Shown here in pieces: positions 1-64,000 of a stretch of 64,000 nucleotides of DNA. This DNA comes from Cyanidium caldarium. Lineage: Eukaryota > Rhodophyta > Bangiophyceae > Cyanidiales > Cyanidiaceae. The notes under the pieces were generated by a model. That model saw nothing but the letters and a program-made list of their open reading frames with translations. It had not been told where the DNA came from and searched no databases. The position numbers were made by a program, and so were the translations under genes. Each line of letters begins with the position of its first letter. Positions within the stretch are counted from its first letter, which is position 1. Location: the NCBI GenBank assembly GCA_026184775.1, contig JANCYW010000016.1, positions 62,001 through 126,000 of the forward strand. Reading direction: 5' to 3'.

Positions 1-1741
1 CCGCTCGTCGTCGTCGACCGCGTCCGACGATAGCGTACTGGCCACGCTGCACCTCGTGGACGCTATCGTGAAACGGGTGGGTCCGTCGGCGGCAGCTGCG
101 CGGCGATATGCCGAGGCGCTGGTGCGAGTCGGGCTGCCTGAGGCGGTGGCGGGCGTGTATGCGCAGCGTCCGCTGTTGCAGGGCCGCTTGGATAAATTAT
201 TACAGACGTGGGAGCAGGCGGGTCTCTTCGGGTCGTCATTCTGCCGGCGGGTGCGGACGCTGATCGAGACGAACACCTCACATCCACCGGATACGCACCG
301 CTCGGGTTCGGAGACGCCGCCGATGCCACCAGCCTCGTATCACGCCGCCATCCAGGAGGCTACCGAACGCATCGTGGCGCACGCACAACAGGGCGTGCTG
401 CCGCCGCCAGAGGACGTAGCGCACTTTGACCGCCTCATCGAGCTGCAGTTGGCGCAGACGCCGGCGCACGATACTGTGTCGCAGCAGCACTGGAGTCAGT
501 TGCGCGCCCACATGCAGTCGTTGGTGTCCTCGGTGGTGGCGTCGGCGCGAGCACCGCCAGCATGGCCACCACCGGCCGCCGCGTACCCGCCGGCGTATCC
601 ATATCCATCGTACGGCACCTGCATGCCGTATGCGCCCGCCGCCCCACCACCGCCGCCCTACCCGATGCCGGGCGCGATCACCTCGGCGCCATCGTCTGCG
701 GCGGCCGCCGAGTCGTCCGAAGCGTCCTCGTCGGTGAGCGACGCCTCGAGGGCGCTGCGCACCGGTCATTGCACCTCGTTCCGCGACCTCAAACGCACCT
801 CCACCCGAGCTGCCGTGGCCGCGCTGTACAACGAATTGCCGGTGCGGGCCGACGGCACCGGAGTGCGTTTCCGCACGCGTCGACAGCTGCGCGAACACCT
901 CGACTGGGTGTTTGCAGACAATCAGCGGCGACGGCTGCGAGAGCGCGGCGCCGTGTCCCGCAGCTGGTACCTGCAGCAGGACGAATGGCTGGCGCGCGCC
1001 GGCCATCGCCCCGGAACCGGATTCGAGCGACCGACGGGCGATGCACGTGCTGGTGGTGCTGGCGACGACGACGTCGACGGCGACGCGTTTGTGCGGCTGG
1101 GCGCCAACTTTGCGCCACCCGATGCAGGCAGTGCGACCGCCGATGTGGATGCCGCTGCCGCCCGTAGCGCACCCGACGGCGGTTCTGGTACCGACGTGCC
1201 TGCCGGAGACGAGGATGCAGTGTGTCCGGTGTGCCGTGAGGAGTTTGAGAGCTACTTCGATCACCGCCAGAACGTGTGGATGTGGCGCGATGCGTTGCTG
1301 GATCCAGAGACGCACATGCACTTTCACCGCAAGTGCTACGGCACGGGGGTGAATTTGGATACAGTGCATGCGCCGGCGTCGCTTACCCAGTCGAGCGCCA
1401 CCGGGAGGGCGTCGCCGCCCAAGCGGAGAAAGGTGAAGGAGGAGGAGGAGGAGGAGGAGGAGGAGGAGAAAGATGGGGAAAGTGAGAGCGCGATAGGAAA
1501 CGTCACTCCTGCGGCCGAGGCGGAGACCGACAGCTCGGTTGCCAAACCGGACCGCGCGGAGTTAGAGCGCCAACTGGCACGGCACACGGTGGCGCAACTG
1601 CGCGCCCGACTCGATGAACTACATTATGACCATAGCCGGCTGAAGCGCAAGGCGGAGCTGATCGCGGCACTGGCGTCCCAACGGATGTCGGAGTGGGATC
1701 GCCCTCCAGCAAGCGCATCGGAACGGCCGCTAAACGCTTGA
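1..1741 (+). CDS. PCF11: PCF11-like pre-mRNA cleavage factor (5' partial)
   Basis: Subunit of cleavage factor IA/CFII, which binds the RNA polymerase II C-terminal domain and couples 3'-end cleavage to termination in the nucleus. The frame is open to base 2, so the true start lies outside the window. The first visible residues (LATLHLVDAIVKRVG, then VYAQRPLLQGRLDKLLQTW) resemble the second half of a CTD-interacting domain. A long Pro/Ala/Tyr-rich linker follows. About 390 residues after the GTG at 56 lies a Pcf11-type zinc finger: CPVC, then YFDHRQNVWMW, then HFHRKC. A run of 11 Glu comes next, and a SAP-like helix pair (VAQLRARLDEL, LKRKAELIAAL) sits near the end. The call rests mainly on the finger, which is characteristic of Pcf11; the SAP-like tail is less usual. 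The THO2 gene follows on the same strand. Confidence 0.8.
   Translation, partial: RSSSSTASDDSVLATLHLVDAIVKRVGPSAAAARRYAEALVRVGLPEAVAGVYAQRPLLQGRLDKLLQTWEQAGLFGSSFCRRVRTLIETNTSHPPDTHRSGSETPPMPPASYHAAIQEATERIVAHAQQGVLPPPEDVAHFDRLIELQLAQTPAHDTVSQQHWSQLRAHMQSLVSSVVASARAPPAWPPPAAAYPPAYPYPSYGTCMPYAPAAPPPPPYPMPGAITSAPSSAAAAESSEASSSVSDASRALRTGHCTSFRDLKRTSTRAAVAALYNELPVRADGTGVRFRTRRQLREHLDWVFADNQRRRLRERGAVSRSWYLQQDEWLARAGHRPGTGFERPTGDARAGGAGDDDVDGDAFVRLGANFAPPDAGSATADVDAAAARSAPDGGSGTDVPAGDEDAVCPVCREEFESYFDHRQNVWMWRDALLDPETHMHFHRKCYGTGVNLDTVHAPASLTQSSATGRASPPKRRKVKEEEEEEEEEEKDGESESAIGNVTPAAEAETDSSVAKPDRAELERQLARHTVAQLRARLDELHYDHSRLKRKAELIAALASQRMSEWDRPPASASERPLNA
1439..1471 (+). repeat. GAG triplet repeat (poly-Glu)
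   Basis: Eleven GAG codons in a row inside the PCF11-like gene encode an acidic tract between the zinc finger and the SAP-like end. Confidence 0.9.
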
Positions 1742-1914
1742 CCCATTCACCGCCACGACTTGTCTGCATCGCCCTCCTCCAGCGTTACCACACTTCCTCT
1801 GCACATTGTGGTCGACCACCGCATCTCCTGTTCCTCCTCCGCGACGGGCCCGGATGCACGGGCGACGTATTCTCGCTCGCCGACCGGAGCCGCGCTACGC
1901 ATCCGAGACGCGTC

Positions 1915-4900
1915 ATGCCGCCGAAGAAGCGCAAGGCGGTTGCGGCAGCAGCGGCAGAGACATCCACAGAGCCGCGAGCGGTCGCTGCACCCCAGACGGA
2001 CGGCACACTGGATCGTCGTGTGCTGGAGCGGTTGAAGTGGACGGCGCGGGCGGTGCGGACGGTGCGCGAGTGGCTGGGCGTGCGAGAAGCGGTCGACGTC
2101 AGCGACACCAGCAGAGCAGCAGAGGTGGAAGAGGGCGTTGCGGACGTACAGGACTGTGTGAACCGGCTGCAGCAACTGGCGGACGCCTGGGGCGGGTCGC
2201 ATCCGGACGACGCCGAACGAGCCCGACGGGAAGTGGCGCAAGTGCTCGGCGACTGCCTGGCGGGATGCGCCCGTCAACTGGCGTCCGAGCACCGCCATCA
2301 ACAAGAGAAAGTTGGTGCCTGGCCGGATCGCCTGAACATTCTCGTGAAAGCGCTCATCGCGGCCGGCGTGCTGGATCGCCCGGTGCTGTGGACGCAGTGG
2401 GAGCCGGCGCTGCTGGAGACGTGCCATCTGCTGCCCGAGAGCGAACCCACCGTGGACACCTGGACGAAGCGGGTGCGGCGCACGCACACGCGCCACCTGT
2501 ACACCCAGCACGTGTACAACTTGTTACGCGAGGCACCCGATGGTTATGCACAGCTGGTGCTGTTTTTGGCGGAGGTGCTGCGGTGGACGTCACGCAGTAC
2601 CGCTCCGGGAGCGGCCGCCTCGCCCCACGCCACCTGCGGATATCAACCGCCGGAGAGCGCAGAAGCGGCATGGCGCACGGTGACGCTGCTCATGGGCCGT
2701 TTCTGCCTGGAGGTGAACCGCTGCATCGATTTGCTGTTGCAGGCGCTGGTGTCGGAGATGCAGCACACGGCTGCAGCAGGGCCGACGTATGCAACCGCCG
2801 CCTCCGCCACCGACTCGAATGATGAACGTGGAGTGCCGGGTGCCAACGAAGCGCTCGACGCAGCCGCAGTGCATCCGGTGGTGCGCGCTGTGTGGCGTCA
2901 TCGCGGCTTTCGCCTCATCATCGATATGCTGTCGCGACTGCCCCGTGCCAACCTGGTGCAGGTGTTGGGATTCCGCCTGCAGCAGCGGCAGCAGCAACAA
3001 CAACAACAACAGTCGTTGGAAGAGGCGCCGGATACGCGTATCCGATCGTCAGCGCAATCCACCTACCGGGTGACCGCACTGCTCATCGTGCTGCGTGTGG
3101 TGCGGCTGCGGGAGGTGTGGCCGCATCTGTTGCCCGCCGACGAGTTGCCGTCCGAGTGTCTGCCACCATCCCGTATCTCCGACGCCGTGCAGCACACTGC
3201 CGCTACCGTTGACCTCGACGTACACACTCGCGATCGATGGGACGCGCTGCAGACGCAACTCTCGGAATGGTCTCGATCGGTGGGGCGGGTGAATTTGGCC
3301 GGCAGCAGCAGCACCGCAGCCTCGCGTCGCCCCAGCGCCCCAGTCACGTTTGTGTCGTCCACCGAGGCGTGGCCGTCGCCATCGCTGGCCACACTCTGGG
3401 CCCACCTGGCGGGGGGCACGGTATTGCGGCCGGACGTGGGCAAACTGGGTGTGCTGGCGGCCTTGGTGGAGGTGAACGCCTGGCCGCTGGTGCAGCGCTG
3501 GATGGGCGCCCGCTGGGGTGACGGGCAGGTGGCGCATGCCCGCGTGCGACTGGCCTGTGCCTGCTGGCCGCTGCGGGAGGCACTGTTGCAGTACGTGGAC
3601 CGCCAGGTGCCTCCTTTGTTCGATGAGGATGCGTGGATATCGCTCGAATGTCGCGCCGTGCTGGAGCGCGCAGGTGGTGCCGTGGGAGGAGTGGCGCGTG
3701 GCGCACCGACCGCATCGATATCGGCATCGGCGCTGGTGTCGTTGGGTGCATACCTCGGCGGCAATATAGCGCAGCGACCACAGCTGCTCCATCGGGTGTT
3801 GGTGGGTGCGATGGATCTCGCCCCGGTATGGCGTCGACAGTTGGTGCAACAGGTGTTGTTGCCCGCGTGGCTGGCATCGCACGGCGAGCCGACCGTGGCG
3901 CGCCGCCTCTGTTTTCACCGCTGCTCGCCGCTCACCGCATGGCCATGGCGTGAGCGCTACGCCGCCTATGTACAGTTTGAGCGCGGCGAGGACGCGTCCG
4001 GCACCGCCGTCCTTCAGACCTGCCTGCATGCGCTGCATCGCACGGCGGTGCGGCGGCAGCTGCGGCGCCTCTCGGCGGACAACGTAACCGACATTGCGCG
4101 CACGCTCACGCCCGCTCTGCTGAGCGATCCGTGGAGCGTGGCGCGGGTGATGAGCGACACCGCCCGCAGTTACGAGAACCTGATTCCGGTGATGGCGGCC
4201 GCGCTGGCTGAGCGCGTGCCGCCCTTCACTGCGGCCGACGCGTCCGCATCCGCGTCGAGTGCGAGCGCGGCGTGGGTGGACGTGTTCGCGGCGGTGTTGT
4301 TGGATGAGTTGAGCGTGATGGATCGACCGCGCTGGAAGGGCGACGGCAGTGGCGTGGCCGCCTGGTGGTCCAATCTGGTCGAGTGGGTGGTGGCATTTGC
4401 GGAGCAGGTGGCCGGGCGGGTGCACGTCCCAGAGACTGCAGCACCGACGGTGGGCGACGATCTGTTGGATGCGCTGTTGCACATGGTGATGCGGCGGCTG
4501 CTGGCGGCGGAGGTGGCCTTCGCGCCACTGCTGCAGCGGCTGCTGGAGCGACTGGGTGACACGGCGCCATGGAACGACGAGATGATGAGCGAGGAGGAGT
4601 TGCGGCAGGCGAGACGGCAGTATCAATCACCAGAGACGACCGAGTCGGACGCCACGGAATCGGCTGGCGCCGGGCGGCTGCGGCAGGCGTTGCAGCGCAC
4701 TCGACTGGCGGTGCCGCTGGTGATGACGTTGGCGCAGTGTCGACAACAGTTGTTAGGGCAACCGGCGGTGTTTCGACGACACTCGCTGCGCACGGTGTTG
4801 CACGCGAGCGATCTGTTGCAGAGCGCGACGGTGCAGTTGCTCTGGTTTGTGCGGCGGTGTTTGGCGCGGACCACTGCGTTGGAGGAACGGGAAGCGGTAT

Positions 4901-6000
4901 TGGGTGCGCTGCCGGCGCCGACCGACTTGGTGCAACGACATCGCCTGTCGGTGGACACGGTATGGCGGCTGGTGTCGTTGCGGCGGGTGGGCGCGGACGA
5001 CGAACCGCTCGATGCCGAGTCGGTGCTGCAGGTGATGCATCTCGCGCAGGAACCACCCATCGCCGCGGATGGCAAGCATCGAGTCACCGCGACCCCGCTG
5101 CCGCATTGCCTGTCGCCCACTTTCCTCGACTGTTTCTGGTGGCAATCGCACGTGCCCGACACGGTACGCCCGGAGTGGTTCCGCGTCGCACCCTCCGCCT
5201 CCGACGCCGTCGATGCGACACGCGCGTCCGCGGACGCGCTCCTGCGCATGGAGCGCGTCACCGACGCGGTACTGGAATGGTGTGTGTGGCCGCGACTGAC
5301 CGCCGCCCCGTTCGAGTACCTCTACTGCCTCGAATGGGTGCAGCGTTTGGCGGCGGCGCCGGACGTGTCCCCGCTGAACATCCTCCTGCTGTTGACGCGG
5401 CTGTTCAAAGGCGCGTTTGCGACACTGCAGAGCGCCACCCGCTCCGAATCGGTCCGGCTGGCGCGTTTGCTACGCGGTGCGCTGCAGCTGGTGCGACAAT
5501 GGCACCAGGCCGGCGCCGAGGCGTGGCAGGCGGAGCGCGGCCCGCGGCCCAGTTTCTACACCCAGGCGGGCACTCGCTGTGAGTGGTCGCAGTTTGTGCG
5601 CTGGATGGAGTGGATGCAGGAGCGCATGGTGCAGGCGGCGGTGGCGACCATGCGTGTGGAGATGGCGGGCGGGGAGGCATCGGCCACGGCGGTGGTGAAT
5701 GCGCTCACTGCGCTGAGCGTGCTGGTGGACGTGTTCCCGCTGGAGGGCATGGCGGGCGCGGATGCGGAACGGCTGCAGCAGGCGGTCGGCGAGTGGGTCG
5801 TAGAGGGCGGCAACGCGCGCGTGGCGGAGGTGGGCGCTCGCGAGGATATCATCGCACTGGCGACCAGCTATTTAGGTAGACTGCGCGCCCGGTTCCGCGT
5901 CGGGAACGGCGTCCCGGCGCGGACCGTATCATCATCGTCGTCGCGATCGCCGCGTCCGACGGCCGGGCGACCGCGACATCGCCACCCACCCTCCTCCTAA
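1915..6000 (+). CDS. THO2: THO complex subunit 2
   Basis: Scaffold subunit of the THO/TREX complex, which couples transcription to mRNP packaging and nuclear export. The protein of about 1361 residues has family-typical stretches: HVYNLLREAPDGYAQLV (THOC2 has NLLREENEGYAKL), RFCLEVNRCIDLLLQ (compare DLDPNRVLDI), RSYENLIPVM, and LSPTFLDCFWWQSHVPD in the C-terminal half. I chose the ATG at 1915 because it gives MPPKKRKAV, a classical nuclear localisation signal. The same frame is open further upstream to 1693, but that part overlaps the PCF11 gene and has low-complexity composition. It is somewhat shorter than animal and yeast homologues (about 1600). A short poly-Gln tract is inserted near residue 360. 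The stop codon overlaps that of the convergent beta-COP gene. Confidence 0.85.
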   Translation: MPPKKRKAVAAAAAETSTEPRAVAAPQTDGTLDRRVLERLKWTARAVRTVREWLGVREAVDVSDTSRAAEVEEGVADVQDCVNRLQQLADAWGGSHPDDAERARREVAQVLGDCLAGCARQLASEHRHQQEKVGAWPDRLNILVKALIAAGVLDRPVLWTQWEPALLETCHLLPESEPTVDTWTKRVRRTHTRHLYTQHVYNLLREAPDGYAQLVLFLAEVLRWTSRSTAPGAAASPHATCGYQPPESAEAAWRTVTLLMGRFCLEVNRCIDLLLQALVSEMQHTAAAGPTYATAASATDSNDERGVPGANEALDAAAVHPVVRAVWRHRGFRLIIDMLSRLPRANLVQVLGFRLQQRQQQQQQQQSLEEAPDTRIRSSAQSTYRVTALLIVLRVVRLREVWPHLLPADELPSECLPPSRISDAVQHTAATVDLDVHTRDRWDALQTQLSEWSRSVGRVNLAGSSSTAASRRPSAPVTFVSSTEAWPSPSLATLWAHLAGGTVLRPDVGKLGVLAALVEVNAWPLVQRWMGARWGDGQVAHARVRLACACWPLREALLQYVDRQVPPLFDEDAWISLECRAVLERAGGAVGGVARGAPTASISASALVSLGAYLGGNIAQRPQLLHRVLVGAMDLAPVWRRQLVQQVLLPAWLASHGEPTVARRLCFHRCSPLTAWPWRERYAAYVQFERGEDASGTAVLQTCLHALHRTAVRRQLRRLSADNVTDIARTLTPALLSDPWSVARVMSDTARSYENLIPVMAAALAERVPPFTAADASASASSASAAWVDVFAAVLLDELSVMDRPRWKGDGSGVAAWWSNLVEWVVAFAEQVAGRVHVPETAAPTVGDDLLDALLHMVMRRLLAAEVAFAPLLQRLLERLGDTAPWNDEMMSEEELRQARRQYQSPETTESDATESAGAGRLRQALQRTRLAVPLVMTLAQCRQQLLGQPAVFRRHSLRTVLHASDLLQSATVQLLWFVRRCLARTTALEEREAVLGALPAPTDLVQRHRLSVDTVWRLVSLRRVGADDEPLDAESVLQVMHLAQEPPIAADGKHRVTATPLPHCLSPTFLDCFWWQSHVPDTVRPEWFRVAPSASDAVDATRASADALLRMERVTDAVLEWCVWPRLTAAPFEYLYCLEWVQRLAAAPDVSPLNILLLLTRLFKGAFATLQSATRSESVRLARLLRGALQLVRQWHQAGAEAWQAERGPRPSFYTQAGTRCEWSQFVRWMEWMQERMVQAAVATMRVEMAGGEASATAVVNALTALSVLVDVFPLEGMAGADAERLQQAVGEWVVEGGNARVAEVGAREDIIALATSYLGRLRARFRVGNGVPARTVSSSSSRSPRPTAGRPRHRHPPSS
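2980..3012 (+). repeat. CAG/CAA repeat (poly-Gln) in THO2
   Basis: Eleven codons, ten Gln and one Arg, mixing CAG and CAA, inside the THO2 frame. The flanking sequence is conserved helical protein, so this is a low-complexity insertion. Confidence 0.9.
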
Positions 6001-9000
6001 ACGCGACCGCTGGCGGTTCCACCCTGCATCGGTTGCTGCTGCTGCTGTTGTTGCTGTTGCTGTTGCTGTTGCTGTCCCACACGATCACCCAACGACAACG
6101 CGATGCCCTGCGTCTTGCTGCGTATGCGCACGAATCCGCTCACACATCCCGTCGGCGATTCCGCACTGCGGGTGGCGCTCACGTTGGCGAGGGCGTCCTC
6201 GCCGAAAATGCTACACGCATACAAATTCGCCGCCAAAAAGCCGCTGCGATTGGCGCCGCGGTACGGTGTCAGACACCGCATGTGCAAGGTGTCGGCGATC
6301 AGCTGCAACAACTGCTCCAGATCGTTCATCTGGGTGCTGATGGCCACTTTGTTCTCCCACTCAAACTCCTCCCACATGCTGCGGAAGCGCGCATCCGACA
6401 CCACCGCGGGGCGGATGTAGTCCATCACGTCGAGATGGATTTCGCTGAGGGAGATGACGCAGCCGCTGCCGCCAGCGACGCCAAACGCGGCGGTGCTGGC
6501 GGCGTTGCCGGCCACGTCATACACCAGATTGCCGAAGATGACCCCGGTGTCGGTGGAGGACACTTTGATGGCGGCGCGCAGGCTGCGCGATTGCCGCGGC
6601 CCGAGCACGAACGCGCTCGGCCGCTCGCACAGCTTGAGATCGCCCAGCGTCGACAATTCCAGCTGGATGTTCTGCAGGGTGTAGTCGGTCTGATTCGCGA
6701 TGAACATATCCAGCATGATATCGAACTGGTGCACCGCCACGTGTGCCTCGACGTAGATGGGATCGGCCAGGCCGGACAGTTGGTGCAGGCGTTGCAGCGA
6801 GAAATCGGACAGGTGTGGGCGTTCGTGGGTGCCGCCGCGCGCCGCCAACTCCACGTCGTCGTCGTCGTCGTCGTCCAACCATTCGGTGGTGCCGGCCGTT
6901 GTGGTGGTGGCGACGATGCCCGACGCCGCCTGCGCCGACAACGACGCCGCGGTGCGCTTGGCGTGCAACAGGCGAAACTCCACAAACGCGTCCGGCGGCA
7001 CGTGATCCTGTTTGGCGCGCTCGCTGGCCAGCGCCTCCTCTTTGCGGCGCATCTCCTGCAGCATCTCGGCGAAGGCGCGACGTGAACTGGCCAGCCACTG
7101 CCGCGCCGCCGCATCCATCGCCGCATCGTGCGGACACTGCAGCAGCACGCGGATGCAGGTGGTGAGGCGCTCCGCCGAGTCGGCATCGATGCGCGCAGGT
7201 GCCTCTGTGGCGTGCTGCCCGTAATTGAGCAGCGAGGTGCCGAACAGGATAGCGTGTGCCAGCATCCGCCGCAACAACGGCGCCGACAGCGCCGCCTGCC
7301 CCAGCTCCCACGCCCGCAGCGCCAATTTCGTGAGGCTGGTGGCCACCGACACGCCCACAAAGTAATCGCCCGACAAGAGCAGCCCGCGCAAGGCGCTGCC
7401 CCACGGATCCAGCAGCGGGCGGTAGCCGCCGTCCGGCCCCTGATGGTCGCCGCCGATCGGCTGGTCCAGCGCGCTTTCGGTGGCGTAGGTGCCATCGGGC
7501 AGGATACGTGGTTTGTGGCTGGCGCTCTTGCGCGTTGCCGGGGGTGCAGAGGCGGCGGCAGCGATCGCCGTGCCGTTGGTATGCGTTTCCGCGGTGAACG
7601 CCGCCGACATTCCGCGCTGAAACGGTGGCACCGATGCTGAATCGGCAGCTGCCGTCGCTCCCGCTGCGGCGCCCTCCGCCGCATCAGCCACTGCGCCATT
7701 TGCCGTCGGCGCCACTTGCAGCGGCAGCGAACCGATCTGCACAGAAATCGCCTCAAACGCCTGCAACACCTCTTCCGCGTCGGCGCAGTACTCGCCCAGC
7801 GTCCACAACGCGCCGCGAAACACTCTCGGCGACCGGATCATCGGCAGCGCCTCCAGCAACCGCGCCAACACCTCCTGACGCATCGCCGGGTACAGCTCGC
7901 TCACTTCGCGCACAAAACTCACCACGTCCGGGCCGGCTTGCCCGGCAGCATCGCCCAAAAAGTCCGACAGCGTGCCGATCACTTTCGAAGCCACCTCCGG
8001 GTAGTGAATGACCGCGCTGTGGATCGCCCGAATCAGCAGCTGGCGGTACTCGGCGATGGTTGCGGCATCGCCATCGTCCGCTTCGGCGCCGCCGCCGCCG
8101 CCGCCGCCGTGGCTGCGCGACACCTCCCGCCGCAGCACCGCCACCACCTCGTCCACGTTGCGCGACGTGACCATGTCCATGGTCATCTCCAGCACCTTGC
8201 GACGGATGTCCATGTTGGGCACGGTCAGCGCCCGCAGGATCTCCATCAGAAACTCCTGGATGATCTGCAAGTGCTGCCGCCGCAGTTCGCACAGCTGATC
8301 CAGCAGGATCAGCTTCACGTTGTTGTCGCTCTGGCTGACGAGCAGTGCACAATACGCGCTGGCGGCTGCGCGAATCGCCGTCGGCGCTGCGCTCAACTTG
8401 ACCAGCGTGCCGGCCGCCTCAAACGCCACCGCCGCGCTGGGCGACTGCAGCAGCGTGAAAATCACCTTGATGTAGCGGCCCTTCTCCGGCGGTCGCTGTC
8501 GACACACCCGCCGTATCAGTTCCAACACCACCAACTGCATGGTGTCGCCCCAGGCCAGCAGCTGCGCCAGGTGCTCGTTCAGAAACGCCACCGCCCGGTC
8601 CAAATCGGCATTCATCAGCATCAGAAAGGCGTTGCGTCGGCAGGCCACATCGGTTTCGGTGTCCAGGTACTTGGCCACCAGGTCGGGCGCATCCGGCACC
8701 AGAAACTCAAACTGCCGATACACCGACAGAATCGCCAACAGCGCGTTCCGACGCACGTACGAGTGCCGATGCTCCAGACACTGGCGTATGGCCGGCACCA
8801 GCGGCTCCAGCAGTTCGGCTTCGTTCAGCTTGCAGCAGAAACGCAGCGCGGCGCCGCGGGTGTACTCGTTCGGGTGGATGAGCTCGTTGCGGATCATGTT
8901 GCACACCAGAATCATCTCCGGCAGCATCTTACCACTGGCGTCGGTCTTGTCCACCACCTCCAGGAAGACCAGACACAGCTTGCGCAGCTGGTTGTCCTCG

Positions 9001-9656
9001 TGCGGCAGGACGAACCGGATCACCGCCATCAGCAGGCCGCCCTGCTGCTGGGCGGGTATCTCGCCTTTGAGGTGCATCAGGATGAGCGTGCGCAGGGTGA
9101 TGATCTTGTCCAGCACATCGGATGACTCCAGTCCCTGCTTCAAGTCGGTCACACTCCACACGGCGCCCTGGGCGGCCAGCTTGCGGAAACGAGACGCGCC
9201 CAGACCGAGCACCGACTCCACTAGACCCTCCTCGCCGTCCGACGATTCCCCGGCCGAGTCGTAGCCGGCAGCGGCAGTAGCAGCGGCGGCAGCCCCGGCA
9301 GCTTCGGCGGCGGCTGCCAGCACTCCGCCCACCAGCCGCTCCACCTTGGCCAAAGTGCCGCCGCTGCCGCCCAGATCGCGCCCCGACAGCGCCGCCAACG
9401 AAAACCCCGACGGCGACGACGTCCCCGTCATGCCGCTCGCGCCGGACGCCCTCGCCAGCGCTCCTGGCACGCCCGGCATGGTACCCGGCCCGACGGCCGA
9501 TCCACCGCCGAGCGCGCCCGCGGACGCCAGCAACCCCGCGTCCAACTTGCCACCGTCACTGGCGCGCCGACCCGCCAGACCCAACTTGGCCCGAATCGGT
9601 ATGCCCCGCTCATATGTGATTAGCAGCGTGCACTGATTCTCCAGCGCGCTCGACAT
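5997..9656 (-). CDS. COPB1: Coatomer subunit beta (beta-COP)
   Basis: Adaptin-like large subunit of the COPI coat on Golgi-to-ER vesicles. The HEAT-repeat N-terminal half is nearly textbook: PHEDNQLRKLCLVFLEVVDK, HPNEYTRGAALRFCCKLNEA, AELLEPLVPAIRQCLEHRHS and RQFEFLVPDAPDL. The C-terminal appendage is recognisable from VEAHVAVHQFDIMLDMFIAN and TLQNIQLELSTLGDLKL. I chose the ATG at 9654-9656, giving MSSALENQCTLLI, which matches the usual ENxCYTLI start; the frame extends 19 codons upstream without support. About 130 residues of Gly/Ala-rich sequence separate this start from the first conserved helix. A run of seven Asp lies in the hinge, and a run of 14 Gln lies almost at the C-terminus. The protein has about 1219 residues, longer than the usual 950. 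Confidence 0.93.
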   Translation of the reverse strand: MSSALENQCTLLITYERGIPIRAKLGLAGRRASDGGKLDAGLLASAGALGGGSAVGPGTMPGVPGALARASGASGMTGTSSPSGFSLAALSGRDLGGSGGTLAKVERLVGGVLAAAAEAAGAAAAATAAAGYDSAGESSDGEEGLVESVLGLGASRFRKLAAQGAVWSVTDLKQGLESSDVLDKIITLRTLILMHLKGEIPAQQQGGLLMAVIRFVLPHEDNQLRKLCLVFLEVVDKTDASGKMLPEMILVCNMIRNELIHPNEYTRGAALRFCCKLNEAELLEPLVPAIRQCLEHRHSYVRRNALLAILSVYRQFEFLVPDAPDLVAKYLDTETDVACRRNAFLMLMNADLDRAVAFLNEHLAQLLAWGDTMQLVVLELIRRVCRQRPPEKGRYIKVIFTLLQSPSAAVAFEAAGTLVKLSAAPTAIRAAASAYCALLVSQSDNNVKLILLDQLCELRRQHLQIIQEFLMEILRALTVPNMDIRRKVLEMTMDMVTSRNVDEVVAVLRREVSRSHGGGGGGGAEADDGDAATIAEYRQLLIRAIHSAVIHYPEVASKVIGTLSDFLGDAAGQAGPDVVSFVREVSELYPAMRQEVLARLLEALPMIRSPRVFRGALWTLGEYCADAEEVLQAFEAISVQIGSLPLQVAPTANGAVADAAEGAAAGATAAADSASVPPFQRGMSAAFTAETHTNGTAIAAAASAPPATRKSASHKPRILPDGTYATESALDQPIGGDHQGPDGGYRPLLDPWGSALRGLLLSGDYFVGVSVATSLTKLALRAWELGQAALSAPLLRRMLAHAILFGTSLLNYGQHATEAPARIDADSAERLTTCIRVLLQCPHDAAMDAAARQWLASSRRAFAEMLQEMRRKEEALASERAKQDHVPPDAFVEFRLLHAKRTAASLSAQAASGIVATTTTAGTTEWLDDDDDDDVELAARGGTHERPHLSDFSLQRLHQLSGLADPIYVEAHVAVHQFDIMLDMFIANQTDYTLQNIQLELSTLGDLKLCERPSAFVLGPRQSRSLRAAIKVSSTDTGVIFGNLVYDVAGNAASTAAFGVAGGSGCVISLSEIHLDVMDYIRPAVVSDARFRSMWEEFEWENKVAISTQMNDLEQLLQLIADTLHMRCLTPYRGANRSGFLAANLYACSIFGEDALANVSATRSAESPTGCVSGFVRIRSKTQGIALSLGDRVGQQQQQQQQQQQQQQPMQGGTASGRV
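6033..6074 (-). repeat. CAG/CAA repeat (14 Gln) at the beta-COP C-terminus
   Basis: Fourteen Gln codons, mixed CAG and CAA on the minus strand, lie about 12 codons before the beta-COP stop, after the last conserved appendage sequence. Confidence 0.9.
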
Positions 9657-9764
9657 GACGATCCAACTCGTGAGGGACGGGCAGGGATGCGGGCGTCGAG
9701 GGGCGGGGAACACAGCACTCGAACGCGTTCCGGCGCCCGAACGAATCGTCCACGCCCGATCTCA

Positions 9765-9785
9765 CGCAAGGGAAAATCCCTAACG
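9765..9785 (-). promoter_or_regulatory. Copy of a palindromic AGGGATTTTCCCTT element
   Basis: Read on the minus strand this is TAGGGATTTTCCCTTGCG. It lies about 110 bases upstream of the beta-COP start and matches, with small differences, two intergenic copies elsewhere in the window (15873 and 57684). The arms form an inverted repeat. A promoter element is inferred from position and recurrence only. Confidence 0.35.
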
Positions 9786-9936
9786 CAGAGCGGGAACCGG
9801 CTGTCGCGGACACCGCCAACCGACACGCATATACGAATGCAGCCGCTGCGGCGCCTATCCATAATAAATGTCAGACTGCGGCGCTGGTTTAGTCGAGCAC
9901 CCCGTATCGCTGGCCCGTTCCCGCTCCTCTCCGCGC

Positions 9937-12900
9937 TCACGCCTCCGGCTGAAGATGCTCGGGCGTTGGCAGGGAGGCGCGCGTGGCCCAGGCCACCGCG
10001 TCGGAGTCGTCGCGCCGCGCGTTGCTGACGCGCTTGCTGGCCACCGTCTCCACATTCAGCAGCACCGAGTCGCAGTCGAACACGAACTTGATGGGCAGTC
10101 CGGCCTGCATCAGCGCGCAGCCGCTCATACACAACAGATTGCCGTCGTATTGGTACACGCCGCTGCGCGCCGCCTCGATGGCACCGGTGAGCGTGTTGCG
10201 GCGCATCACCCCGGGGCACCATTCCTCCACCTCGTAGTTTTCGCACGGGTCCAGTCCGCGCAGGCGCAGGCGCGGCTCCAGCCGTCCCACCTCGCGCGTC
10301 TGGTTGAACGCGAACACCACCGCCCGCTGCCGATCGGGCGACACGTACATCCACGCGCAGTTGGGCGTGTGGAACGGATTCCACAGCCGATACATATCCC
10401 CAAACTGCACCACCGGCGCCACATCCCGAAACAGCTGCACGTAGTTGCGTATCTCGTGCACCTCGTCCTCGGTGAGCAGGCGCGGGTCCAACTCGTACCC
10501 GAACGTGCCACACATAGCCACCAGCGAGCGCGTCTTCATACTGGCGCTGCGCAGCGTCTGGTGATTGGGCACCGTGGACACGTGCGAGGCGATCGACTTG
10601 GCCGGCGCCCACAGAGACGTGCCCGCCTGGATACGCATCCGGCTGGACGCGTCGGTGTTATCGCTGGTCCAGATCTGGCCGCTGTAGTAGAGCATGCCGG
10701 CGTCGAAACGCCCGCCGCCGCCCGCACACGTCTCGAAGAACACCTGCGGAAACTGTTCCTGCAGCCGGCCCAGCACATCGTACAGCCCCAGGATGTAACG
10801 GTGGGCAATCTCGCCCTGCCGCTCCGGCGGATGGTGCGCGCTGTACACCTCGGTGAGGAAGCGATTGTTATCCCACTTGATGTAGCGTAGGTTGCACGAG
10901 CCCAGAATCTCGCTCAGCGTGTCCACCAGCCAATCGCGCACCTCCTCACGCGTCAGGTCCAGCACCAGCTGGTTGCGGCCCATGGTCTTGCCGCGGCTGG
11001 GAATGTGCAGCGTCCAGTCCGGGTGCTGTCGGAACAGATCCGACTCCACGGACACCATCTCCGGCTCGACCCAGAGGCCCACCTGCAGCCCCAGCTCCTC
11101 CAATTCGCGCACCAGGCCCACCAGGCCGAACGGCAGTTTGGCCGGGTTCGGGTACCAATCGCCCAGACCGTCCAGGGTGTCGTTGCGCCGCCCGAACCAC
11201 CCGTCATCGATCACCAGCATCTCGATACCGCAGCGGTGCGCCGCCTCCCCGATGCGCACCACCGACTCGTGAGACAAGTTGAAGTACACCGCCTCCCAAG
11301 TGTTGAGCAGCACCGGCGGGATGGCGTCGCGAAACTGCGGCGGTTGCAAACGCTCGCGGATCAGGCGGTGCAGCGCGCGGCTCAGACGGCCGATGCCGCT
11401 CGGGCTGTACGCGAGCACCACCTCCGGGGTGGTGAACTCCTCATCCGGTTCCAGATTCCAGTAAAAGCCCTGTGGATGAATGCCCATGTTGAGACGCGCC
11501 CGTCCGGTCTCGCCCACCTCGCATTCCACCAGAAAGTTGCCCGAATACACCAGCAGCGCCGCGTACGCCTCGCCGCGTTCCTCGTCGGGCTCGCCCGCGC
11601 TCAGAATCACAAACGGGTTGTGCTGGTGCGAGGAGCCGCCGCGCGTCGACCCGAACGAGGCGATGCCGCAGTCGAGGCGCCGGGTCACCTCCTGCCGCTC
11701 CCGCGCCCAGCTGCCCGACAGCTGGGTCATGTAGTAGGTGTCGGTCTCGAAATCCAGGGTGGCCGACATGGCACGCGTCACAATCACCGGCGCGTCGCTC
11801 TCGTTGCGTATGCGCGCGTACCGCGTGATCACGTCGTACTCGTGCATGACGGTGTACAGTAGCTCCACTACCAGACCGGTGACAGTGTCCACCATCTCCA
11901 CGATCAGGGTGGTGGCCTCCAGCGCGCTCTCCACGTACACGTGCGGCATGTGCCGCGCCATCGGCAGCTTGCCGCGTCGGATGCGATGGCGGCGATACGT
12001 GAACGGCGACAGCGTCGAGCCGTCGTCGTAGATGAAACCCACCGTGGGAATGCGGTAATCGCCGGTGCCGCTGTCGGAAATCTCCAGCAGCTTCACGTTC
12101 TTGCTGATGGTCTCGTGATCCAGCTTGCCCCAGTTCACCGCGGCAGTGCTGGCGTGCACCAGCGCGTCCAGATCGAGTTCCGAGGCATCGTACGGGGAGC
12201 GCACCAGGGCGCCGCTGTGGGCAGCGGCCAGCGCCGGCGAGGTCAAGTTGAGGCGCGACAGCGACTGCCCGACTGCATGCTCCCCGTCGGCCGCTGCATC
12301 GTGCGCGCTGGTCGGCGGCACTTGTTTGGGGGCGGCGCGGCCGTCGTCACCACCGTCTCCCGGGGCGGTCGGCTCGGGTGCGCCTCCAGGGCGCCGCCCG
12401 GTCAGCGACGACTGCAGATCCAGATACGACGTCGCTGAGTGCTTCTTCAGCTGAGGCGGTGCCGCGGTGTCGCCGGCATTGTGCTGCGAACGTGGCTCGG
12501 TGGGCGATTGAGGCAACGACGGTCCCGGTTTGCCCTCCCGTGCGGACAGACTACGAGGTGCAGCTTCCGAAGCGGAACGGGCCGTCGGGCGCACCTCCGC
12601 CCGGCTCCTCCGCCCATCCACAGCCGCATTGTCGTCCGATCCGCTCTTTCCCGGCGGGTGGTGTTTGCTGCGCAACGCCCTCTCCAACATCTCCTCCGAG
12701 AGGTCGTGCTCCACGTCCACGGCGGCGCCGCGGCCGCGCTTCATCTGCCACAACCGCCACGAGGCGTTCTCCAGACGGCGCGGCCGGCCGACGTTCTCGT
12801 AATCGCCCGAGGCGATGCTTTCGTGTTTGGTGCGAGTGTACACGCGCCACTTTTCCCGCAGATCCTGCTCCGAGGTAAACTCCAACTCGTCCAGCCCCAG

Positions 12901-13458
12901 CGTCTGCATCAACGTCTGTTCCTGCGCCGAAGGCACGATGCCGTGCGGGTCGAAAGGCCCGGGCACATTACCCAGACTCAGATACGTCAGATTGTCATCC
13001 ACCGGCAGCACCGCTCCATAATACAAGTGCTCTAGGTTGCGGTTGTCGTCCACCCGGAACGAGTACTGGGTGTTGCGCGTGCGCAAGCTGAACAGGCGCG
13101 CAGACGGATCGAAGAACACACCCGGCTGCGACACGGTGCACTCCAGACCTGCCGCCCTCTTGACGTCGCCAACGCCGGCAGCCGGCGCTGCTCCGCCCCG
13201 GGTCGCGGGCCTGTCCACCGACACCGACAGACCGTCGCGCCGCTCCCCGGCGCCAGTGGCCGGCGGTTGCCAGGTGGTGAACTTGGGCGGCAGTTCGGGC
13301 ACTCTGTCGCGCGCTTCACTCATCATTTCCGACGAGCTGTCTGACCCGCCGTTGCCGTGGCCCCTCCCAGAAGCGTAATTGCCGCCGTCTGCTGACGCCG
13401 AGCGATCCACCGGCCCGTCGCGGCCGTCGGCCGCCTCCACGCTCACACCCGACTCCAT
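9937..13458 (-). CDS. GH36 alpha-galactosidase with an inserted AreA-like module
   Basis: Predicted retaining alpha-galactosidase hydrolysing terminal alpha-galactosides. In a red alga, floridoside or isofloridoside would be natural substrates (inference). The catalytic half is typical: VIDDGWFGRRNDTLDGLGDW, VGLWVEPEMVS, the nucleophile motif IKWDNNR, CAGGGGRFDAGML, and the acid/base region SDNTDASSRMRIQAGTS. The N-terminal beta-sandwich begins at about residue 120 (FSLRTRNTQYSFRV, NLEHLYYG) and resumes at about 460 (SGTGDYRIPTVGF). Roughly 280 extra residues lie between. They carry WRVYTRTKH and RRLENASWRLW, a motif like the fungal AreA N-terminus, which also occurs in the neighbouring GT4 gene. 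The start at 13458 (MESGVSVEAADG) is one choice; the frame is open to 13746. The protein has about 1173 residues, against about 730 for bacterial GH36. Confidence 0.9.
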   Translation of the reverse strand: MESGVSVEAADGRDGPVDRSASADGGNYASGRGHGNGGSDSSSEMMSEARDRVPELPPKFTTWQPPATGAGERRDGLSVSVDRPATRGGAAPAAGVGDVKRAAGLECTVSQPGVFFDPSARLFSLRTRNTQYSFRVDDNRNLEHLYYGAVLPVDDNLTYLSLGNVPGPFDPHGIVPSAQEQTLMQTLGLDELEFTSEQDLREKWRVYTRTKHESIASGDYENVGRPRRLENASWRLWQMKRGRGAAVDVEHDLSEEMLERALRSKHHPPGKSGSDDNAAVDGRRSRAEVRPTARSASEAAPRSLSAREGKPGPSLPQSPTEPRSQHNAGDTAAPPQLKKHSATSYLDLQSSLTGRRPGGAPEPTAPGDGGDDGRAAPKQVPPTSAHDAAADGEHAVGQSLSRLNLTSPALAAAHSGALVRSPYDASELDLDALVHASTAAVNWGKLDHETISKNVKLLEISDSGTGDYRIPTVGFIYDDGSTLSPFTYRRHRIRRGKLPMARHMPHVYVESALEATTLIVEMVDTVTGLVVELLYTVMHEYDVITRYARIRNESDAPVIVTRAMSATLDFETDTYYMTQLSGSWARERQEVTRRLDCGIASFGSTRGGSSHQHNPFVILSAGEPDEERGEAYAALLVYSGNFLVECEVGETGRARLNMGIHPQGFYWNLEPDEEFTTPEVVLAYSPSGIGRLSRALHRLIRERLQPPQFRDAIPPVLLNTWEAVYFNLSHESVVRIGEAAHRCGIEMLVIDDGWFGRRNDTLDGLGDWYPNPAKLPFGLVGLVRELEELGLQVGLWVEPEMVSVESDLFRQHPDWTLHIPSRGKTMGRNQLVLDLTREEVRDWLVDTLSEILGSCNLRYIKWDNNRFLTEVYSAHHPPERQGEIAHRYILGLYDVLGRLQEQFPQVFFETCAGGGGRFDAGMLYYSGQIWTSDNTDASSRMRIQAGTSLWAPAKSIASHVSTVPNHQTLRSASMKTRSLVAMCGTFGYELDPRLLTEDEVHEIRNYVQLFRDVAPVVQFGDMYRLWNPFHTPNCAWMYVSPDRQRAVVFAFNQTREVGRLEPRLRLRGLDPCENYEVEEWCPGVMRRNTLTGAIEAARSGVYQYDGNLLCMSGCALMQAGLPIKFVFDCDSVLLNVETVASKRVSNARRDDSDAVAWATRASLPTPEHLQPEA

Positions 13459-13882
13459 CCCGCGCGATGGATGACGCGCCGACGACTCGCGGTCTGATGC
13501 CGTCACCGCTACGGTCTGCGCCCACGGTACCCAGAACCTACCTCCCGCGGACCGCCGGCTCTCCGCTCGCGCACCGCTCCCAGCCGACACGTCCACCACC
13601 GCAGAGGGGTGCCGAAAGGTCCTGCGCGCCGAGGACGTCCATCGGGAGGCCAGCGAGGGTAAGTGAGGGTGCGTTCGTGCATTCAGAAGCACGACCGAAC
13701 GAAATGCGGAGAGGGGAGGAGCGCCGACACAACCTATGTCGCACAAGTGTCGTGATGTGTTGCAACCTGTCCGCGTCTACTCGCAGCTACTTTAAGGCTA
13801 TGTTCACCGAACCATACACCACCGCCGTACACTTGCCTACACGGGCCTCCTCGGCGTCTCTCTCTCTCTCTCACTCTCCCAC
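13459..13882. other. Intergenic region GH36 / GT4
   Basis: The GH36 frame stays open up to 13746, so part of this stretch could be coding if an upstream ATG is used; its predicted peptide shows no recognisable domain. Next to the GT4 stop is a CT-rich tract (13856-13885). I see no RNA gene here. Confidence 0.5.
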
Positions 13883-13885
13883 TCA
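13856..13885. repeat. CT dinucleotide tract
   Basis: Short pyrimidine tract of CT repeats directly downstream of the minus-strand GT4 coding end. It may fall in the 5' leader of the GH36 gene or the 3' region of the GT4 gene. Confidence 0.8.
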
Positions 13886-15748
13886 GGAGCCACTGGCCGC
13901 GGGTGCCGTTTTCTCCTCCCGCGCCTGTTCGATCACTTCGCGGTACCGCTCGGCCATGGCCCGGAAACTAAATTGCTTCAGCACTCGCTCGCGACCCTTC
14001 TTGCCCATGCGCACGCGCAGCGCGTCATCCAGCGCCAGTTGCTTCAGCCGCTCGTACAGCACTTGGTCGTCGGCCGGCTCCACCAGGTAACCCTCGTCGC
14101 CATCGGTGAGCGCCTCCGGGATGCCGTCGATGCGCGAGGCCACCACCGGCCGCTCGAACGCCATCGCCTCGCATATCACCAGCGGCAGCACTTCGTTGAG
14201 CGACGGCACCACCACAATGTCCGCCGCGTGATAATACGGTAGGACGTTCTTCTGAATCTCCAGAATCACCGTGTCTGCTGCGGCGTCCGATGCCTGCAGC
14301 TCGCGCTTGATCTCCTCCTGGTAGGCGATCTCGTGGTCGCGGATGTAGCGCGCGCCCACCATCAGCAGCCGGCAATGGTTTCCGCTGCGGCGCACTTGTT
14401 CGTCGTTGCGCAGTCGGCTGAACGCTCGCGCCGTGTACAGCTGTCCCTTGCGCTTGCATATCGTGCCCAGGTGCACCACCACCAGGTCGGTGCGCCTGTA
14501 GCCGAGCTCGGCGCGTACCTTGTCGCGGCTCTGAGAGGCGCGGAACGCATTGATAGCCGCCAACGGAATGCCGTTGTACACCACCTGGGCGCGGTGCTCC
14601 TCGAACAGCCCCTGGTAGCAGATCTTCTGGACGTTGGCCGGGAACACGATGCGGCTGGCGGCCCGGAAACCGCTCCGTATCAGATCGCCGTCCACGTGCG
14701 ACATCTGAAACACTTCCTTGGCATAGTGGTCGAACTGATCCTGTGGCCACGCCTCGTGAATCACCCACAGCGACGGGCGACCGAGCTCGGCGGCGGCAAT
14801 CACCGCCTCTGCGCGCATAATGGTGTTGGCGATGAGGAACGCATGGTCGGCCACAAATCGCCGCACCTCCTCCAAGTAGGTGTCGGTGGTGGCGTCGACG
14901 GTGAGCACACGGCAGCCGAGCGCCTCGAAATCCTCACGCATCGGCCCCTCCTTGGGTGTCATCAGCGTAAAGCGGAAGTCGTCGCTCAGCTCCCGAATCA
15001 GGTACAGCAAAAAGTTGTTGGCGCCGTTGCGCTCCAGCGAGTGCCCAAACGCCGCACAGGTGGGCATTTCAACGGTGGTGCGCCGCACCCGCTCCAGCAT
15101 CGCCAGCGCTTCGGTGTACGTGCGCGGCAGGCGCGCAACCACCATCCGTTTCAGCGTCGGATCATCCGGCCGCTGTTGCTGCAACATCGCAGCCGCATCC
15201 ATCGCGTCGCCGAATATGTCGTTGGCCAGACCGAGCACATCGTCCATCGCCGCCTCCGACAGGCCGTGCTTCTGCTGCACCGCCACCAGATGCTCCAGCT
15301 GCTGCTGGATAACTTTGGCGCGGTCCCGCCGGTCTTGCTCCTCGAAACGCTTCTGCTCGCTGCTGCTGAACACGCTGCTCATCACGCCCTCAGTCGACTG
15401 CCGCATCTTCTGCAGGTCTTTCTGCAGATCCACGTCGAATTTCTCCAACGCCGACAGCTCGTGCATCACCTCGTTCTCCTGCAGCACCTCGCCCTGGCTG
15501 CGCTTGGCAAACCACATCCGCCACGACGCATTCTCCAGCCGCCGTCCGGTGTCCAGCACATCCTTCACTTTGGTGAACACGCGCCAGGTCTTGCGCAAGT
15601 CGTCCTCGGACTTGAGCTCCTCAAAGTAGGGCATGAAATCAAAGTCCTCGTAGGGATCTGCGCCCGCCGGCAGCTCGCCACCGGCATCGCTCCCTCCCGG
15701 TCGCGCGCCCGCCGGCTTTCCAGTCAACAGTGGTGCCAAAGCCTCCAT
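13883..15748 (-). CDS. GT4-type glycosyltransferase with an N-terminal AreA-like motif
   Basis: Predicted GT-B retaining glycosyltransferase using a nucleotide sugar. The C-terminal Rossmann half reads LVVVHLGTICKRKGQLYTAR, RLLMVGARYI, LPYYHAADIVVVPSLNEVLP and PLVICEAMAFERPVVASRID, the usual GT4 ligand region with E-x7-E-like spacing, followed by GYLVEP. The N-terminal half carries RELSDDFRFTLMTPKEGP and an FLIANTIMRAEAVI stretch. Residues about 47-85 contain WRVFTKVKD then RRLENASWRMW, homologous to the insert in the adjacent GH36 protein. A helical linker follows (EKFDVDLQKDLQKMRQ). I chose MEALAPLL at 15748; the frame runs 23 codons further upstream. No transit peptide is obvious. The substrate cannot be told from sequence. 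Proximity to GH36 suggests a role in storage or osmolyte carbohydrate metabolism. Confidence 0.8.
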   Translation of the reverse strand: MEALAPLLTGKPAGARPGGSDAGGELPAGADPYEDFDFMPYFEELKSEDDLRKTWRVFTKVKDVLDTGRRLENASWRMWFAKRSQGEVLQENEVMHELSALEKFDVDLQKDLQKMRQSTEGVMSSVFSSSEQKRFEEQDRRDRAKVIQQQLEHLVAVQQKHGLSEAAMDDVLGLANDIFGDAMDAAAMLQQQRPDDPTLKRMVVARLPRTYTEALAMLERVRRTTVEMPTCAAFGHSLERNGANNFLLYLIRELSDDFRFTLMTPKEGPMREDFEALGCRVLTVDATTDTYLEEVRRFVADHAFLIANTIMRAEAVIAAAELGRPSLWVIHEAWPQDQFDHYAKEVFQMSHVDGDLIRSGFRAASRIVFPANVQKICYQGLFEEHRAQVVYNGIPLAAINAFRASQSRDKVRAELGYRRTDLVVVHLGTICKRKGQLYTARAFSRLRNDEQVRRSGNHCRLLMVGARYIRDHEIAYQEEIKRELQASDAAADTVILEIQKNVLPYYHAADIVVVPSLNEVLPLVICEAMAFERPVVASRIDGIPEALTDGDEGYLVEPADDQVLYERLKQLALDDALRVRMGKKGRERVLKQFSFRAMAERYREVIEQAREEKTAPAASGS

Positions 15749-15872
15749 GATGTAGGGAAACCGGGGCGCAAATATCCACGTCGTACACGACCGCTGCGCA
15801 GCCCCTCCGGCGGCCACCGCGAGCGAGCGTCGCTGCGCCGCACATCATCGGTCGCTGGATTCATCGCGACAC

Positions 15873-15888
15873 AGGGATTTCCCTTACG
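15873..15888 (+). promoter_or_regulatory. Palindromic 16-mer AGGGATTTCCCTTACG
   Basis: Lies in the divergent gap between the GT4 gene (minus) and RPS20 (plus), followed by further CCCTTACG and TCCCTT repeats at 15889-15910. Identical over 16 bases to 57685-57700. A shared promoter element is an inference. Confidence 0.4.
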
Positions 15889-16045
15889 TTTCCCTTGTCG
15901 CGTCCCTTACGTCGGGCGCGAGGGGTCCGCCGGGCGCCGCGTCGCGCACTGCCGTCCCCGGCTCTGCGCGCGCGTCCCTGTCGTTGGATAGCCGACGCTC
16001 TCGCGTGCGCGCTGTCGTCTTCCACTCCTTCGCCTCCTGTGCCTC

Positions 16046-16519
16046 ATGGCGACTACTGCGGGAGGTATGGGCTTCCCGCCCGCCAAAAAGCCCGGTTTCG
16101 AGCAGACCACCGAGACGTTCCGCAAGATCCGCATCACGCTCACGTCGCGCAACCTGCGCGCGCTGGACAAGGTGTGCGCCGACGTGGTGCAGGGCATGCG
16201 CAGCAAAGGTGCCGAAGCGCGATCGGACAGGACGCGGGTGCGCACGGACGGCGTGGGTGGTGCGCGGCCGCCGCCTCCGCAACAAGCCGGCGGTCGGTCG
16301 GTGATGCGGGTGCACGGCCCGATCCCGATGCCGACGCGGCACCTGCGGATCACCACCCGCAAATCACCGTGTGGCGAGGGCACCAACACATGGGATCGGT
16401 ACGAGATGCGAATCCACAAACGGTTGATCGATTTAGAGGCGCCCGCTGAGGTGGTGAAGAGCATCACGTCGTTGGTGTTTGAGCCGAGCGTGCAAGTGGA
16501 GGTGACGCTGCAAGGGTAG
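16046..16519 (+). CDS. RPS20: 40S ribosomal protein uS10 (S20) with an internal insertion
   Basis: Small-subunit ribosomal protein. [20 protein letters not shown] and [19 protein letters not shown], then [12 protein letters not shown] and VEVTLQG, match S20 across its length. The reading starts at [10 protein letters not shown]. At 157 residues it is longer than the usual 119. The excess lies at residues about 56-84 (Arg/Pro/Gly-rich), exactly between the two conserved halves, in the rRNA-contacting loop. The extra DNA can be read as an in-frame 78-base segment starting with GT at 16209 and ending with AG at 16286, so a small intron is possible. The last 56 bases of coding sequence overlap the end of the convergent topoisomerase III gene. 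Confidence 0.93.
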
Positions 16520-18782
16520 GCGCCGCCACGACGGGCACCGTCGGCACCGCGGTCCCGCCTGCCCCGGCCGCTCCCGGTGCCGGCGCCTCCGCAAAGTAAA
16601 CCGCAAACGCCCGATCAAAGTCGGTGTTCCGCTGCATCAGTCGCTCCAGCGCCTGCCGGAAACTGCGCAGCAACGCCGGCAGCGTCTCCCGCGCGGTGGC
16701 CTCGCCGTGCACGATGCGCTTCTGCCGCGCCTCCTGCTCCGCGCGCAGGGTCGGCTCCCCCAGTGACAATTCGCACCGCTCAAATGCCTCCATGAGCGCC
16801 ACGCCCAACTTCATCGGCACGAAACGCGCCACCGGAGCTGCCGGGGTGGCGCGCCCGTTGCGGGGTCGCGGCCGCCCGGTTCCGCCCGCCCCCTCGTTTC
16901 CCTCCTCATCCTCATCATCAGCATCCTCTGAGTGCGCGGCGCGCACCGCCTGCTTCATGACGTATTGCCGCTCCTGGATTTTCTTGATGTGTTCGGCGAT
17001 GGTGGCATCGGTGCCGATACCGTGCTGGTCCATGGCGGCGATCAGGTCGGCCTCGGAGAGCAGCGGCGGCGGCTCGGTCCAGGACGCCACCAGACGCAGT
17101 TCGGCCACGCAAAAGTCGCGCGGCGCCACGGTCGCCTGCCGCAACCATGCCGGCAGCGTCCACTCGCTCCAGGTGTCGTAGCGCGAGAACACCTCCAGGT
17201 AGCCGCGGTGGGTGATGCGCAAACCGCGGGCGGTAAAACGCTCCAGGGGTTGTGGCACCCCGGCAGCCTCGTGCACCCCCAGCGACGCCGTCGTCTGTTG
17301 TCCGGTGGCATCGCGGGAGCAGCATGCCAAGAAACGCCGCACAATATACTCGTACAGCCGCTCCTCGTCGCCCGACAGCGTGCCCGGGGGTGCCGCTTTG
17401 GTGGGGTGGATGGGCGGGTGCGCACGATCGTCGCAGCGACCCGCGCGCGGCGCCTCAAACCCCGCTATCCCCTGTGCCGGAGACAACAGCGCGTGCGCAA
17501 ACGCGCCCCACCGGGCGTCATCGCCCTGCAACGCCACCAGCGCCCGCAACTCCTCAACGCCCTTGTCGCTGGTGTCGAATCGATCGGTCTCGGTGCGCGG
17601 GTACGAAATGTAGCCGCCCTGATACAACCGCTCGGCCACCTCCATGGTGCGCTCGGAAGCGATGCGCAGTCGGCGCGATGCCTGCTTCTGCAGCTCCACC
17701 GTGGCCAGCGGCAGCGGCTTGTGGCGACGAACGGTGCGCGCCTCCACCCGGTCGATGCGCAGACAATCCTCCTGCGAGGCGGCATCGTGCACTCGCAGAA
17801 AGAGCTCGTAGGCCTGGTCGCGGTCGAATAGCCGCCCACGATCCCAGTAAAAGAGTACCGTGGGCGACGGCAATGCCTGTTCGCCGGGCACCGACAGCGT
17901 CCGGGTCGCCGCGCCATCGCGCACGGTGATACGAATGCTCCAGAACGGGGTCTTTTGAAAGCGGCGCATCTCCCAGTACCGCTTCACCACCAATCCCAGC
18001 GCGGGAAACTGGCACGGCCCGTAGCTGATCACGTCGCCCGGAGCGGAGACGGGTCGCCCGCCTCTGGTGCCGACCCCGGAGCGTCGCACCACCTGCGGGA
18101 ATCGCTGGCGAATGCGCCGCGTGAGCCACCGGGTGAATGCCGCCCCGGCGCGCAGGTCGATCTCCTGCCGCGTGACCACCGCGTCCACGACGCGCCAATC
18201 CAGCCGCTGCAACGTCGCGCACGCGCGGAACAGGTCGCGACCAGTCAGCGCCGAGAAGCGCGCTCGATACACCAACACGCCACGCAACGCTGCCTCCGGT
18301 GTCAACCGGGAGGCAGCCGCTCGCCATGCCGGCTGCGCGCGACTGCAAGCGCGCAGCACCTCTTCGGCGATGGCCTCGCCCTCGGCGTCGCAGTCCAGCC
18401 ACAGCACCAACACCTGGCTGTTGCGCGCCAGCATATCCAGGTTTTCCACCATCTGTCTGTTCCGCTCCGGCACATACCGCCGCGTGGGTATGTGCGTCGC
18501 GTCCAGTAAATCCAGCGGCGAACAGGTGTCCCACTGGTGGTACGGTGACTCGAACTCCACCTCCTCCACGTGCCCGCTCACCGCAGTGAACACCATCTCC
18601 TGCACCGACAGCCGCTCGCCGGTCTGACTCGCCAACGTCAGCGTCGTCGTCCAGTGCCAGTTCGGGTGGTACGGCGACCGTCCGTTGCGCCGCTGCGCTC
18701 GCCCGTGCGAGAGGACGCGGGCGGCCTCCCGCGCCACCGACGGCTTCTCCGCCACGTTGAGTACCCGAAGCGCGCCCGCCAT
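16464..18782 (-). CDS. TOP3: DNA topoisomerase III (type IA)
   Basis: Type IA topoisomerase that decatenates recombination intermediates with a RecQ-family helicase. The Toprim domain is at the N-terminus ([18 protein letters not shown]; acidic [12 protein letters not shown] at residues about 127-138). [17 protein letters not shown] is typical of eukaryotic TOP3. The catalytic tyrosine is in [14 protein letters not shown] (Y394), followed by [11 protein letters not shown] and [19 protein letters not shown]. The 772 residues end after the core fold in an Ala/Pro-rich tail, without the C-terminal zinc fingers and GRF repeats of animal TOP3A, similar in architecture to yeast Top3. The tail is encoded antisense to the end of uS10. 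TOP3A and TOP3B types cannot be separated firmly; overall it looks closer to alpha. Confidence 0.93.
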
Positions 18783-19099
18783 GACTAGGCCGCCAGACGC
18801 TGCATGCTGTGAATAAATATTTTGGGGGAGAGGAAAGACGCTCCGTGCGGTGCCTCACATGGGAGGTGAAGTCCGCGACGACTCTGCGGGAGGGCCGTCG
18901 TACTCGCGCGCGCGCCCCCCCCCTCCGGACACCCGAGCGCGTTGCCGAGTGCGCGCGACGCCGCAGAATCGGTCCGGAATGACGGCGTTGGAGGCGACTC
19001 CCCTGAAGCGCAGGACGAACGAGGAAGTGGCGGTGGAATGGCCTCATGGATAAAGTCGGCCACAGCAATAGCGGCTGTACATTCAGCGGCGCTGGTTTA
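18783..19099. other. Intergenic region upstream of TOP3
   Basis: About 317 bases between two minus-strand genes. It holds an AT-rich patch (aataaatattttggggg near 18810) close to the TOP3 start and a C-run near 18916. No conserved reading frame or RNA gene was recognised. Confidence 0.5.
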
Positions 19100-20611
19100 T
19101 CACGCAGCATAGCCGCTCGTCGCGCTCCTTGCCTTTTTGCCGAGGCGGCGACGTTGGAGGCGCATCCTCTGCATCAGCTGTTCTAGTTTGCGGTATCGCA
19201 GAGCGAGAGCGACCGCTTGATTGTCCGTGACGTCAAGCTGGTGCTTGAGTCGTTCGCCGACGATTCGATACAGTTCGGTCGATGGTGAGTCCCAGTCGAT
19301 ACTGTTTCGGAAAGCAGTAGAGAGCGGCACGTAACCGCGAAAGGCGCGCTCCTCCGGCAGAGGCGGACGTCGGCCGGCCGAACCGTCGAGACCGCCCGAC
19401 TCGAGGGCAATCGCATCACAGTAAGCATCCACCGCGGCCAGCACCGCCGGCTGCAAGTGGCCCGAGTGGCCTGACGCTAAGGGCGATGATGTCGGGTCTG
19501 ACCCCTTCGGCCCGATTGCCTCTTGCAACATCTCCGTCAACGCTGGCAACGCTTCCAGGGGCACGCACGCCTGCAGCGTCGGCTGGCTCTGCACGTAATC
19601 GGCCAGCAAAGAGGCGATGGCGAGCAGGCGGCGCTCGCAACCGAATCGCAACGCCTCCCACAGGGGTGCGGCGCGCCCGGCATCGTGATGCGCAAACAGC
19701 ACCAGCGCCAGGATGTGGAAGGCCGGCGAATACACAAACTGGCTCATGTTCACCGACATGTCCTGCGACGCTGGCCACAATTCCGGCTTCATCCAAGCGC
19801 ACCATGTCCCTGCTTTGATGGTATCCGCTTCCCCACGCGGATATCGCTCGCTCTCCAGCAGCAGCGTCTGCAAGTGTCCGCACTGTCGCGTCAGTCCCGC
19901 CAGGCGTTTGCGCGCCTCGGCCACCGGGTGCACCTCGCACAGGCAAGCGCGGGAGAAGAGCGCCGCGCGCATGCAGCGGGTGCAAAAGTCGATCGCGCCC
20001 GCCTCGTGCATTCCACAGGCCAGGGCGAAGAATGCGCGCCCGTCCACCAGATCCCCGTCGAGGGCGCGCAAGTAGCACTCGCACCAGTGCCGGTCAGGCA
20101 CCATCCCCGCTCGCGCGCCACCTGGGGCATTCCCTGGCACAGTGGGTGCCGTCTCGCGCGTCCACTCCCAGGCAGTGTGCCCCATCCGCAAGCACGCCCG
20201 CTGCCATGCCCGCTGCACGATAGCGGTGCGCGGCCGCCACGCCTCCAGCATCACGACGTCCGCCTCCAACGCCTTTAGCAGTTGTTGCGCCCACCGCTGC
20301 GTTGCCGCAGCTGCCCCGGGCTTGCCGCCCGGCAACCGGCACAAGCACTTCACGTATAGCTCCAGCCCGTGATCCAAGCGCACCTCATCCATCACCACCT
20401 GCTTATCGTCCACCACATCTACAGACGCCAATATCCGCGCTCGCCGCTGCTCGTACGCCCTCCAGTGTCGTTGCCAGTGTCGGCGCAAGTCCCGCAGCCG
20501 CTCCCACGCGAGCACACCTCGGTCCAACCGTCGTGGTGCGGCTCTCTGGGGCGTCTCTCGTCGTCCTCTCCATCCTATGCCCCTAGCCAGACTCGCGCAC
20601 TTGCGGCACAT
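19100..20611 (-). CDS. Possible EST1/SMG5-7-family protein
   Basis: A 503-residue, mostly alpha-helical protein that I cannot assign firmly. The best clue is LPEERAFRGYVPLSTAF near residue 440, resembling the LPED-x-x-LRGFxPL block that follows the TPR-like EST1 domain in SMG5/6/7, together with a helical body (SPAFHILALVLFAHHDAGRA, RFGCERRLLAIASLLADYV). If so, it would act in nonsense-mediated decay or telomere metabolism. A Cys-rich patch (IDFCTRCMRAALFSRACLC) in the middle is unexplained. The start is the first ATG (20609-20611); a basic N-terminus follows. It is divergently arranged with UNC50, leaving about 220 bases for both promoters. Confidence 0.4.
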   Translation of the reverse strand: MCRKCASLARGIGWRGRRETPQRAAPRRLDRGVLAWERLRDLRRHWQRHWRAYEQRRARILASVDVVDDKQVVMDEVRLDHGLELYVKCLCRLPGGKPGAAAATQRWAQQLLKALEADVVMLEAWRPRTAIVQRAWQRACLRMGHTAWEWTRETAPTVPGNAPGGARAGMVPDRHWCECYLRALDGDLVDGRAFFALACGMHEAGAIDFCTRCMRAALFSRACLCEVHPVAEARKRLAGLTRQCGHLQTLLLESERYPRGEADTIKAGTWCAWMKPELWPASQDMSVNMSQFVYSPAFHILALVLFAHHDAGRAAPLWEALRFGCERRLLAIASLLADYVQSQPTLQACVPLEALPALTEMLQEAIGPKGSDPTSSPLASGHSGHLQPAVLAAVDAYCDAIALESGGLDGSAGRRPPLPEERAFRGYVPLSTAFRNSIDWDSPSTELYRIVGERLKHQLDVTDNQAVALALRYRKLEQLMQRMRLQRRRLGKKARSATSGYAA

Positions 20612-20830
20612 GATTTACAGTGCGATCCCCAGCGCAGCACCCACTGCACCCACCCTCTGCCGCTAGCACCCGCCGTCACCCATCGACTGTCGGCGGGTTG
20701 TCTCCGCGCGTGTCGCTCGCGTCCTCGAAACGCGTTCGCGCCCATCGCGCCGTTCGATGCGCGCGCGCAAGACGGCGCTTTCGGTTGGGCGGTGCGCGGA
20801 GGCGGCGGCCCGCTCGCAGCCGCCAGGGAC

Positions 20831-21631
20831 ATGGCGACCGTTCGAATACACGGCCTGTTGGGCGCGCCCAATGTGCACGTGCTGCACGATGAGCGGGGTA
20901 CCTATTCGGGTCGGATGGGGTATTTATGGAGGGCGTTTCGGCTGTCGCAGATGGATTGGGAGTACGCGGTGTACCAGATGCGCCACTTGGCGTTCGTGCA
21001 ACCGTCGCGGGTTTACCGCGCCGTGCGGTACCACCAGCAGACCAAGAACCAGTGGAGCCGAGACGACCCGGCGTTTATGGTGCTGCTGGCGGGGATGATG
21101 GCGGGGACGGCGGTGTTGTGGGCGGTGAGTGCGCCCGGGGCGCTGACGCTGGGCGCGGTGGTTGGGGCGGTGGCCCGACGCGTCGTGGTGGAGTTGTATG
21201 TGGCGGGCGCGGTGATGGCCACGGCGTTATGGTATGTGGTGAACCAGTGGCTGGTGATGCGCACTCGACTGACGCAGAACGGCAGCGTTAGGTGGCGCTA
21301 CGGCGCGGCTGCTGACGGGATGCGCCCGGTGGAGTGGCTGTACGCTCTGGATGTGCACTGCAACGCCTTTTTCGGCGGTGTATTCGTGCCGCTGTACGTG
21401 CTGCAGTTGCCGCTGTTGCCGCTGTTGAAGCGGAGCGCCTGGTTGAGCAACGGTTGGTACGCTGGCGCCCTCTCCTACTACTGCTACATCACCTGGCTGG
21501 GGTACGACCTGCTGCCCGGCGTCGAGTCGGCGCACTGGCTGCTGGCGCCCATCGCGATCGTGGCGCTCGTGGCGCTGCTGCTGGCGCTGGTGAGCGATGT
21601 GAACCTGGCCCGGTGGATTACCCGACGATAG
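20831..21631 (+). CDS. UNC50: UNC-50 family Golgi membrane protein
   Basis: Multi-pass inner-nuclear or Golgi membrane protein (yeast Gmh1) linked to Arf-GEF recruitment and receptor trafficking. Strong family stretches are YLWRAFRLSQMDWEYAVYQM, PSRVYRAVRYHQQTKNQWSR immediately followed by DDPAF, EWLYALDVHCNAFF and YYCYITWLGYDLLPG. Five hydrophobic segments follow the amphipathic N-terminal region. I took the ATG at 20831 (MATVRIHGLLG), giving 266 residues, the usual family size. The frame is open upstream to 20369, but that part is antisense to the neighbouring gene and shows no similarity. Confidence 0.92.
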   Translation: MATVRIHGLLGAPNVHVLHDERGTYSGRMGYLWRAFRLSQMDWEYAVYQMRHLAFVQPSRVYRAVRYHQQTKNQWSRDDPAFMVLLAGMMAGTAVLWAVSAPGALTLGAVVGAVARRVVVELYVAGAVMATALWYVVNQWLVMRTRLTQNGSVRWRYGAAADGMRPVEWLYALDVHCNAFFGGVFVPLYVLQLPLLPLLKRSAWLSNGWYAGALSYYCYITWLGYDLLPGVESAHWLLAPIAIVALVALLLALVSDVNLARWITRR

Positions 21632-21688
21632 GATAGAGGAGAGGCGGCTGGCGTGACGATAGGGAATAGACGGCTCCGCCGGCGTCCC

Positions 21689-22813
21689 CTAACGGTTCCG
21701 TGCTCCCTGACACATCAAGACAACGAAACGGGTGCGACAACCGGGTGGCGAGCGCCCTTTCAACTCCGACACGTTGTGGGCGATGTCGGCCCACAGGTGA
21801 CGCACCCGCGGCCGCGTCAGCACCAGCCGCCGCGACGCCCTGTCGTAGGCGGCGCGCTCCACGCGCGCCTCCACCGCCTGCAGCAGCGCCCGGTCTTCGG
21901 CGTGGCTCCACGGCTCGCGGCGCACCGTCGGATCCAACGCCTTGTACCATCGTTGCAGACACTGTAAATCGCTGCGGTTCGGCATACGCCGCCCGATCTC
22001 TCCCCACCGCTTGCCCAACTCGGCCACCAGCGTCCGGAGTTGCTGGTCCTCTTCGGGCTGCCAGGGGCCTTTAATGAGCCGCGGGTCGACCACACGTCGC
22101 CAACGCAGATGGCAGTCGGCGTCGGTGCGCCCGTGAAGCGCCCGCGCCACCTCGGTCCATCGTCCAGCGCCGTGCTCCGCCACTTTCGCTTTCAGCTGCT
22201 GCTCCTCGGCGTACGTCCACGGCCGTTTGGCGCGGGCCGGATTGAGTCGCTGGCGAAAGCGCTCCAGCACCTGCTTGTCGGTGCGATACGAGCGCTCGGC
22301 GGTGCCGTCCGGCGATGCGGGCGGTGGCGGCAGTCGCCGGGCGATCTCCGACCAGCGTGGACCCAGCTCTGCGTACAGCCGCACGATGGCCGCGTCTTCC
22401 TCGGGCGTCCATGGCGCGCGATGGATGCGTGGGTCCACCACACGCCGATACCGCACCACGCACTCCTTGGGAGGGTGCGGCAGCACCGACGATACCAGCT
22501 TCCACTGTGGCCCGTGCTCCGCCACCAGCCGCCGTAGCTGCTCGTCGTGCTCCGGTGTCCACTTGGTCGAGTGCCGTCGCGAGGATGCGGGACCTCGGAC
22601 AGGTGCGCTGCGGGATGACTCCGAGCTGCACCACCGCCGGAAACACGAGTGACCCGCGACCAGAGAAGTGTTGCCTTGGGTAAGCACCCGGTGTGTTGTC
22701 CGCAGTGCTGGTGGTGCGGGCCACGAATTCACCGCCCGAGCGACAGCAGCGGCGCCCGCCGCGTATCGTTGAAGGGCGAGCGCCGCCCTTCCCAGACTGC
22801 CCCAGGCGCTCAT
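21689..22813 (-). CDS. Multi-repeat MYB/SANT protein with a mitochondrial-like leader
   Basis: DNA-binding protein with about five MYB-like repeats in about 374 residues: KWTPEHDEQLRRLVAEHGPQW, APWTPEEDAAIVRLYAELGP, RPWTYAEEQQLKAKVAEHGA, GPWQPEEDQQLRTLVAELGK, and a last degenerate one starting EPWSHAEDRALLQAVEAR. The regularly spaced tryptophans are kept. The arrangement recalls SNAPC4 or CDC5-like multi-repeat proteins rather than plant R2R3 factors. The chosen start (MSAWGSLGRAALALQRYAAG, at 22813) begins an arginine-containing, acid-free amphipathic stretch and reaches CFRRWCSSESSRSAP, which resembles a mitochondrial presequence and cleavage site. An upstream ATG at 22888 is in frame. Targeting is inferred; the regulatory target is unknown. 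Confidence 0.8.
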   Translation of the reverse strand: MSAWGSLGRAALALQRYAAGAAAVARAVNSWPAPPALRTTHRVLTQGNTSLVAGHSCFRRWCSSESSRSAPVRGPASSRRHSTKWTPEHDEQLRRLVAEHGPQWKLVSSVLPHPPKECVVRYRRVVDPRIHRAPWTPEEDAAIVRLYAELGPRWSEIARRLPPPPASPDGTAERSYRTDKQVLERFRQRLNPARAKRPWTYAEEQQLKAKVAEHGAGRWTEVARALHGRTDADCHLRWRRVVDPRLIKGPWQPEEDQQLRTLVAELGKRWGEIGRRMPNRSDLQCLQRWYKALDPTVRREPWSHAEDRALLQAVEARVERAAYDRASRRLVLTRPRVRHLWADIAHNVSELKGRSPPGCRTRFVVLMCQGARNR

Positions 22814-23417
22814 GAAAACGCCACGAACCGTCTGTGACTGCCAGATCTGCCGACTCCCCCACCTCCCTCTTATTCTCTTCCTGTACACGGGGTCAATCGT
22901 ACACTCCGACTCTATTCATTCGGCGTCCGATCGTGTCCGCTCTCTGCTTCCCGTCGCGTTCCTGTCCGCCGGCGGTCGTCCGCGTGTCGACCGCGACGGG
23001 CACGGGCGGCGATGCGGCTCCGCGCCTTGTGGCCGCCACATGACCGGCGACGCGATGGGAACTGCTTGCGACGAGAGAATATCAGCGCAACACGCATCAA
23101 TGCGAGAGGAGAGATGGCATGGGTGTGCGTTTGTGAGCTCGTGCGGTCACTCGAAGGCGAGGAGCGGGTGGTGTGGCCCGATGGCGGCGGGCGGGGGCTG
23201 CGACGTCGGCGATCGGCAGCGGTCCCTCTGGCGGCGGTTCGGCAACCGACGGACGAGACGCTGTGGAGCACGGTTGCTCGGGACTCGGATGCAAGTCGAG
23301 GGAGTGCCCAGGCGCATGGAGCGCGTGGTAGACGGACGATCGACGCTGTGTGAGGAGGTGCAGGATGGTGGCTGGGGTGTTGTGGCGGGGACTGACAGGT
23401 CCGGGCGTGATCTCCCC
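22814..23417. other. Divergent intergenic region MYB / GDT1
   Basis: About 600 bases between divergent genes. The plus frame of the GDT1 gene is open through all of it, but its predicted peptide is Arg/Cys/Gly-rich, has no conserved features and contains several alternative ATGs, so I treat it as leader and promoter. A longer N-terminus for GDT1 cannot be excluded. No RNA gene was recognised. Confidence 0.45.
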
Positions 23418-24464
23418 ATGATATGTGGCCGCAAGCCACTTTGCACCCACGATCTAACTGTCGTCTCCGTCCGGTGGTCCCCTCGCCTCCACTACGGGTG
23501 GACGCGACTGTTGGCGTTGGCCATTCATCTGCACCGATGGCTGTGGTTGCGCCTCGCCACTCTGTTGCGCCCTCGCACACCCAAGGACGCATCAGCCGTC
23601 ACTCCCGATGCGCTGGGGGTAGCCCGGCTGGCGCGCGCCTCCAGCGGCCTGGTGCACGCCCTAGGCATTGTGCTGGCTGCGGCCACTAGCTCGTCCTCCA
23701 CCGGCCCGCGCTCGGCGGCGCCTGAGTGGCTGTCCGGCGGCCTGGGCTCGTCGGCGGTCGGCGGTGCGCTGGTGGCAGCGCGCGCCGTGCCTTTTGTCGG
23801 GCCGGCGATGGAGGCGTTTGCGTTGGTGTTCTTTTCGGAGTTTGGCGACAAGTCCATGTTCACCACGGCGCTGTTGGCCATGCGATACGGCACACGACGA
23901 GTGCAGCGGTACGTGATGCTCGGCTCAATGGCCGCGCTCACCACAATGACCCTCGTCTCCTGCTTTCTGGGGCATCTGATGCGGTTCCTGCCGGCGCGCG
24001 TCACCTTGTTGTTGTCGGTGGCGCTGCTCACGCTGTTCGGGATACGCTTCCTGCAACAAGCGTACGTGATGTGGCGCGAGCACCGCCGCGCGGTGCAGCA
24101 GAACCCGTCGGGCTCGTCGCACCCGCAACACGGCGAAGAGGAGGCCACGCAGGATCTGGAGCGACATCAGTTCTCGATGGACGACACCGCGCCGATGATC
24201 TTCGCCAAGAGTTTCAGCATCATCGCGCTGGCTGAGTGGTGTGACCGCAGTATGTTCGCTACGATGGCGCTGGCGGCCAGCACCAACGCCTATGCGGTCA
24301 TCCTGGGCGCCACCGCGGCCAACCTCATATGCACCAGCATGGCGGTGGCCGGCGGCTCGCTATTCCGCAAGCTGCCGGAGCGGGTGGTGAACTTTGTGGC
24401 GGGCGTGCTCTTTCTGGCCACGGCGGCATACACGTGGCTGGTGGAGGTGCCCGAGACGGAGTAG
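23418..24464 (+). CDS. GDT1/UPF0016-family cation transporter
   Basis: Membrane transporter of the TMEM165/Gdt1/PAM71 family, moving Mn2+ or Ca2+ against protons. Two homologous halves are visible: FALVFFSEFGDKSMFTTALL in the first, and SIIALAEWCDRSMFATMALA in the second, each followed by hydrophobic helices (VTLLLSVALLTLFGIRFL, VVNFVAGVLFLATAAYTWL). The family signature ExGD[KR][TS] is intact in half one but reads EWCDRS in half two. About 130 residues precede the first motif and include a basic and a hydrophobic stretch, possibly a plastid or secretory leader, so plastid (PAM71-like) or Golgi location is open. I took the ATG at 23418 (MICGRKPL, 348 residues); the start is uncertain. Confidence 0.85.
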   Translation: MICGRKPLCTHDLTVVSVRWSPRLHYGWTRLLALAIHLHRWLWLRLATLLRPRTPKDASAVTPDALGVARLARASSGLVHALGIVLAAATSSSSTGPRSAAPEWLSGGLGSSAVGGALVAARAVPFVGPAMEAFALVFFSEFGDKSMFTTALLAMRYGTRRVQRYVMLGSMAALTTMTLVSCFLGHLMRFLPARVTLLLSVALLTLFGIRFLQQAYVMWREHRRAVQQNPSGSSHPQHGEEEATQDLERHQFSMDDTAPMIFAKSFSIIALAEWCDRSMFATMALAASTNAYAVILGATAANLICTSMAVAGGSLFRKLPERVVNFVAGVLFLATAAYTWLVEVPETE

Positions 24465-24716
24465 GAACGTCGGAATGTCGATGCACCCCAAAATGTTGAG
24501 GGTGCCTACATGAGTCTCCCATTCCCTTCCATGGCGTCCCTTATGTGTCGCTCGCGGCGGCCGCTGCGGTTCACCTTGCGCGCGTTCGGTGCACCGGCAA
24601 CCCGCTCTCTCCACCGATATTGACGCCGTGTGGAGCGTGCCGAGCGCACCCCTAGAAAGCAGGCCGGCCGGCAGCGACCCGCCATAATAGTTGACGCTGA
24701 CAAGAGGACTGGAATC

Positions 24717-25214
24717 ATGACCTTCATTTTGGCGACGCCGGCGGGCCGCACCGGCTCGCGGACCGGCCGAATCGCCCCGGCCATCCGTGCAACGCCCGGT
24801 TGGGCCAACGGTACGCGGTGGCGAGTGCCCGTGCAGCGAGCGCGACTGGCGTCGCTGGCTATGCAGCAGCGGCAGCCGCAACAGGAGGAACAAGATCCTC
24901 CGCCATCAGAACCCGTTCCCGATCGCGCGGGTTTCGACGGGGCGACGACCGACGAGCAGCGGATGGAGGAGGCGGAGAAGACGCGCGCGTCGCAAGCGGC
25001 AGTCGAACGCGTGATACAACAGACGCAGCGCACGGGCATCACTCGCGACGGCGACGGCAAGAGCAACGTATGGGCAGTGGAGCCGGCCGTGTACACCGAG
25101 CCGCACGATGAGGGTGATCGCAAGCGGTTCTTGCCGCTGCTCATCGCGGCGCTGGTGGTGCTGGCGATGGTCACCGTCCGGTTTCTGCCGCTCGCCAACC
25201 CCGATCAGGTGTAA
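24717..25214 (+). CDS. Unknown plastid-like single-pass membrane protein
   Basis: 165 residues from the ATG at 24717 (MTFILATPAGRTGSRTGRIA). The first 50 residues are rich in Arg, Ser, Thr and Ala with almost no acids, as in organelle transit peptides, with a Phe near the start as often seen in red algal plastid leaders. A charged Gln/Glu-rich middle follows, then the block SNVWAVEPAVYTEP and one C-terminal hydrophobic helix (LPLLIAALVVLAMVTVRFL) ending LPLANPDQV. This layout recalls small thylakoid or envelope anchor proteins of unknown function; I do not recognise the family. The complementary strand also has an open frame (24506-25198), but it lacks any such organisation. Confidence 0.5.
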   Translation: MTFILATPAGRTGSRTGRIAPAIRATPGWANGTRWRVPVQRARLASLAMQQRQPQQEEQDPPPSEPVPDRAGFDGATTDEQRMEEAEKTRASQAAVERVIQQTQRTGITRDGDGKSNVWAVEPAVYTEPHDEGDRKRFLPLLIAALVVLAMVTVRFLPLANPDQV

Positions 25215-25276
25215 GCGGCAGACAGGGAGACGGGCGGGGAGATCGCGGTGGCGCGGGTCCCGCGGCTAAAAGTGCT

Positions 25277-26749
25277 TTACCCGCGATAGCCCGAGTTCAA
25301 CACGGCCACGGGCGTCTTGCCGCGGCGAGCGCGCTGTACCCGATACTGCTGCCGGTTCTGACGCAGCGCCATGCGCTGCTGACGCTGCAGCACCGGCCGC
25401 GGCGGTACAGCGGCTTGTCGATGAAGGCGCGCCAAAGCGGTATCGGCCGTCGTCGCCGCCGCCAACAAACCACGCACCGGTATGGCGAGCGCCCGATACT
25501 GTTCGGCCAGCGCTGCCCGCTGACTCGCGGTTACCACCCGCACTGCGGTCGGTACCGCATCGGCATGCAGGCGCTGTCGATAATACCGCCGATACGCCCG
25601 ATGGCCAATCATGCGGCCGTCGGGCAACATCCAACCCAACGGCACCTGTCCCGCGGGCACTTGTCCGACGGCCCCGTCGTCTGCGTTGTCGTCGCCGTCG
25701 TCGACCTGACCGAAATCGTAAAAGGGTTCGTATTCGCGCCAGGCGTACTCTTCATCAAAGTCCGGCAGTTTGCAATGCGCCGTATCCACCATGTGCTGGC
25801 GACAGGCGGACAAGCTGCGGAAAGGCGCCTCTCGCCCAGCCGCCTCCTGCTCCTCGCCTTCCTCCTCACTGTCATTGCTCCACAGCACCAGGCGCTCGCC
25901 GCCCCACACGCAGCAATACCCGACGCCGACCTTTTCGCCCAAGTACCGCAGCAACCCCTCCAGGTCGACGCACTGCTCGACATAGGGCACGAAGAAGCCG
26001 TGTCGCCGTGCCATGTGTCGCAGGTTCTCTTGCACCGCCGGCGCCAGTCGCTCCATATCCATGCCGCTGCAGCCACCGAACACGTGGCCACAGAACAAAC
26101 ATTCGTACGGAGGGATCGCACGTGCCTCCTTCAGCCGGCGCTGCACCTGTTCTTCGAGGGACTCGTCCGACGCCTCCATGGGCTCGTTCTCGACGATGCC
26201 GCCGCCGCTGCCCTCCAGACGGTCCTGATGCCGCCGCGTGCGCTCGTGTTGCGCAAACGCCTTGCGGCCGGAAAAGCACTTGTGACACAGCCGACACTCC
26301 ACCGTGCCGTTGGGGTGTTCAGCGAAAGCGGGCTGCGACGCCGGGGTGTCATTCGGTGCCGCGCCGTGGTCGGGAGCAAAGGCGTCCGGCGCCTGCTGCC
26401 CGCGCCGCCGTCCCCGTTGCCCTTGCGAATACGTGGCTTCCTGCACGACCTCACCTGCATTGCCTTGTGTCCGTCCCCTCACCTCAGGGTCGCCCTCCAT
26501 TTCCGCCACGCGCTGTTCGTACTCTTCCCGACTCAGCGGTGCCACACCGACCACTTTCCGCTTCAGGTTCACCCGGTGCCACTCGGTGCGGTAGTGCGCG
26601 CGCCGCTGTGCACTCACCTCCGCTGCCGCCTGCGCCATCGACTCGCCACTCTTCGTGTCTACACTGGCTGGGTCATAGCGCCAGCAGCACGCGTTGCAAC
26701 TCGCCCATAGCGTCTCCTTGGGCGTGACCACGGTCACCTGCGGTTCCAT
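25277..26749 (-). CDS. ZNF622: Rei1/ZNF622 60S-subunit maturation factor
   Basis: Cytoplasmic zinc-finger factor that helps release late factors from pre-60S subunits (yeast Rei1/Reh1). A degenerate first finger (ASCNACCWRYDP) is followed by HYRTEWHRVNLKRKVVGVAP, a hallmark of the family, then a C2H2 finger (CRLCHKCFSGRKAFAQHERT) near residue 155. A third C2H2 finger follows (YECLFCGHVFGG, then LRHMARRHGFFVP), leading into VDLEGLLRYLGEKVGVGYCC and a last Cys/His set (FRSLSACRQHMVDTAHCKLP). The C-terminus is Arg/Gln-rich. I took the ATG at 26749 (MEPQVTVV), giving 490 residues; the frame is open 32 codons upstream. Divergent from LSM4. Confidence 0.92.
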   Translation of the reverse strand: MEPQVTVVTPKETLWASCNACCWRYDPASVDTKSGESMAQAAAEVSAQRRAHYRTEWHRVNLKRKVVGVAPLSREEYEQRVAEMEGDPEVRGRTQGNAGEVVQEATYSQGQRGRRRGQQAPDAFAPDHGAAPNDTPASQPAFAEHPNGTVECRLCHKCFSGRKAFAQHERTRRHQDRLEGSGGGIVENEPMEASDESLEEQVQRRLKEARAIPPYECLFCGHVFGGCSGMDMERLAPAVQENLRHMARRHGFFVPYVEQCVDLEGLLRYLGEKVGVGYCCVWGGERLVLWSNDSEEEGEEQEAAGREAPFRSLSACRQHMVDTAHCKLPDFDEEYAWREYEPFYDFGQVDDGDDNADDGAVGQVPAGQVPLGWMLPDGRMIGHRAYRRYYRQRLHADAVPTAVRVVTASQRAALAEQYRALAIPVRGLLAAATTADTALARLHRQAAVPPRPVLQRQQRMALRQNRQQYRVQRARRGKTPVAVLNSGYRG

Positions 26750-26981
26750 CTCCCGACTGCTGCTTTTTGTGGCGAGGTGCTGGACGATTCGATTACAAAA
26801 CGATACCGCAGTACGATATACTTCTTCCACTGATCTCACCGGCACCCGCTACCCCCACTGCGGTCTAGTCCTCCTCGTCCTCTGGCTCGTCCAGCACCCA
26901 CACCGAAACGCCCGCCGCGTTGTCGACGCGATCGCCTCGCGCGGACGACGCAGGCGGTCGTCGTCTCGCCACCGGTCGGGT

Positions 26982-27317
26982 ATGCTGCCCATCGGCTTGT
27001 TGCGGGCGGCGGTGGGCAAGGCGGTGACGGTGGAGCTGAAGATCGGGGAGGTGTACAGTGGCACGTTGACGCAGGTGGATGTGTGGATGAACCTGAATTT
27101 GGAGGAGGTCGCGGTGGCGGACGGCGAGCCGACGGGGGCGTCGGTCGCTGCAGCGGACTTGACGGCAGCGCCGCGCATGTTGCACGTCCGCGGCACAGTG
27201 ATCAAGTCGGTGACGTTGCCGGACACGGTGTGGGCTGACGCGCGGGATGAGCGAGTGCATCGGTCGGTCGGCGAACGCGAACAACCGCCGCGCACGGTCA
27301 GGCCGTCGCGGACCTGA
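26982..27317 (+). CDS. LSM4: LSm4 U6 snRNA / mRNA-decay ring subunit
   Basis: Sm-fold subunit of the LSm2-8 ring on U6 snRNA and of LSm1-7 in mRNA decapping. MLPIGLLRAAVGKAVTVELK, GEVYSGTLTQVDVWMNLNLE and the Sm2 region MLHVRGTVIKSVTLPD follow LSm4 closely (MLPLSLLKTAQ, VELKNGETYNGHL, WMNINLREV, YIRGSTIKYLRIPD). A 15-residue Ala/Gly-rich loop replaces the usual short turn between Sm1 and Sm2. The C-terminal tail is short (111 residues in all) and lacks the long RGG tail of animal LSm4. Its presence suggests that some splicing or decay machinery remains although introns are hardly seen here. Confidence 0.9.
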   Translation: MLPIGLLRAAVGKAVTVELKIGEVYSGTLTQVDVWMNLNLEEVAVADGEPTGASVAAADLTAAPRMLHVRGTVIKSVTLPDTVWADARDERVHRSVGEREQPPRTVRPSRT

Positions 27318-27399
27318 GGATGGAGCGAGAAGGCGTGTCGAATATGTATAAGGGGTGCACGGAAAAGCCGCCTGGGGGCGCAGTGGGAAAACACCAGAA

Positions 27400-27783
27400 T
27401 CACTCGTCCGCGTCGGTTCGAGGCGGGGCACTCAGCGTGGCCAGACCACGCTTCTCCGTCTCCACCGGGGCACTTTTCGGTGCGCTCGCCTGCTGCCCGC
27501 CACCACCTCCGCCGACCCGAATCGGTGCAGGCGGCATCACGCCAGCCAGACCCAGCAGTTTGGCGACGCGCTCGCTGGGTTGCGCGCCCACCGACACCCA
27601 GTAACGAATGCGTTGCACGTCGAGTTGCGTGTATTTAACGCCGTGCACCGCTTTGGGATTGTAGGTGCCGACGTGTTCAATAAATCGTCCGTCTCGTGGA
27701 GAGCGTGAATCGGCCACCACCAGCCAGTAGATGGGGTCCTTGTGCCGTCCGTGTCGCGCGAGCCGGATCCGCACCGGGCACAT
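27400..27783 (-). CDS. MRPS16: Mitochondrial-type ribosomal protein bS16
   Basis: Bacterial-type small-subunit ribosomal protein: MCPVRIRLARHGRHKDPIYW, VVADSRSPRDGRFIEHVGTY and IRYWVSVGAQPSERVAKLL are the diagnostic S16 blocks. Red algal plastids normally encode their own rps16, so the mitochondrial ribosome is the likelier home (inference). The start at 27783 gives the family-typical N-terminus and 127 residues; the frame is open upstream to 28023, but that part does not look like a presequence and lies in the shared divergent gap with RPS26. The C-terminus carries a Gly run and a low-complexity tail. About 80 bases separate its stop from that of LSM4. Confidence 0.9.
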   Translation of the reverse strand: MCPVRIRLARHGRHKDPIYWLVVADSRSPRDGRFIEHVGTYNPKAVHGVKYTQLDVQRIRYWVSVGAQPSERVAKLLGLAGVMPPAPIRVGGGGGGQQASAPKSAPVETEKRGLATLSAPPRTDADE

Positions 27784-28102
27784 GAGGAGGCTGGCGTTGT
27801 AGCGAAGGGAGATGAGGGAGAAAGAGTTGGAATCAGCACACCAGCAAGGAGAGCAGCAGATGCATTCAGTCGCCAAATCGTTAGCAGCTAGCCCGATCCA
27901 AGTCCTTCGTAGCTGCTCATGGAGACGTTGGCGGTGACCGCAGGAGCCGCCTGCGCACACGCCACGACGCCTCGCATCTTGTGACACTTTCATTTCGTCA
28001 CACGCGCTCCGCGGTGCGGACACCGTCGCGCGGCATTGCTGCGCTCCGGCACCTCTGCGCTGCCTTCATCGACCCGCTGCCCTCTTTCGCACCCGTCTTT
28101 CC
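27784..28102. other. Divergent promoter region bS16m / RPS26
   Basis: About 320 bases. It contains a short inverted repeat (GTGAC ... GTCAC, near 27981-28002) around an AT-rich centre (tttcattt). No gene was recognised. Confidence 0.5.
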
Positions 28103-28528
28103 ATGGTGAAGAAACGCAGGAATCACGGACGCAAGGGCGGATGTCACGGTCGCGGCAAGGCACGCTCGGTGACGTGTGATGGGTGCGGTGGCAAGCCGCG
28201 GAAAGACAAGGCGATCCAGCGGTACTTGGTGAAGAACCTGGTGGAGGCGAGCGCGCTGCGCGATCTGGCCGATGCGTCTTGCGTCGAGAACTACGTGGTG
28301 CCGAAGCAGTACATGAAAATTCGGTACTGCGTGTCGTGTGCGGTGCACCGGCGGACGGTGCGGGTGCGTCCCAAGGCGGAGCGGCGGGTGCGCACCACCG
28401 GGCGGTTGCCGCGGCGGATGGATCGCGACGGTGAGGCGGCGGGAATGCGTGGGGACGCCGGCGCCCGCACCGGCGGCGGTGCTGGCGGCGGTGCTGGTGG
28501 CGGTGCTGGTGGCGTGGAACGCAGATGA
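28103..28528 (+). CDS. RPS26: 40S ribosomal protein eS26
   Basis: Small-subunit protein at the mRNA exit channel. RRNHGRKGGCHGRGKARSV, VTCDGCGGKPRKDKAIQRYL, VENYVVPKQYMKIRYCVSCA and VHRRTVRVR match eS26, with the four zinc-ligand cysteines in CDGC and CVSC. The start is MVKKRRNHG. The conserved core ends near residue 105. The last 35 residues are Gly/Ala/Arg-rich with GGGA units, encoded by a GC-rich minisatellite (28464-28525), instead of the short basic tail in other eukaryotes. Confidence 0.94.
   Translation: MVKKRRNHGRKGGCHGRGKARSVTCDGCGGKPRKDKAIQRYLVKNLVEASALRDLADASCVENYVVPKQYMKIRYCVSCAVHRRTVRVRPKAERRVRTTGRLPRRMDRDGEAAGMRGDAGARTGGGAGGGAGGGAGGVERR
28464..28525 (+). repeat. GGCGGTGCT-type minisatellite at the RPS26 3' end
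   Basis: Imperfect tandem units of about 12 bases (ggcggtgctggc / ggcggtgctggt) encode a GGGA-repeat tail on eS26. Confidence 0.8.
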
Positions 28529-28569
28529 AGCGTGGATAGAGGGGTTTATGGCTTGGCGATGACGCGGCC

Positions 28570-29025
28570 TCACTTGACCAACGTGAGTTGGCACTTGCCG
28601 CAGTAAAGTCGATCCCGATGTTCGGCCATGAAGATGCCCGCGCCGCAGCACTCGCTCGGGCACTCTTTTCGCAGGCGCGCGACTTTGTTGTCGTCGTCCA
28701 CTTGGTAGTACTTGAGCGCGGCCATCTTCACCTTCTTGTGCTTGTGCTTGATTTTTTTCGGGGTGGTATACACTTTCTTCTTGCGCTTCTTGCCGCCGCC
28801 CAGCAGCCGCGCGTGCGCCTCGAGGTACACCAACGAAGCGGAGGCACCCGACGAGTAGATCCAATCGTCCAGCGCGCGTACCGGCCGGCCGCCGATGGTG
28901 GTGAAAAACGTGGAGGCGGCGTCCAGGCCCACAGATCGGGCCAGTTGCGGCAGCGTGTGGATGTCGTCCGCCAAGTCCACCGCCCGCGTTGCCCCCTGGG
29001 GTAAGCGCACCAGAGCCTGGATCAT
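28570..29025 (-). CDS. RPS27A: eS31 (S27a) fused to a diverged, lysine-free ubiquitin-like domain
   Basis: C-terminal half: 40S protein eS31, with [40 protein letters not shown] and a zinc finger of the form CPSECC ... YCGKC. It ends six to eight residues earlier than usual. N-terminal half: 77 residues ([20 protein letters not shown] onward) of ubiquitin length ending LLGG just before the eS31 part, where canonical ubiquitin ends [16 protein letters not shown] sits where ubiquitin has RLIFAGKQL. Apart from layout and a few residues it is unlike ubiquitin, which is almost invariant elsewhere, and it contains no lysine at all. The diGly suggests it may still be cleaved from eS31 (inference). 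The start is the first ATG; no canonical ubiquitin sequence lies upstream. Confidence 0.9.
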
Positions 29026-29565
29026 GGCGAGAAGGGTGGGTGATTCGTGCTGAGACGGAGGCGGAGGTGTGGATGAGGGGTGTCCGCGTGCGAGCGACGG
29101 TTAACGGCAGAGCTGACTGCGCGGGCAAGCAACGCCAGGAGACGACGAACGGCTGCGACGCGTGCCGGATGGCGAGACCTGACCGCCGCGCCGAAAAGTC
29201 GCCGCGTGAGCCGAGATGTCACAAAAGGCACGAATTGTCGCTAATCGTCTCATATGATGTGGGCGGGTCGGCGGCTCTGTTGGGAACTCGCTACCCCGCC
29301 GCAAGGCCACCCACGTATGCGCAAGAGGAGACCACATCTATCGCGCGCAACACAGCCATAACCTTGGCGTTTGCCCACAACTCTGTCTGTGGTCCACATT
29401 GTCGGCTCTCTCCTCGGTGAAAACCATCCTCTCAGACGCGATTCCTTCGACTTGTCGCTCCGCTTGGCGAGTTGGCCAAGTGCGGGGAGCTGCAATTTCT
29501 CGCCTGAGGCCCATCGAAACTGTGAGCCAAGCTCGCGAGTGGCTCTTCCCCTTCTCATATCCTTC
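29026..29565. other. Divergent intergenic region eS31 / F1 delta
   Basis: About 540 bases. The frame of the F1 delta gene is open back to 29371 but without conserved sequence. I see no RNA gene or strong repeat here. Confidence 0.45.
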
Positions 29566-30168
29566 ATGAGCCGCGCACGCCTGGGGTCCCGTCTGGCGCG
29601 AGCACTGTCGGCCTCTCTGACCCGTCCGACCATCGTTTCCCACCGCGTCAACGCTGCTCCTGCGTCCGCCCTCCGTGCCTCCTTGCAGCGATCTACCGCA
29701 ACTGCGGCGGCGGCGGCGCCCGAGGCGGAGGCGGCCACTCAGGACACCGTGAATCTCAACTTTTACTGCCCGCACGTGATCGTGGCGCACCAGCGGCCGG
29801 TGCAGTCGGTGACGGTGCCGGCGGCGTCTGGCCTGATGGGCATCCTGCCGAATCACGTGCCCACCGTGGCGCAGATGCGCCCGGGCGTGGTGTCCATCGT
29901 GGGCGCCGAGGGCGAGAAAGAGGAGCGGTATTTCGTAAGCAGCGGCTTCACTTTTGTGCACCCGGATCGGACGGACATTTGCGCGGTGGAGGCGGTGCGC
30001 TTGGAGGATATCGACGAGGAGGCCGTGGCGCGAGCGCTCGCCGAGTGTGAGTCGCAAGTGGCTGCCGTCTCCGGCAACAGCCCGGCGGAGCAGGAGCGCG
30101 CCGCGGTGGCTCAGATCGGAGTGGACGTGTATCTGGCCATGCAAGGTGCCCTGGCCACCAGCAGATGA
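29566..30168 (+). CDS. ATP5F1D: Mitochondrial ATP synthase F1 delta subunit
   Basis: Central-stalk subunit (bacterial epsilon) of mitochondrial F1Fo ATP synthase. MSRARLGSRLARALSASLTR begins a clear matrix presequence without acids. The mature part has the delta/epsilon beta-sandwich: NLNFYCPHVIVAHQRPVQSV, GLMGILPNHVPTVAQMRPGV and YFVSSGFTFVHPDR, followed by the C-terminal helical pair (DIDEEAVARALAECESQVAA). I chose the ATG at 29566 because it starts the presequence, giving 200 residues; the frame is open 65 codons upstream. A plastid epsilon subunit is less likely because it is plastid-encoded in red algae. Confidence 0.88.
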   Translation: MSRARLGSRLARALSASLTRPTIVSHRVNAAPASALRASLQRSTATAAAAAPEAEAATQDTVNLNFYCPHVIVAHQRPVQSVTVPAASGLMGILPNHVPTVAQMRPGVVSIVGAEGEKEERYFVSSGFTFVHPDRTDICAVEAVRLEDIDEEAVARALAECESQVAAVSGNSPAEQERAAVAQIGVDVYLAMQGALATSR

Positions 30169-30266
30169 AGATCGGCAGAGGAGAAGTAGACATCGCCTGC
30201 GGAAAGATGACCGCCGCGGCCTGACCGCTGCCCAAGCCCGTATGGACTCGTTTACAAGAGACAATA

Positions 30267-31787
30267 CTACGCTGCCGGTCGGTCATCGTCGACGACGGTG
30301 GTGATCTCGGTCACCGTCGAGTTCAGCACGATCGGCTCGCCGAGCATATCATGCAGGCGCTCACGTCGGGCGTGCTCGTCCAGTCCCCAGGTGGAACGCG
30401 CCGGTTGCCAATCGGCGCCTGGCGCATACCAGTCGGCGTCCATGTCGTAAAAGAAGGGCACAGCGTCATCGGCATCCGCTGCAACAACTGTGGTCAGTTC
30501 GTACACCAAGCGCGACAGCGGCGACCGGAACGTGCCCACGATCAACGCGGCGTGACGGCGAAGCAACTCCAGGTGCGCCAATAGCGTCACCGCATCGGGC
30601 ACTGCGGCGTCGTCTTGGGCGTCGGGCGTGAGGTAAGCGCGCAGTGTGATGGGCGGCAGCGCCGTGTTCATCATCGCCACCTCGGCCGGCGCTTGTTGCC
30701 GCACATACACGCCATTCATGTGTTCGGCGATGGCGCGGCCAGCGTCGCGCAGCACGCCACGCCGGGTCACATCCCCGATGATATTCTGCTGTACCACCAG
30801 CGCGTGCCGTAGCGCCGCCGCCTGCGCCAGGCGATACGTGGTCGCCAAGTAACTGCGAATCTGACGGTTCACCGTGCGGGCCTGACGATGCACACGCGCC
30901 GCATCGAGCACGTTTCGGCGTCGTGTCCGCTCGGCCGGCTGCACCTTTTGCCGTTCGTGCGCATCATCGTACAGCACGGCCAGAAACAGGGGTGGCAGTC
31001 CATGTGCATGCACCAGTTGTTGATAACGCCTCATGACCGGGGTGGACGGGCGGAACACGTGCCGCGTGAACGCCACCGCTGCCTCTTGAGGCGAGAACGC
31101 TGGTGCGGAGGTGCGGTTCGCTCCCAGTCTTCGCACCGCGGCAGTGAAGAGCGTTCCTTCTTGTGAGGCGCGCTCCTCGGTGTCGACCGAGAGGGGCACT
31201 CGGCTTTGTAGTTCCCGATAGTTCACTCGCGGCACTCTGGGCAGTTCGATGGCACTAGTATGTGCCAGCGGTTCTAACAAGCACGTCCATGGCGTCTGTA
31301 GCACTGCGCCAGATGCATGTTGTTGAGCATCTGGGGAGGTTCTCCCGCACGCGGGCAACAGCAGCGTCTTGTTCAATAAGACCGCCCGGGCCAGCGATTC
31401 GCTCAAGCGCTGCAAACCGAGCCACAGCTGCCTCGTAGAATACAGACTCTGGTCGGTGTATAGTAGCAAATCCGTTGAAGTGTGCACCGGCCGCTCCTGC
31501 CACTGTCTTATCCACTGTCCTGCATCCGATATGCTGGCGCGCGTTCGCCCAGCTCCGTCCGGTCGCCACGGCTTCCTGCCCCAGCGGCCATCCCACGAGC
31601 GTGCCGCCCACTCCGGCCGTGACCATATCCACAGAAAACCCAGAAAGCACGCAAGCGTCAACAAGTAGAGCACTCGTCGCGGACGCAGTCGCCGCCGCGT
31701 CCACCCGCCGCTTCCCGGCGGTCGCGGCTGGGGTTTGCGAGTATCTAGCAACGCCGACGCTCTCAATTCCGCAGCGCCCAAGCGCAT
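30267..31787 (-). CDS. Type II membrane protein, fucosyltransferase-like
   Basis: 506 residues. A basic N-terminal stretch is followed by one transmembrane anchor (RVLYLLTLACFLGFLWIW, residues about 38-55), then a Ser/Arg/Trp-rich stem and a lumenal domain, the layout of Golgi glycosyltransferases. Near the C-terminus ALIVGTFRSPLSRLVYELTT resembles the donor-binding block of GT23 and protein O-fucosyltransferase-like enzymes (compare TFSSxxxRLAYEL). LWLGLQRLSESLARAVLLNK with LLLPACG fits the first Rossmann strand-helix. One NRT and one NST sequon are present. The acceptor and the exact family are open; the fucosyltransferase link rests on one motif plus topology. The start is the first ATG of the frame (31785-31787). 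Confidence 0.5.
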   Translation of the reverse strand: MRLGAAELRASALLDTRKPQPRPPGSGGWTRRRLRPRRVLYLLTLACFLGFLWIWSRPEWAARSWDGRWGRKPWRPDGAGRTRASISDAGQWIRQWQERPVHTSTDLLLYTDQSLYSTRQLWLGLQRLSESLARAVLLNKTLLLPACGRTSPDAQQHASGAVLQTPWTCLLEPLAHTSAIELPRVPRVNYRELQSRVPLSVDTEERASQEGTLFTAAVRRLGANRTSAPAFSPQEAAVAFTRHVFRPSTPVMRRYQQLVHAHGLPPLFLAVLYDDAHERQKVQPAERTRRRNVLDAARVHRQARTVNRQIRSYLATTYRLAQAAALRHALVVQQNIIGDVTRRGVLRDAGRAIAEHMNGVYVRQQAPAEVAMMNTALPPITLRAYLTPDAQDDAAVPDAVTLLAHLELLRRHAALIVGTFRSPLSRLVYELTTVVAADADDAVPFFYDMDADWYAPGADWQPARSTWGLDEHARRERLHDMLGEPIVLNSTVTEITTVVDDDRPAA

Positions 31788-32137
31788 GATTCCGTGTGCG
31801 CTTACACAGTGTCTTCAAAACAACGGGACATGTCTGGGACGTGGCGTGGACCAGCCTGTTCGACGAGCCAATTCGGTCACAAGGGACCTTTGCAACCACC
31901 GCCAAAACGTCCCAGACAACGTTGTCCGTTACGATGCGACTGCGTGTCCAATGTGACATTTGCTCGCGCACCTTCGTGACGCTGGGGCGCCCTCCCCTGG
32001 CAGACTGCAGCCCTCCAACCGGACGCCGAGCAGACGACGAGAAGCGGGACAACGTGTCGATGAGAGGAGAGTGTCACCAACTCTGATACCACCACATCAT
32101 GCCGACTACGCGATGAGCCCATCCTGCTCGCGCAGCC
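31788..32137. other. Divergent intergenic region, fucosyltransferase-like / TMEM18
   Basis: About 350 bases without a supported frame. A near-inverted pair gggacatgtctgggacgt / acgtcccagac occurs at about 31824-31841 and 31907-31918, spaced about 70 bases, and could form a stem or paired regulatory sites. No RNA gene was recognised. Confidence 0.4.
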
Positions 32138-32680
32138 ATGCTGGTCAGCCACGGCCTCTCGAAGCTCGTTGCACCCGCCACGTTTTGGTCCGCACTTGGT
32201 GACTGGCTGGATGCAACCTCTCAGTCGCAGTTGTGGCCCGCGCTGGACCTCCTCGCCGACAATATCGTCGGCTTCGTCCGAGCCATTCGCTGGAATGAAC
32301 CGTTCATCGTCACCTTACTACTCTTCTACGCCCTCTTGGGGTACTCGCTCTTCCGGGCGCGTCACAGTGTTCGCGGCCTGTCCATCCTCTTCCTCCTGGC
32401 GTGTGCCCTGGTGGCGGCCGCCAAGCCGCTAAATAGCCTGGGTCACTACCACTGGCACCGCTTTGCCACGCAGGACTATTTCGATGCGCAGGGCACGTTC
32501 GCGGCCTTTTTGTACGCGTTCCCGCTGCTGGCCGGCGCGCATGTGGCGCTGTGGCGCATGTCGATGTTGACGTTGCGCCGAGTGATGCGGCGGGCGCGAC
32601 AGCGCTCCCGGCCAACCCGGTCACCAGCGGAGGCAGATCATCACACCGTGTCGGCAGCGCCGACGAATAACATCCGGTGA
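32138..32680 (+). CDS. TMEM18: TMEM18 homologue
   Basis: Small multi-pass nuclear-envelope membrane protein. FVRAIRWNEPFIVTLLLFYA, AKPLNSLGHYHWHRFATQDY and YFDAQGTFAAFLYAFPLLAG match TMEM18 ([23 protein letters not shown]). Three to four hydrophobic segments are followed by a basic C-terminal tail (RRVMRRARQRSRPTR), as in animal TMEM18, where that tail has been reported to bind DNA. The 180 residues exceed the usual 140-150 because of an N-terminal extension. The function in algae is unknown. Confidence 0.8.
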   Translation: MLVSHGLSKLVAPATFWSALGDWLDATSQSQLWPALDLLADNIVGFVRAIRWNEPFIVTLLLFYALLGYSLFRARHSVRGLSILFLLACALVAAAKPLNSLGHYHWHRFATQDYFDAQGTFAAFLYAFPLLAGAHVALWRMSMLTLRRVMRRARQRSRPTRSPAEADHHTVSAAPTNNIR

Positions 32681-32696
32681 CCATACCCAGAGCCCT

Positions 32697-33755
32697 TTAC
32701 CTTTTCGAAGAGCCGGTTTGGAACGAGCGAAACCGCCACAGCAGCCACAACGAGGTGCACAGCCCCACAAAGTGGCTCATCAGCGAGTTGCTGTTGGCTT
32801 GCACCACGAAAATGTCCAGCGCTTGCACGTACCCCAGGCTGCCGCCGCCCGCCTGCACGGTGCCGGCGGCATAAAACGGCACCGGCCCGGCCACACCCTG
32901 ACTCAACGCCTTGGCCAGCAACACGCCGATGATGCTCTGCGCGCCCAGCAGTGTCAGCGCCATGCCGGCCAGATTGATCGTGGCGCCTACCCGCAGCGTG
33001 CGCAGCACATTCTCCGCCTTGATGCCGTAACCGGTCTTGCGGGCACGTTGCATACGACGTCCCAGCCGCGTGTACCCGTACGTCCAAAACACCGAGGCGA
33101 AGGCGCATATCAGACCCAGACCGGCAAACAACAACCCAGTGGATGCCGCCGGACTGGTGGTGCCGCTGGCCGCCCGCGAACCGTTCAAAATGGCCACCGC
33201 GAACAGTGTGATACCGCCCGACACGATGGACAACAGGAACTGCACCCACCAGGCGGCGGCGCCCAGCCGCGAGAACGCCGCGCTCGCCCGCGCCAAATCC
33301 CACCCCAACACGTCGGCCGCACCCGCCTCCACCTCATCCATCGCCCCGAGTGATCCGCTCGATGCGCCGCCCTCATCCGAATCCCCCGCACTCTCCTCCT
33401 CCTCCTCCTCCTCGTCGTCGTCTACCTTGGCGCCTCGGCGCTGCGCCCGCATCCGCAACGCGCTGCGCCGGGCCAGCGGCGTGCCCGTTGTTGCCTCCCC
33501 GCCGCCGCTGACCGCGGTGTCGTTGCGCCCGCGGCCGCGCACACCCACCACCCGCCTCCGCCGCGTGCGCAACGGTGAGACGGGGGCCGGCGGTGCCACC
33601 GTCCACGACTCGGCCGCGCGCGCATCACACGCTGCCAGCGACGAACGGCCCACACTCACCGCCCGCTGCCAACCGCGTCGACCACCCGCCGGCCACCCAG
33701 TGCTGGGAGTGAAGCTCAACGTGTCGTGCGGCGGCCAGCGCATGCCGCGGTTCAT
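32697..33755 (-). CDS. TIC21: TIC21/PIC1-type plastid envelope protein
   Basis: Inner-envelope protein with four membrane spans, implicated in protein import and in iron transport in plants; clear evidence of a plastid. FSRLGAAAWWVQFLLSIVSG, CAFASVFWTYGYTRLGRRMQ, NLAGMALTLLGAQSIIGVLL and LDIFVVQANSNSLMSHFVGL match TIC21 and the DUF3611 family. The N-terminal about 150 residues are Arg/Ser/Ala-rich, starting MNRGMRWPPHDTLSFTPSTG, a plausible plastid leader with a Phe, followed by an acidic Glu/Asp run. I took the ATG at 33755 (352 residues); the frame is open to 34106. The C-terminus lies just downstream of TMEM18 (16 bases between coding ends, convergent). Confidence 0.88.
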   Translation of the reverse strand: MNRGMRWPPHDTLSFTPSTGWPAGGRRGWQRAVSVGRSSLAACDARAAESWTVAPPAPVSPLRTRRRRVVGVRGRGRNDTAVSGGGEATTGTPLARRSALRMRAQRRGAKVDDDEEEEEEESAGDSDEGGASSGSLGAMDEVEAGAADVLGWDLARASAAFSRLGAAAWWVQFLLSIVSGGITLFAVAILNGSRAASGTTSPAASTGLLFAGLGLICAFASVFWTYGYTRLGRRMQRARKTGYGIKAENVLRTLRVGATINLAGMALTLLGAQSIIGVLLAKALSQGVAGPVPFYAAGTVQAGGGSLGYVQALDIFVVQANSNSLMSHFVGLCTSLWLLWRFRSFQTGSSKR

Positions 33756-34264
33756 GGAAGATGAGAGTTGCCGCGGAGACGGTGCGGCTCGCGACGAGAG
33801 GGGCGCTCGACACGCTCGCTCCCGTTCAAAACGGAATGCATCGGGCGCAGGGATGCGCCTGACCGAGCTAGCAGCAACCAGCCCATGTGCGCAGGGGAGC
33901 TGGATATCATCCACGGGAAGAGAATGTGAAGAGACGCGTCGCATCGTATGCGTATGTTTGCGAGGCATCGACACCTTGGGGCAAGACCGGTCAGCCGGCG
34001 TCGAGAACGCCCAAAAAGTCTTCAAGGTCGGATAGTGATGCCGCACCGCCGAGGCGGAGACGTTCCACCTCTCGAAGTGATCCTCATGGTTGACCCTTCT
34101 CTGCAACTTTCTCTTTGCGTGCTCCCTCTCCCTCTTTGCCTCATCGACCAGCTTCCCTCCCTCCTATTCGCGTGTCCGGGGTCCGTCGACCGCGCTGCCG
34201 ATGACGCCGGGCGCCTCCCGGCCGCTCGTTTCGGGTATCGTTCTGTGTGGGAGCGTAGGAACTC
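33756..34264. other. Divergent intergenic region TIC21 / AK-HSDH
   Basis: About 500 bases between two nuclear genes for plastid proteins. It has pyrimidine-rich stretches (ctccctctccctctttgcc near 34120) but no recognised gene. The TIC21 frame stays open through much of it without conserved sequence. Confidence 0.45.
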
Positions 34265-37200
34265 ATGCTTCCGACGAGGGTATCATACTCAGATAGTGCG
34301 GGCGTGGCGTGGATTCAGACACCGGTGGGTGTGGGCGGGCGCCCGGTGACCGGACGCCGCGGCGGCCTGGTGTTGCAGGGGCGTGGGCGCGGACGGACGG
34401 CGCTGAGCTCCCGGTTGCATCTGCGGCAGTCGGCCGGCTTTTGGGGCACACCGTGCTTCTCTGGCACACAACCGGCAGCTGCTGTCTCTCCCAGCCACAC
34501 TCCATCACTGTGGAAATTGCAGGCGAGCGCCGCGCCCACTGTGCCCTCCGACGCGGCCATGCGACAGGGGCGCGATCGGGCGAGCTCGGTGGCCGAGCGC
34601 AGCTACCGCGGTGCGCACTACTTTGTGCACAAATTCGGCGGCAGCTCGCTGGCGGATGCGTCCTGTTTCCATCAGGTGACCCGAGTGTTGGAGTCGGTGG
34701 CGGTGGCGGACCAGGCGGAGGTGCAACCGGCGGCCGGCAGCTCGCGCCCGCTGCCCTGTCGGGCGATCGTGGTGGTATCGGCCGTAGCCGGCGTCACCAA
34801 CGCCCTGGAGGAGGCGCTGCAGTGCGCGGTGTCGCGCGACCGCGATGCACATTATCTGGAGAAGTTGGAACAGTTGCGCGAACAGCACGAGTCGCTGGCG
34901 CGCACGCTGCTCTCCTCCGCCGAGGCGCGACAGCCGTTCCTGGCGACGCTCTCCTCGGCCATGACCGACTTGCAGGACCTGCTGCGCGCTGCCTACATCT
35001 CCCGCTCGGCGTCGGACGCGGTGAAGGATCTGGTGCTGGGGTATGGCGAACTGTGGTCGGCGCAGCTGCTGTGGGCGCTGCTGCGGGAACAGCGCAGCGG
35101 TCGCGAGTCGCAGGACGGATCCGGCGGCAACGCCAGCGCGGCCACCACCGGCAGCGTGGCCTGGCTGGATGCGCGCAACGTCATCGTCGCGCACCGCATT
35201 CCCAACCTGCCGCCCGAGCGCAAGGGCATCGACTGGCCGGCGTCGCAGCGGTTGTTCGACGAGTGGATGGGCCAACACGCCTCGGCGGGCACCATTGTGG
35301 TCACTGGCTTTATCGCCTCGGACTCGGAGCAGCACATGCCGACCACGCTGGGGCGCAACGGATCGGATCTGTCGGCGTCGATATTTGCGCGGCTGGTGCA
35401 TTCGCCGGCGTGCACCATATGGACCGATGTGGACGGGGTGTATTCGGCGGATCCGCGTGCCGTGCCCGACGCGGTGGTGATTCCGCGGGTGAGCTTTAAG
35501 GAGGCGGCCGAGCTGGCCTATTTCGGAGCCAAAGTGTTGCACCCGGACACGCTGGCACCGGTGCTGCAGACCGGCATCCCGGTGCGCATCCGCAACACGT
35601 TCCGACCGGAGCGCTCGGGCACCGAAATCGGCCCGTCCCCGCCCAAGAACGCGGACGCCGCAGCGGCGACCGACGCGGCCGACGGCAACAGCCACGACGG
35701 CAAATTGGCCGCGCGCAAAGCGGCGCTGGGCATCACCGCCGGCGTCAAGGGCTTCACTTCGGTGCGCGACATCTCGGTGCTGAATGTGGAGGGCGCGGGC
35801 ATGATCGGGGTACCGGGCATCGCCGGCCGCGCCTTTTCGGCACTCTACGAGGCCGACGTGTCGGTGGTGTTGATCGCGCAGGCGTCGTCCGAGTTTTCCA
35901 TCTGCCTGGCGGTGCCTGGCCGCGACGGCGACCGCGCCGCCGAGGCGTTGCGCCGCGCCTTTCGCTTCGAGCTGGCGGACGGCATCATCAACTCCATCGA
36001 ACTGATTCCGCAGTGCTCCATCGTGGCCATGGTGGGCGAGAACATGCAATTCCAGCCGGGCGTGTCGTCGCGACTGTTCGCCTCGCTGGCCAAGGCGGGC
36101 GTGAACATCCGCGCCATCGCCCAGGGCAGCAGCGAGCACAACATCTCGGTGGTGGTGTTTGCCAGCGATGAGCGGCAGGCGCTGCGCGCCGCACACGCGG
36201 CGTTCTACCTCGGCGACCACGCGATATCGGTGGGCATACTGGGACCGGGGCTGGTGGGCGGCACGCTGGTGGATCAGATCCGCGAGCAGCGCGCCAAGCT
36301 GCGCGACGAGTCTGGGGTGGACTTTCGCATCCGCGCCGTCGCCAACCGCACGCACATGCTGTTGCTGCGCGGCGCGGAGGATGGCGTGTCCGACGGCGAC
36401 CTGGATGCGCAGTGGCGCGAGCTGTTCCAGGCGCGCGGCGAGCCGCTGCAGATGGACCGATTCGTCGCGCACGTGAACGACGGCACGCTGCCGCACGCGG
36501 TGGTGGCCGACTGCACGGCGTCGGAGGAGATCGGCGCGCGCTATGTGGAGTGGTTGCGGGCGGGCGTGAACATCGTCACGCCCAACAAACGCGCCAACAC
36601 CGCTTCGATGGAGTACTACCACGCGCTGCGGGAGGCGCAACGCGCGCGCAACACGCACTTTTTCTATGAGGCCAACGTCGGCGCCGGCCTGCCCATCATC
36701 ACCTCGGTGCGCGACCTGCTGCGCACCGGCGACGCGTTCCTGACCATCGAGGGCATCTTCAGCGGCACGCTGTCGTACATCTTCAACGAGTTCGACGGCA
36801 GCCGGCCGTTCAGCGAGATCGTGCAGCGCGCCAAGGAGCTCGGCTACACCGAACCGGACCCGCGCGAGGACCTCGCGGGCATGGACGTCGCGCGCAAGGT
36901 GGTCATCCTGGGGCGTGAGGTGGGTCTGCGCGTCGAGCTGAGCGATATCGCGGTGCAGAGCTTGGTGCCGGAGTCGCTGAGCCAGGAGAGCGGCGTGTCG
37001 ATCGAGGAGTTTATGCGCCGCCTGCCCGAGCACGACGAGCAGCTGGGGCAGCTGGCCAGCGAGGCGCGCCAGGAGGGCAAGGTGTTACGGTACGTGGGGG
37101 TGGTGGATGTGCAGGCCGGCCGATGTGCGGTGGAGCTGCGGCGCTATCCGGCCACGCACCCGTTCGGCAGCCTGCAGGGCAGCGATAACATCGTCAGTTT

Positions 37201-37330
37201 CCGCACGGTGCGCTACGACGCGCAGCCGTTGGTGGTGCGCGGGCCGGGCGCGGGCGCCGCGGTGACCGCAGCCGGCGTGTTTGCGGATCTGTTGCGGTTG
37301 GCGGCGCATCTGGGCGCGCCCAGCGGGTAA
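34265..37330 (+). CDS. Bifunctional aspartokinase / homoserine dehydrogenase
   Basis: Catalyses the first and third steps of threonine, methionine and isoleucine synthesis, in the plastid in plants. The aspartokinase domain begins at about residue 120 (VHKFGGSSLADAS; VVVSAVAGVTNALEE; WTDVDGVYSADPRAV; FKEAAELAYFGAKVLHPDTL). Two ACT repeats follow (SVLNVEGAGMIGVPGIAGRA and SIVAMVGENMQFQPGVSSRL), the threonine-feedback module. The homoserine dehydrogenase domain runs from about residue 656 (VGILGPGLVGGTLVD; TPNKRANTA; EANVGAGLPIITSVRDLL; EGIFSGTLSYIFNEF; ELGYTEPDPREDLAGMDVAR). The first about 110 residues are Arg/Ser/Gly-rich and act as a likely plastid leader, which supports the ATG at 34265. 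At 1021 residues it is full length. The stop is 25 bases from the convergent DUF726 gene. Confidence 0.95.
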   Translation: MLPTRVSYSDSAGVAWIQTPVGVGGRPVTGRRGGLVLQGRGRGRTALSSRLHLRQSAGFWGTPCFSGTQPAAAVSPSHTPSLWKLQASAAPTVPSDAAMRQGRDRASSVAERSYRGAHYFVHKFGGSSLADASCFHQVTRVLESVAVADQAEVQPAAGSSRPLPCRAIVVVSAVAGVTNALEEALQCAVSRDRDAHYLEKLEQLREQHESLARTLLSSAEARQPFLATLSSAMTDLQDLLRAAYISRSASDAVKDLVLGYGELWSAQLLWALLREQRSGRESQDGSGGNASAATTGSVAWLDARNVIVAHRIPNLPPERKGIDWPASQRLFDEWMGQHASAGTIVVTGFIASDSEQHMPTTLGRNGSDLSASIFARLVHSPACTIWTDVDGVYSADPRAVPDAVVIPRVSFKEAAELAYFGAKVLHPDTLAPVLQTGIPVRIRNTFRPERSGTEIGPSPPKNADAAAATDAADGNSHDGKLAARKAALGITAGVKGFTSVRDISVLNVEGAGMIGVPGIAGRAFSALYEADVSVVLIAQASSEFSICLAVPGRDGDRAAEALRRAFRFELADGIINSIELIPQCSIVAMVGENMQFQPGVSSRLFASLAKAGVNIRAIAQGSSEHNISVVVFASDERQALRAAHAAFYLGDHAISVGILGPGLVGGTLVDQIREQRAKLRDESGVDFRIRAVANRTHMLLLRGAEDGVSDGDLDAQWRELFQARGEPLQMDRFVAHVNDGTLPHAVVADCTASEEIGARYVEWLRAGVNIVTPNKRANTASMEYYHALREAQRARNTHFFYEANVGAGLPIITSVRDLLRTGDAFLTIEGIFSGTLSYIFNEFDGSRPFSEIVQRAKELGYTEPDPREDLAGMDVARKVVILGREVGLRVELSDIAVQSLVPESLSQESGVSIEEFMRRLPEHDEQLGQLASEARQEGKVLRYVGVVDVQAGRCAVELRRYPATHPFGSLQGSDNIVSFRTVRYDAQPLVVRGPGAGAAVTAAGVFADLLRLAAHLGAPSG

Positions 37331-37355
37331 AGTATCGGAACGCGTATGCGGGCAT

Positions 37356-40300
37356 TTAGGCAGGCGCGTCGGGTGCGGGGCCAGATTCGTACAGCACCGA
37401 CCGTCGCGCTTCCGGCCGCTCGTCGGCGGGCGTCTCCGGCCCCGGTCGGGGGTGCGACCGCCCCCACCACTTACCCTTCCGCCTGCTCTTCTTCTCCTCC
37501 TCCGCCTCGTCGGTGTCAAAGGCGCCGCGCTCGCAGGCCATGCGACTCGCCGGCACCACCGCCGACAGCCGCTGCGCACCCAGCATATCGCGCACGCTGA
37601 CCTCCAGGTTGCCGTGCGCGTCCAGCGCCAACGTCAGTTCGATGCGGGCGGTGCCGGCGCGTCCGCGACCCTGCAGCGCGCTGCTGGCGAACCCTTGGAA
37701 CTCCAGCATGCGCAGCAGGCGGTGGTCGCGCCGCGCCCGCTTGGCACCCAGCGCGCGCAGCTGCTTCTTCTCGCCCTGATAAACGAACAGCGACACGGAC
37801 TCCTGGTGGTCGGCACAGGTGGTCAGCACCACGGTGCGCTCACAGGGCATGCGGGTGCCGGCGGCGATCACCGGCAAAAAGTGACCGCCGGCAGTCTCGA
37901 TGCCCAGCGAGTGCACCAGCGTGTTGGCACCGGCAGCGGTGGTGCTCAGCGGTTGCACCGACTGGAAGTCGGTCCATTCGGCGTCGACATCCGCTGCCTC
38001 TGTGTCGTCTTCATCATGATCGCGCATGGGTGCATCCAGAATGGCGTCGAACGACAGGTTGGCCGCTCGGCCAGCACGTGACGCCCGGCTCTCCGCCTGT
38101 ATACCTTCGGCTTTGCCGTCGACGTCCACGTCGATCAGCGACGTTGCCTCGGCTGCGGCAGCAACGTCGCCAGCCTCTCGCTGGCCACTTTCCGACGTAT
38201 CCTCCTCGCGCAACAACCACCCGCGCGCCTCCCGGCCCTCCTCCTGCCGCTCATCGTCCGAGTCGACGTACTTGTCGCGGCGCCATGCGCGACCGCGCTC
38301 ATCGGTGACCATCCGCCGTGCTCGCCGCCCTCGCCCCCGCCGTTTGCCCTTCTTCCTATGGCCCTTGGCACCTGTCCTGGCCTCTGCCGCGCCCCCTTCC
38401 GCGCCGTTTTCCTCCTCCGATCCTTCGCTTCCCATTCCCATCCGATAGCGCGCGCTCTCCTCCTCTTCATGCAACAGCTCCACATCCCGCAACAGAATCG
38501 GCGGAAAGCTCAACCGCCCGGTCTCCACGCCGAGCGCCGTCAGGATGCGCGGCAGCGCCTCGCGCAACTCCCGATGGCCCTGCAGCCCCAACAGCGCCAG
38601 ATTCACATTCTCCACGCGACCGCCGCAGTGTCGTATCGGCGCGAGGCCGGCCACCCGGAACTCGCCGCTGGAACCGCGGTGGAACAGCGCCAACGCCCAG
38701 TCGGTGCCGCAGTAGGCATTGACCAGGCGGCCGGCCACCGCGCGCGAGGCGCGCAACCAGCGCCGCCCGTCGCCGGTGCACGGCGCCCCGATCAAGTACG
38801 CCTCGTCCACCACGCCGTACACCCCGGCTTCCGCCAACGCCTCCAGGCACTTGAACACCACTCGGGCGCCATGCGAGTACCCGATCAGCGTGACCGGCCG
38901 CTGACCGTGCTCCCGCAGCGCCAACACATCCGCCAGAGCGTCGCCGGCGGCGTTGGCCCGGTTCAGCAGCACCGACCACGGGCCGTCCACCGCATCGGCC
39001 GCCGAGTACACCGCCAGCGGCCAGGCGATGGACGACACCAGCGCGCCGGCCGCCATCGATAACCCCTGGAAAACATACGGCGCCGCCTGTTGCGCCGCCG
39101 AGGTGGCCGCTTTGGTGGTCCAGAATTTGAAAAAGGCGCGACCCATCTCATACAACTGGCGCGGCTCCCAGCGCAACGCGTAGCGCTCGGCGCAGCGCAA
39201 CAGCCGGCCGTTGCCGATCGACCGGTAAAACTGCGATGCGCACGCACCCTCTTGGTACGATTTGGTCAGCCAGCCGGGCACGAACAGCGCCACCTGCAGT
39301 CCGTGCGGTGCATCCAGCGGGGATGCAGCAGTCGGTGGCGGTGGCGGCATCGCTGCCGGGGTGGCCGGCGCCATTGCCGCGGATGACGGCGGTAACGCAT
39401 TCGATGCTAACGAATCGCTCGCGGCAGGACGGTCGGCCTGGTTGGCGCGCAATGCCGCCACGGCCGCTGCGTGTTTGACCACGTCTTTGGAGCCGTGATA
39501 CGGGCGCGGTTCGGCCCCCGAAGACGCGCCCTTCTTGCGGCGCACCCACGGGCGCAAGTACCGCCGCCAGCTGGATTTCGATTTGCGGGCGTGACTGCCG
39601 CCATCCGCCGCCGATGTGTCTGCTCGGAACGCCTTGGCATCACCATCGCCATCATCGCGGGCACCCTGGCCGCGCAACGCCGCCACCGCCTGGCGCTCCA
39701 TCACATCGCTGTGCTCGGCGTCGTCTGAGTCGGCGGGCGTGCTCTCGTCGGGCGCCTCCGATGTCGATGTCTCTTGCGATGGACGTTCAGCGGGATCGTG
39801 CTCCAGCTCGCGCAGAGCCCGCTCCACCTCATCGCGCAGGATTGCCTGGGCGCCGGCGGACACTTCGGGCGCCTCATCGGCGGGTGCGTTCGCGGAGGTC
39901 CGGCTCGGCGTCGACAGCTCCGTCACCGGGGGCAACGGCGGCGACGACGAGGTCGTCGATGGCGCCGGTTCCGTGGCTGCCGGTTGGCATTTGGCGCTGG
40001 CATACTCTTCGATGCCCAGCGGCTCCAAGTCGAAATCGGTGAGGCGCATGCGCGTGCGCTTGCGGGCCTTGTGTCCGATGTAACCGGCGCCGAGGCCGCC
40101 GAAAAAGCTGGCCACCACCGCGCCCGACGCTACGGTGCCGGTGGCCGCCAGCGTACTCGCGCCGGTGATGCCGATGCCCACCAGCGCCGGCAGCAACAGC
40201 GGGGCGGCCAGTGCCCCGGCCAGCCCAAACACCGCACCGCCGCCGAGGGCGATGGCGACCACTTTCAGCGCCCGGCGGCGCGATTTCTTCTTGTAGCGCT

Positions 40301-41780
40301 TTTTGGCACGTTCGGCGTAGTCGTCGCCGGTGAATTCGGACAAGAGCGCGTCCGGGCCGGCGCCGTCCTCACGCTCGCCGGCAGCGAACAGGCCGCGCAA
40401 ACCCGGCGCGCCCGTCGGCGACTGCTGCGCCAGCTGCCCCTGATGCACCAGCAGCGCGGCCACCGCCAGCTCGGCCATGGCCACCTGCCGCCAGGGCACT
40501 TTCATCTCCAACGAGGCGCGCCGCAGGAATGCCCGGCTGCGGGCATCGTACACCCCCGTCGAGAGCGACAGCGTCAGCAGCGCCTGCAGCGCACCGAAAC
40601 GCGCGGGCACGTCGCCCACCAGCGCTACCGTAGCGTCGATGAGCGCGCGACGCTGGTCACGCGTCACATTCCCGTTGACGCACTCGCTCAACAGATAGAG
40701 GATCGACTCGCGTTGGGTGTCGCTCAGCTCCAGTCCCGACAGCAACAGGCGGGTGTAGCGCTCCTCGAAAGTGGCGTCGGGCAGGGAAGAGGGGAACGGG
40801 TGCGCCTTGCCGACCGCAGAAGCCGCAGAGGTGACCGAGCGCGTCCCCGAGTCGATGTTGCTATCGTCGGACGCGTCATCGAGGGGTGGTGAGGCCGGCG
40901 GGTGATCGTCAGGCCGGTGCCTATGTGCGATAGAGCGTAGTCGCTGCGCCGCCGATGACGTCCCCATTGGTATCGTCTCGATGTGCGACTCCGCAGTCTC
41001 CTGCTCATCGTGCGCGATGGGGTGCAGTCGCGGCGCTGCCGATGACGTCTCCACAGGTACCGTCTCGACACGAGGTTCGGTAGTCTTGTCATCACGCACC
41101 GCCTCCTGTTCCTCCTTGGGTTGTTTCCCTTGATGCCCGCCTTTGCGGTTGGCGCGCCGCTGCTCCGCTTCGCGATCCTGCTGTTGTCGCTCGCGTCGCA
41201 GTGTATCCGCCTCGATCTCCTTCTCGGCAATCACCGTCACGATAAACGTGCCCAGACTGTAGCGCTGTTCGCGGTCCAACGACTCCAGACCCGGATGCAC
41301 CGCTGCCGTCGTGTCCGTGTCCGAGGCACTCGGGACGTTGGACGGCCCGCCCAGCGACAAGACATCGAGGCGCTGGGCCACCTCTCCATCGGTGCCCGCC
41401 AGGGCGCTCTTCTCACTGGCGTCCAAAGTGTTGATCAGCGCATCAAACTCCTCCTCGATGTCGTAATCGTCGTCCTCCAGCGTCAACCAGTCGTCCTGCA
41501 CCGCGCGCTCGCCCTCGCCCGACCGAAACGTCAGCGTCCGCTCCGGCTCCACGTACGTCTCCTCGCGGTACGGCGCCACCGCCCCGTGCCACAACGGTGG
41601 CGGCGGCAGCGCCGACAGCCCCGACGCTCCATTCCATCGGTCGTCTGCTGTAAAGCGGGGCAAGTCGTCCACGCCATCGTCCGCCGCCTCCTTGCCGGCC
41701 TCCGCGACACCCTCTCGTCCCGAAGAAGCAGCTTGCGTTCGATGCGCCCCAGAGTCAGCCTCTTCACCCGACGGAGACAT
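37356..41780 (-). CDS. DUF726/TMCO4-like hydrolase fused to an Hsp70-type substrate-binding domain
   Basis: 1474 residues. The first about 450 are charged and Ser/Glu-rich. A helical region follows (LLLSGLELSDTQRESILYLL), then the DUF726 membrane and hydrolase core: Gly/Ala-rich spans (GGGAVFGLAGALAAPLLLPA), then VALFVPGWLTKSYQEGACAS and the nucleophile elbow LIGYSHGARVVF near residue 965, with YLIGAPCTGDGRRW after it. This is the fungal Mil1 / animal TMCO4 family. After a basic linker (RKKGKRRGRGRRARRM), residues about 1290-1410 read HSLGIETAGGHFLPVIAAGT, VSLFVYQGEKK, LEFQGFASSALQGRG and IELTLALDAHGNLEVSVRD: the Hsp70 beta-sandwich substrate-binding domain, without the ATPase domain. Start MSPSGEEADSG. 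Activity and client are unknown. Confidence 0.85.
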   Translation of the reverse strand: MSPSGEEADSGAHRTQAASSGREGVAEAGKEAADDGVDDLPRFTADDRWNGASGLSALPPPPLWHGAVAPYREETYVEPERTLTFRSGEGERAVQDDWLTLEDDDYDIEEEFDALINTLDASEKSALAGTDGEVAQRLDVLSLGGPSNVPSASDTDTTAAVHPGLESLDREQRYSLGTFIVTVIAEKEIEADTLRRERQQQDREAEQRRANRKGGHQGKQPKEEQEAVRDDKTTEPRVETVPVETSSAAPRLHPIAHDEQETAESHIETIPMGTSSAAQRLRSIAHRHRPDDHPPASPPLDDASDDSNIDSGTRSVTSAASAVGKAHPFPSSLPDATFEERYTRLLLSGLELSDTQRESILYLLSECVNGNVTRDQRRALIDATVALVGDVPARFGALQALLTLSLSTGVYDARSRAFLRRASLEMKVPWRQVAMAELAVAALLVHQGQLAQQSPTGAPGLRGLFAAGEREDGAGPDALLSEFTGDDYAERAKKRYKKKSRRRALKVVAIALGGGAVFGLAGALAAPLLLPALVGIGITGASTLAATGTVASGAVVASFFGGLGAGYIGHKARKRTRMRLTDFDLEPLGIEEYASAKCQPAATEPAPSTTSSSPPLPPVTELSTPSRTSANAPADEAPEVSAGAQAILRDEVERALRELEHDPAERPSQETSTSEAPDESTPADSDDAEHSDVMERQAVAALRGQGARDDGDGDAKAFRADTSAADGGSHARKSKSSWRRYLRPWVRRKKGASSGAEPRPYHGSKDVVKHAAAVAALRANQADRPAASDSLASNALPPSSAAMAPATPAAMPPPPPTAASPLDAPHGLQVALFVPGWLTKSYQEGACASQFYRSIGNGRLLRCAERYALRWEPRQLYEMGRAFFKFWTTKAATSAAQQAAPYVFQGLSMAAGALVSSIAWPLAVYSAADAVDGPWSVLLNRANAAGDALADVLALREHGQRPVTLIGYSHGARVVFKCLEALAEAGVYGVVDEAYLIGAPCTGDGRRWLRASRAVAGRLVNAYCGTDWALALFHRGSSGEFRVAGLAPIRHCGGRVENVNLALLGLQGHRELREALPRILTALGVETGRLSFPPILLRDVELLHEEEESARYRMGMGSEGSEEENGAEGGAAEARTGAKGHRKKGKRRGRGRRARRMVTDERGRAWRRDKYVDSDDERQEEGREARGWLLREEDTSESGQREAGDVAAAAEATSLIDVDVDGKAEGIQAESRASRAGRAANLSFDAILDAPMRDHDEDDTEAADVDAEWTDFQSVQPLSTTAAGANTLVHSLGIETAGGHFLPVIAAGTRMPCERTVVLTTCADHQESVSLFVYQGEKKQLRALGAKRARRDHRLLRMLEFQGFASSALQGRGRAGTARIELTLALDAHGNLEVSVRDMLGAQRLSAVVPASRMACERGAFDTDEAEEEKKSRRKGKWWGRSHPRPGPETPADERPEARRSVLYESGPAPDAPA
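37553..37913 (-). other. Hsp70 substrate-binding-domain segment within the DUF726 protein
   Basis: Encodes the block homologous to the Hsp70 pattern SLGIETAGGxxxxLIPRNTxIP ... VxIxVYEGER ... ELxGIPPAPRG ... IEVTFDIDANGILNVSAxD. The order and spacing of strands are kept and no stop separates it from the hydrolase. The connecting linker is acidic and ends NTLVHSLGIETAGG. Confidence 0.85.
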
Positions 41781-41997
41781 GTCCCAGACGCACCCACGCT
41801 ACGTCTCTCCCCGGTATCCCTCACTCCTGGTATCACCCCTTCCACTCCCGGTGATGGACCCCGGGCGACAGCACCGCCCTCTCCAAGAATCCGCTGTCGC
41901 TGCAAGCCGCGCGACCCAAAGCGGAGTCGGTTGCCTGCAGGCATTCGGCACCCGCTCCACACGCTGCGCTCGGGAGGAGCGGTGTCGGAGAGGCGTC

Positions 41998-43248
41998 ATG
42001 TTTGTGGCCACCATAGCGGGGGCCAGTTTTGGAGGTTTGGCTACGGCACTGCAGTTGCAGCGGCGCGGTGTGGTGCCGTTCTCGGTGTTGGATGCATCCG
42101 ACGGTCCGCCGACGGCGCAAGTCGGTGCCCATGCGGTCGGGCTGTGGACCAACGCTTGGTGGGTGTTGGACGCGTTGGGAGTGGGCGAGCGGGCACGCGA
42201 ATGCTGCCGGTGTCGCGCTGACGTGTTTCGGGTGGGCGATATGGGCAGCGAGTTGGCGGACGGGCGGTGGGTGCGGCGGGCGTTTGCCGCCCCCGCCGAG
42301 CACGAGTTTCGACGGGTGCGCTCCGGCGACGTGATGCAAGCGATGCGCGACGCGTTGACCGGCGCGTCCATAGAGTATGGTGGTCGTATTGAGGATCGCC
42401 TGGATGAAATCGGCCGCCGATCGGGCGAGCCGACTTTGGTGGTGGGCGCCGATGGCGCCGACTCGTTCGTGCGGCGGCAGCTGCTGCGACGCGATGCCAC
42501 ACCGCGATATGCCGGGTATGTGGCGCACCGCGGCATTGCCCGCATACCGTGGCGAGCACCGAATATGTCGGATTCGCCATCGACTGCCGCGCTGGACGCA
42601 CCGGGGTGTGTGACGCTGTTGTTAGGCCGCGGCGACGGCACCCGCATCGGCGTACAGCGCATGGACGATGAGCGGGTGTTCTGGTTCGGCTGTGAGAATG
42701 TGCACCAGAGTCAGCTGGACACGCTTCCGTCGCCGCTGGAGCGCATGGCGTCGCTCACCGCCGCACCGTCGCGCCTCTCCAGCAGCATGCGTGCCGCAGT
42801 GCAACAGCTGCTGCAGGCCACCCCGTCGGAAGACGCCTCCACCGCACGGTGTCGCGATCTCTTCCCGCCGGTATTCCAGGGCATATGCCCGGCGCGCAAC
42901 GTGCTGGCGGCGTTGGTGGGCGATGCCGCGCACCCGTGCACGCCCAATCTGTCTCAGGGCGTGGGGCTGGCGCTGGAGGACGGATACGCGCTGGCCAACC
43001 TGCTCAGCAATGCCTACGCGGCCCGCCGTCGCAGCGCCGCAGACTTGGCAGTGGTGCTGCGTGCGTACCAACGCCAGCGTGCCCGACGCGTCGCCACGGT
43101 GATGCTGCGCTCGCGTCTGGTCGGAGCGGCCCTGCAAATGGAGCTGCCGCCGCCGCTGGTCGCCCTGCGCAACCGCCTGGCCATCCCGCTCGCACTGCGA
43201 CCGCAGTCATTTGTGTCGCATGCCCGGCTACCCATACCTGCACAGTAA
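41998..43248 (+). CDS. FAD-dependent monooxygenase
   Basis: Class A flavoprotein monooxygenase (PHBH fold) that would hydroxylate or epoxidise a small hydrophobic or aromatic substrate with NAD(P)H. The dinucleotide motif is at the N-terminus (VATIAGASFGGLATALQLQR), a DG motif is at VVGADGADSFVRRQLL, and the GD motif with the flavin ribityl loop is at GDAAHPCTPNLSQGVGLALE (about residue 307). These features also fit zeaxanthin-epoxidase-like and salicylate-hydroxylase-like enzymes, which cannot be separated here. I took the ATG at 41998 (416 residues) because it places the GxGxxG-like motif at the usual distance. No clear transit peptide follows from this start. Divergent from the DUF726 gene, 217 bases apart. 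Confidence 0.8.
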   Translation: MFVATIAGASFGGLATALQLQRRGVVPFSVLDASDGPPTAQVGAHAVGLWTNAWWVLDALGVGERARECCRCRADVFRVGDMGSELADGRWVRRAFAAPAEHEFRRVRSGDVMQAMRDALTGASIEYGGRIEDRLDEIGRRSGEPTLVVGADGADSFVRRQLLRRDATPRYAGYVAHRGIARIPWRAPNMSDSPSTAALDAPGCVTLLLGRGDGTRIGVQRMDDERVFWFGCENVHQSQLDTLPSPLERMASLTAAPSRLSSSMRAAVQQLLQATPSEDASTARCRDLFPPVFQGICPARNVLAALVGDAAHPCTPNLSQGVGLALEDGYALANLLSNAYAARRRSAADLAVVLRAYQRQRARRVATVMLRSRLVGAALQMELPPPLVALRNRLAIPLALRPQSFVSHARLPIPAQ

Positions 43249-43403
43249 CACATAGTGGACGCTCCTCGCCCATTCCCCCTCGTTGCTCCAGCGTGTCCGC
43301 TACGGTCCCTGCCCGCTCACTCACTCTCGCTCGCTCTCTCGCTTTCGGATGTCAGCAACGGCGGTGGTCGCGTCAACGGGGTCTCCGTTCTCCTCCTCCG
43401 GTC

Positions 43404-43961
43404 ATGGACGTTGTCGGCAGCGAGAAGAAGCGCCGTCGAGAGTCGGCAGCTTCCGTTGAACGATCCAAACACCCCGATGAGGTCACGCCTGCATCGCACG
43501 GCTCTAAGAAGAGCAAGCACCGCTCCCGGTCGGCCGATGAATCCACCACCGCCGCCGCCGCCGCCGACCGCCCCCTGCTGTGTTCGCCGCTGGCGCGGCC
43601 GCTGGCCGGCCGGCGACTCACCAAAAAGCTGCTCAAGCTGGTGAAGAAGACCGCCAAGTCCAAACACCTCCGCCGAGGGGTGAAGGAGGTGGTGAAGAGC
43701 GTGCGCAAGCGGGAACGCGGGGTGTGCGTGTTGGCGGCGGACGTGTGGCCGCCCGACGTGATCTCGCACTTGCCGGTGTTATGCGAGGAGGCCACCATAT
43801 CCTACTGCTTTGTGCCGTCGCGGCAGGACCTCGGCGCGGCCGGTCAGACCAAGCGACCGACGTCAGTGACCATGGTGGTGGCCGCACCCGATATGGACGA
43901 GGAGTACCGGGCGGCGTTGGATGAGTGCGTGAAAATGATCCGAGAGTTGCACGAGGCCTGA
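43404..43961 (+). CDS. NHP2: NHP2, H/ACA snoRNP protein (L7Ae family)
   Basis: Core protein of H/ACA ribonucleoproteins, which guide rRNA pseudouridylation in the nucleolus. The L7Ae fold is clear: RRLTKKLLKLVKKTAKSKHL, RRGVKEVVKSVRKRERGVCV, LAADVWPPDVISHLPVLCEE and ISYCFVPSRQDLGAAGQTKR. The NHP2-specific LTKKLLKLVKKA motif and V(A/S)RDVKRGVKEV-like block are present. A Lys/Arg/Ser-rich 70-residue N-terminal extension carries nuclear-type basic clusters (EKKRRRES, KKSKHRSR). I took the ATG at 43404 (MDVVGSEKKRR), giving 185 residues. Its stop is 19 bases from the convergent SWC5-like stop. Confidence 0.92.
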   Translation: MDVVGSEKKRRRESAASVERSKHPDEVTPASHGSKKSKHRSRSADESTTAAAAADRPLLCSPLARPLAGRRLTKKLLKLVKKTAKSKHLRRGVKEVVKSVRKRERGVCVLAADVWPPDVISHLPVLCEEATISYCFVPSRQDLGAAGQTKRPTSVTMVVAAPDMDEEYRAALDECVKMIRELHEA

Positions 43962-43980
43962 CGGGGTATGCGGGCATATG

Positions 43981-44652
43981 TTATCGTCGCGGCCGCTTTT
44001 GGGCTTGTTCGCGCTCCCACTCGCGCCGGTCGGCGCGGGAGAGAAACTCGAGCTGCTCCGTGTACCGCGACTCGCTCTTGCGGTGTTTGGCGAGCTCGTC
44101 GACCACGCCGCTCTCGGTCACGAAAGCGCTCCACTGTTGTCGGGCGCTCTCCAGCGTGCTCGATTTGCGTGGTTTGGCACCGGATATTGCTTTGGGAAGC
44201 GCTGTCGCGACGGGTGACTCGCAAGGCGGCGGCTTGTTGCTGCCACCGTCGTGTTGCTTTGCACTCGCATCCCCCACACTTTCCCGCTGCAGTTGCTGCC
44301 ATAAAGAGGCGATACGCTCCTCCTCTCGCTCCCGGTTCTCCTGTTCGACAGCTGCTTGCGCCTCTTCGGCAGCGGCCGCGCGCTGTCTCCGCAGCGCCGC
44401 CAAATCAGAGCGCCCCGATGAATCTCCATCTTCGTCGTCTTCGTCACCGTCACTTTCCAGCAACAGCGGCGCGCCTCGTCGGACGCGCTGACCACCTCGC
44501 CGCCGCGCCTGCCTTTGCGAGCGTCCGGTGCGCTGGTCCACCCTCGTGGCACCGACTTTGACCTCCACCTCTAGCTCGTAGTCAGCATCACTCTCGTCTT
44601 CGTCATATTCTGCTGTCAACCATTCCGTGGTATCGGCTCTGGCACCGCTCAT
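43981..44652 (-). CDS. SWC5: SWC5/CFDP1 (Bucentaur) chromatin-remodelling subunit
   Basis: Subunit of the SWR1 complex, which deposits H2A.Z. The C-terminal BCNT-C domain is clear: LESARQQWSAFVTESGVVDE, ELAKHRKSESRYTEQLEFLS, ADRREWEREQ (compare WKxFVxxEGIEDELxxHxKxKxGYLExxxFLxRVDxRxFE). The N-terminal half is acidic (YDEDESDADYELEVEV; a DGDEDDEDGD stretch), as in yeast Swc5, where acidic residues contact histones. 223 residues, close to the family size. The start is the first ATG (MSGARADTTEW). Confidence 0.9.
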   Translation of the reverse strand: MSGARADTTEWLTAEYDEDESDADYELEVEVKVGATRVDQRTGRSQRQARRRGGQRVRRGAPLLLESDGDEDDEDGDSSGRSDLAALRRQRAAAAEEAQAAVEQENREREEERIASLWQQLQRESVGDASAKQHDGGSNKPPPCESPVATALPKAISGAKPRKSSTLESARQQWSAFVTESGVVDELAKHRKSESRYTEQLEFLSRADRREWEREQAQKRPRR

Positions 44653-44865
44653 CTTTCGACGACCACTTTACCGAGACGAACAACCGCAACCCGCTCGACG
44701 AGGACGTCGTCGTCCGGCGCGTCGCAAGCAGAGCGTCAGAAAACAAGGTGAGAAGAGCATCCCGTGAGAAGCGCCACTGGATGGGGACGGGAGTCACGCA
44801 ACGCCTGCGGCAGGCTCATTACTCCAGACTGCACCGGGCGGTGCTGCCGTCTAACCGCTCCCTCT

Positions 44866-45168
44866 TCAGCGCACTTCCCCTTGTGCCTTCCTCTGTCGAC
44901 GTCCGCCAGCTTCCGGCACATCGGTCACAAACGGCGGTGCCGGGTACATTTGACTGATAGTTGACTGCCGTCGCAGCATCTCCAAGTCCTGCCTGGCCCG
45001 TACCACCGCCGCCTCGATCTGCTGCTCGTCGACCAGGTGCCGCTTCTCGCGAAAGCCCTGCCTCACTCGTCGCAGGGCGTACGCGCGCACGCCCGAGTCC
45101 TGAAAGCCGGCACTGGCACGTAGCATGTCTCTGTACAACTTGAGCACCTGCATATTTCTGGCACTCAT
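44866..45168 (-). CDS. ISD11: ISD11/LYRM4 iron-sulfur assembly protein
   Basis: LYR-family partner that stabilises the cysteine desulfurase NFS1 in the mitochondrial matrix. VLKLYRDMLRASAGFQDSGV, RAYALRRVRQGFREKRHLVD and ARQDLEMLRRQSTISQMYP match ISD11 (VLSLYRAMLRESKRF, YRTYAVRRIRDAFREN, AKRDLGVIRRQVHIGQLY). 100 residues, with a short polar tail. It has no typical presequence, as usual for LYR proteins. Confidence 0.92.
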   Translation of the reverse strand: MSARNMQVLKLYRDMLRASAGFQDSGVRAYALRRVRQGFREKRHLVDEQQIEAAVVRARQDLEMLRRQSTISQMYPAPPFVTDVPEAGGRRQRKAQGEVR

Positions 45169-45562
45169 TCAACGCCCTGGTTGCGCGTGCAGGGAGAGGA
45201 TGCGGTTTTCGATGGCAAGCGACACCGGCCCCTGGTCACCCCGTGGCGTGCGCGTGGAGAGCGCGAATCGGAGCCGCGTCCGCCGCTTCGTGCTGGACGC
45301 CGCTGCGTGGGACGAGGGACGGACGATGAACGGAGTGTGTTGCGTGGAGTTGGAGGAAGGGGAATGACACCGAGGAGTGGATGTGGCCTACGTCAAGTCT
45401 TCTGAGTGGGAATCCTGTGGTAGTTGGAGTTTTCGGGAAGCTTAGCGTTCGAGAACGGGCGCCGTCCAAAGCGATCGCAGTCAGCGAGCCGTGCCAGGTC
45501 GTGCTGCGTGGCCACTCCAGCACTCCCCTCCCCTCCACTTCATCACGCTCGCATACGCACTT
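45169..45562. other. Divergent intergenic region ISD11 / PET117
   Basis: About 390 bases between two genes for mitochondrial assembly factors. A minus frame spans it and PET117 but shows no conserved features. Nothing else was recognised. Confidence 0.45.
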
Positions 45563-45754
45563 ATGACCGCGCTCACCAAATTGAGCGGTTGGCGGGCGCT
45601 GCTCGTCTCGTGCGTCCTCACCGGGACGATCGTGGTGTACGTGCACCAGTCGCAAAAACAGCAGGCACGACGTATGCGCCAGAGCGTGCTGGAGGAGCTG
45701 GAGCGAGAGCGGCAACGGCGACAACCGTCTGCGCCGGGCACTTCTGCGCGATGA
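45563..45754 (+). CDS. PET117: PET117-like cytochrome c oxidase assembly factor
   Basis: 63-residue protein from the ATG at 45563: MTALTKLSGWRALLVSCVLT with one membrane helix, then VYVHQSQKQQARRMRQSVLE and a charged helix ELERERQRR. This is the layout of Pet117 (a short N-terminal helix followed by HxxQxxxRxxMxxGVxRDxER), which tethers COX15-linked assembly steps at the mitochondrial inner membrane. It is somewhat shorter than animal PET117 (81) and ends in Pro/Ser. The small size makes the assignment moderate; other one-helix mitochondrial proteins are alternatives. Confidence 0.6.
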   Translation: MTALTKLSGWRALLVSCVLTGTIVVYVHQSQKQQARRMRQSVLEELERERQRRQPSAPGTSAR

Positions 45755-46280
45755 CGTTTGAAGGGGGTTGTTCAGGCACGCGGTGGTGCCGGAGATCGAT
45801 AGCGAAGACGTGCTGAGGAATTTCTGGCAGTGAACATAGTAGCGCAAGTGCCACTCCGAGTAGCAGCGACCATTCAGGCGAACCGCTTGCGTGCTCGGAG
45901 CCTGTGCTCACCTCTCCGAGCCCATCGCCTCGAACGCTAGGGAGGACGGGCGCCTCGATCGGGCCGAGTGCCCATCGATGGCTAGGGATTCCTTCTACGC
46001 TTCTACAGCTATCGTCTCACACGCGCTCTCATTCCCGACGCACCGTTCGCATCCGCGTCGTGTCTCGCGTCACCACCCGAAACCGCGCCCGCAGCCCCTT
46101 TCGTGGGCGCCGCACACCGTCATCGATGTATCCGTCCCGCTGCTGGATGGAGGGTTTCTGTTGGTTGCCCGGTGGACCGACTCGACCGATCCACGCGCGT
46201 CTCGTTCTGCGCTGCGACCAGCGCTCAGCGGACTCGACACTGCTCTTCCGGTAAATCACGCGAGTGCACATAGTATCGTT
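45755..46280. other. Intergenic region PET117 / propeller-like gene
   Basis: About 525 bases. The frame of the downstream gene is open from 45891, but its extra N-terminus has no similarity and no leader character. No RNA gene was recognised. Confidence 0.45.
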
Positions 46281-47810
46281 ATGAACTCGCGACGAGACAA
46301 GCGCGTGCCAGCGCGTGCTTGTCTTCGACTCGGCCGTCGGGCGCGGCTAGGCCGCCAGACGGTGCACTTGGTGGCGGTGCTTATCGGCAGCTCGCTTCTG
46401 CTGCACTTTCTCGGCTGGATTCTGTCTCGGCTGCCCATCGAAGCGTTCCTCCTGCGCGACTCGAACTTTTGTCACGCGTTGTGGCTGGAGCGCAACCTCA
46501 CTGCGGCGCTGGCCGACGACGCCGTCTTCCCGGGCGTGCAGGGCGTGATGTTCCTGGCCGCCACAGAGGGAGCGTCTGCCGCCTCCGACCTCCACCGCGA
46601 CCCGCCTGTCTACGCTGCGGTACGCGTACGCCACCGGGATATTATGCCGTTCGTGCCCAACTCCTCCCTCGGCCTGCTGCATCTGCATCCGCGCACGCTG
46701 CAGTACCTGCCCGGCTCAGCGCGCTACGCGGACACCGGAGGTTGGCGACCGGCCGACGCCTACGGCCTCGGTGCGGAAGACCCGCGCGTCCTCTCCTGCG
46801 GAGTGCATGTATATGTGTTCTTCAATCAACCGGAACTGGAGGCGGACTTGTCCCGTGCCCGCCGCCGCCTGCAGCATGCGTTGCACTGGAAGAGCGGCCA
46901 GGTGTATATGCTGCTGCCGGACGCGCCCACCGATCTCGACGAGCGCCACATGCCCCTCAGCGAGAAGAACTATGCGCCGGTGTGCGTGAACGGCAGCGAC
47001 CTGTACGCCCTCACCAGCGTCATGCCGTTGCGACTGCTGGGTCCGTGTCGACTGCGCCGCGACCGCCCACCGGTGTTTGCCGACGGCCGGTTTCGCATTC
47101 ACGGGATGGAGTGCCCGGTGCAGCGATCCGAGTTCCCCCCCGGCGAGCCGGTGTTCCGCGATGCCCAACTGCTGCGCGGCGGCACGCAGTTTGTGGAGGT
47201 GGTGCGCGACAAGGCGTATGTGGCGCTGGCGCACAGCAAACGGTACTGTGGATACGACTGCCACTGTCACCAGCCGGTGGTGTTGGTGCTGTTGCGCCCG
47301 TCCGAGGACGATTGGCGGTTGGTGTTTTACCCCTCGGCTCTACGTCTGTATAGCAGCACGGAGTTGCCGATGGCGGCTACGGCGACGCGTCCAGGGCAGA
47401 GCGCCGCCAGTCGCGCTGGACGGGCCTGTCTGGCGCGCCGACTAGGCATCCCTTCGCATTCCCTACATCTGTGGCACTCCATGGTGCAGGATCCGGTGTC
47501 CATCGTCCGCATCGAAGCCGACGGCGATGCCCGCATCACCCTCAGCATCGACGACCAGCAAGTGGTGGTGGCGCGTCTGCCCGGTCTGCGCGATTACGTG
47601 CAGCGAGTGCAGGCTTGTTTCGAGGGCGATCGTCGAGCGGTTCTGTACACCACTCGCGACCGCGTCACCGTGTGTCGGAACGGCGCGCGGTACACGGACA
47701 ACGAGCTGGCCATCCGGGATCTGTTGCAAATGAGTCGCGACGTGGCCGAACGGTATCATCCGCGCAGCACCCCCCGCACCATCGCGGTGGGCACTCCGCT
47801 ACCCGACTGA
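46281..47810 (+). CDS. Type II membrane protein with a GH130/beta-propeller-like lumenal domain
   Basis: 509 residues from the ATG at 46281. The basic cytoplasmic end (MNSRRDKRVPARACLRLGRR) is followed by one membrane anchor (LVAVLIGSSLLLHFLGWIL) and a lumenal domain. Recognisable blocks are GLGAEDPRVLSCGVHVYVFF, then LSEKNYAPVCVNGSDLYALT, then LRGGTQFVEV with AYVALAHSKRYCG. The series EDPR ... EKN(W/Y)xP ... GGT ... HxK occurs in five-bladed propeller proteins related to GH130 mannoside phosphorylases and in some eukaryotic mannosyltransferase-like proteins. A Golgi glycan-modifying role is likely; the reaction is not known. The final 12 coding bases overlap the convergent FIGNL1 gene. Confidence 0.5.
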   Translation: MNSRRDKRVPARACLRLGRRARLGRQTVHLVAVLIGSSLLLHFLGWILSRLPIEAFLLRDSNFCHALWLERNLTAALADDAVFPGVQGVMFLAATEGASAASDLHRDPPVYAAVRVRHRDIMPFVPNSSLGLLHLHPRTLQYLPGSARYADTGGWRPADAYGLGAEDPRVLSCGVHVYVFFNQPELEADLSRARRRLQHALHWKSGQVYMLLPDAPTDLDERHMPLSEKNYAPVCVNGSDLYALTSVMPLRLLGPCRLRRDRPPVFADGRFRIHGMECPVQRSEFPPGEPVFRDAQLLRGGTQFVEVVRDKAYVALAHSKRYCGYDCHCHQPVVLVLLRPSEDDWRLVFYPSALRLYSSTELPMAATATRPGQSAASRAGRACLARRLGIPSHSLHLWHSMVQDPVSIVRIEADGDARITLSIDDQQVVVARLPGLRDYVQRVQACFEGDRRAVLYTTRDRVTVCRNGARYTDNELAIRDLLQMSRDVAERYHPRSTPRTIAVGTPLPD

Positions 47811-49352
47811 CATCGCGCTATCCACCGCACTATCGCTGCCGCCGTTCACCGACGGTCCCGGGATGGGAAATGAGCCGTTCTCGGCATTCCATACCTCGTA
47901 ATCGCGCACCTCCTCCGCAGCGACGCTTCTGCGAATGACCCGCGCGGCCTGCACAAAATCCTGCAGCGCCATCGGGCGCACATCGGCGGCTTGTGCTTCC
48001 GACAGATGCTCACCCAGGTCGCGCACCGGCCCCAGCGCGGCCTCCGCACACAGCGCGTACACATCGCTGCCGGAGTAGCCCTGGGTGAGCCGCACGATTT
48101 GGGCCAGCGCGCCGTCGTCCAAATCATGCGCCTGGTCGCGAATCAGTCGCAACACCAAGGTGCGCCGCGCCGCCTCGTCCGGCAGCGGGATGTAAAGCCG
48201 TTTGGGCATGCGGCGACGACACGCCTGATCCAACTCTTGCGGTCGATTGCTGGCGCCGATGACCAGCACGCGATCCTCACGGCTGGACGACGCCCCATCC
48301 ATCTGCACCAGGAACTCCGTCTTCACCCGGCGCGATGACTCGGCGTCGCTATCGCTCCGCGCCGACAACATCGAGTCGATCTCGTCGATGAAGATCACCG
48401 CCGGCTGCAACGCCCGCGCCACGCCGAACAGCGCCCGCACCAGTTTCTCGCTCTCGCCCACCCATTTGGACATCAGTGACGACGCGGAGATATTGAAGAA
48501 CTTGGCGCCCGAGCGCGAGGCAATCGCGCGGCCGATCATGGTCTTGCCGGTGCCCGGCGGGCCGAACAGCAGCAGACCGCGCGGCGGACCGCGCAAACCG
48601 GTGAACAGGTCCGGCCTCTGCATCGGCCACACTACCGCTTCCATCACGCAGCGCTTGGCATACTCCAGGCCGGCGATATCTTCCCAGGTCACCTGGGCAG
48701 CGTGCTCCAGCACCTCGTTCATGACCATCTCCACCAGGCGCGGCTCCACATTCACCACCTCGGGCAGCGGGTTGCCGCAGCGATCGACGGCCGGTGCTGA
48801 GGTTTCCTGGGAACCGGATGCACGCCTCTCGGTGCCCTGGCCGCCTCTGCCGGGTGCGTCTGCGCCCAGCCGGCGCGGCACTTGGAATCCGCTCGGTCTG
48901 CGGGCGGGATCGGCACTTCGGTCCTCCGCCTCCGGGTTACTCGCACGTGGCCGTAACACGCGTTTCTGGGACGCCTGGGCTGCGGCAGATGCACTGGCAT
49001 CACTATCGACGGGTTTCGGGTCGGCTGCTGCCGCGCTCGCCGGCAGCGGTCCTAGCGCTTGCCACACCTCCGGATCCTGCAGCAGCGCCACCAACGCTTC
49101 CATACCGTCCGACCCCTCCGCCTCCCTCGTTGGCACCCTTCCCACCAGCCGCTCGATCGCCGGCAGCGCCCCGTCGCGCACCACCTGTCGCTGCGCCCGC
49201 CATCGCGCCGCCTCCGCCACGTACACCTCCGGCGCGACGTGCGCGCCCGCCAGCAGCTGCTGCTCCATCCGCAACCCGTCTCGCTGCCGATCCGCCAGCG
49301 CGTACTCCCGCACCCGACTCGCAAACGTTTCCTCCATCGATACCAAGCACAC
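47799..49352 (-). CDS. FIGNL1: Fidgetin-like 1 AAA ATPase
   Basis: AAA ATPase of the meiotic clade. FIGNL1 dismantles RAD51 filaments in recombination; relatives sever microtubules. VTWEDIAGLEYAKRCVMEAV, RPDLFTGLRGPPRGLLLFGP, Walker A GPPGTGKT (near residue 263), SASSLMSKWVGESEKLVRAL, Walker B VIFIDEIDSML (near 322), and RRIKTEFLVQxDG-like RRVKTEFLVQMDGASSSRED all match FIGNL1 closely. The C-terminal helix (VRDYEVWNAENGSF) matches the Vps4-type end. The N-terminal about 200 residues are Ala/Arg-rich with little conservation. Starts at 49352 (MCLVSM) or 49337 (MEETFAS) are possible. Confidence 0.9.
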   Translation of the reverse strand: MCLVSMEETFASRVREYALADRQRDGLRMEQQLLAGAHVAPEVYVAEAARWRAQRQVVRDGALPAIERLVGRVPTREAEGSDGMEALVALLQDPEVWQALGPLPASAAAADPKPVDSDASASAAAQASQKRVLRPRASNPEAEDRSADPARRPSGFQVPRRLGADAPGRGGQGTERRASGSQETSAPAVDRCGNPLPEVVNVEPRLVEMVMNEVLEHAAQVTWEDIAGLEYAKRCVMEAVVWPMQRPDLFTGLRGPPRGLLLFGPPGTGKTMIGRAIASRSGAKFFNISASSLMSKWVGESEKLVRALFGVARALQPAVIFIDEIDSMLSARSDSDAESSRRVKTEFLVQMDGASSSREDRVLVIGASNRPQELDQACRRRMPKRLYIPLPDEAARRTLVLRLIRDQAHDLDDGALAQIVRLTQGYSGSDVYALCAEAALGPVRDLGEHLSEAQAADVRPMALQDFVQAARVIRRSVAAEEVRDYEVWNAENGSFPIPGPSVNGGSDSAVDSAMSVG

Positions 49353-49537
49353 CGCGCACCCAGTCGTGTGCCTCGTTCTCTTTCAAGCCCCCATCCGGTC
49401 CTTGCGGGTGTGCTCCCGCCCACTCCGGTCGGTTCTCCCGCCACGCGCTTCGCTGCACGCCTGCCGTTTCGGTCGCCCCGGCTCATGCAGTCACTTTATG
49501 CTTAGCAGCTCAGTGCGTCTGTCCGACTCCCTGGCCC

Positions 49538-50569
49538 ATGTCCAGTGCTGGTGCTTCTCAGCGGTATGAAAAGGTGTACACGCTGGGGCAGGGCACTTTC
49601 GGGGTGGTGTACTTGGCGCGCGACAAGTACACGGCGCAGGAGGTGGCCATCAAGAAGGTGCGGTTGTCCGACTACAAAGAGGGCATATCGTTCACGGCGC
49701 TGCGGGAGATCAAGATCCTGCAAGAGCTGCGCGGGCACGCCAACGTCATCGAGTTGATGGACGTGTACCGCATGCGGTCGACCGATTTGCACCTGGTGTA
49801 CGAGTACTGCGAGGCCGACCTGGAGCGGCTGGTGCGCGAGCCGAAGCTGGTGTTGACGCAGGGCGACGTGAAATCGCTGTTGCGCCAAGTGTTGGAGGGC
49901 GTGGCTGCTTGTCACGACAATTGGGTGCTGCACCGCGACCTCAAACCGAGCAATCTGCTGATGACGGCGGACGGCGTGGTGAAGCTGGCCGACTTTGGAC
50001 TGGCGCGGCTGTACGCCGAGCCCGATTTGGGCACCGAAGGCGGCCGCCGCATGACCTCCCAGGTGGTGACGCGATGGTATCGTGCACCGGAGCTGCTGTT
50101 CGGGGCCGCGGCGTACGGTACGGCGGTGGATATGTGGTCGGTGGGCTGCATCTTCGCGGAGCTGATGCTACGTGTGCCGTTCCTGCCCGGTGAGAACGAT
50201 GTGGACCAGCTGGGCAAGATTTTTGCAGCACTCGGCACCCCGAACGACAGCAACTGGCCCGATGTGGATGCGCTGCCCGAGTACATCTCCTTCGCGCCCA
50301 CGCCTGCCCCCGACTTGCGCCAGGTGTTCACCGGTGCCAGTGCCGACGCCTGCGACCTGCTGGCCGACATGCTGCGACTGGATCCGCGGCGCCGTATCAC
50401 CGCGGCCGAGGCGCTACGGCATCGGTACTTTGGCAGCGGTGCCGCCGAGGCCGAACCGCGCGACCTGATGATGCGGTATCGGCGAGCGCGCGCCCAACGC
50501 GAGGCGGAACAAGGTGCCGGGGGAGTGGCGCAGCGGAGAAAGGGCCAAGTTGCTCCTCGCGGGAAATAG
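49538..50569 (+). CDS. CDK7: CDK-activating kinase CDK7 (CDKD)
   Basis: Catalytic subunit of CAK and TFIIH; phosphorylates CDK T-loops and the RNA polymerase II C-terminal domain. YTLGQGTFGVVYLARDKYTA, VAIKKVRL, and SFTALREIKILQEL (the NFTALRE-type cyclin-binding helix specific to CDK7). WVLHRDLKPSNLLMTADGVV and KLADFGLARLYAEPDLG give the catalytic loop and DFG. QVVTRWYRAPELLFGAAAYG, VDMWSVGCIFAELMLRVPFL and PGENDVDQLGKIFAALGTPN follow CDK7. The activation-segment Thr is in RMTSQVVTRWYR. I took the ATG at 49538 (MSSAGASQRYEK), giving 343 residues; the frame is open far upstream but is antisense to FIGNL1. A basic C-terminal tail is present. Divergent from FIGNL1 with 185 bases between. Confidence 0.93.
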   Translation: MSSAGASQRYEKVYTLGQGTFGVVYLARDKYTAQEVAIKKVRLSDYKEGISFTALREIKILQELRGHANVIELMDVYRMRSTDLHLVYEYCEADLERLVREPKLVLTQGDVKSLLRQVLEGVAACHDNWVLHRDLKPSNLLMTADGVVKLADFGLARLYAEPDLGTEGGRRMTSQVVTRWYRAPELLFGAAAYGTAVDMWSVGCIFAELMLRVPFLPGENDVDQLGKIFAALGTPNDSNWPDVDALPEYISFAPTPAPDLRQVFTGASADACDLLADMLRLDPRRRITAAEALRHRYFGSGAAEAEPRDLMMRYRRARAQREAEQGAGGVAQRRKGQVAPRGK

Positions 50570-50604
50570 ACGGCGACATGGCGATTCATACGGTGCACCG
50601 AATG

Positions 50605-52881
50605 TTATTCTCCGTGCGGTTTGGATAGAGATGCGGAAGGGTGCGAGGCGCCGGCACCGTTGGCCACCGGCTGGGTCGGCCACTCCCCCGGCGCACCGAT
50701 CTCGTGTAACACTCGTGCGGTGATGGTGGCGCCGCGCAGCGCTAACGCCTTACCACTCTCCAACATCGGATGCAGCAGCCGCAACCGATACCCGATCACC
50801 ACAATCGGAACCACCAGCAGCATCAGCAACAACAACAGTGGCCGTTGCAACACCATCATCATCTCGTTCCAGCCCAGCAGCACCAGCAGCACCAGCAACC
50901 ACGGTGGCACGCGCGCTCGCATGCGCGCCGCGTCTTGCATGCGCACCGCGTCCAAATATGCTGCGGACATGCGTTGTTGCAGCTGCTCGCGCAACGCTTT
51001 GCGGTCGCGCTCCGACAACAGCGCGTGCTCGGTGCCGTCGATCACCGCGCACTGCAACGCCGCCAAGAATCGCTCGGCGATGTCCTTGGCGGCGGTGAAC
51101 ACGGCGCGAATGTCTACGCCTGGCCGCCAGACGCGCGGCACTTGCCCGGGTGACTCGTACCGAAACGCTTCCTCGAACCGCCGCTGTAAATGCATCAACA
51201 GCACTGACGGCGGCGTGCAATAGCTCTGCAGCAGCGACAGCATGGCTGCCGCAGTATCCTCGCGATGCGCCGTCAGCTGTGTCGACATTGATGTGGGCAG
51301 CGTGGCCGCCATCAAGTCTAGCGGCGTGAGGCAGCGCTGCAGGGTGGCGCTGGACGCTTGACGGGCGGCGTCCAGCACCCGCTCTTGCAGGCGTTCCCAA
51401 AACTGCCGCGCCGATGCCTCCACCTCGCTTCGGTTCCATTCCCGCTCCAGCGCCGCCTTGGCCTGCCGCTCGAACTGTGCGCGAGCGGCCTCCCGGGCGA
51501 TCCGTATCCACTGCTCTCGAGCAGCCGCCTCGGCGCGCTGTAGCGCCCGCTGAAAGCGTTCAGCCTCGTCGGCTGCCAGCACTTGCCAGGGCGCGTCGTC
51601 GGCAAACGGCAGCGGCAGCGCTGCCGCCGTCTGCTGTCGCGCTCGCAACGTCGCTCCCGCTTTTGCCAACCTCTCCTCCACGGTATCCCATTCAGCCTCT
51701 TGCTCCTTCTCGGTCGTCTCCCACATGCGCGTCACCCACTCTTCGGCCATCTTCGCCGCGTCCTCGATCAGCCTGTCAGTGGCCTGTGCCAGACGTCGTC
51801 CGAATACATCCCGCGCTTGCGCCGACAGCGTCCGATGCAGTTGCTCACGGCGCGCTGCCGCAATCGCCGGCAAGTACCGCGACGACCGCGCCCCGTACTC
51901 GTCCATCACGCGCGCATATGCCGCGGCCACGTCGTCCGCCTCGGCATCGAACAGGGCTTCGGCTTCGCGGGCAATCTCCTCGCAGCGCACCCGCGACAAC
52001 GCCTCTTTCTGCGTGGGAATATCCAGCTCGCGATTCTCCCGTATCACCTGCCACACTTGCTCGCAGTACCGCGCGAAACCGTCCGCGGCGATGCCGCGCG
52101 CATACTCCGCACGGAACATCTGCCGACGCAGCGGCGCCTCCTCGAAACGCGCCCGCAAACGATTCACCTGGGCGGCAAACCCGTCAGCGTCCAATTCCTT
52201 GTGCGGCAAACTGACGTACTCGATGTCGAACAGGTCGTGCAGCTGTTTGTTGTCCATCGCCTCCGGTTTGCCGAGGCAGTCCCAGATTTGCCGCATGTCC
52301 TGCTCCACAATGTCCGTCAGCCGCTCCAGTGGCGTGCTCACATGGTCGCGAAACACGAACAGCAACTTGGTCTTCTTGTCATACTTGTGGAAGAGTGCCA
52401 AGTCTTGCTCCAGCACCGTGCGCAACAGCGCCAAGTTGGCCGCGTTGTAGCGCCCGATATCCTGCGTCCACATGTTCACCACCAGCACCTCGGCCAACGC
52501 CAGCGCCAACAGGGCCGTCTTGCGCTCGAAGCGACCGGCTTCCTCGCCGCGCTCCCGCGAGTCGGTGCCCTCCAGGTCCAGCACCAGCGTGGGCGAGTCG
52601 GTCGGTGGTACGCCCGCGCGCGCCACCCCCAGCCACACGCCCTGCGTCACTTGGTAGCGACCCTGCTCCGAGTGCATGGTGGGAAACCGGGTCTCGAATA
52701 GCATGTTCAGCAGCGTCGACTTGCCCGATGACTGGCAGCCGATCACCGCCACGGTGTGGTAGTCGAACCCGCGCTGCACCAAACCGTGGGCGGCGAGAAA
52801 GCTTTCAAGTGCCTCCCTGTCGAACGACTCATCAAAGTGCACCAACTGCACCATCGGCGGCGTTTGCGTAGCAGTGCTCAT
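50605..52881 (-). CDS. SEY1: SEY1/RHD3 ER-fusion GTPase
   Basis: Dynamin-like GTPase that fuses ER tubules. The N-terminal GTPase domain contains P-loop VIGCQSSGKSTLLNMLFETR (residues 47-66), TQGVWLG, the G3 motif LVLDLEGTDSRERGEE, and the G4-like LLFVFRDHVSTPLERL. VVNMWTQDIGRYNAANLALL is typical of the RHD3/Sey1 branch rather than atlastins. A long helical stalk follows, then two closely spaced C-terminal hydrophobic segments (WLLVLLVLLGWNEMMMVLQR and LLLLLMLLVVPIVVIGYRL) forming the membrane hairpin, and a short tail. 758 residues, normal for the family. The start is the first ATG (MSTATQTPPMVQLVHFDESF). Confidence 0.94.
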   Translation of the reverse strand: MSTATQTPPMVQLVHFDESFDREALESFLAAHGLVQRGFDYHTVAVIGCQSSGKSTLLNMLFETRFPTMHSEQGRYQVTQGVWLGVARAGVPPTDSPTLVLDLEGTDSRERGEEAGRFERKTALLALALAEVLVVNMWTQDIGRYNAANLALLRTVLEQDLALFHKYDKKTKLLFVFRDHVSTPLERLTDIVEQDMRQIWDCLGKPEAMDNKQLHDLFDIEYVSLPHKELDADGFAAQVNRLRARFEEAPLRRQMFRAEYARGIAADGFARYCEQVWQVIRENRELDIPTQKEALSRVRCEEIAREAEALFDAEADDVAAAYARVMDEYGARSSRYLPAIAAARREQLHRTLSAQARDVFGRRLAQATDRLIEDAAKMAEEWVTRMWETTEKEQEAEWDTVEERLAKAGATLRARQQTAAALPLPFADDAPWQVLAADEAERFQRALQRAEAAAREQWIRIAREAARAQFERQAKAALEREWNRSEVEASARQFWERLQERVLDAARQASSATLQRCLTPLDLMAATLPTSMSTQLTAHREDTAAAMLSLLQSYCTPPSVLLMHLQRRFEEAFRYESPGQVPRVWRPGVDIRAVFTAAKDIAERFLAALQCAVIDGTEHALLSERDRKALREQLQQRMSAAYLDAVRMQDAARMRARVPPWLLVLLVLLGWNEMMMVLQRPLLLLLMLLVVPIVVIGYRLRLLHPMLESGKALALRGATITARVLHEIGAPGEWPTQPVANGAGASHPSASLSKPHGE

Positions 52882-53122
52882 CGGCTCTGGATGGCGAGTA
52901 GAGTTTTATAGAGCGTGGGGCGCGATGGGATGACTGGAACGCTGACAGCCGGGGAGGCTCTCCGATACCCGCGCGCGCTGTCCCGGAGACCGCCAACCGC
53001 AGACGGTCGGGCGAGGGCGCATTGGGAGGAGTGGCCACGAACCAGAGAGGACAAGGATGCGCAAGGAAAACACCTATCCAGAGGACAAGAGGAGCGTTAT
53101 TATATACAGTGGCATCTAATTT

Positions 53123-54028
53123 CTATGCGTTCCGGTCAGTTCCCTCGTGTCTGGCGGTCTTGGGCAGGGCATGCGCACCGAGCCGCAGGCGACCGCGGGC
53201 GCGAGCCGTAAGCCGGCCCTGCTGCACATCGAGCTGTTGAAGGTGCAGGCTGTCCTGCTGACCGGACTGCACGCCACTCAGCATGGGGATCGGCATAAAG
53301 GCGGGCAAGTCTGCATCGACAATGTCCCCGAGCGAGCCGGAGTATTGCAGCGCGGTGAGCGATAGCACGCCGCTGTCGGGATCCCGTCCCACTTGGCCGG
53401 CGATGGTGAAGTCTCGTTGCCTCTGGTCTATGACCACTGCGCCTCGCAGCTGTATCTGGTCACGCTCCAAGGCGACGTCGATCAACTTCACCTGGCGCGG
53501 CTCATAAGACAACGCCTCGCCCAGCATTTGCCGCAATATGGTCTCCAGGGTTTGACGCACCGGCGACGAGTGCCGCAAGTCGTCCGCCGTCATGCTCGCC
53601 TCGGCCACGTAAGATATCCATTCGACGGGCCTATTCTTGCTGAATGGCCATCGCCATAGAGGCACGCGAAACGGTTGCTCGGTGTGTAGCAATAACCCGC
53701 CGGACACCACGACACCGCTGCGGAAGTGCACTCGCCGCGCCCGCACCGTCACGTGCTCGCACCGACCGCTCAGCACGAGATCGCCCGAGGACGTCGCCGC
53801 GACGCTCACAACGAGTCCGTCCACGCGCTCCACCGCAGCTCGTATGGCCGCCGCTAGCAGTTTCTCCAACCAGCGCGCTGCGGCCGGTTGTGCTGCTCGG
53901 ATGCAGAGCGCAGTGGCTCGGTATCGGGGTACATCGCGAGAAGCACAAGTGTAGGTGGAGATTCCGGCGCCCAGTCGCCATCGCGTGCCTACCGCCCCGC
54001 TAGGTGTTGATCCCCACGCAAAGGTCAT
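53123..54028 (-). CDS. DUF2993 protein, probably plastid-targeted
   Basis: 301 residues. The N-terminus (MTFAWGSTPSGAVGTRWRLG, then RDVPRYRATALCIRAAQPAA) is basic and poor in acids, like an organelle leader with a Phe near the start. The body reads KLLAAAIRAAVERVDGLVVS, LSGRCEHVTVRARRVHFRSG, then an Ala/Ser block ISYVAEASMTADDLRHSSP and a strand repeat (VALERDQIQLRGAVVIDQRQ, FTIAGQVGRDPDSGVLSLTA). This order fits the DUF2993/LmeA-like beta-rich domain common in cyanobacteria and plastid-bearing eukaryotes, suspected of lipid binding. The role here is unknown. Divergent from the syntaxin gene with about 250 bases between. Confidence 0.55.
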   Translation of the reverse strand: MTFAWGSTPSGAVGTRWRLGAGISTYTCASRDVPRYRATALCIRAAQPAAARWLEKLLAAAIRAAVERVDGLVVSVAATSSGDLVLSGRCEHVTVRARRVHFRSGVVVSGGLLLHTEQPFRVPLWRWPFSKNRPVEWISYVAEASMTADDLRHSSPVRQTLETILRQMLGEALSYEPRQVKLIDVALERDQIQLRGAVVIDQRQRDFTIAGQVGRDPDSGVLSLTALQYSGSLGDIVDADLPAFMPIPMLSGVQSGQQDSLHLQQLDVQQGRLTARARGRLRLGAHALPKTARHEGTDRNA

Positions 54029-54274
54029 GAGATTCCTTTGGACTCGATGGATTGCTCATCAGAACCCGGGGGCACGAACGCTCGCCCTCCACCCCTGCAG
54101 GACACCCTCACCTGCACGCGGTTGGGTGCCAACCCGTCGGGTCTCGGACGCTCTGTCCGGGCGCGCTGCGTGCTGACTCCTCGACGGGGCGAGGAAACGA
54201 CGAGAACTTGTGTCAAGAAACGCCTGACGGGGACTAGAGGAAGAATCGCTCACGCTCATCACTGCTACCTGGCC

Positions 54275-55381
54275 ATGTCGTCGGTGCTGCAGCGCGGCGG
54301 CCTTCAAGACCGCACCGGGGAGTTTTGGGCGGTGGTGGACACGGTGCGCAAACGAAGAGACGGGTCCGGGGCGCAGCTGCCCGTCGCCCTACCCTCATCC
54401 GCCTCCAATGCCAGCTCGCTGCACCACCGCGGCGCCGGCGGGGAGGGGGTCGCTCCCGTTGCCGCCGACGGTCTGTCCGGCAGGCGAGCGCGCTCGGAGT
54501 TTGCCGTGTGCGCGGCGCAGATCGGCAAGGGCATTCACGCCACCTGCGTGAAGCTGGAGCAGCTGGCCAAACTGGCGCATTCGCGCTCACTGTTCGACGA
54601 CCACGCCGAGGAGATGAATCGGCTGACCGAATGGATCAAACACGACATCGCGCAGCTGAACGGACGGTTGGAGGAGCTGCAACGACGTGCGTCCCGCGTG
54701 GGCGCCCTCTCCTCTGTCCCATCGAGTGGCGGCGGTGGTGCCGGGCAGCACGTGGAGGTGGTGGTGTCATCGCTCAAATCGCGACTGATGCAGGCCACAC
54801 AGGATTTCCAGGGCGTGCTGCACGTGCGCACGGAGAATATGCGACGACAAGACGAGCGCAAGCGACAATTCGGGGATGCGGCAGCGGTGCCGCGGTCGAT
54901 CTTTGATGCGCGCCCGCCGCCGCCGCCATCTTCAGTGGCGCCATCGGCACCGTGTGCCTTCACACCGACGGCCACGACGGCCACTATCGACGCCGACTCA
55001 GGGGCGGCGGTTATCGACCTCGGTAGCGGCTCGTTGGGCGCGACGTCCGCTGCGGCTCCCGCGCAGGCGCAAGAGCAGGCACTCCTGTCGTATCCCACCC
55101 AGCAAGAGTACTATCAACAACGCGCCAACGCGGTGCAGCAAGTGGAGTCGACCATCGTGGAGTTGGGGCAGATCTTTCACCAGCTGGCCCAGATGGTCGC
55201 CGAGCAGGGCGAAGTGGTGGAGCGTATCGATGCCAACGTGGAGGACACGCTGCACAACGTGCACGGTGCCCGAGAACAATTGCTGCAGTACTTTGAGAGC
55301 CTGCGCACCAGCCGCGGTCTGATCTTGAAGCTCTCGGGGGTGATGATCGTGTTCATCTTCCTCTGGGTGCTGGTGTTGTGA
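54275..55381 (+). CDS. SED5: Sed5/syntaxin-5 Qa-SNARE
   Basis: Golgi Qa-SNARE for ER-Golgi and intra-Golgi fusion. QDRTGEFWAVVDTVRKRR gives the Sed5 N-terminal peptide region (RTxEF). The Habc part has FAVCAAQIGKGIHATCVKLE, LAHSRSLFDDHAEEMNRLTE and IKHDIAQLNGRLEELQ. LKSRLMQATQDFQGVLHVRT and NMRRQDERKRQFG lead to the SNARE motif (AVQQVESTIVELGQIFHQLA, MVAEQGEVVERIDANVEDTL) and a C-terminal membrane anchor (LSGVMIVFIFLWVLVL). 368 residues from the ATG at 54275 (MSSVLQRGGLQDRTGEFW). Ala/Pro-rich linkers lengthen the middle. Confidence 0.93.
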   Translation: MSSVLQRGGLQDRTGEFWAVVDTVRKRRDGSGAQLPVALPSSASNASSLHHRGAGGEGVAPVAADGLSGRRARSEFAVCAAQIGKGIHATCVKLEQLAKLAHSRSLFDDHAEEMNRLTEWIKHDIAQLNGRLEELQRRASRVGALSSVPSSGGGGAGQHVEVVVSSLKSRLMQATQDFQGVLHVRTENMRRQDERKRQFGDAAAVPRSIFDARPPPPPSSVAPSAPCAFTPTATTATIDADSGAAVIDLGSGSLGATSAAAPAQAQEQALLSYPTQQEYYQQRANAVQQVESTIVELGQIFHQLAQMVAEQGEVVERIDANVEDTLHNVHGAREQLLQYFESLRTSRGLILKLSGVMIVFIFLWVLVL

Positions 55382-55517
55382 GTGTAGAGGGTGTTGTAAC
55401 CATACGACGTACATCGCGCGTAACCGTTCGAGTTGTTTACGTTCCCTGTCCTGTCCCATTTTTCTTCTCCGCGTTCTTTCTGTCCTCATTCTCTTTCCTC
55501 TGCCCTCTTGCCTCTGT

Positions 55518-56201
55518 TCAGTGCGGGAAATGCGCCGGGATGGTCACATCGGTCTCGACCACGTTGTTGGCGTAAGTGGTCTCCTTGAAGATGCGGTACG
55601 GATTGCACTGCAGGCGCAGAATGTACTTCCCCGGCGGCACGTCAGTCACGTCAATCCACTGACAGGTGAGCGTGTCATCGTAGACATCCATCCAGCCGAC
55701 GCTGATGCCCTGGAACGTGCAGGTGTGTACTGGGCCTGGCGGCACCAGCGCCGGATTGCCGGTGTACTCCGGGAACCTGGCCAGATCCTCCATGCAGAAG
55801 CTCTCCTTCTTGTTGGCGGCGACGTGACGGCCGTCCATGGTGTACAGCGAGAAATTCAGCATGGGCTTGCGGGTGATGAACTGGCCGGTGCAGTCGTCCC
55901 AAGCGTAGATATTCGGATGCTGCGCCGGATTGCCCACCACAAAGTCGTCCGGGCCGTTGTTGCCCATCGCTCCTGCCAGACGCATCAGCTTGCGCGCGCC
56001 GGTGCCGCCCACGCAATGAAAATCAAAGGCGCAGTCGCGAGGCGTAAACCGGGTGATCGTGAATTTGATGCTCTCCTTCAGGACCTTCACCGACGGCTCC
56101 AGGTCGAAGCGGTCTTGGGCAGCCGCCCCCGCGGGCAACCCCACCAGGACGCAGGAGAGCAGGGCGCCGAATATCAGCCAGAAAGAGTGCCAACGAGCCA
56201 T
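55518..56201 (-). CDS. Secreted lysyl-oxidase-like protein 1, copper ligands replaced
   Basis: 227 residues with a signal peptide (MARWHSFWLIFGALLSCVLV, cut near AAAQD). The fold is lysyl-oxidase-like: CVGGTGARKLMRLAGAMGNN, GPDDFVVGNPAQHPN, the disulfide block GPVHTCTFQGISVGWMDVYD and CQWIDVTDVPPGKYILRLQC with ANNVVETDV. The copper-binding site, normally WxxCHxHxH, reads WDDCTGQFI here (residues 101-109), so all three histidines are replaced. Oxidase activity is therefore unlikely; a structural or binding role in the cell wall or periplasm is inferred. It is closely related to the next gene in tandem. Start chosen at 56201, where the signal peptide begins. Confidence 0.75.
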   Translation of the reverse strand: MARWHSFWLIFGALLSCVLVGLPAGAAAQDRFDLEPSVKVLKESIKFTITRFTPRDCAFDFHCVGGTGARKLMRLAGAMGNNGPDDFVVGNPAQHPNIYAWDDCTGQFITRKPMLNFSLYTMDGRHVAANKKESFCMEDLARFPEYTGNPALVPPGPVHTCTFQGISVGWMDVYDDTLTCQWIDVTDVPPGKYILRLQCNPYRIFKETTYANNVVETDVTIPAHFPH

Positions 56202-56777
56202 AGCGAGTGGCGGGGTGAGAGCAGACACGCAGTGGAGGATAACAGCGTGATTGAAAGTGCCTAGACACTGTGCAAATCCGACGAACCTTCACTGAACCAA
56301 GTAAGAACGGAAACCCCGAAATGCAGCCACTGCCAACCCGGGAGCGGCCACCACCAGGGGGGGTGGAGCGTCGAAATTGTGCGTAACCGCTCACAAGCAT
56401 CTGCGGCATGCGTGGGAGGTTCTGTTCTTGAGACGGACGGGAAGGCGGCCTGCCAAAAATAGAGACTGATTGAGACGGGGAGCTGGGTAGGTATTTGGAG
56501 AAAATGGGATGTCGGGCGGACGGCGCGGGGTGCGTTGGCGTTGTAGTGAGGCCGGGCGCTATACGGGAGCTCAGGAAGCGTGTCCTCCACCCATGGCCAC
56601 GCCTACGCAAGTAGGCGCCTGCTTGTGGGGCATACCCTCCTGGTCGACACTCTCTTGACTCAGGTTTCCACACCGAAACTTGTTTATCACTCTGCAACCA
56701 CTGGATACCTGACGCTCACTGCGCCACCCCTTCCTCGCTCCGCACCACTGTCCTGCGCTCACGCTTATGCACTTTCT
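56202..56777. other. Intergenic region between the two lysyl-oxidase-like genes
   Basis: About 575 bases. It contains a C-rich and G-rich patch (ccaccaccagggggggtggagc, near 56347) that can fold on itself, and no supported reading frame. It should contain the promoter of the downstream (55.5 kb) copy. Confidence 0.45.
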
Positions 56778-57449
56778 TCACGGGATGGTCACGTGCGTCT
56801 CCACCACATTGTTGTTGTAGTTGGTCTCCGGGAAAATGTGGTACGCGTTGCACTCCAGGCGGGCGATGTACTTACCCGCCGGCACATCGGTGATATCGAT
56901 CCACTGACACGGCAGCGAGTCATCGTAGACATCCATCCAGCCGACGCTGATGCCCTGGAACGTGCAGGTGTGCACCGGACCGGACGGCACCAGTGCCGGA
57001 TTGCCGGTGTACTCCGGGAACTTGGCCAGATCCTCCATGCAGAAGCTCTCCTTGCGGCCGGTGGCCACCTGGTTGCCGCTGGAATCCCACAGTGAGAAGT
57101 TCAGCATGGGCTTGCGGGTGATGAACTGGCCGGTGCAGTCGTCCCAGGTGTAGATGTTGGGGTGCTGCGCCGGGTTGCCCACCACAAAGTCGTCCGGGCC
57201 GTTGTTGCCCATCGCGCCGGCCATGAGCAACAGCTTGCGCGTGCCGGTGCCGCCCACACAGCCTTCCTCAAACGCGCAATTGGAAGGGGTGAACGACTTG
57301 TGCGCGATTTTGATGCTCTCTACAAACACCTCCTTAGACGGCTCCAAATCGTACTTCGCCTGCGCGCGCACGCGGCCGGAGACCGCCAGCACCGCCACCA
57401 CCGCCGCGACCAGCAACCAGAACGCACCACGGATTCCACGGGTATTCAT
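56778..57449 (-). CDS. Secreted lysyl-oxidase-like protein 2, copper ligands replaced
   Basis: 223 residues from 57449 (MNTRGIRGAFWLLVAAVVAV), a signal peptide ending near VRAQA. It is a paralogue of the previous gene; identity is high in the core (AGAMGNNGPDDFVVGNPAQH, CTGQFITRKPMLNFSL, ESFCMEDLA, KFPEYTGNPALVPSGPVHTC, FQGISVGWMDVYDDSLPCQW). The copper site reads WDDCTGQFI as in copy 1, so the loss precedes the duplication. N-terminal parts and the segment after LNFSL differ most. The frame is open 34 codons upstream, but that part is not signal-like. Confidence 0.75.
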   Translation of the reverse strand: MNTRGIRGAFWLLVAAVVAVLAVSGRVRAQAKYDLEPSKEVFVESIKIAHKSFTPSNCAFEEGCVGGTGTRKLLLMAGAMGNNGPDDFVVGNPAQHPNIYTWDDCTGQFITRKPMLNFSLWDSSGNQVATGRKESFCMEDLAKFPEYTGNPALVPSGPVHTCTFQGISVGWMDVYDDSLPCQWIDITDVPAGKYIARLECNAYHIFPETNYNNNVVETHVTIP

Positions 57450-58099
57450 TGCAACAACGACTATGATTCGCAATGACAGACACCAACGTCGCACTAGACT
57501 GAAGAGCAGACGCTTTAATGCAGCCCTGGTGACAACACCAAACGCGTTCACCTAGAGAATTGTTCGCAATGCCGCAGCCAAAGCCGAGCGATACGTGTGC
57601 ACGCCGCGACGGTGCCGATCCTCCTAAAAATGGCACTCGCAGCCGAGTGGCGGAGCAAACAGCATCTCACAGAGTGCGAAATCAAGGGATTTCCCTTACG
57701 GGAGGGCTGTTTCGGAGGGTCCTCCGCGGGATGCCCGTTGGAGAAAATCCGGGCCGCAAGTGCCCCGCTGTCTGGCGAGCAGGTGGCACGCGGCAGGCGC
57801 GCGCCAGATGGGAGACACGCCGAGAGGGATGCGTGTTGCCGACAACAAGGGACAACAGGGACGAAGGGAGGAATTTGATGGAGGGTGAGGGCGGGTTTTG
57901 TGAAGAATGAGGGGTGCTGGAGAAAGTGAACAGAAGCTTCTCCACAAGATGCACGGAGGATCAGTTCTGGCGGAGAATCACGTCGATGACCCGAGCACGT
58001 CCTTGCGCAGCAATTCGGTGCGCCTACAGAAATACGTGCAATGTACACGAGCTCCGCACCAACCCGTCCGCTGAGAGCCATCCGTACCTCCCGGCTTTT
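57450..58099. other. Long intergenic region with the repeated 16-mer
   Basis: About 650 bases, among the longest gene-free stretches here. It holds the AAGGGATTTCCCTTACG element at 57684-57700 and stretches of purine-rich sequence (gggacgaagggaggaattt near 57860). The minus-strand frame crossing it (57548-58081) has no protein-like organisation. A non-coding RNA is possible but I recognise none. Confidence 0.4.
57684..57700 (+). promoter_or_regulatory. Palindromic element AAGGGATTTCCCTTACG
   Basis: Arms AAGGGA and TCCCTT are exact inverted repeats around two bases. Sixteen bases are identical to 15873-15888; a variant occurs at 9765-9785. It lies about 235 bases upstream of the second lysyl-oxidase-like gene. 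Confidence 0.4.
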
Positions 58100-58357
58100 T
58101 CATTTCGCTCGGTGGGTGCCGCCCGATGAACGTTCTACGTCGATCGGCACCTGCTTTACGTGCTCCCTCAGAAACGTGATCGCCTCAGCCACTTGCGTCT
58201 GTGCCTCCCGACACTCGGTCGCGGTCCGCGGCGGCTTGCCCTCTGTCAGCGCTTGCCGCAACTGTTCGCGGGCGGCGCGCAGCATCACCGTGTCGTTGGG
58301 AAACGCCGCCAAACACGCTCGCCACAACGCTCGGTACGCCCGCTGTGGATGAAACAT
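58100..58357 (-). CDS. LYRM7/Mzm1-like complex III assembly factor
   Basis: 85-residue LYR-type protein: AYRALWRACLAAFPNDTVML then RAAREQLRQALTEG, and a C-terminal helix QVAEAITFLREHVKQVPID. LYRM7/Mzm1 has the same plan (LYR-like Yxx(L/F)xR, FxxDxxxLxxARxxIR, then LxxxxxxLRxxIVQG). Such proteins chaperone the Rieske iron-sulfur protein before its insertion into complex III in the mitochondrial matrix. The LYR tripeptide itself reads YRA. The N-terminus (MFHPQR) is short, typical of the family. Assignment is by pattern only. Confidence 0.65.
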   Translation of the reverse strand: MFHPQRAYRALWRACLAAFPNDTVMLRAAREQLRQALTEGKPPRTATECREAQTQVAEAITFLREHVKQVPIDVERSSGGTHRAK

Positions 58358-58551
58358 GCTGAGGCACTGAATTCTACCTCAACACTTTTGCCACGTAGGT
58401 AGATCGTGCCCGGTGATCTCCGTAACGCTCTCGCAGAGAACCCCAACGCGTCGACCTCCCCCCTGCATCCCCACCGCGGTCCGTCCTGGACCGTGCACGT
58501 GCAGACACCCATACGCGCCCTCTCTCTCCCATCTTCTCCTGCAAACACGCT

Positions 58552-59487
58552 TTACATGCGCAACATCACGCCCTGCAGTTTGGGCAGCATCTCCTGCACG
58601 CCGCCGGTCAGGGCAAACCGCCGCAGTCGCCCTCGTGAGGCGTAATACCGCTCAATCGGTTCGTGCTCCCGCTCGTACACCTCCAGCCGATGACGCACGA
58701 CGCTCTCGGTGTCGTCCTCGCGCACGCTCAACACGCCGCCGCAGCGCTCCACAAAGGTGCAGTGCTCCCGCAGCGCGGCGCAATCGAGCGGCGTGCCTTG
58801 TGCATCCCGACGGCAATCACACGGCCGCGGCTCGTCCGCATATCGACAGTACGGCGGCAGCAGCGGCGGCATGTGCAGACCGTGCTGCCGGATGTTGGCG
58901 AAATTGAAGGTGCGTCCACAGCGACGACAATACCGCCGCGCCGTCAACTTGGTCAGCAGCACCTCGCGCGGCAGCGTCAGCACCAGCGCGCTGTCGATGC
59001 ACGTCACCCGGTCCAGCTGTTGCGCCTGTTCCAAAGTGCGCGGATAACCGTCGAGGATGAAGCCGGCGTCGCCGCGGGCGCGCAACGTCCGCTGCACCAA
59101 CTCGTCGATCAGTTCGGACGGCACCAACTCGCCGCGCTTCACATAGGGCGCCATACGCCGCGCCAAATCGTTATCGCCGTGCTCCAGTGTCTCCCGCACC
59201 ACGTCGCCCACGCTGATATGCGGTACCTGCCACGCCCGCGCCAGCCGCGAGGCGTACGTGCCCTTGCCCACGCCCGGCGCCCCGATGAACACCACTCGAG
59301 GAGACGAAGGTGCAGAATCTGTAACATGAGAGCGCCCTCGAGTGTTGAGACGAGGCGCCGCCGTCAGCGTGAGACCGAGGGATGCCCCGGCGCGTAACGC
59401 CGGTCGGCCCCACGGCTTTCCCAACACGAGGCGGATCATCGCCACCGCCAGTGCCTCGATCCGGAAACGCTGCACGGAGCGCACCAC
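58552..59487 (-). CDS. Organellar adenylate kinase with a Cys-rich LID insertion
   Basis: Adenylate kinase (ATP + AMP = 2 ADP). P-loop VFIGAPGVGKGTYASRLARA, NMP-binding segment VPHISVGDVVRETLE, GFILDGYPRTLEQAQQLD, LID start RRYCRRCGRTFNFANI, and a C-terminal part with DDTESVVRHRLEVYEREHEP. MPPLLPPYC within the LID matches plant organellar adenylate kinases. About 30 residues are then inserted (ADEPRPCDCRRDAQGT, DCAALREHC, FVERCGG) with several cysteines. The N-terminal about 70 residues are basic and hydrophobic (MIRLVLGKPWGRPALRAGAS from 59439), a likely mitochondrial or plastid leader. Start 59487 or 59439. Confidence 0.9.
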   Translation of the reverse strand: MVRSVQRFRIEALAVAMIRLVLGKPWGRPALRAGASLGLTLTAAPRLNTRGRSHVTDSAPSSPRVVFIGAPGVGKGTYASRLARAWQVPHISVGDVVRETLEHGDNDLARRMAPYVKRGELVPSELIDELVQRTLRARGDAGFILDGYPRTLEQAQQLDRVTCIDSALVLTLPREVLLTKLTARRYCRRCGRTFNFANIRQHGLHMPPLLPPYCRYADEPRPCDCRRDAQGTPLDCAALREHCTFVERCGGVLSVREDDTESVVRHRLEVYEREHEPIERYYASRGRLRRFALTGGVQEMLPKLQGVMLRM

Positions 59488-59753
59488 AGCCTATTCTCGC
59501 CCCTCCTATTCCACTACCTATTCTGCCGTGCTACGCCCCTCGCTTACCCTGACGCTCTCCATCCCTCGGGCGCGTCTACCGACACCACGCACACCGCCTC
59601 TCCCGACTGGCATGCCCCCGACGCGCAACGGCGGACGGGCATCATGGAGGAGCGCTCGCGATGCCACGCCTCTCGCAACAGTGAGCTATGGCGACGATAG
59701 CACACCGAGCCACGACATATCCCATACACTCCACATATCGTTCCGTCTCTCAT

Positions 59754-62342
59754 TTACTTCGCTCCCGTCCTCACCGCACTCCTCTCCGGTTGCCACACTC
59801 GCACGCGCACCTCGTAATCGCGCTCCCGATGCATGCTGGCGACGACCACCGATACGCGCTCACCGACGGCCGGCACCTCTTTCACTTGCTGCTCCTCTTC
59901 GCTCTTCTTTCGCTCACCGTCACGTCGGGGCGACCATTCTAAAGTGGCCGTGAGGCCGCCATCGAGCAACACCTCGGCGGAACGGCCGTCGGCCGACCGT
60001 TGACGCACCACCGCAGTGGTCTTCGGTGCCGGTGCCCCGGTCGATAGTGCGCGGGCCTGTCGCTGGGCCAGTGCATCGAATAGTAGCGCCCGTTGCGCGC
60101 GCGACTGCGTCGACATGCCCCGCTGCACTGCGCGGCGCACCTCCGCCGTCAACTGCGCCACTTGCGTCATGCTCAGCGGCGCCGCACTGCCAGCGGCGCC
60201 GCCCTGCCGTTGCCGCATGGCCAGCACCACCTGCCGCAACGCCACCAGATCCAAATACCGTCGCAGCGGCGCCGTGCCGAACCGCACCTGCCAGTACTCC
60301 CTTCCGGCACCGCCATCGCCCGGCATCGGCCCGGCCAGCGGCACCGGAATGCGCTGGCGGCGAGCGTACCGCGCCAGCGCCTCCCCGGCCGCCATCAGCA
60401 CCGCATCCACGAAACCGTGCGTGCGCGAGGCAGTGAATTCCGACACCTGCAACCAGCCGCTGCGATGCTGTCGCACCGAGGTGACCCGACCGTGGCTCTT
60501 GGCGCGCCGAGAGGCCAGACGCGCGTGCACCCGTCGCGCCAGACCCGGCGAACGCATGGCCCGTCGCAGCGCCGCCGCTGCCGCCGCCGCTGCGCCCAGA
60601 GGCGGTTCCTCTTCGGTTACGGCGTCGGCCTCCGTCCACCACCGATCCACCTGGTCGTAGCTGAGTCGTTGCACTTCCGGCACCACTTGCTCCCGCACCG
60701 CAAACCAACTCAGCCGCCCCACATCCCCTCCGTCCTCCGCGACTCCCTCGTCTGCAAATCGCATCGAGACGGTGAGCACCGGCGTCGGTTGCCATTCGGA
60801 GAACGACGCCGCCTCCGACAATGACGGCGGCAGCAGATGCAACGGCTGGCCCGGCAAGTACAACGACTGCGCCCGTTCCCGTGCCACCCGGTCGATCAGG
60901 CCGTCCGCCGGCACGCGGCTGCCCAGCTCGGTGACGTGCACGTGCACCGTCAGCGCGCCTGTCGCCGACCACTCCAGCGACAGCGCATCGTCCAGAAAGC
61001 GCGCTGCCGGGGCATCGATGCAGTAGACGGCGGTGTCCGGCGGCAGCGTCGGTGACAACGCCTGTCGCTGTGCCGTCCACTGCGCCCGTAGCTGTTGGGC
61101 GGCGTGCAACACCTCGGGCGCGAACGCCCACACGCGGCGCATATCGTCCGAGGCGCTGGAAGCGGAACCGTGATCGTTGCTATGGGACGCTGCCCAGTAG
61201 CCCGCGTCCAGCAATACTTGCGCAGCGGCGGTCGCCTCCAGCGGCAAGCCCAGTCGTCGCAGCACCGCGGCCGCCAGCGGCGGCACTGTGGATGAAGACG
61301 TTGACATGCCCGCGCTGGCCAGCGTCTCCAACTCGCGCACGATCGACAGGTGTTCCGCTCGCTGCAGCACATCCGGAAAGGTCGTCGTCGCTGTCGACAC
61401 GTCGCTGATCGCCTCGCTTTGTTCACGGCGTCGCAGCACTCGCCCACAAAACGTCTCCACGAGGCGCGTGCGCACCGCGGCATCGGGCAGTGCCCGCCAT
61501 CCGCCGCCCTCCATCGGCACCCGCTTGAAGTGCACATGATCCGCGGCCAACAGCCACGCAGCCACCACCCGCATGCACAGCTGGTCGATGGCGCCCGCAG
61601 CAGTGGTGCCGTACTGTCGGCGGCGTCGGTCTTGCCACGCATCCCACAGCAACGTGGCCAGCACGCCCGAATGGGTCACGTGCGCCGTGCCATGAGACGA
61701 GGAGCAGGAGGATGCAGTCGTTGCGGTCTTTCGCGCGGACCGTCGTGGTTGGCGCGGCTTTTGCTGCAACACCGCCCGCCAGTGGTCGCGCAGCTCTCCA
61801 AACGCCCAGTCCCAGCTCCAAGCGTCGCCATGGCCGCCGCCGCCGCCGCCGCTGCTGCTGCTGCTGCTCGTGGTGGTGGTGGTGGGGGAGTCGGTGGCCT
61901 TCATCCATTCGCGCGCCTGGACGCACGCACGACGCACTTGCTCCAGTGTCCACTCGTCATCGTTGTCGTTGTCGTCACCGCCGTCAGCGCTTTCCCAGAC
62001 ACTGATGAGCTGGTCGGCCGCTACCACCTCCGCCGCGCCCGTCTCCACCGACACCACCTCCACCGCCTTCGCCGACACCTTCCGCTTCACCCGCACGACC
62101 TGCACCTGCCCTCGTAACCACACTTCAGCGATGACCACCGGCGGCGGGCGCGCCCGTTGCGGCGCGTGCCGAGCGAGCAAGAGAGGAGGCGGCCGACAGG
62201 TCGGTCGTCGCGCCCGCCGCCATCGAAAAACAGCGGGCGTTGTGCAGCTCCAGCCACCAACTTGCTGCACTGATCGTGCCTGAGCGCCCCTCCTCTTGCA
62301 TTTTACACTGGGAAATATCCACGCCACCTCCCACGCCTCCAT
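59754..62342 (-). CDS. Organellar RNase II/RNB-family exoribonuclease
   Basis: RNB-fold 3'-5' exoribonuclease, like plant RNR1 or fungal Dss1, acting on organelle transcripts. The catalytic region is YCIDAPAARFLDDALSLEWS, followed by VHVHVTELGSRVPADGLID, RAQSLYLPGQPLHLLPPSLS, FAVREQVVPEVQRLSYDQVD, then FTASRTHGFVDAVLMAAGEA and RFGTAPLRRYLDLVALRQVV (canonical TSPLRRYxDLxxHRQL). A C-terminal S1-like part follows (GERVSVVVASMHRERDYEVR). In the metal site the second Asp of the usual D-x5-D-x-D-D pattern is Phe. I took the ATG at 62342 (MEAWEVAWIFPSVKCKRRGA, 862 residues); the frame is open to 62564. A Ser/Gly-rich run (TTTTTSSSSSSGGGGGG) lies near residue 160. Confidence 0.85.
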   Translation of the reverse strand: MEAWEVAWIFPSVKCKRRGAQARSVQQVGGWSCTTPAVFRWRRARRPTCRPPPLLLARHAPQRARPPPVVIAEVWLRGQVQVVRVKRKVSAKAVEVVSVETGAAEVVAADQLISVWESADGGDDNDNDDEWTLEQVRRACVQAREWMKATDSPTTTTTSSSSSSGGGGGGHGDAWSWDWAFGELRDHWRAVLQQKPRQPRRSARKTATTASSCSSSHGTAHVTHSGVLATLLWDAWQDRRRRQYGTTAAGAIDQLCMRVVAAWLLAADHVHFKRVPMEGGGWRALPDAAVRTRLVETFCGRVLRRREQSEAISDVSTATTTFPDVLQRAEHLSIVRELETLASAGMSTSSSTVPPLAAAVLRRLGLPLEATAAAQVLLDAGYWAASHSNDHGSASSASDDMRRVWAFAPEVLHAAQQLRAQWTAQRQALSPTLPPDTAVYCIDAPAARFLDDALSLEWSATGALTVHVHVTELGSRVPADGLIDRVARERAQSLYLPGQPLHLLPPSLSEAASFSEWQPTPVLTVSMRFADEGVAEDGGDVGRLSWFAVREQVVPEVQRLSYDQVDRWWTEADAVTEEEPPLGAAAAAAAALRRAMRSPGLARRVHARLASRRAKSHGRVTSVRQHRSGWLQVSEFTASRTHGFVDAVLMAAGEALARYARRQRIPVPLAGPMPGDGGAGREYWQVRFGTAPLRRYLDLVALRQVVLAMRQRQGGAAGSAAPLSMTQVAQLTAEVRRAVQRGMSTQSRAQRALLFDALAQRQARALSTGAPAPKTTAVVRQRSADGRSAEVLLDGGLTATLEWSPRRDGERKKSEEEQQVKEVPAVGERVSVVVASMHRERDYEVRVRVWQPERSAVRTGAK

Positions 62343-62418
62343 TCGGTGCTCCCCGACGATACCTCTGTCGCTGCCGACCAGCGTGTCTGCCGACGCCGGA
62401 CGACGCTGGCCTTGCGGC

Positions 62419-62457
62419 ATCGCTCGATGGATCGCTCGATCGATCGCTCGATCGATT
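62419..62457. repeat. ATCGCTCG short tandem repeat
   Basis: Imperfect units of atcgctcg and atcgatcg in the divergent gap between the RNB gene and the coiled-coil gene; partly self-complementary because of CGATCG. Confidence 0.8.
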
Positions 62458-62506
62458 CCGCCTGGGGTGCGCGTGCGGCGAGCGCTCGGCTCTGGTGAGC
62501 GCTCGC

Positions 62507-63148
62507 ATGGCCGCGCCGGTGGCCCTCTCGACGGGGGGTGATGGGGTGAGCGAGGCGGAGGCATCGCTGAGGAGCTTTGAGGCGTACCTGGATCAGCTGA
62601 CTGAGAGGGTTAACGAGTTGCAGCGCCAGGTGCGTGATGGGGGCGGCGGCGCTGAGGAGCTGCGACCGACGTCGGCCTCGGTGACCGCTGTGCGAACGCT
62701 GCTGGAGGCAGTGGAGAGGTGCGGACTCGATGAAGTCGGTGATGAAGAGGCGTGGGGTATGGTGGCGCAGCAGTTGCGGGAGCGAAGAGCGGACGTGCCA
62801 TCGATTGCGGCGACGGACGGGGCGGCGTGTCGGGCGTGGTATCGGACGGTGCACGCGCTGCAGAGGGAGACGCAGGCGCTGGACGAGGAACTGACTCGGT
62901 TGCTGGTGCGACTGGATGCGGTGCCGGGCATATCGCGTGAAGACTTGTCGCGCGCCATACAGAACCACTGCAACGCCCAGGCGCGCCGCATCAGTGCGCT
63001 GCTCAGCCGGCGAAAGCGCCTCATCCAGCGGTGTCAAGCACTGGGTGACGGTTTGGAGCAGTGGGCGCAGCTGCAGGGACTGCTACCCGAAGCGGTGGTG
63101 AATGGCGTAGGAGAAGAGGAGGCGCAGGATGAGGTGCGAGAGGCATGA
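62507..63148 (+). CDS. Unknown coiled-coil protein
   Basis: 213 residues from the ATG at 62507 (MAAPVALSTGGDGVSEAEAS). Almost all helical: FEAYLDQLTERVNELQRQVR, AVRTLLEAVERCGLDEVGDE, TVHALQRETQALDEELTRLL and SALLSRRKRLIQRCQALGDG have heptad-like leucine spacing. It ends acidic (EEEAQDEVREA). No signal, membrane span or catalytic motif. It could belong to a tethering, cytoskeletal or kinetochore complex; I do not recognise the family. The frame continues upstream to 62240, where it is antisense to the RNB gene. Confidence 0.6.
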   Translation: MAAPVALSTGGDGVSEAEASLRSFEAYLDQLTERVNELQRQVRDGGGGAEELRPTSASVTAVRTLLEAVERCGLDEVGDEEAWGMVAQQLRERRADVPSIAATDGAACRAWYRTVHALQRETQALDEELTRLLVRLDAVPGISREDLSRAIQNHCNAQARRISALLSRRKRLIQRCQALGDGLEQWAQLQGLLPEAVVNGVGEEEAQDEVREA

Positions 63149-63439
63149 GGAGGAAGGGCGAGAGGGCGGAGTGTCGTGGTCTGTAAAGCGCTGGGGTGTG
63201 CGTCCAGCATCCGCGGCAACGCCGGATCAGAGCGGAGACGGGATGGCGGCTTTCATGGGCAGCTGGAATCGGTCGCTAGACGTGTTGTCGTTCCCTGCTC
63301 CGCATCGTCTGCTGTTTCTCCTGCTGAGCTTTTGTGGAGGCGCCCCGCGCATCGTCGCGTTCGAATCGCCCGGAGCGGTCGCGCCTGCGTTGCCGTTTCT
63401 CCTCTGCCCTGCGCTCGAGGACGCGTTCCGCACGATCTC

Positions 63440-63859
63440 ATGCACCGCGAGCCCGTCCCGTGGTTCCTCATCTCATGCTTTTTATGCACGTTTCTTACTT
63501 TGTGCCTCACTGGCACGCTTCCCACGCAGGCCGCAGTGGTGATGGTACCGCCAGGAGCGTGCGAGAACGCCACGCACTGCCTCTGCCGTGTGGACAACAT
63601 CCGCATGCTGAGCCTGTACCCGCTGGAAGACGGCGAGCGCCCGGTGAATGAGAAGATGTCGTGTGAGGCGCGACCACGTGGCGCCCGCGCCTCCCACCGC
63701 TGCACCTGTAGCGGCGGTGAGTTGTGCGTCAAGACGGGCGACCACTACTCCGTGCAGCCGGTGGGCGCCATCGATGCTGCTGCCCTGCGCGCCGCCGCGT
63801 ACTGGACGCGGGAGTGTGCTCGCCGCTACGGACCAGCCGTAAAGCCGGTCATCAAGTAG
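63440..63859 (+). CDS. Small secreted cysteine-rich protein, unknown
   Basis: 139 residues from the ATG at 63440. MHREPVPWFLISCFLCTFLT with LCLTGTLPTQAA is a clear signal peptide or anchor. The mature part has about seven cysteines in CENATHCLCRVDN, MSCEARP, RCTCSGGELCVKTGD and WTRECARRYG, suggesting disulfides, and one NAT sequon. The frame is open to 63176 without leader character, so the signal peptide decides the start. No family was recognised. Confidence 0.55.
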   Translation: MHREPVPWFLISCFLCTFLTLCLTGTLPTQAAVVMVPPGACENATHCLCRVDNIRMLSLYPLEDGERPVNEKMSCEARPRGARASHRCTCSGGELCVKTGDHYSVQPVGAIDAAALRAAAYWTRECARRYGPAVKPVIK

Positions 63860-64000
63860 AAGAATATCTGGAGAACACGGTGCATGACGTGAGCGTCTGG
63901 GAGCAGTAGCACGTACGTGGGCTGGCGTCACACTCCCACTCTGTGAGTACAGTGCCTGCTGGCAGGTCGACTGGCGAAGCGTGTGCACTTTCGCCGCGCG

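What the first reader, a model, noticed from the sequence alone, without database searches (positions are those of the whole stretch)
37356..41780. DUF726/TMCO4 hydrolase fused to a free-standing Hsp70 substrate-binding domain
The frame runs without a break from an alpha/beta-hydrolase of the DUF726 family (GYSHGAR nucleophile elbow) into a C-terminal segment with the Hsp70 beta-SBD signature (SLGIETAGG, VYQGE, DAHGNLEVSVRD). The Hsp70 ATPase domain is absent. Known DUF726 proteins (animal TMCO4, fungal Mil1) lack such a domain as far as I know. A client-binding module on a membrane-associated lipase-like enzyme suggests a new way of directing it to unfolded or hydrophobic substrates.
Basis: partly seen in the sequence, partly recalled or inferred. 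Interest (0 to 1): 0.85.

Follow-up and report, generated by a model that had tools for sequence, protein, structure and literature searches.

The report
Red-algal lipase carrying an Hsp70 clamp
In red algae, an uncharacterised lipase-like protein carries a detached copy of the peptide-gripping half of the Hsp70 chaperone, apparently kept since before the sampled lineages split, which may aim the enzyme at a partner without using ATP.

The parts
37356..41780 (-). Whole coding frame, 1474 aa plus stop; DUF726 hydrolase with C-terminal Hsp70 SBD-beta
40281..40790 (-). Probably helical region before the hairpin (residues 331-500)
   Evidence: 47% identity to P0003 over 331-470 and 37% over 471-500, against 26% for residues 1-330; coordinates; the Galdieria model is helical in the region that should correspond
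40041..40280 (-). Gly-rich hydrophobic hairpin (residues 501-580), 91% identical to P0003; overlaps the N-terminal DUF726 match
38451..39305 (-). Alpha/beta-hydrolase core of DUF726 (residues 826-1110); putative triad S969, D1027, H1069
   Evidence: motif columns in 35 proteins; tree
37926..38450 (-). Poorly conserved, probably disordered tether (residues 1111-1285)
   Evidence: 31% to P0003, 17% to Galdieria P0008; most of the corresponding stretch of the Galdieria P0010 model is under pLDDT 50
37545..37925 (-). Hsp70 substrate-binding domain beta (residues 1286-1412)
37359..37544 (-). Charged C-terminal tail (residues 1413-1474) in place of the full Hsp70 lid

Best explanation
SHOWN by sequence and predicted fold: a TMCO4/Mil1-type hydrolase carries the beta half of an Hsp70 substrate-binding domain at its C-terminus across the sampled red-algal clade. 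INFERRED: the domain was gained once before those lineages split, and it works as a constitutive, ATP-independent, nearly lidless peptide clamp on a flexible tether. It grips a short aliphatic segment of a partner, most likely a specific recruiter or cargo rather than misfolded protein in general, and so brings the hydrolase to its membrane or substrate. In human cells a separate protein, RAB18, recruits TMCO4 to the ER; the red-algal clamp would be a built-in way of doing a similar job.
Against: No binding, expression or localisation data. Pocket hydrophobics overlap with the core of the fold, so their retention does not prove peptide binding. Arch positions differ from DnaK (404 is A or T in all 16; 429 is C in 8, F in 4, A in 3, G in 1). 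The full-length Galdieria model gives the SBD low confidence (block means 30-58 over residues 951-1060), so neither the fold there nor the domain arrangement is shown. I472 is Ser in P0029. RAB18 recruitment is a human-cell result; a like need in algae is assumed.
Confidence: 0.45

Rival explanations
1. The SBD-like sandwich no longer grips foreign peptides. It is a structural or regulatory module that docks on its own hydrolase or tether, for instance keeping the enzyme inactive, or mediates dimerisation.
For: The sequence is diverged (26% to Galdieria P0008 and to Porphyridium P0012 over the domain); the L1,2 loop is changed to Arg or His in 16 of 16; 7 of 16 have no Pfam HSP70 match at all; the tether carries aliphatic stretches that could be an internal ligand (my reading).
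Against: Seven listed pocket positions stay hydrophobic in all 16 and Q433 is invariant; the long, variable tether argues against fixed docking.
Confidence: 0.35
2. The clamp is a general client binder: it holds unfolded or aggregated, perhaps lipidated, proteins at hot acidic membranes so that the hydrolase can de-acylate or clear them.
For: Hsp70 SBDs are promiscuous hydrophobic-peptide binders and Cyanidiophyceae live in hot acid (both general knowledge, no call).
Against: The domain is also in Porphyridium, a mesophile by general knowledge, so it is not a heat or acid adaptation; no ATPase in the protein to drive client release; a lipase-type enzyme is not expected to act on proteins.
Confidence: 0.13
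3. Artefact: two neighbouring genes joined by chance in a stop-poor GC-rich genome, or an assembly or annotation error.
For: Window GC is 0.66 and long other frames exist on both strands; no transcript data.
Against: Same order in 16 proteins from several lineages and data sources, including P0002 with 126 of 127 identical SBD residues; GC3 as in the hydrolase.
Confidence: 0.02

Closest known systems
DUF726 / TMCO4 / Mil1 (Yfl034w) hydrolases, PF05277
   Same: Hydrolase core, Gly-rich hydrophobic hairpin, S-D-H motif columns; same tree
   Different: 18 of 18 members retrieved from outside the red-algal clade lack the SBD; the published list of DUF726 fusions (Gta3, Pex14 N-terminal, TRAM/radical SAM/fucosyltransferase) does not include Hsp70 (PMC11878206 section 2.5.13, read in full; term search of the rest of that paper)
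Hsp70 substrate-binding domain beta (DnaK, BiP/Kar2, HscA)
   Same: Fold, LGIE...P...TT...D.Q signature, hydrophobic pocket positions
   Different: No nucleotide-binding domain; no DVTPL-type linker; Arg or His in loop L1,2; full lid not seen
HscA-IscU type specific recognition (PDB 1u00)
   Different: HscA keeps its ATPase; no partner motif is known here

Membership tests
DUF726 (PF05277) | Profile match above the curated cut-off | tested here: met
   246.5 bits against 22.6
DUF726 (PF05277) | Nucleophile elbow with Ser and conserved Asp and His | tested here: met
   GYSHG at 967-971, Asp 1027 in GTDWAL, His 1069 in GLQGH; Ser kept in 32 of 35 proteins, not in P0022, P0024, P0035. Activity not tested; that these three form the triad is inferred
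Hsp70 chaperone | Nucleotide-binding (actin-like ATPase) domain | tested here: not met
   Only profile positions 393-501 of 599 match; DnaK equivalog 45.9 bits against a cut-off of 822.55
Hsp70 chaperone | Conserved hydrophobic interdomain linker | tested here: not met
   The DVTPL seen in this genome's cytosolic and mitochondrial-type Hsp70s (DVAPL in the BiP-type) is absent before SLGIE
Hsp70 SBD-beta domain | Sequence signature and beta-sandwich fold | tested here: met
   (fold is predicted, not solved)
Hsp70 SBD-beta domain | Alpha-helical lid (SBD-alpha) | tested here: inconclusive
   In this protein the Pfam match stops at profile 501; in P0029 and P0010 it runs to 558 and 555, so a lid-helix remnant may persist there
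Hsp70 SBD-beta domain | Binds extended hydrophobic peptides | not testable with these tools
   Pocket positions kept; binding needs an experiment

The most novel reading that the evidence does not exclude
An Hsp70 peptide clamp freed from ATP control has served since before the sampled red algae split as a dedicated targeting device of a TMCO4-family lipase, recognising a specific aliphatic motif. That would be an Hsp70-derived linear-motif reader rather than a chaperone.
Probability: 0.35. Interest if true: 0.78.

Novelty: new variant of a known kind. Interest (0 to 1): 0.6.

Why it matters
Hsp70 substrate-binding domains are familiar as parts worked by their own ATPase (general knowledge). 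A conserved stand-alone copy on an enzyme would show that this clamp can be used as an ordinary recruitment module, and it gives a handle on the unknown substrate and targeting of the TMCO4/Mil1 family, whose human member is called an orphan lipase recruited by RAB18 (PMC10641524, passages). It should be testable in Cyanidioschyzon merolae, which is transformable (recalled).

Tried and rejected
Chance open frame or gene mis-join: rejected by conservation in 16 proteins. Cyanidiophyceae-only novelty: rejected, Porphyridium and seven unnamed proteins on its branch have the tail. Convergent beta-sandwich: rejected by independent sequence profiles. Origin of the SBD: a profile of the red tails scores this genome's BiP-type Hsp70 best (70 bits), then cytosolic (57) and mitochondrial (51), and its Hsp110/170-like proteins at 3 and 2; but other comparisons favour DnaK, so the source is undecided. 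Full-length arrangement: the Galdieria P0010 model was weak (pLDDT 57.1, pTM 0.53), and the fold search with it gave no row at E<=0.001 (best hornet phospholipase A1, E 3.7e-3). The SBD-only homology search found just P0002 at E<=10 although P0003 and P0004 have the domain, so misses by that tool are not evidence of absence. The three protein searches see only limited length ranges, and searches scored only the candidates sharing most words; Porphyra, Chondrus and secondary algae appear by name in no result and were not tested. The tree's root is for drawing only, several outgroup branches are long, and five rows (P0004, P0005, P0011, P0012, P0032) entered with regions longer than the rest before column trimming; with P0005 counted as lacking the tail, the label needs 2 changes. 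Literature: DUF726+HSP70, TMCO4+Galdieria (58), Hsp70 substrate-binding domain+red alga+fusion (23), Hsp70 peptide-binding domain+red algae (62) and one search gave 0 papers each. Listings only were seen for TMCO4 (42 papers, 20 listed), DUF726 (16 papers), Mil1/AP-1/yeast (6), YFL034W (6) and the Hsp70-architecture search (13, 10 listed); of these, two were opened: PMC11878206 (one section and term searches) and PMC10641524 (passages).

Full report
What is there. The minus-strand frame 37356-41780 is open for 1474 codons. Pfam finds DUF726 (4.8e-73) and, at residues 1291-1414, HSP70 positions 393-501 of 599 at 26.5 bits, over the curated cut-off of 20.6. NCBIfam's DnaK model gives 45.9 bits there, and PDB chains of Hsp70 SBDs match with E down to 1.2e-9. 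Nothing matches the Hsp70 ATPase. The genome (8.79 Mb, 20 contigs, unnamed) shows one DUF726 gene and five other HSP70-family genes, which I read as mitochondrial, cytosolic, BiP, Hsp110-like and ER Hsp170-like (counts are lower bounds, names are my reading). Among the matches this frame is the only one that covers the SBD alone.

Is it coding? The window is 66% GC, so open frames are cheap. But GC at third positions over the SBD is 0.88, the same as over the hydrolase core. Against the near-identical relative P0002 the SBD has 126 of 127 identical residues while the preceding linker has 157 of 175. Against P0003 it is 61% versus 31% for the linker. The convergent neighbour ends at 37330, 25 bases from this gene's stop codon.

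How far it reaches. Protein searches gave 34 DUF726 relatives (P0002-P0035), so 35 proteins with the window's own. A profile built from 11 tails (A3 plus A4) finds the domain in 16 of 35 at E 1.5e-26 or better; the next DUF726 protein, P0035, has E 0.06 (E-values for a set of 40 sequences; 11 of the 16 hits were sources of the profile, and P0002, P0008, P0027, P0028, P0029 were not). The 16 are P0001-P0004, P0006-P0014, P0027-P0029, including Galdieria partita, G. sulphuraria, G. phlegrea (by the JGI label) and Porphyridium purpureum by source names. The remaining 19 are 18 proteins from elsewhere plus P0005 (Cyanidiococcus), whose model turns into unrelated sequence inside the hydrolase and ends. 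In the hydrolase tree the 16 and P0005 form one group, support 98/99, with Galdieria, the window/Cyanidiococcus group and the Porphyridium group as sub-groups. The tree is rooted at the midpoint and several outgroup branches are long. One gain before these lineages split is the simplest reading, with P0005 the only exception.

Pfam alone misses half of this. Eight of 16 pass the HSP70 cut-off (P0001, P0002, P0003, P0007-P0010, P0029), P0004 falls just short (20.1 bits), and seven have no match. A profile of five of those seven (A3) finds Hsp70 SBDs in the PDB, best E 3.9e-8, with the first shown row that is not an Hsp70 at E 0.17, and it matches the Cyanidiophyceae tail profile at 98.4% probability, E 5.8e-15. 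P0029 is the most Hsp70-like (45.3 bits).

Anatomy. The putative catalytic S969, D1027 and H1069 lie in columns kept in most of the family. A Gly-rich hydrophobic hairpin sits at 501-580, with the strongest 19-residue windows at 504-546. PMC11878206 (one section read in full) reports that TMCO4 seems to have no transmembrane element, so 'membrane-associated' is open. The SBD hangs on a 175-residue poorly conserved linker. Pocket-lining positions (recalled DnaK numbering) stay hydrophobic: 399, 412, 426, 436, 438, 440 and 474 in 16 of 16, 472 in 15 of 16 (Ser in P0029), 401 as I, V or C; Q433 is invariant. V407 is Arg in 14 and His in 2, and the arch positions 404 and 429 also differ from DnaK in most. 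The Hsp70 linker is missing. In the four Galdieria-type proteins P0007-P0010 an IQ motif follows the SBD; the long C-terminal helix in the P0010 model contains it.

How it may work. Without an ATPase and a full lid, the domain cannot run an Hsp70 cycle. A tethered, always-open clamp for a short aliphatic segment is the most likely working state. RAB18 recruits TMCO4 to the ER in HeLa cells (PMC10641524, passages), so recruitment by a partner is known in this family. Binding itself, the partner, the enzyme's activity and substrate, and one continuous transcript are all untested here.

Novelty. The DUF726 fusions listed in PMC11878206 do not include Hsp70, and the searches found no paper. The protein database searched already carries precomputed labels for both domains on Galdieria proteins, so the architecture is visible to machines though not described in the papers searched. 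I file it as a new variant of a known kind.

Noticed in passing
window 34265-37330 (+): Bifunctional aspartokinase-homoserine dehydrogenase (Pfam), convergent with the DUF726 gene, the two frames ending 25 bases apart.
   Followed up: partly
window 41995-43248 (+): FAD-binding monooxygenase-like gene (PF01494 33.4 bits) divergent from the DUF726 gene; its start is my guess.
   Followed up: partly
P0007-P0010 (Galdieria type), C-terminus: An IQ calmodulin-binding motif follows the SBD in all four Galdieria-type proteins, suggesting calcium/calmodulin control of the clamp in that group.
   Followed up: no
P0022, P0024, P0035: Three DUF726 proteins from outside the red-algal clade lack the nucleophile serine in the aligned elbow (SHGMG, GATLG, GYGPG): possible pseudo-enzymes.
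   Followed up: no
P0005 (Cyanidiococcus yangmingshanensis model): The protein model turns into unrelated sequence inside the hydrolase and stops, so the tail is not visible in the database entry.
   Followed up: no
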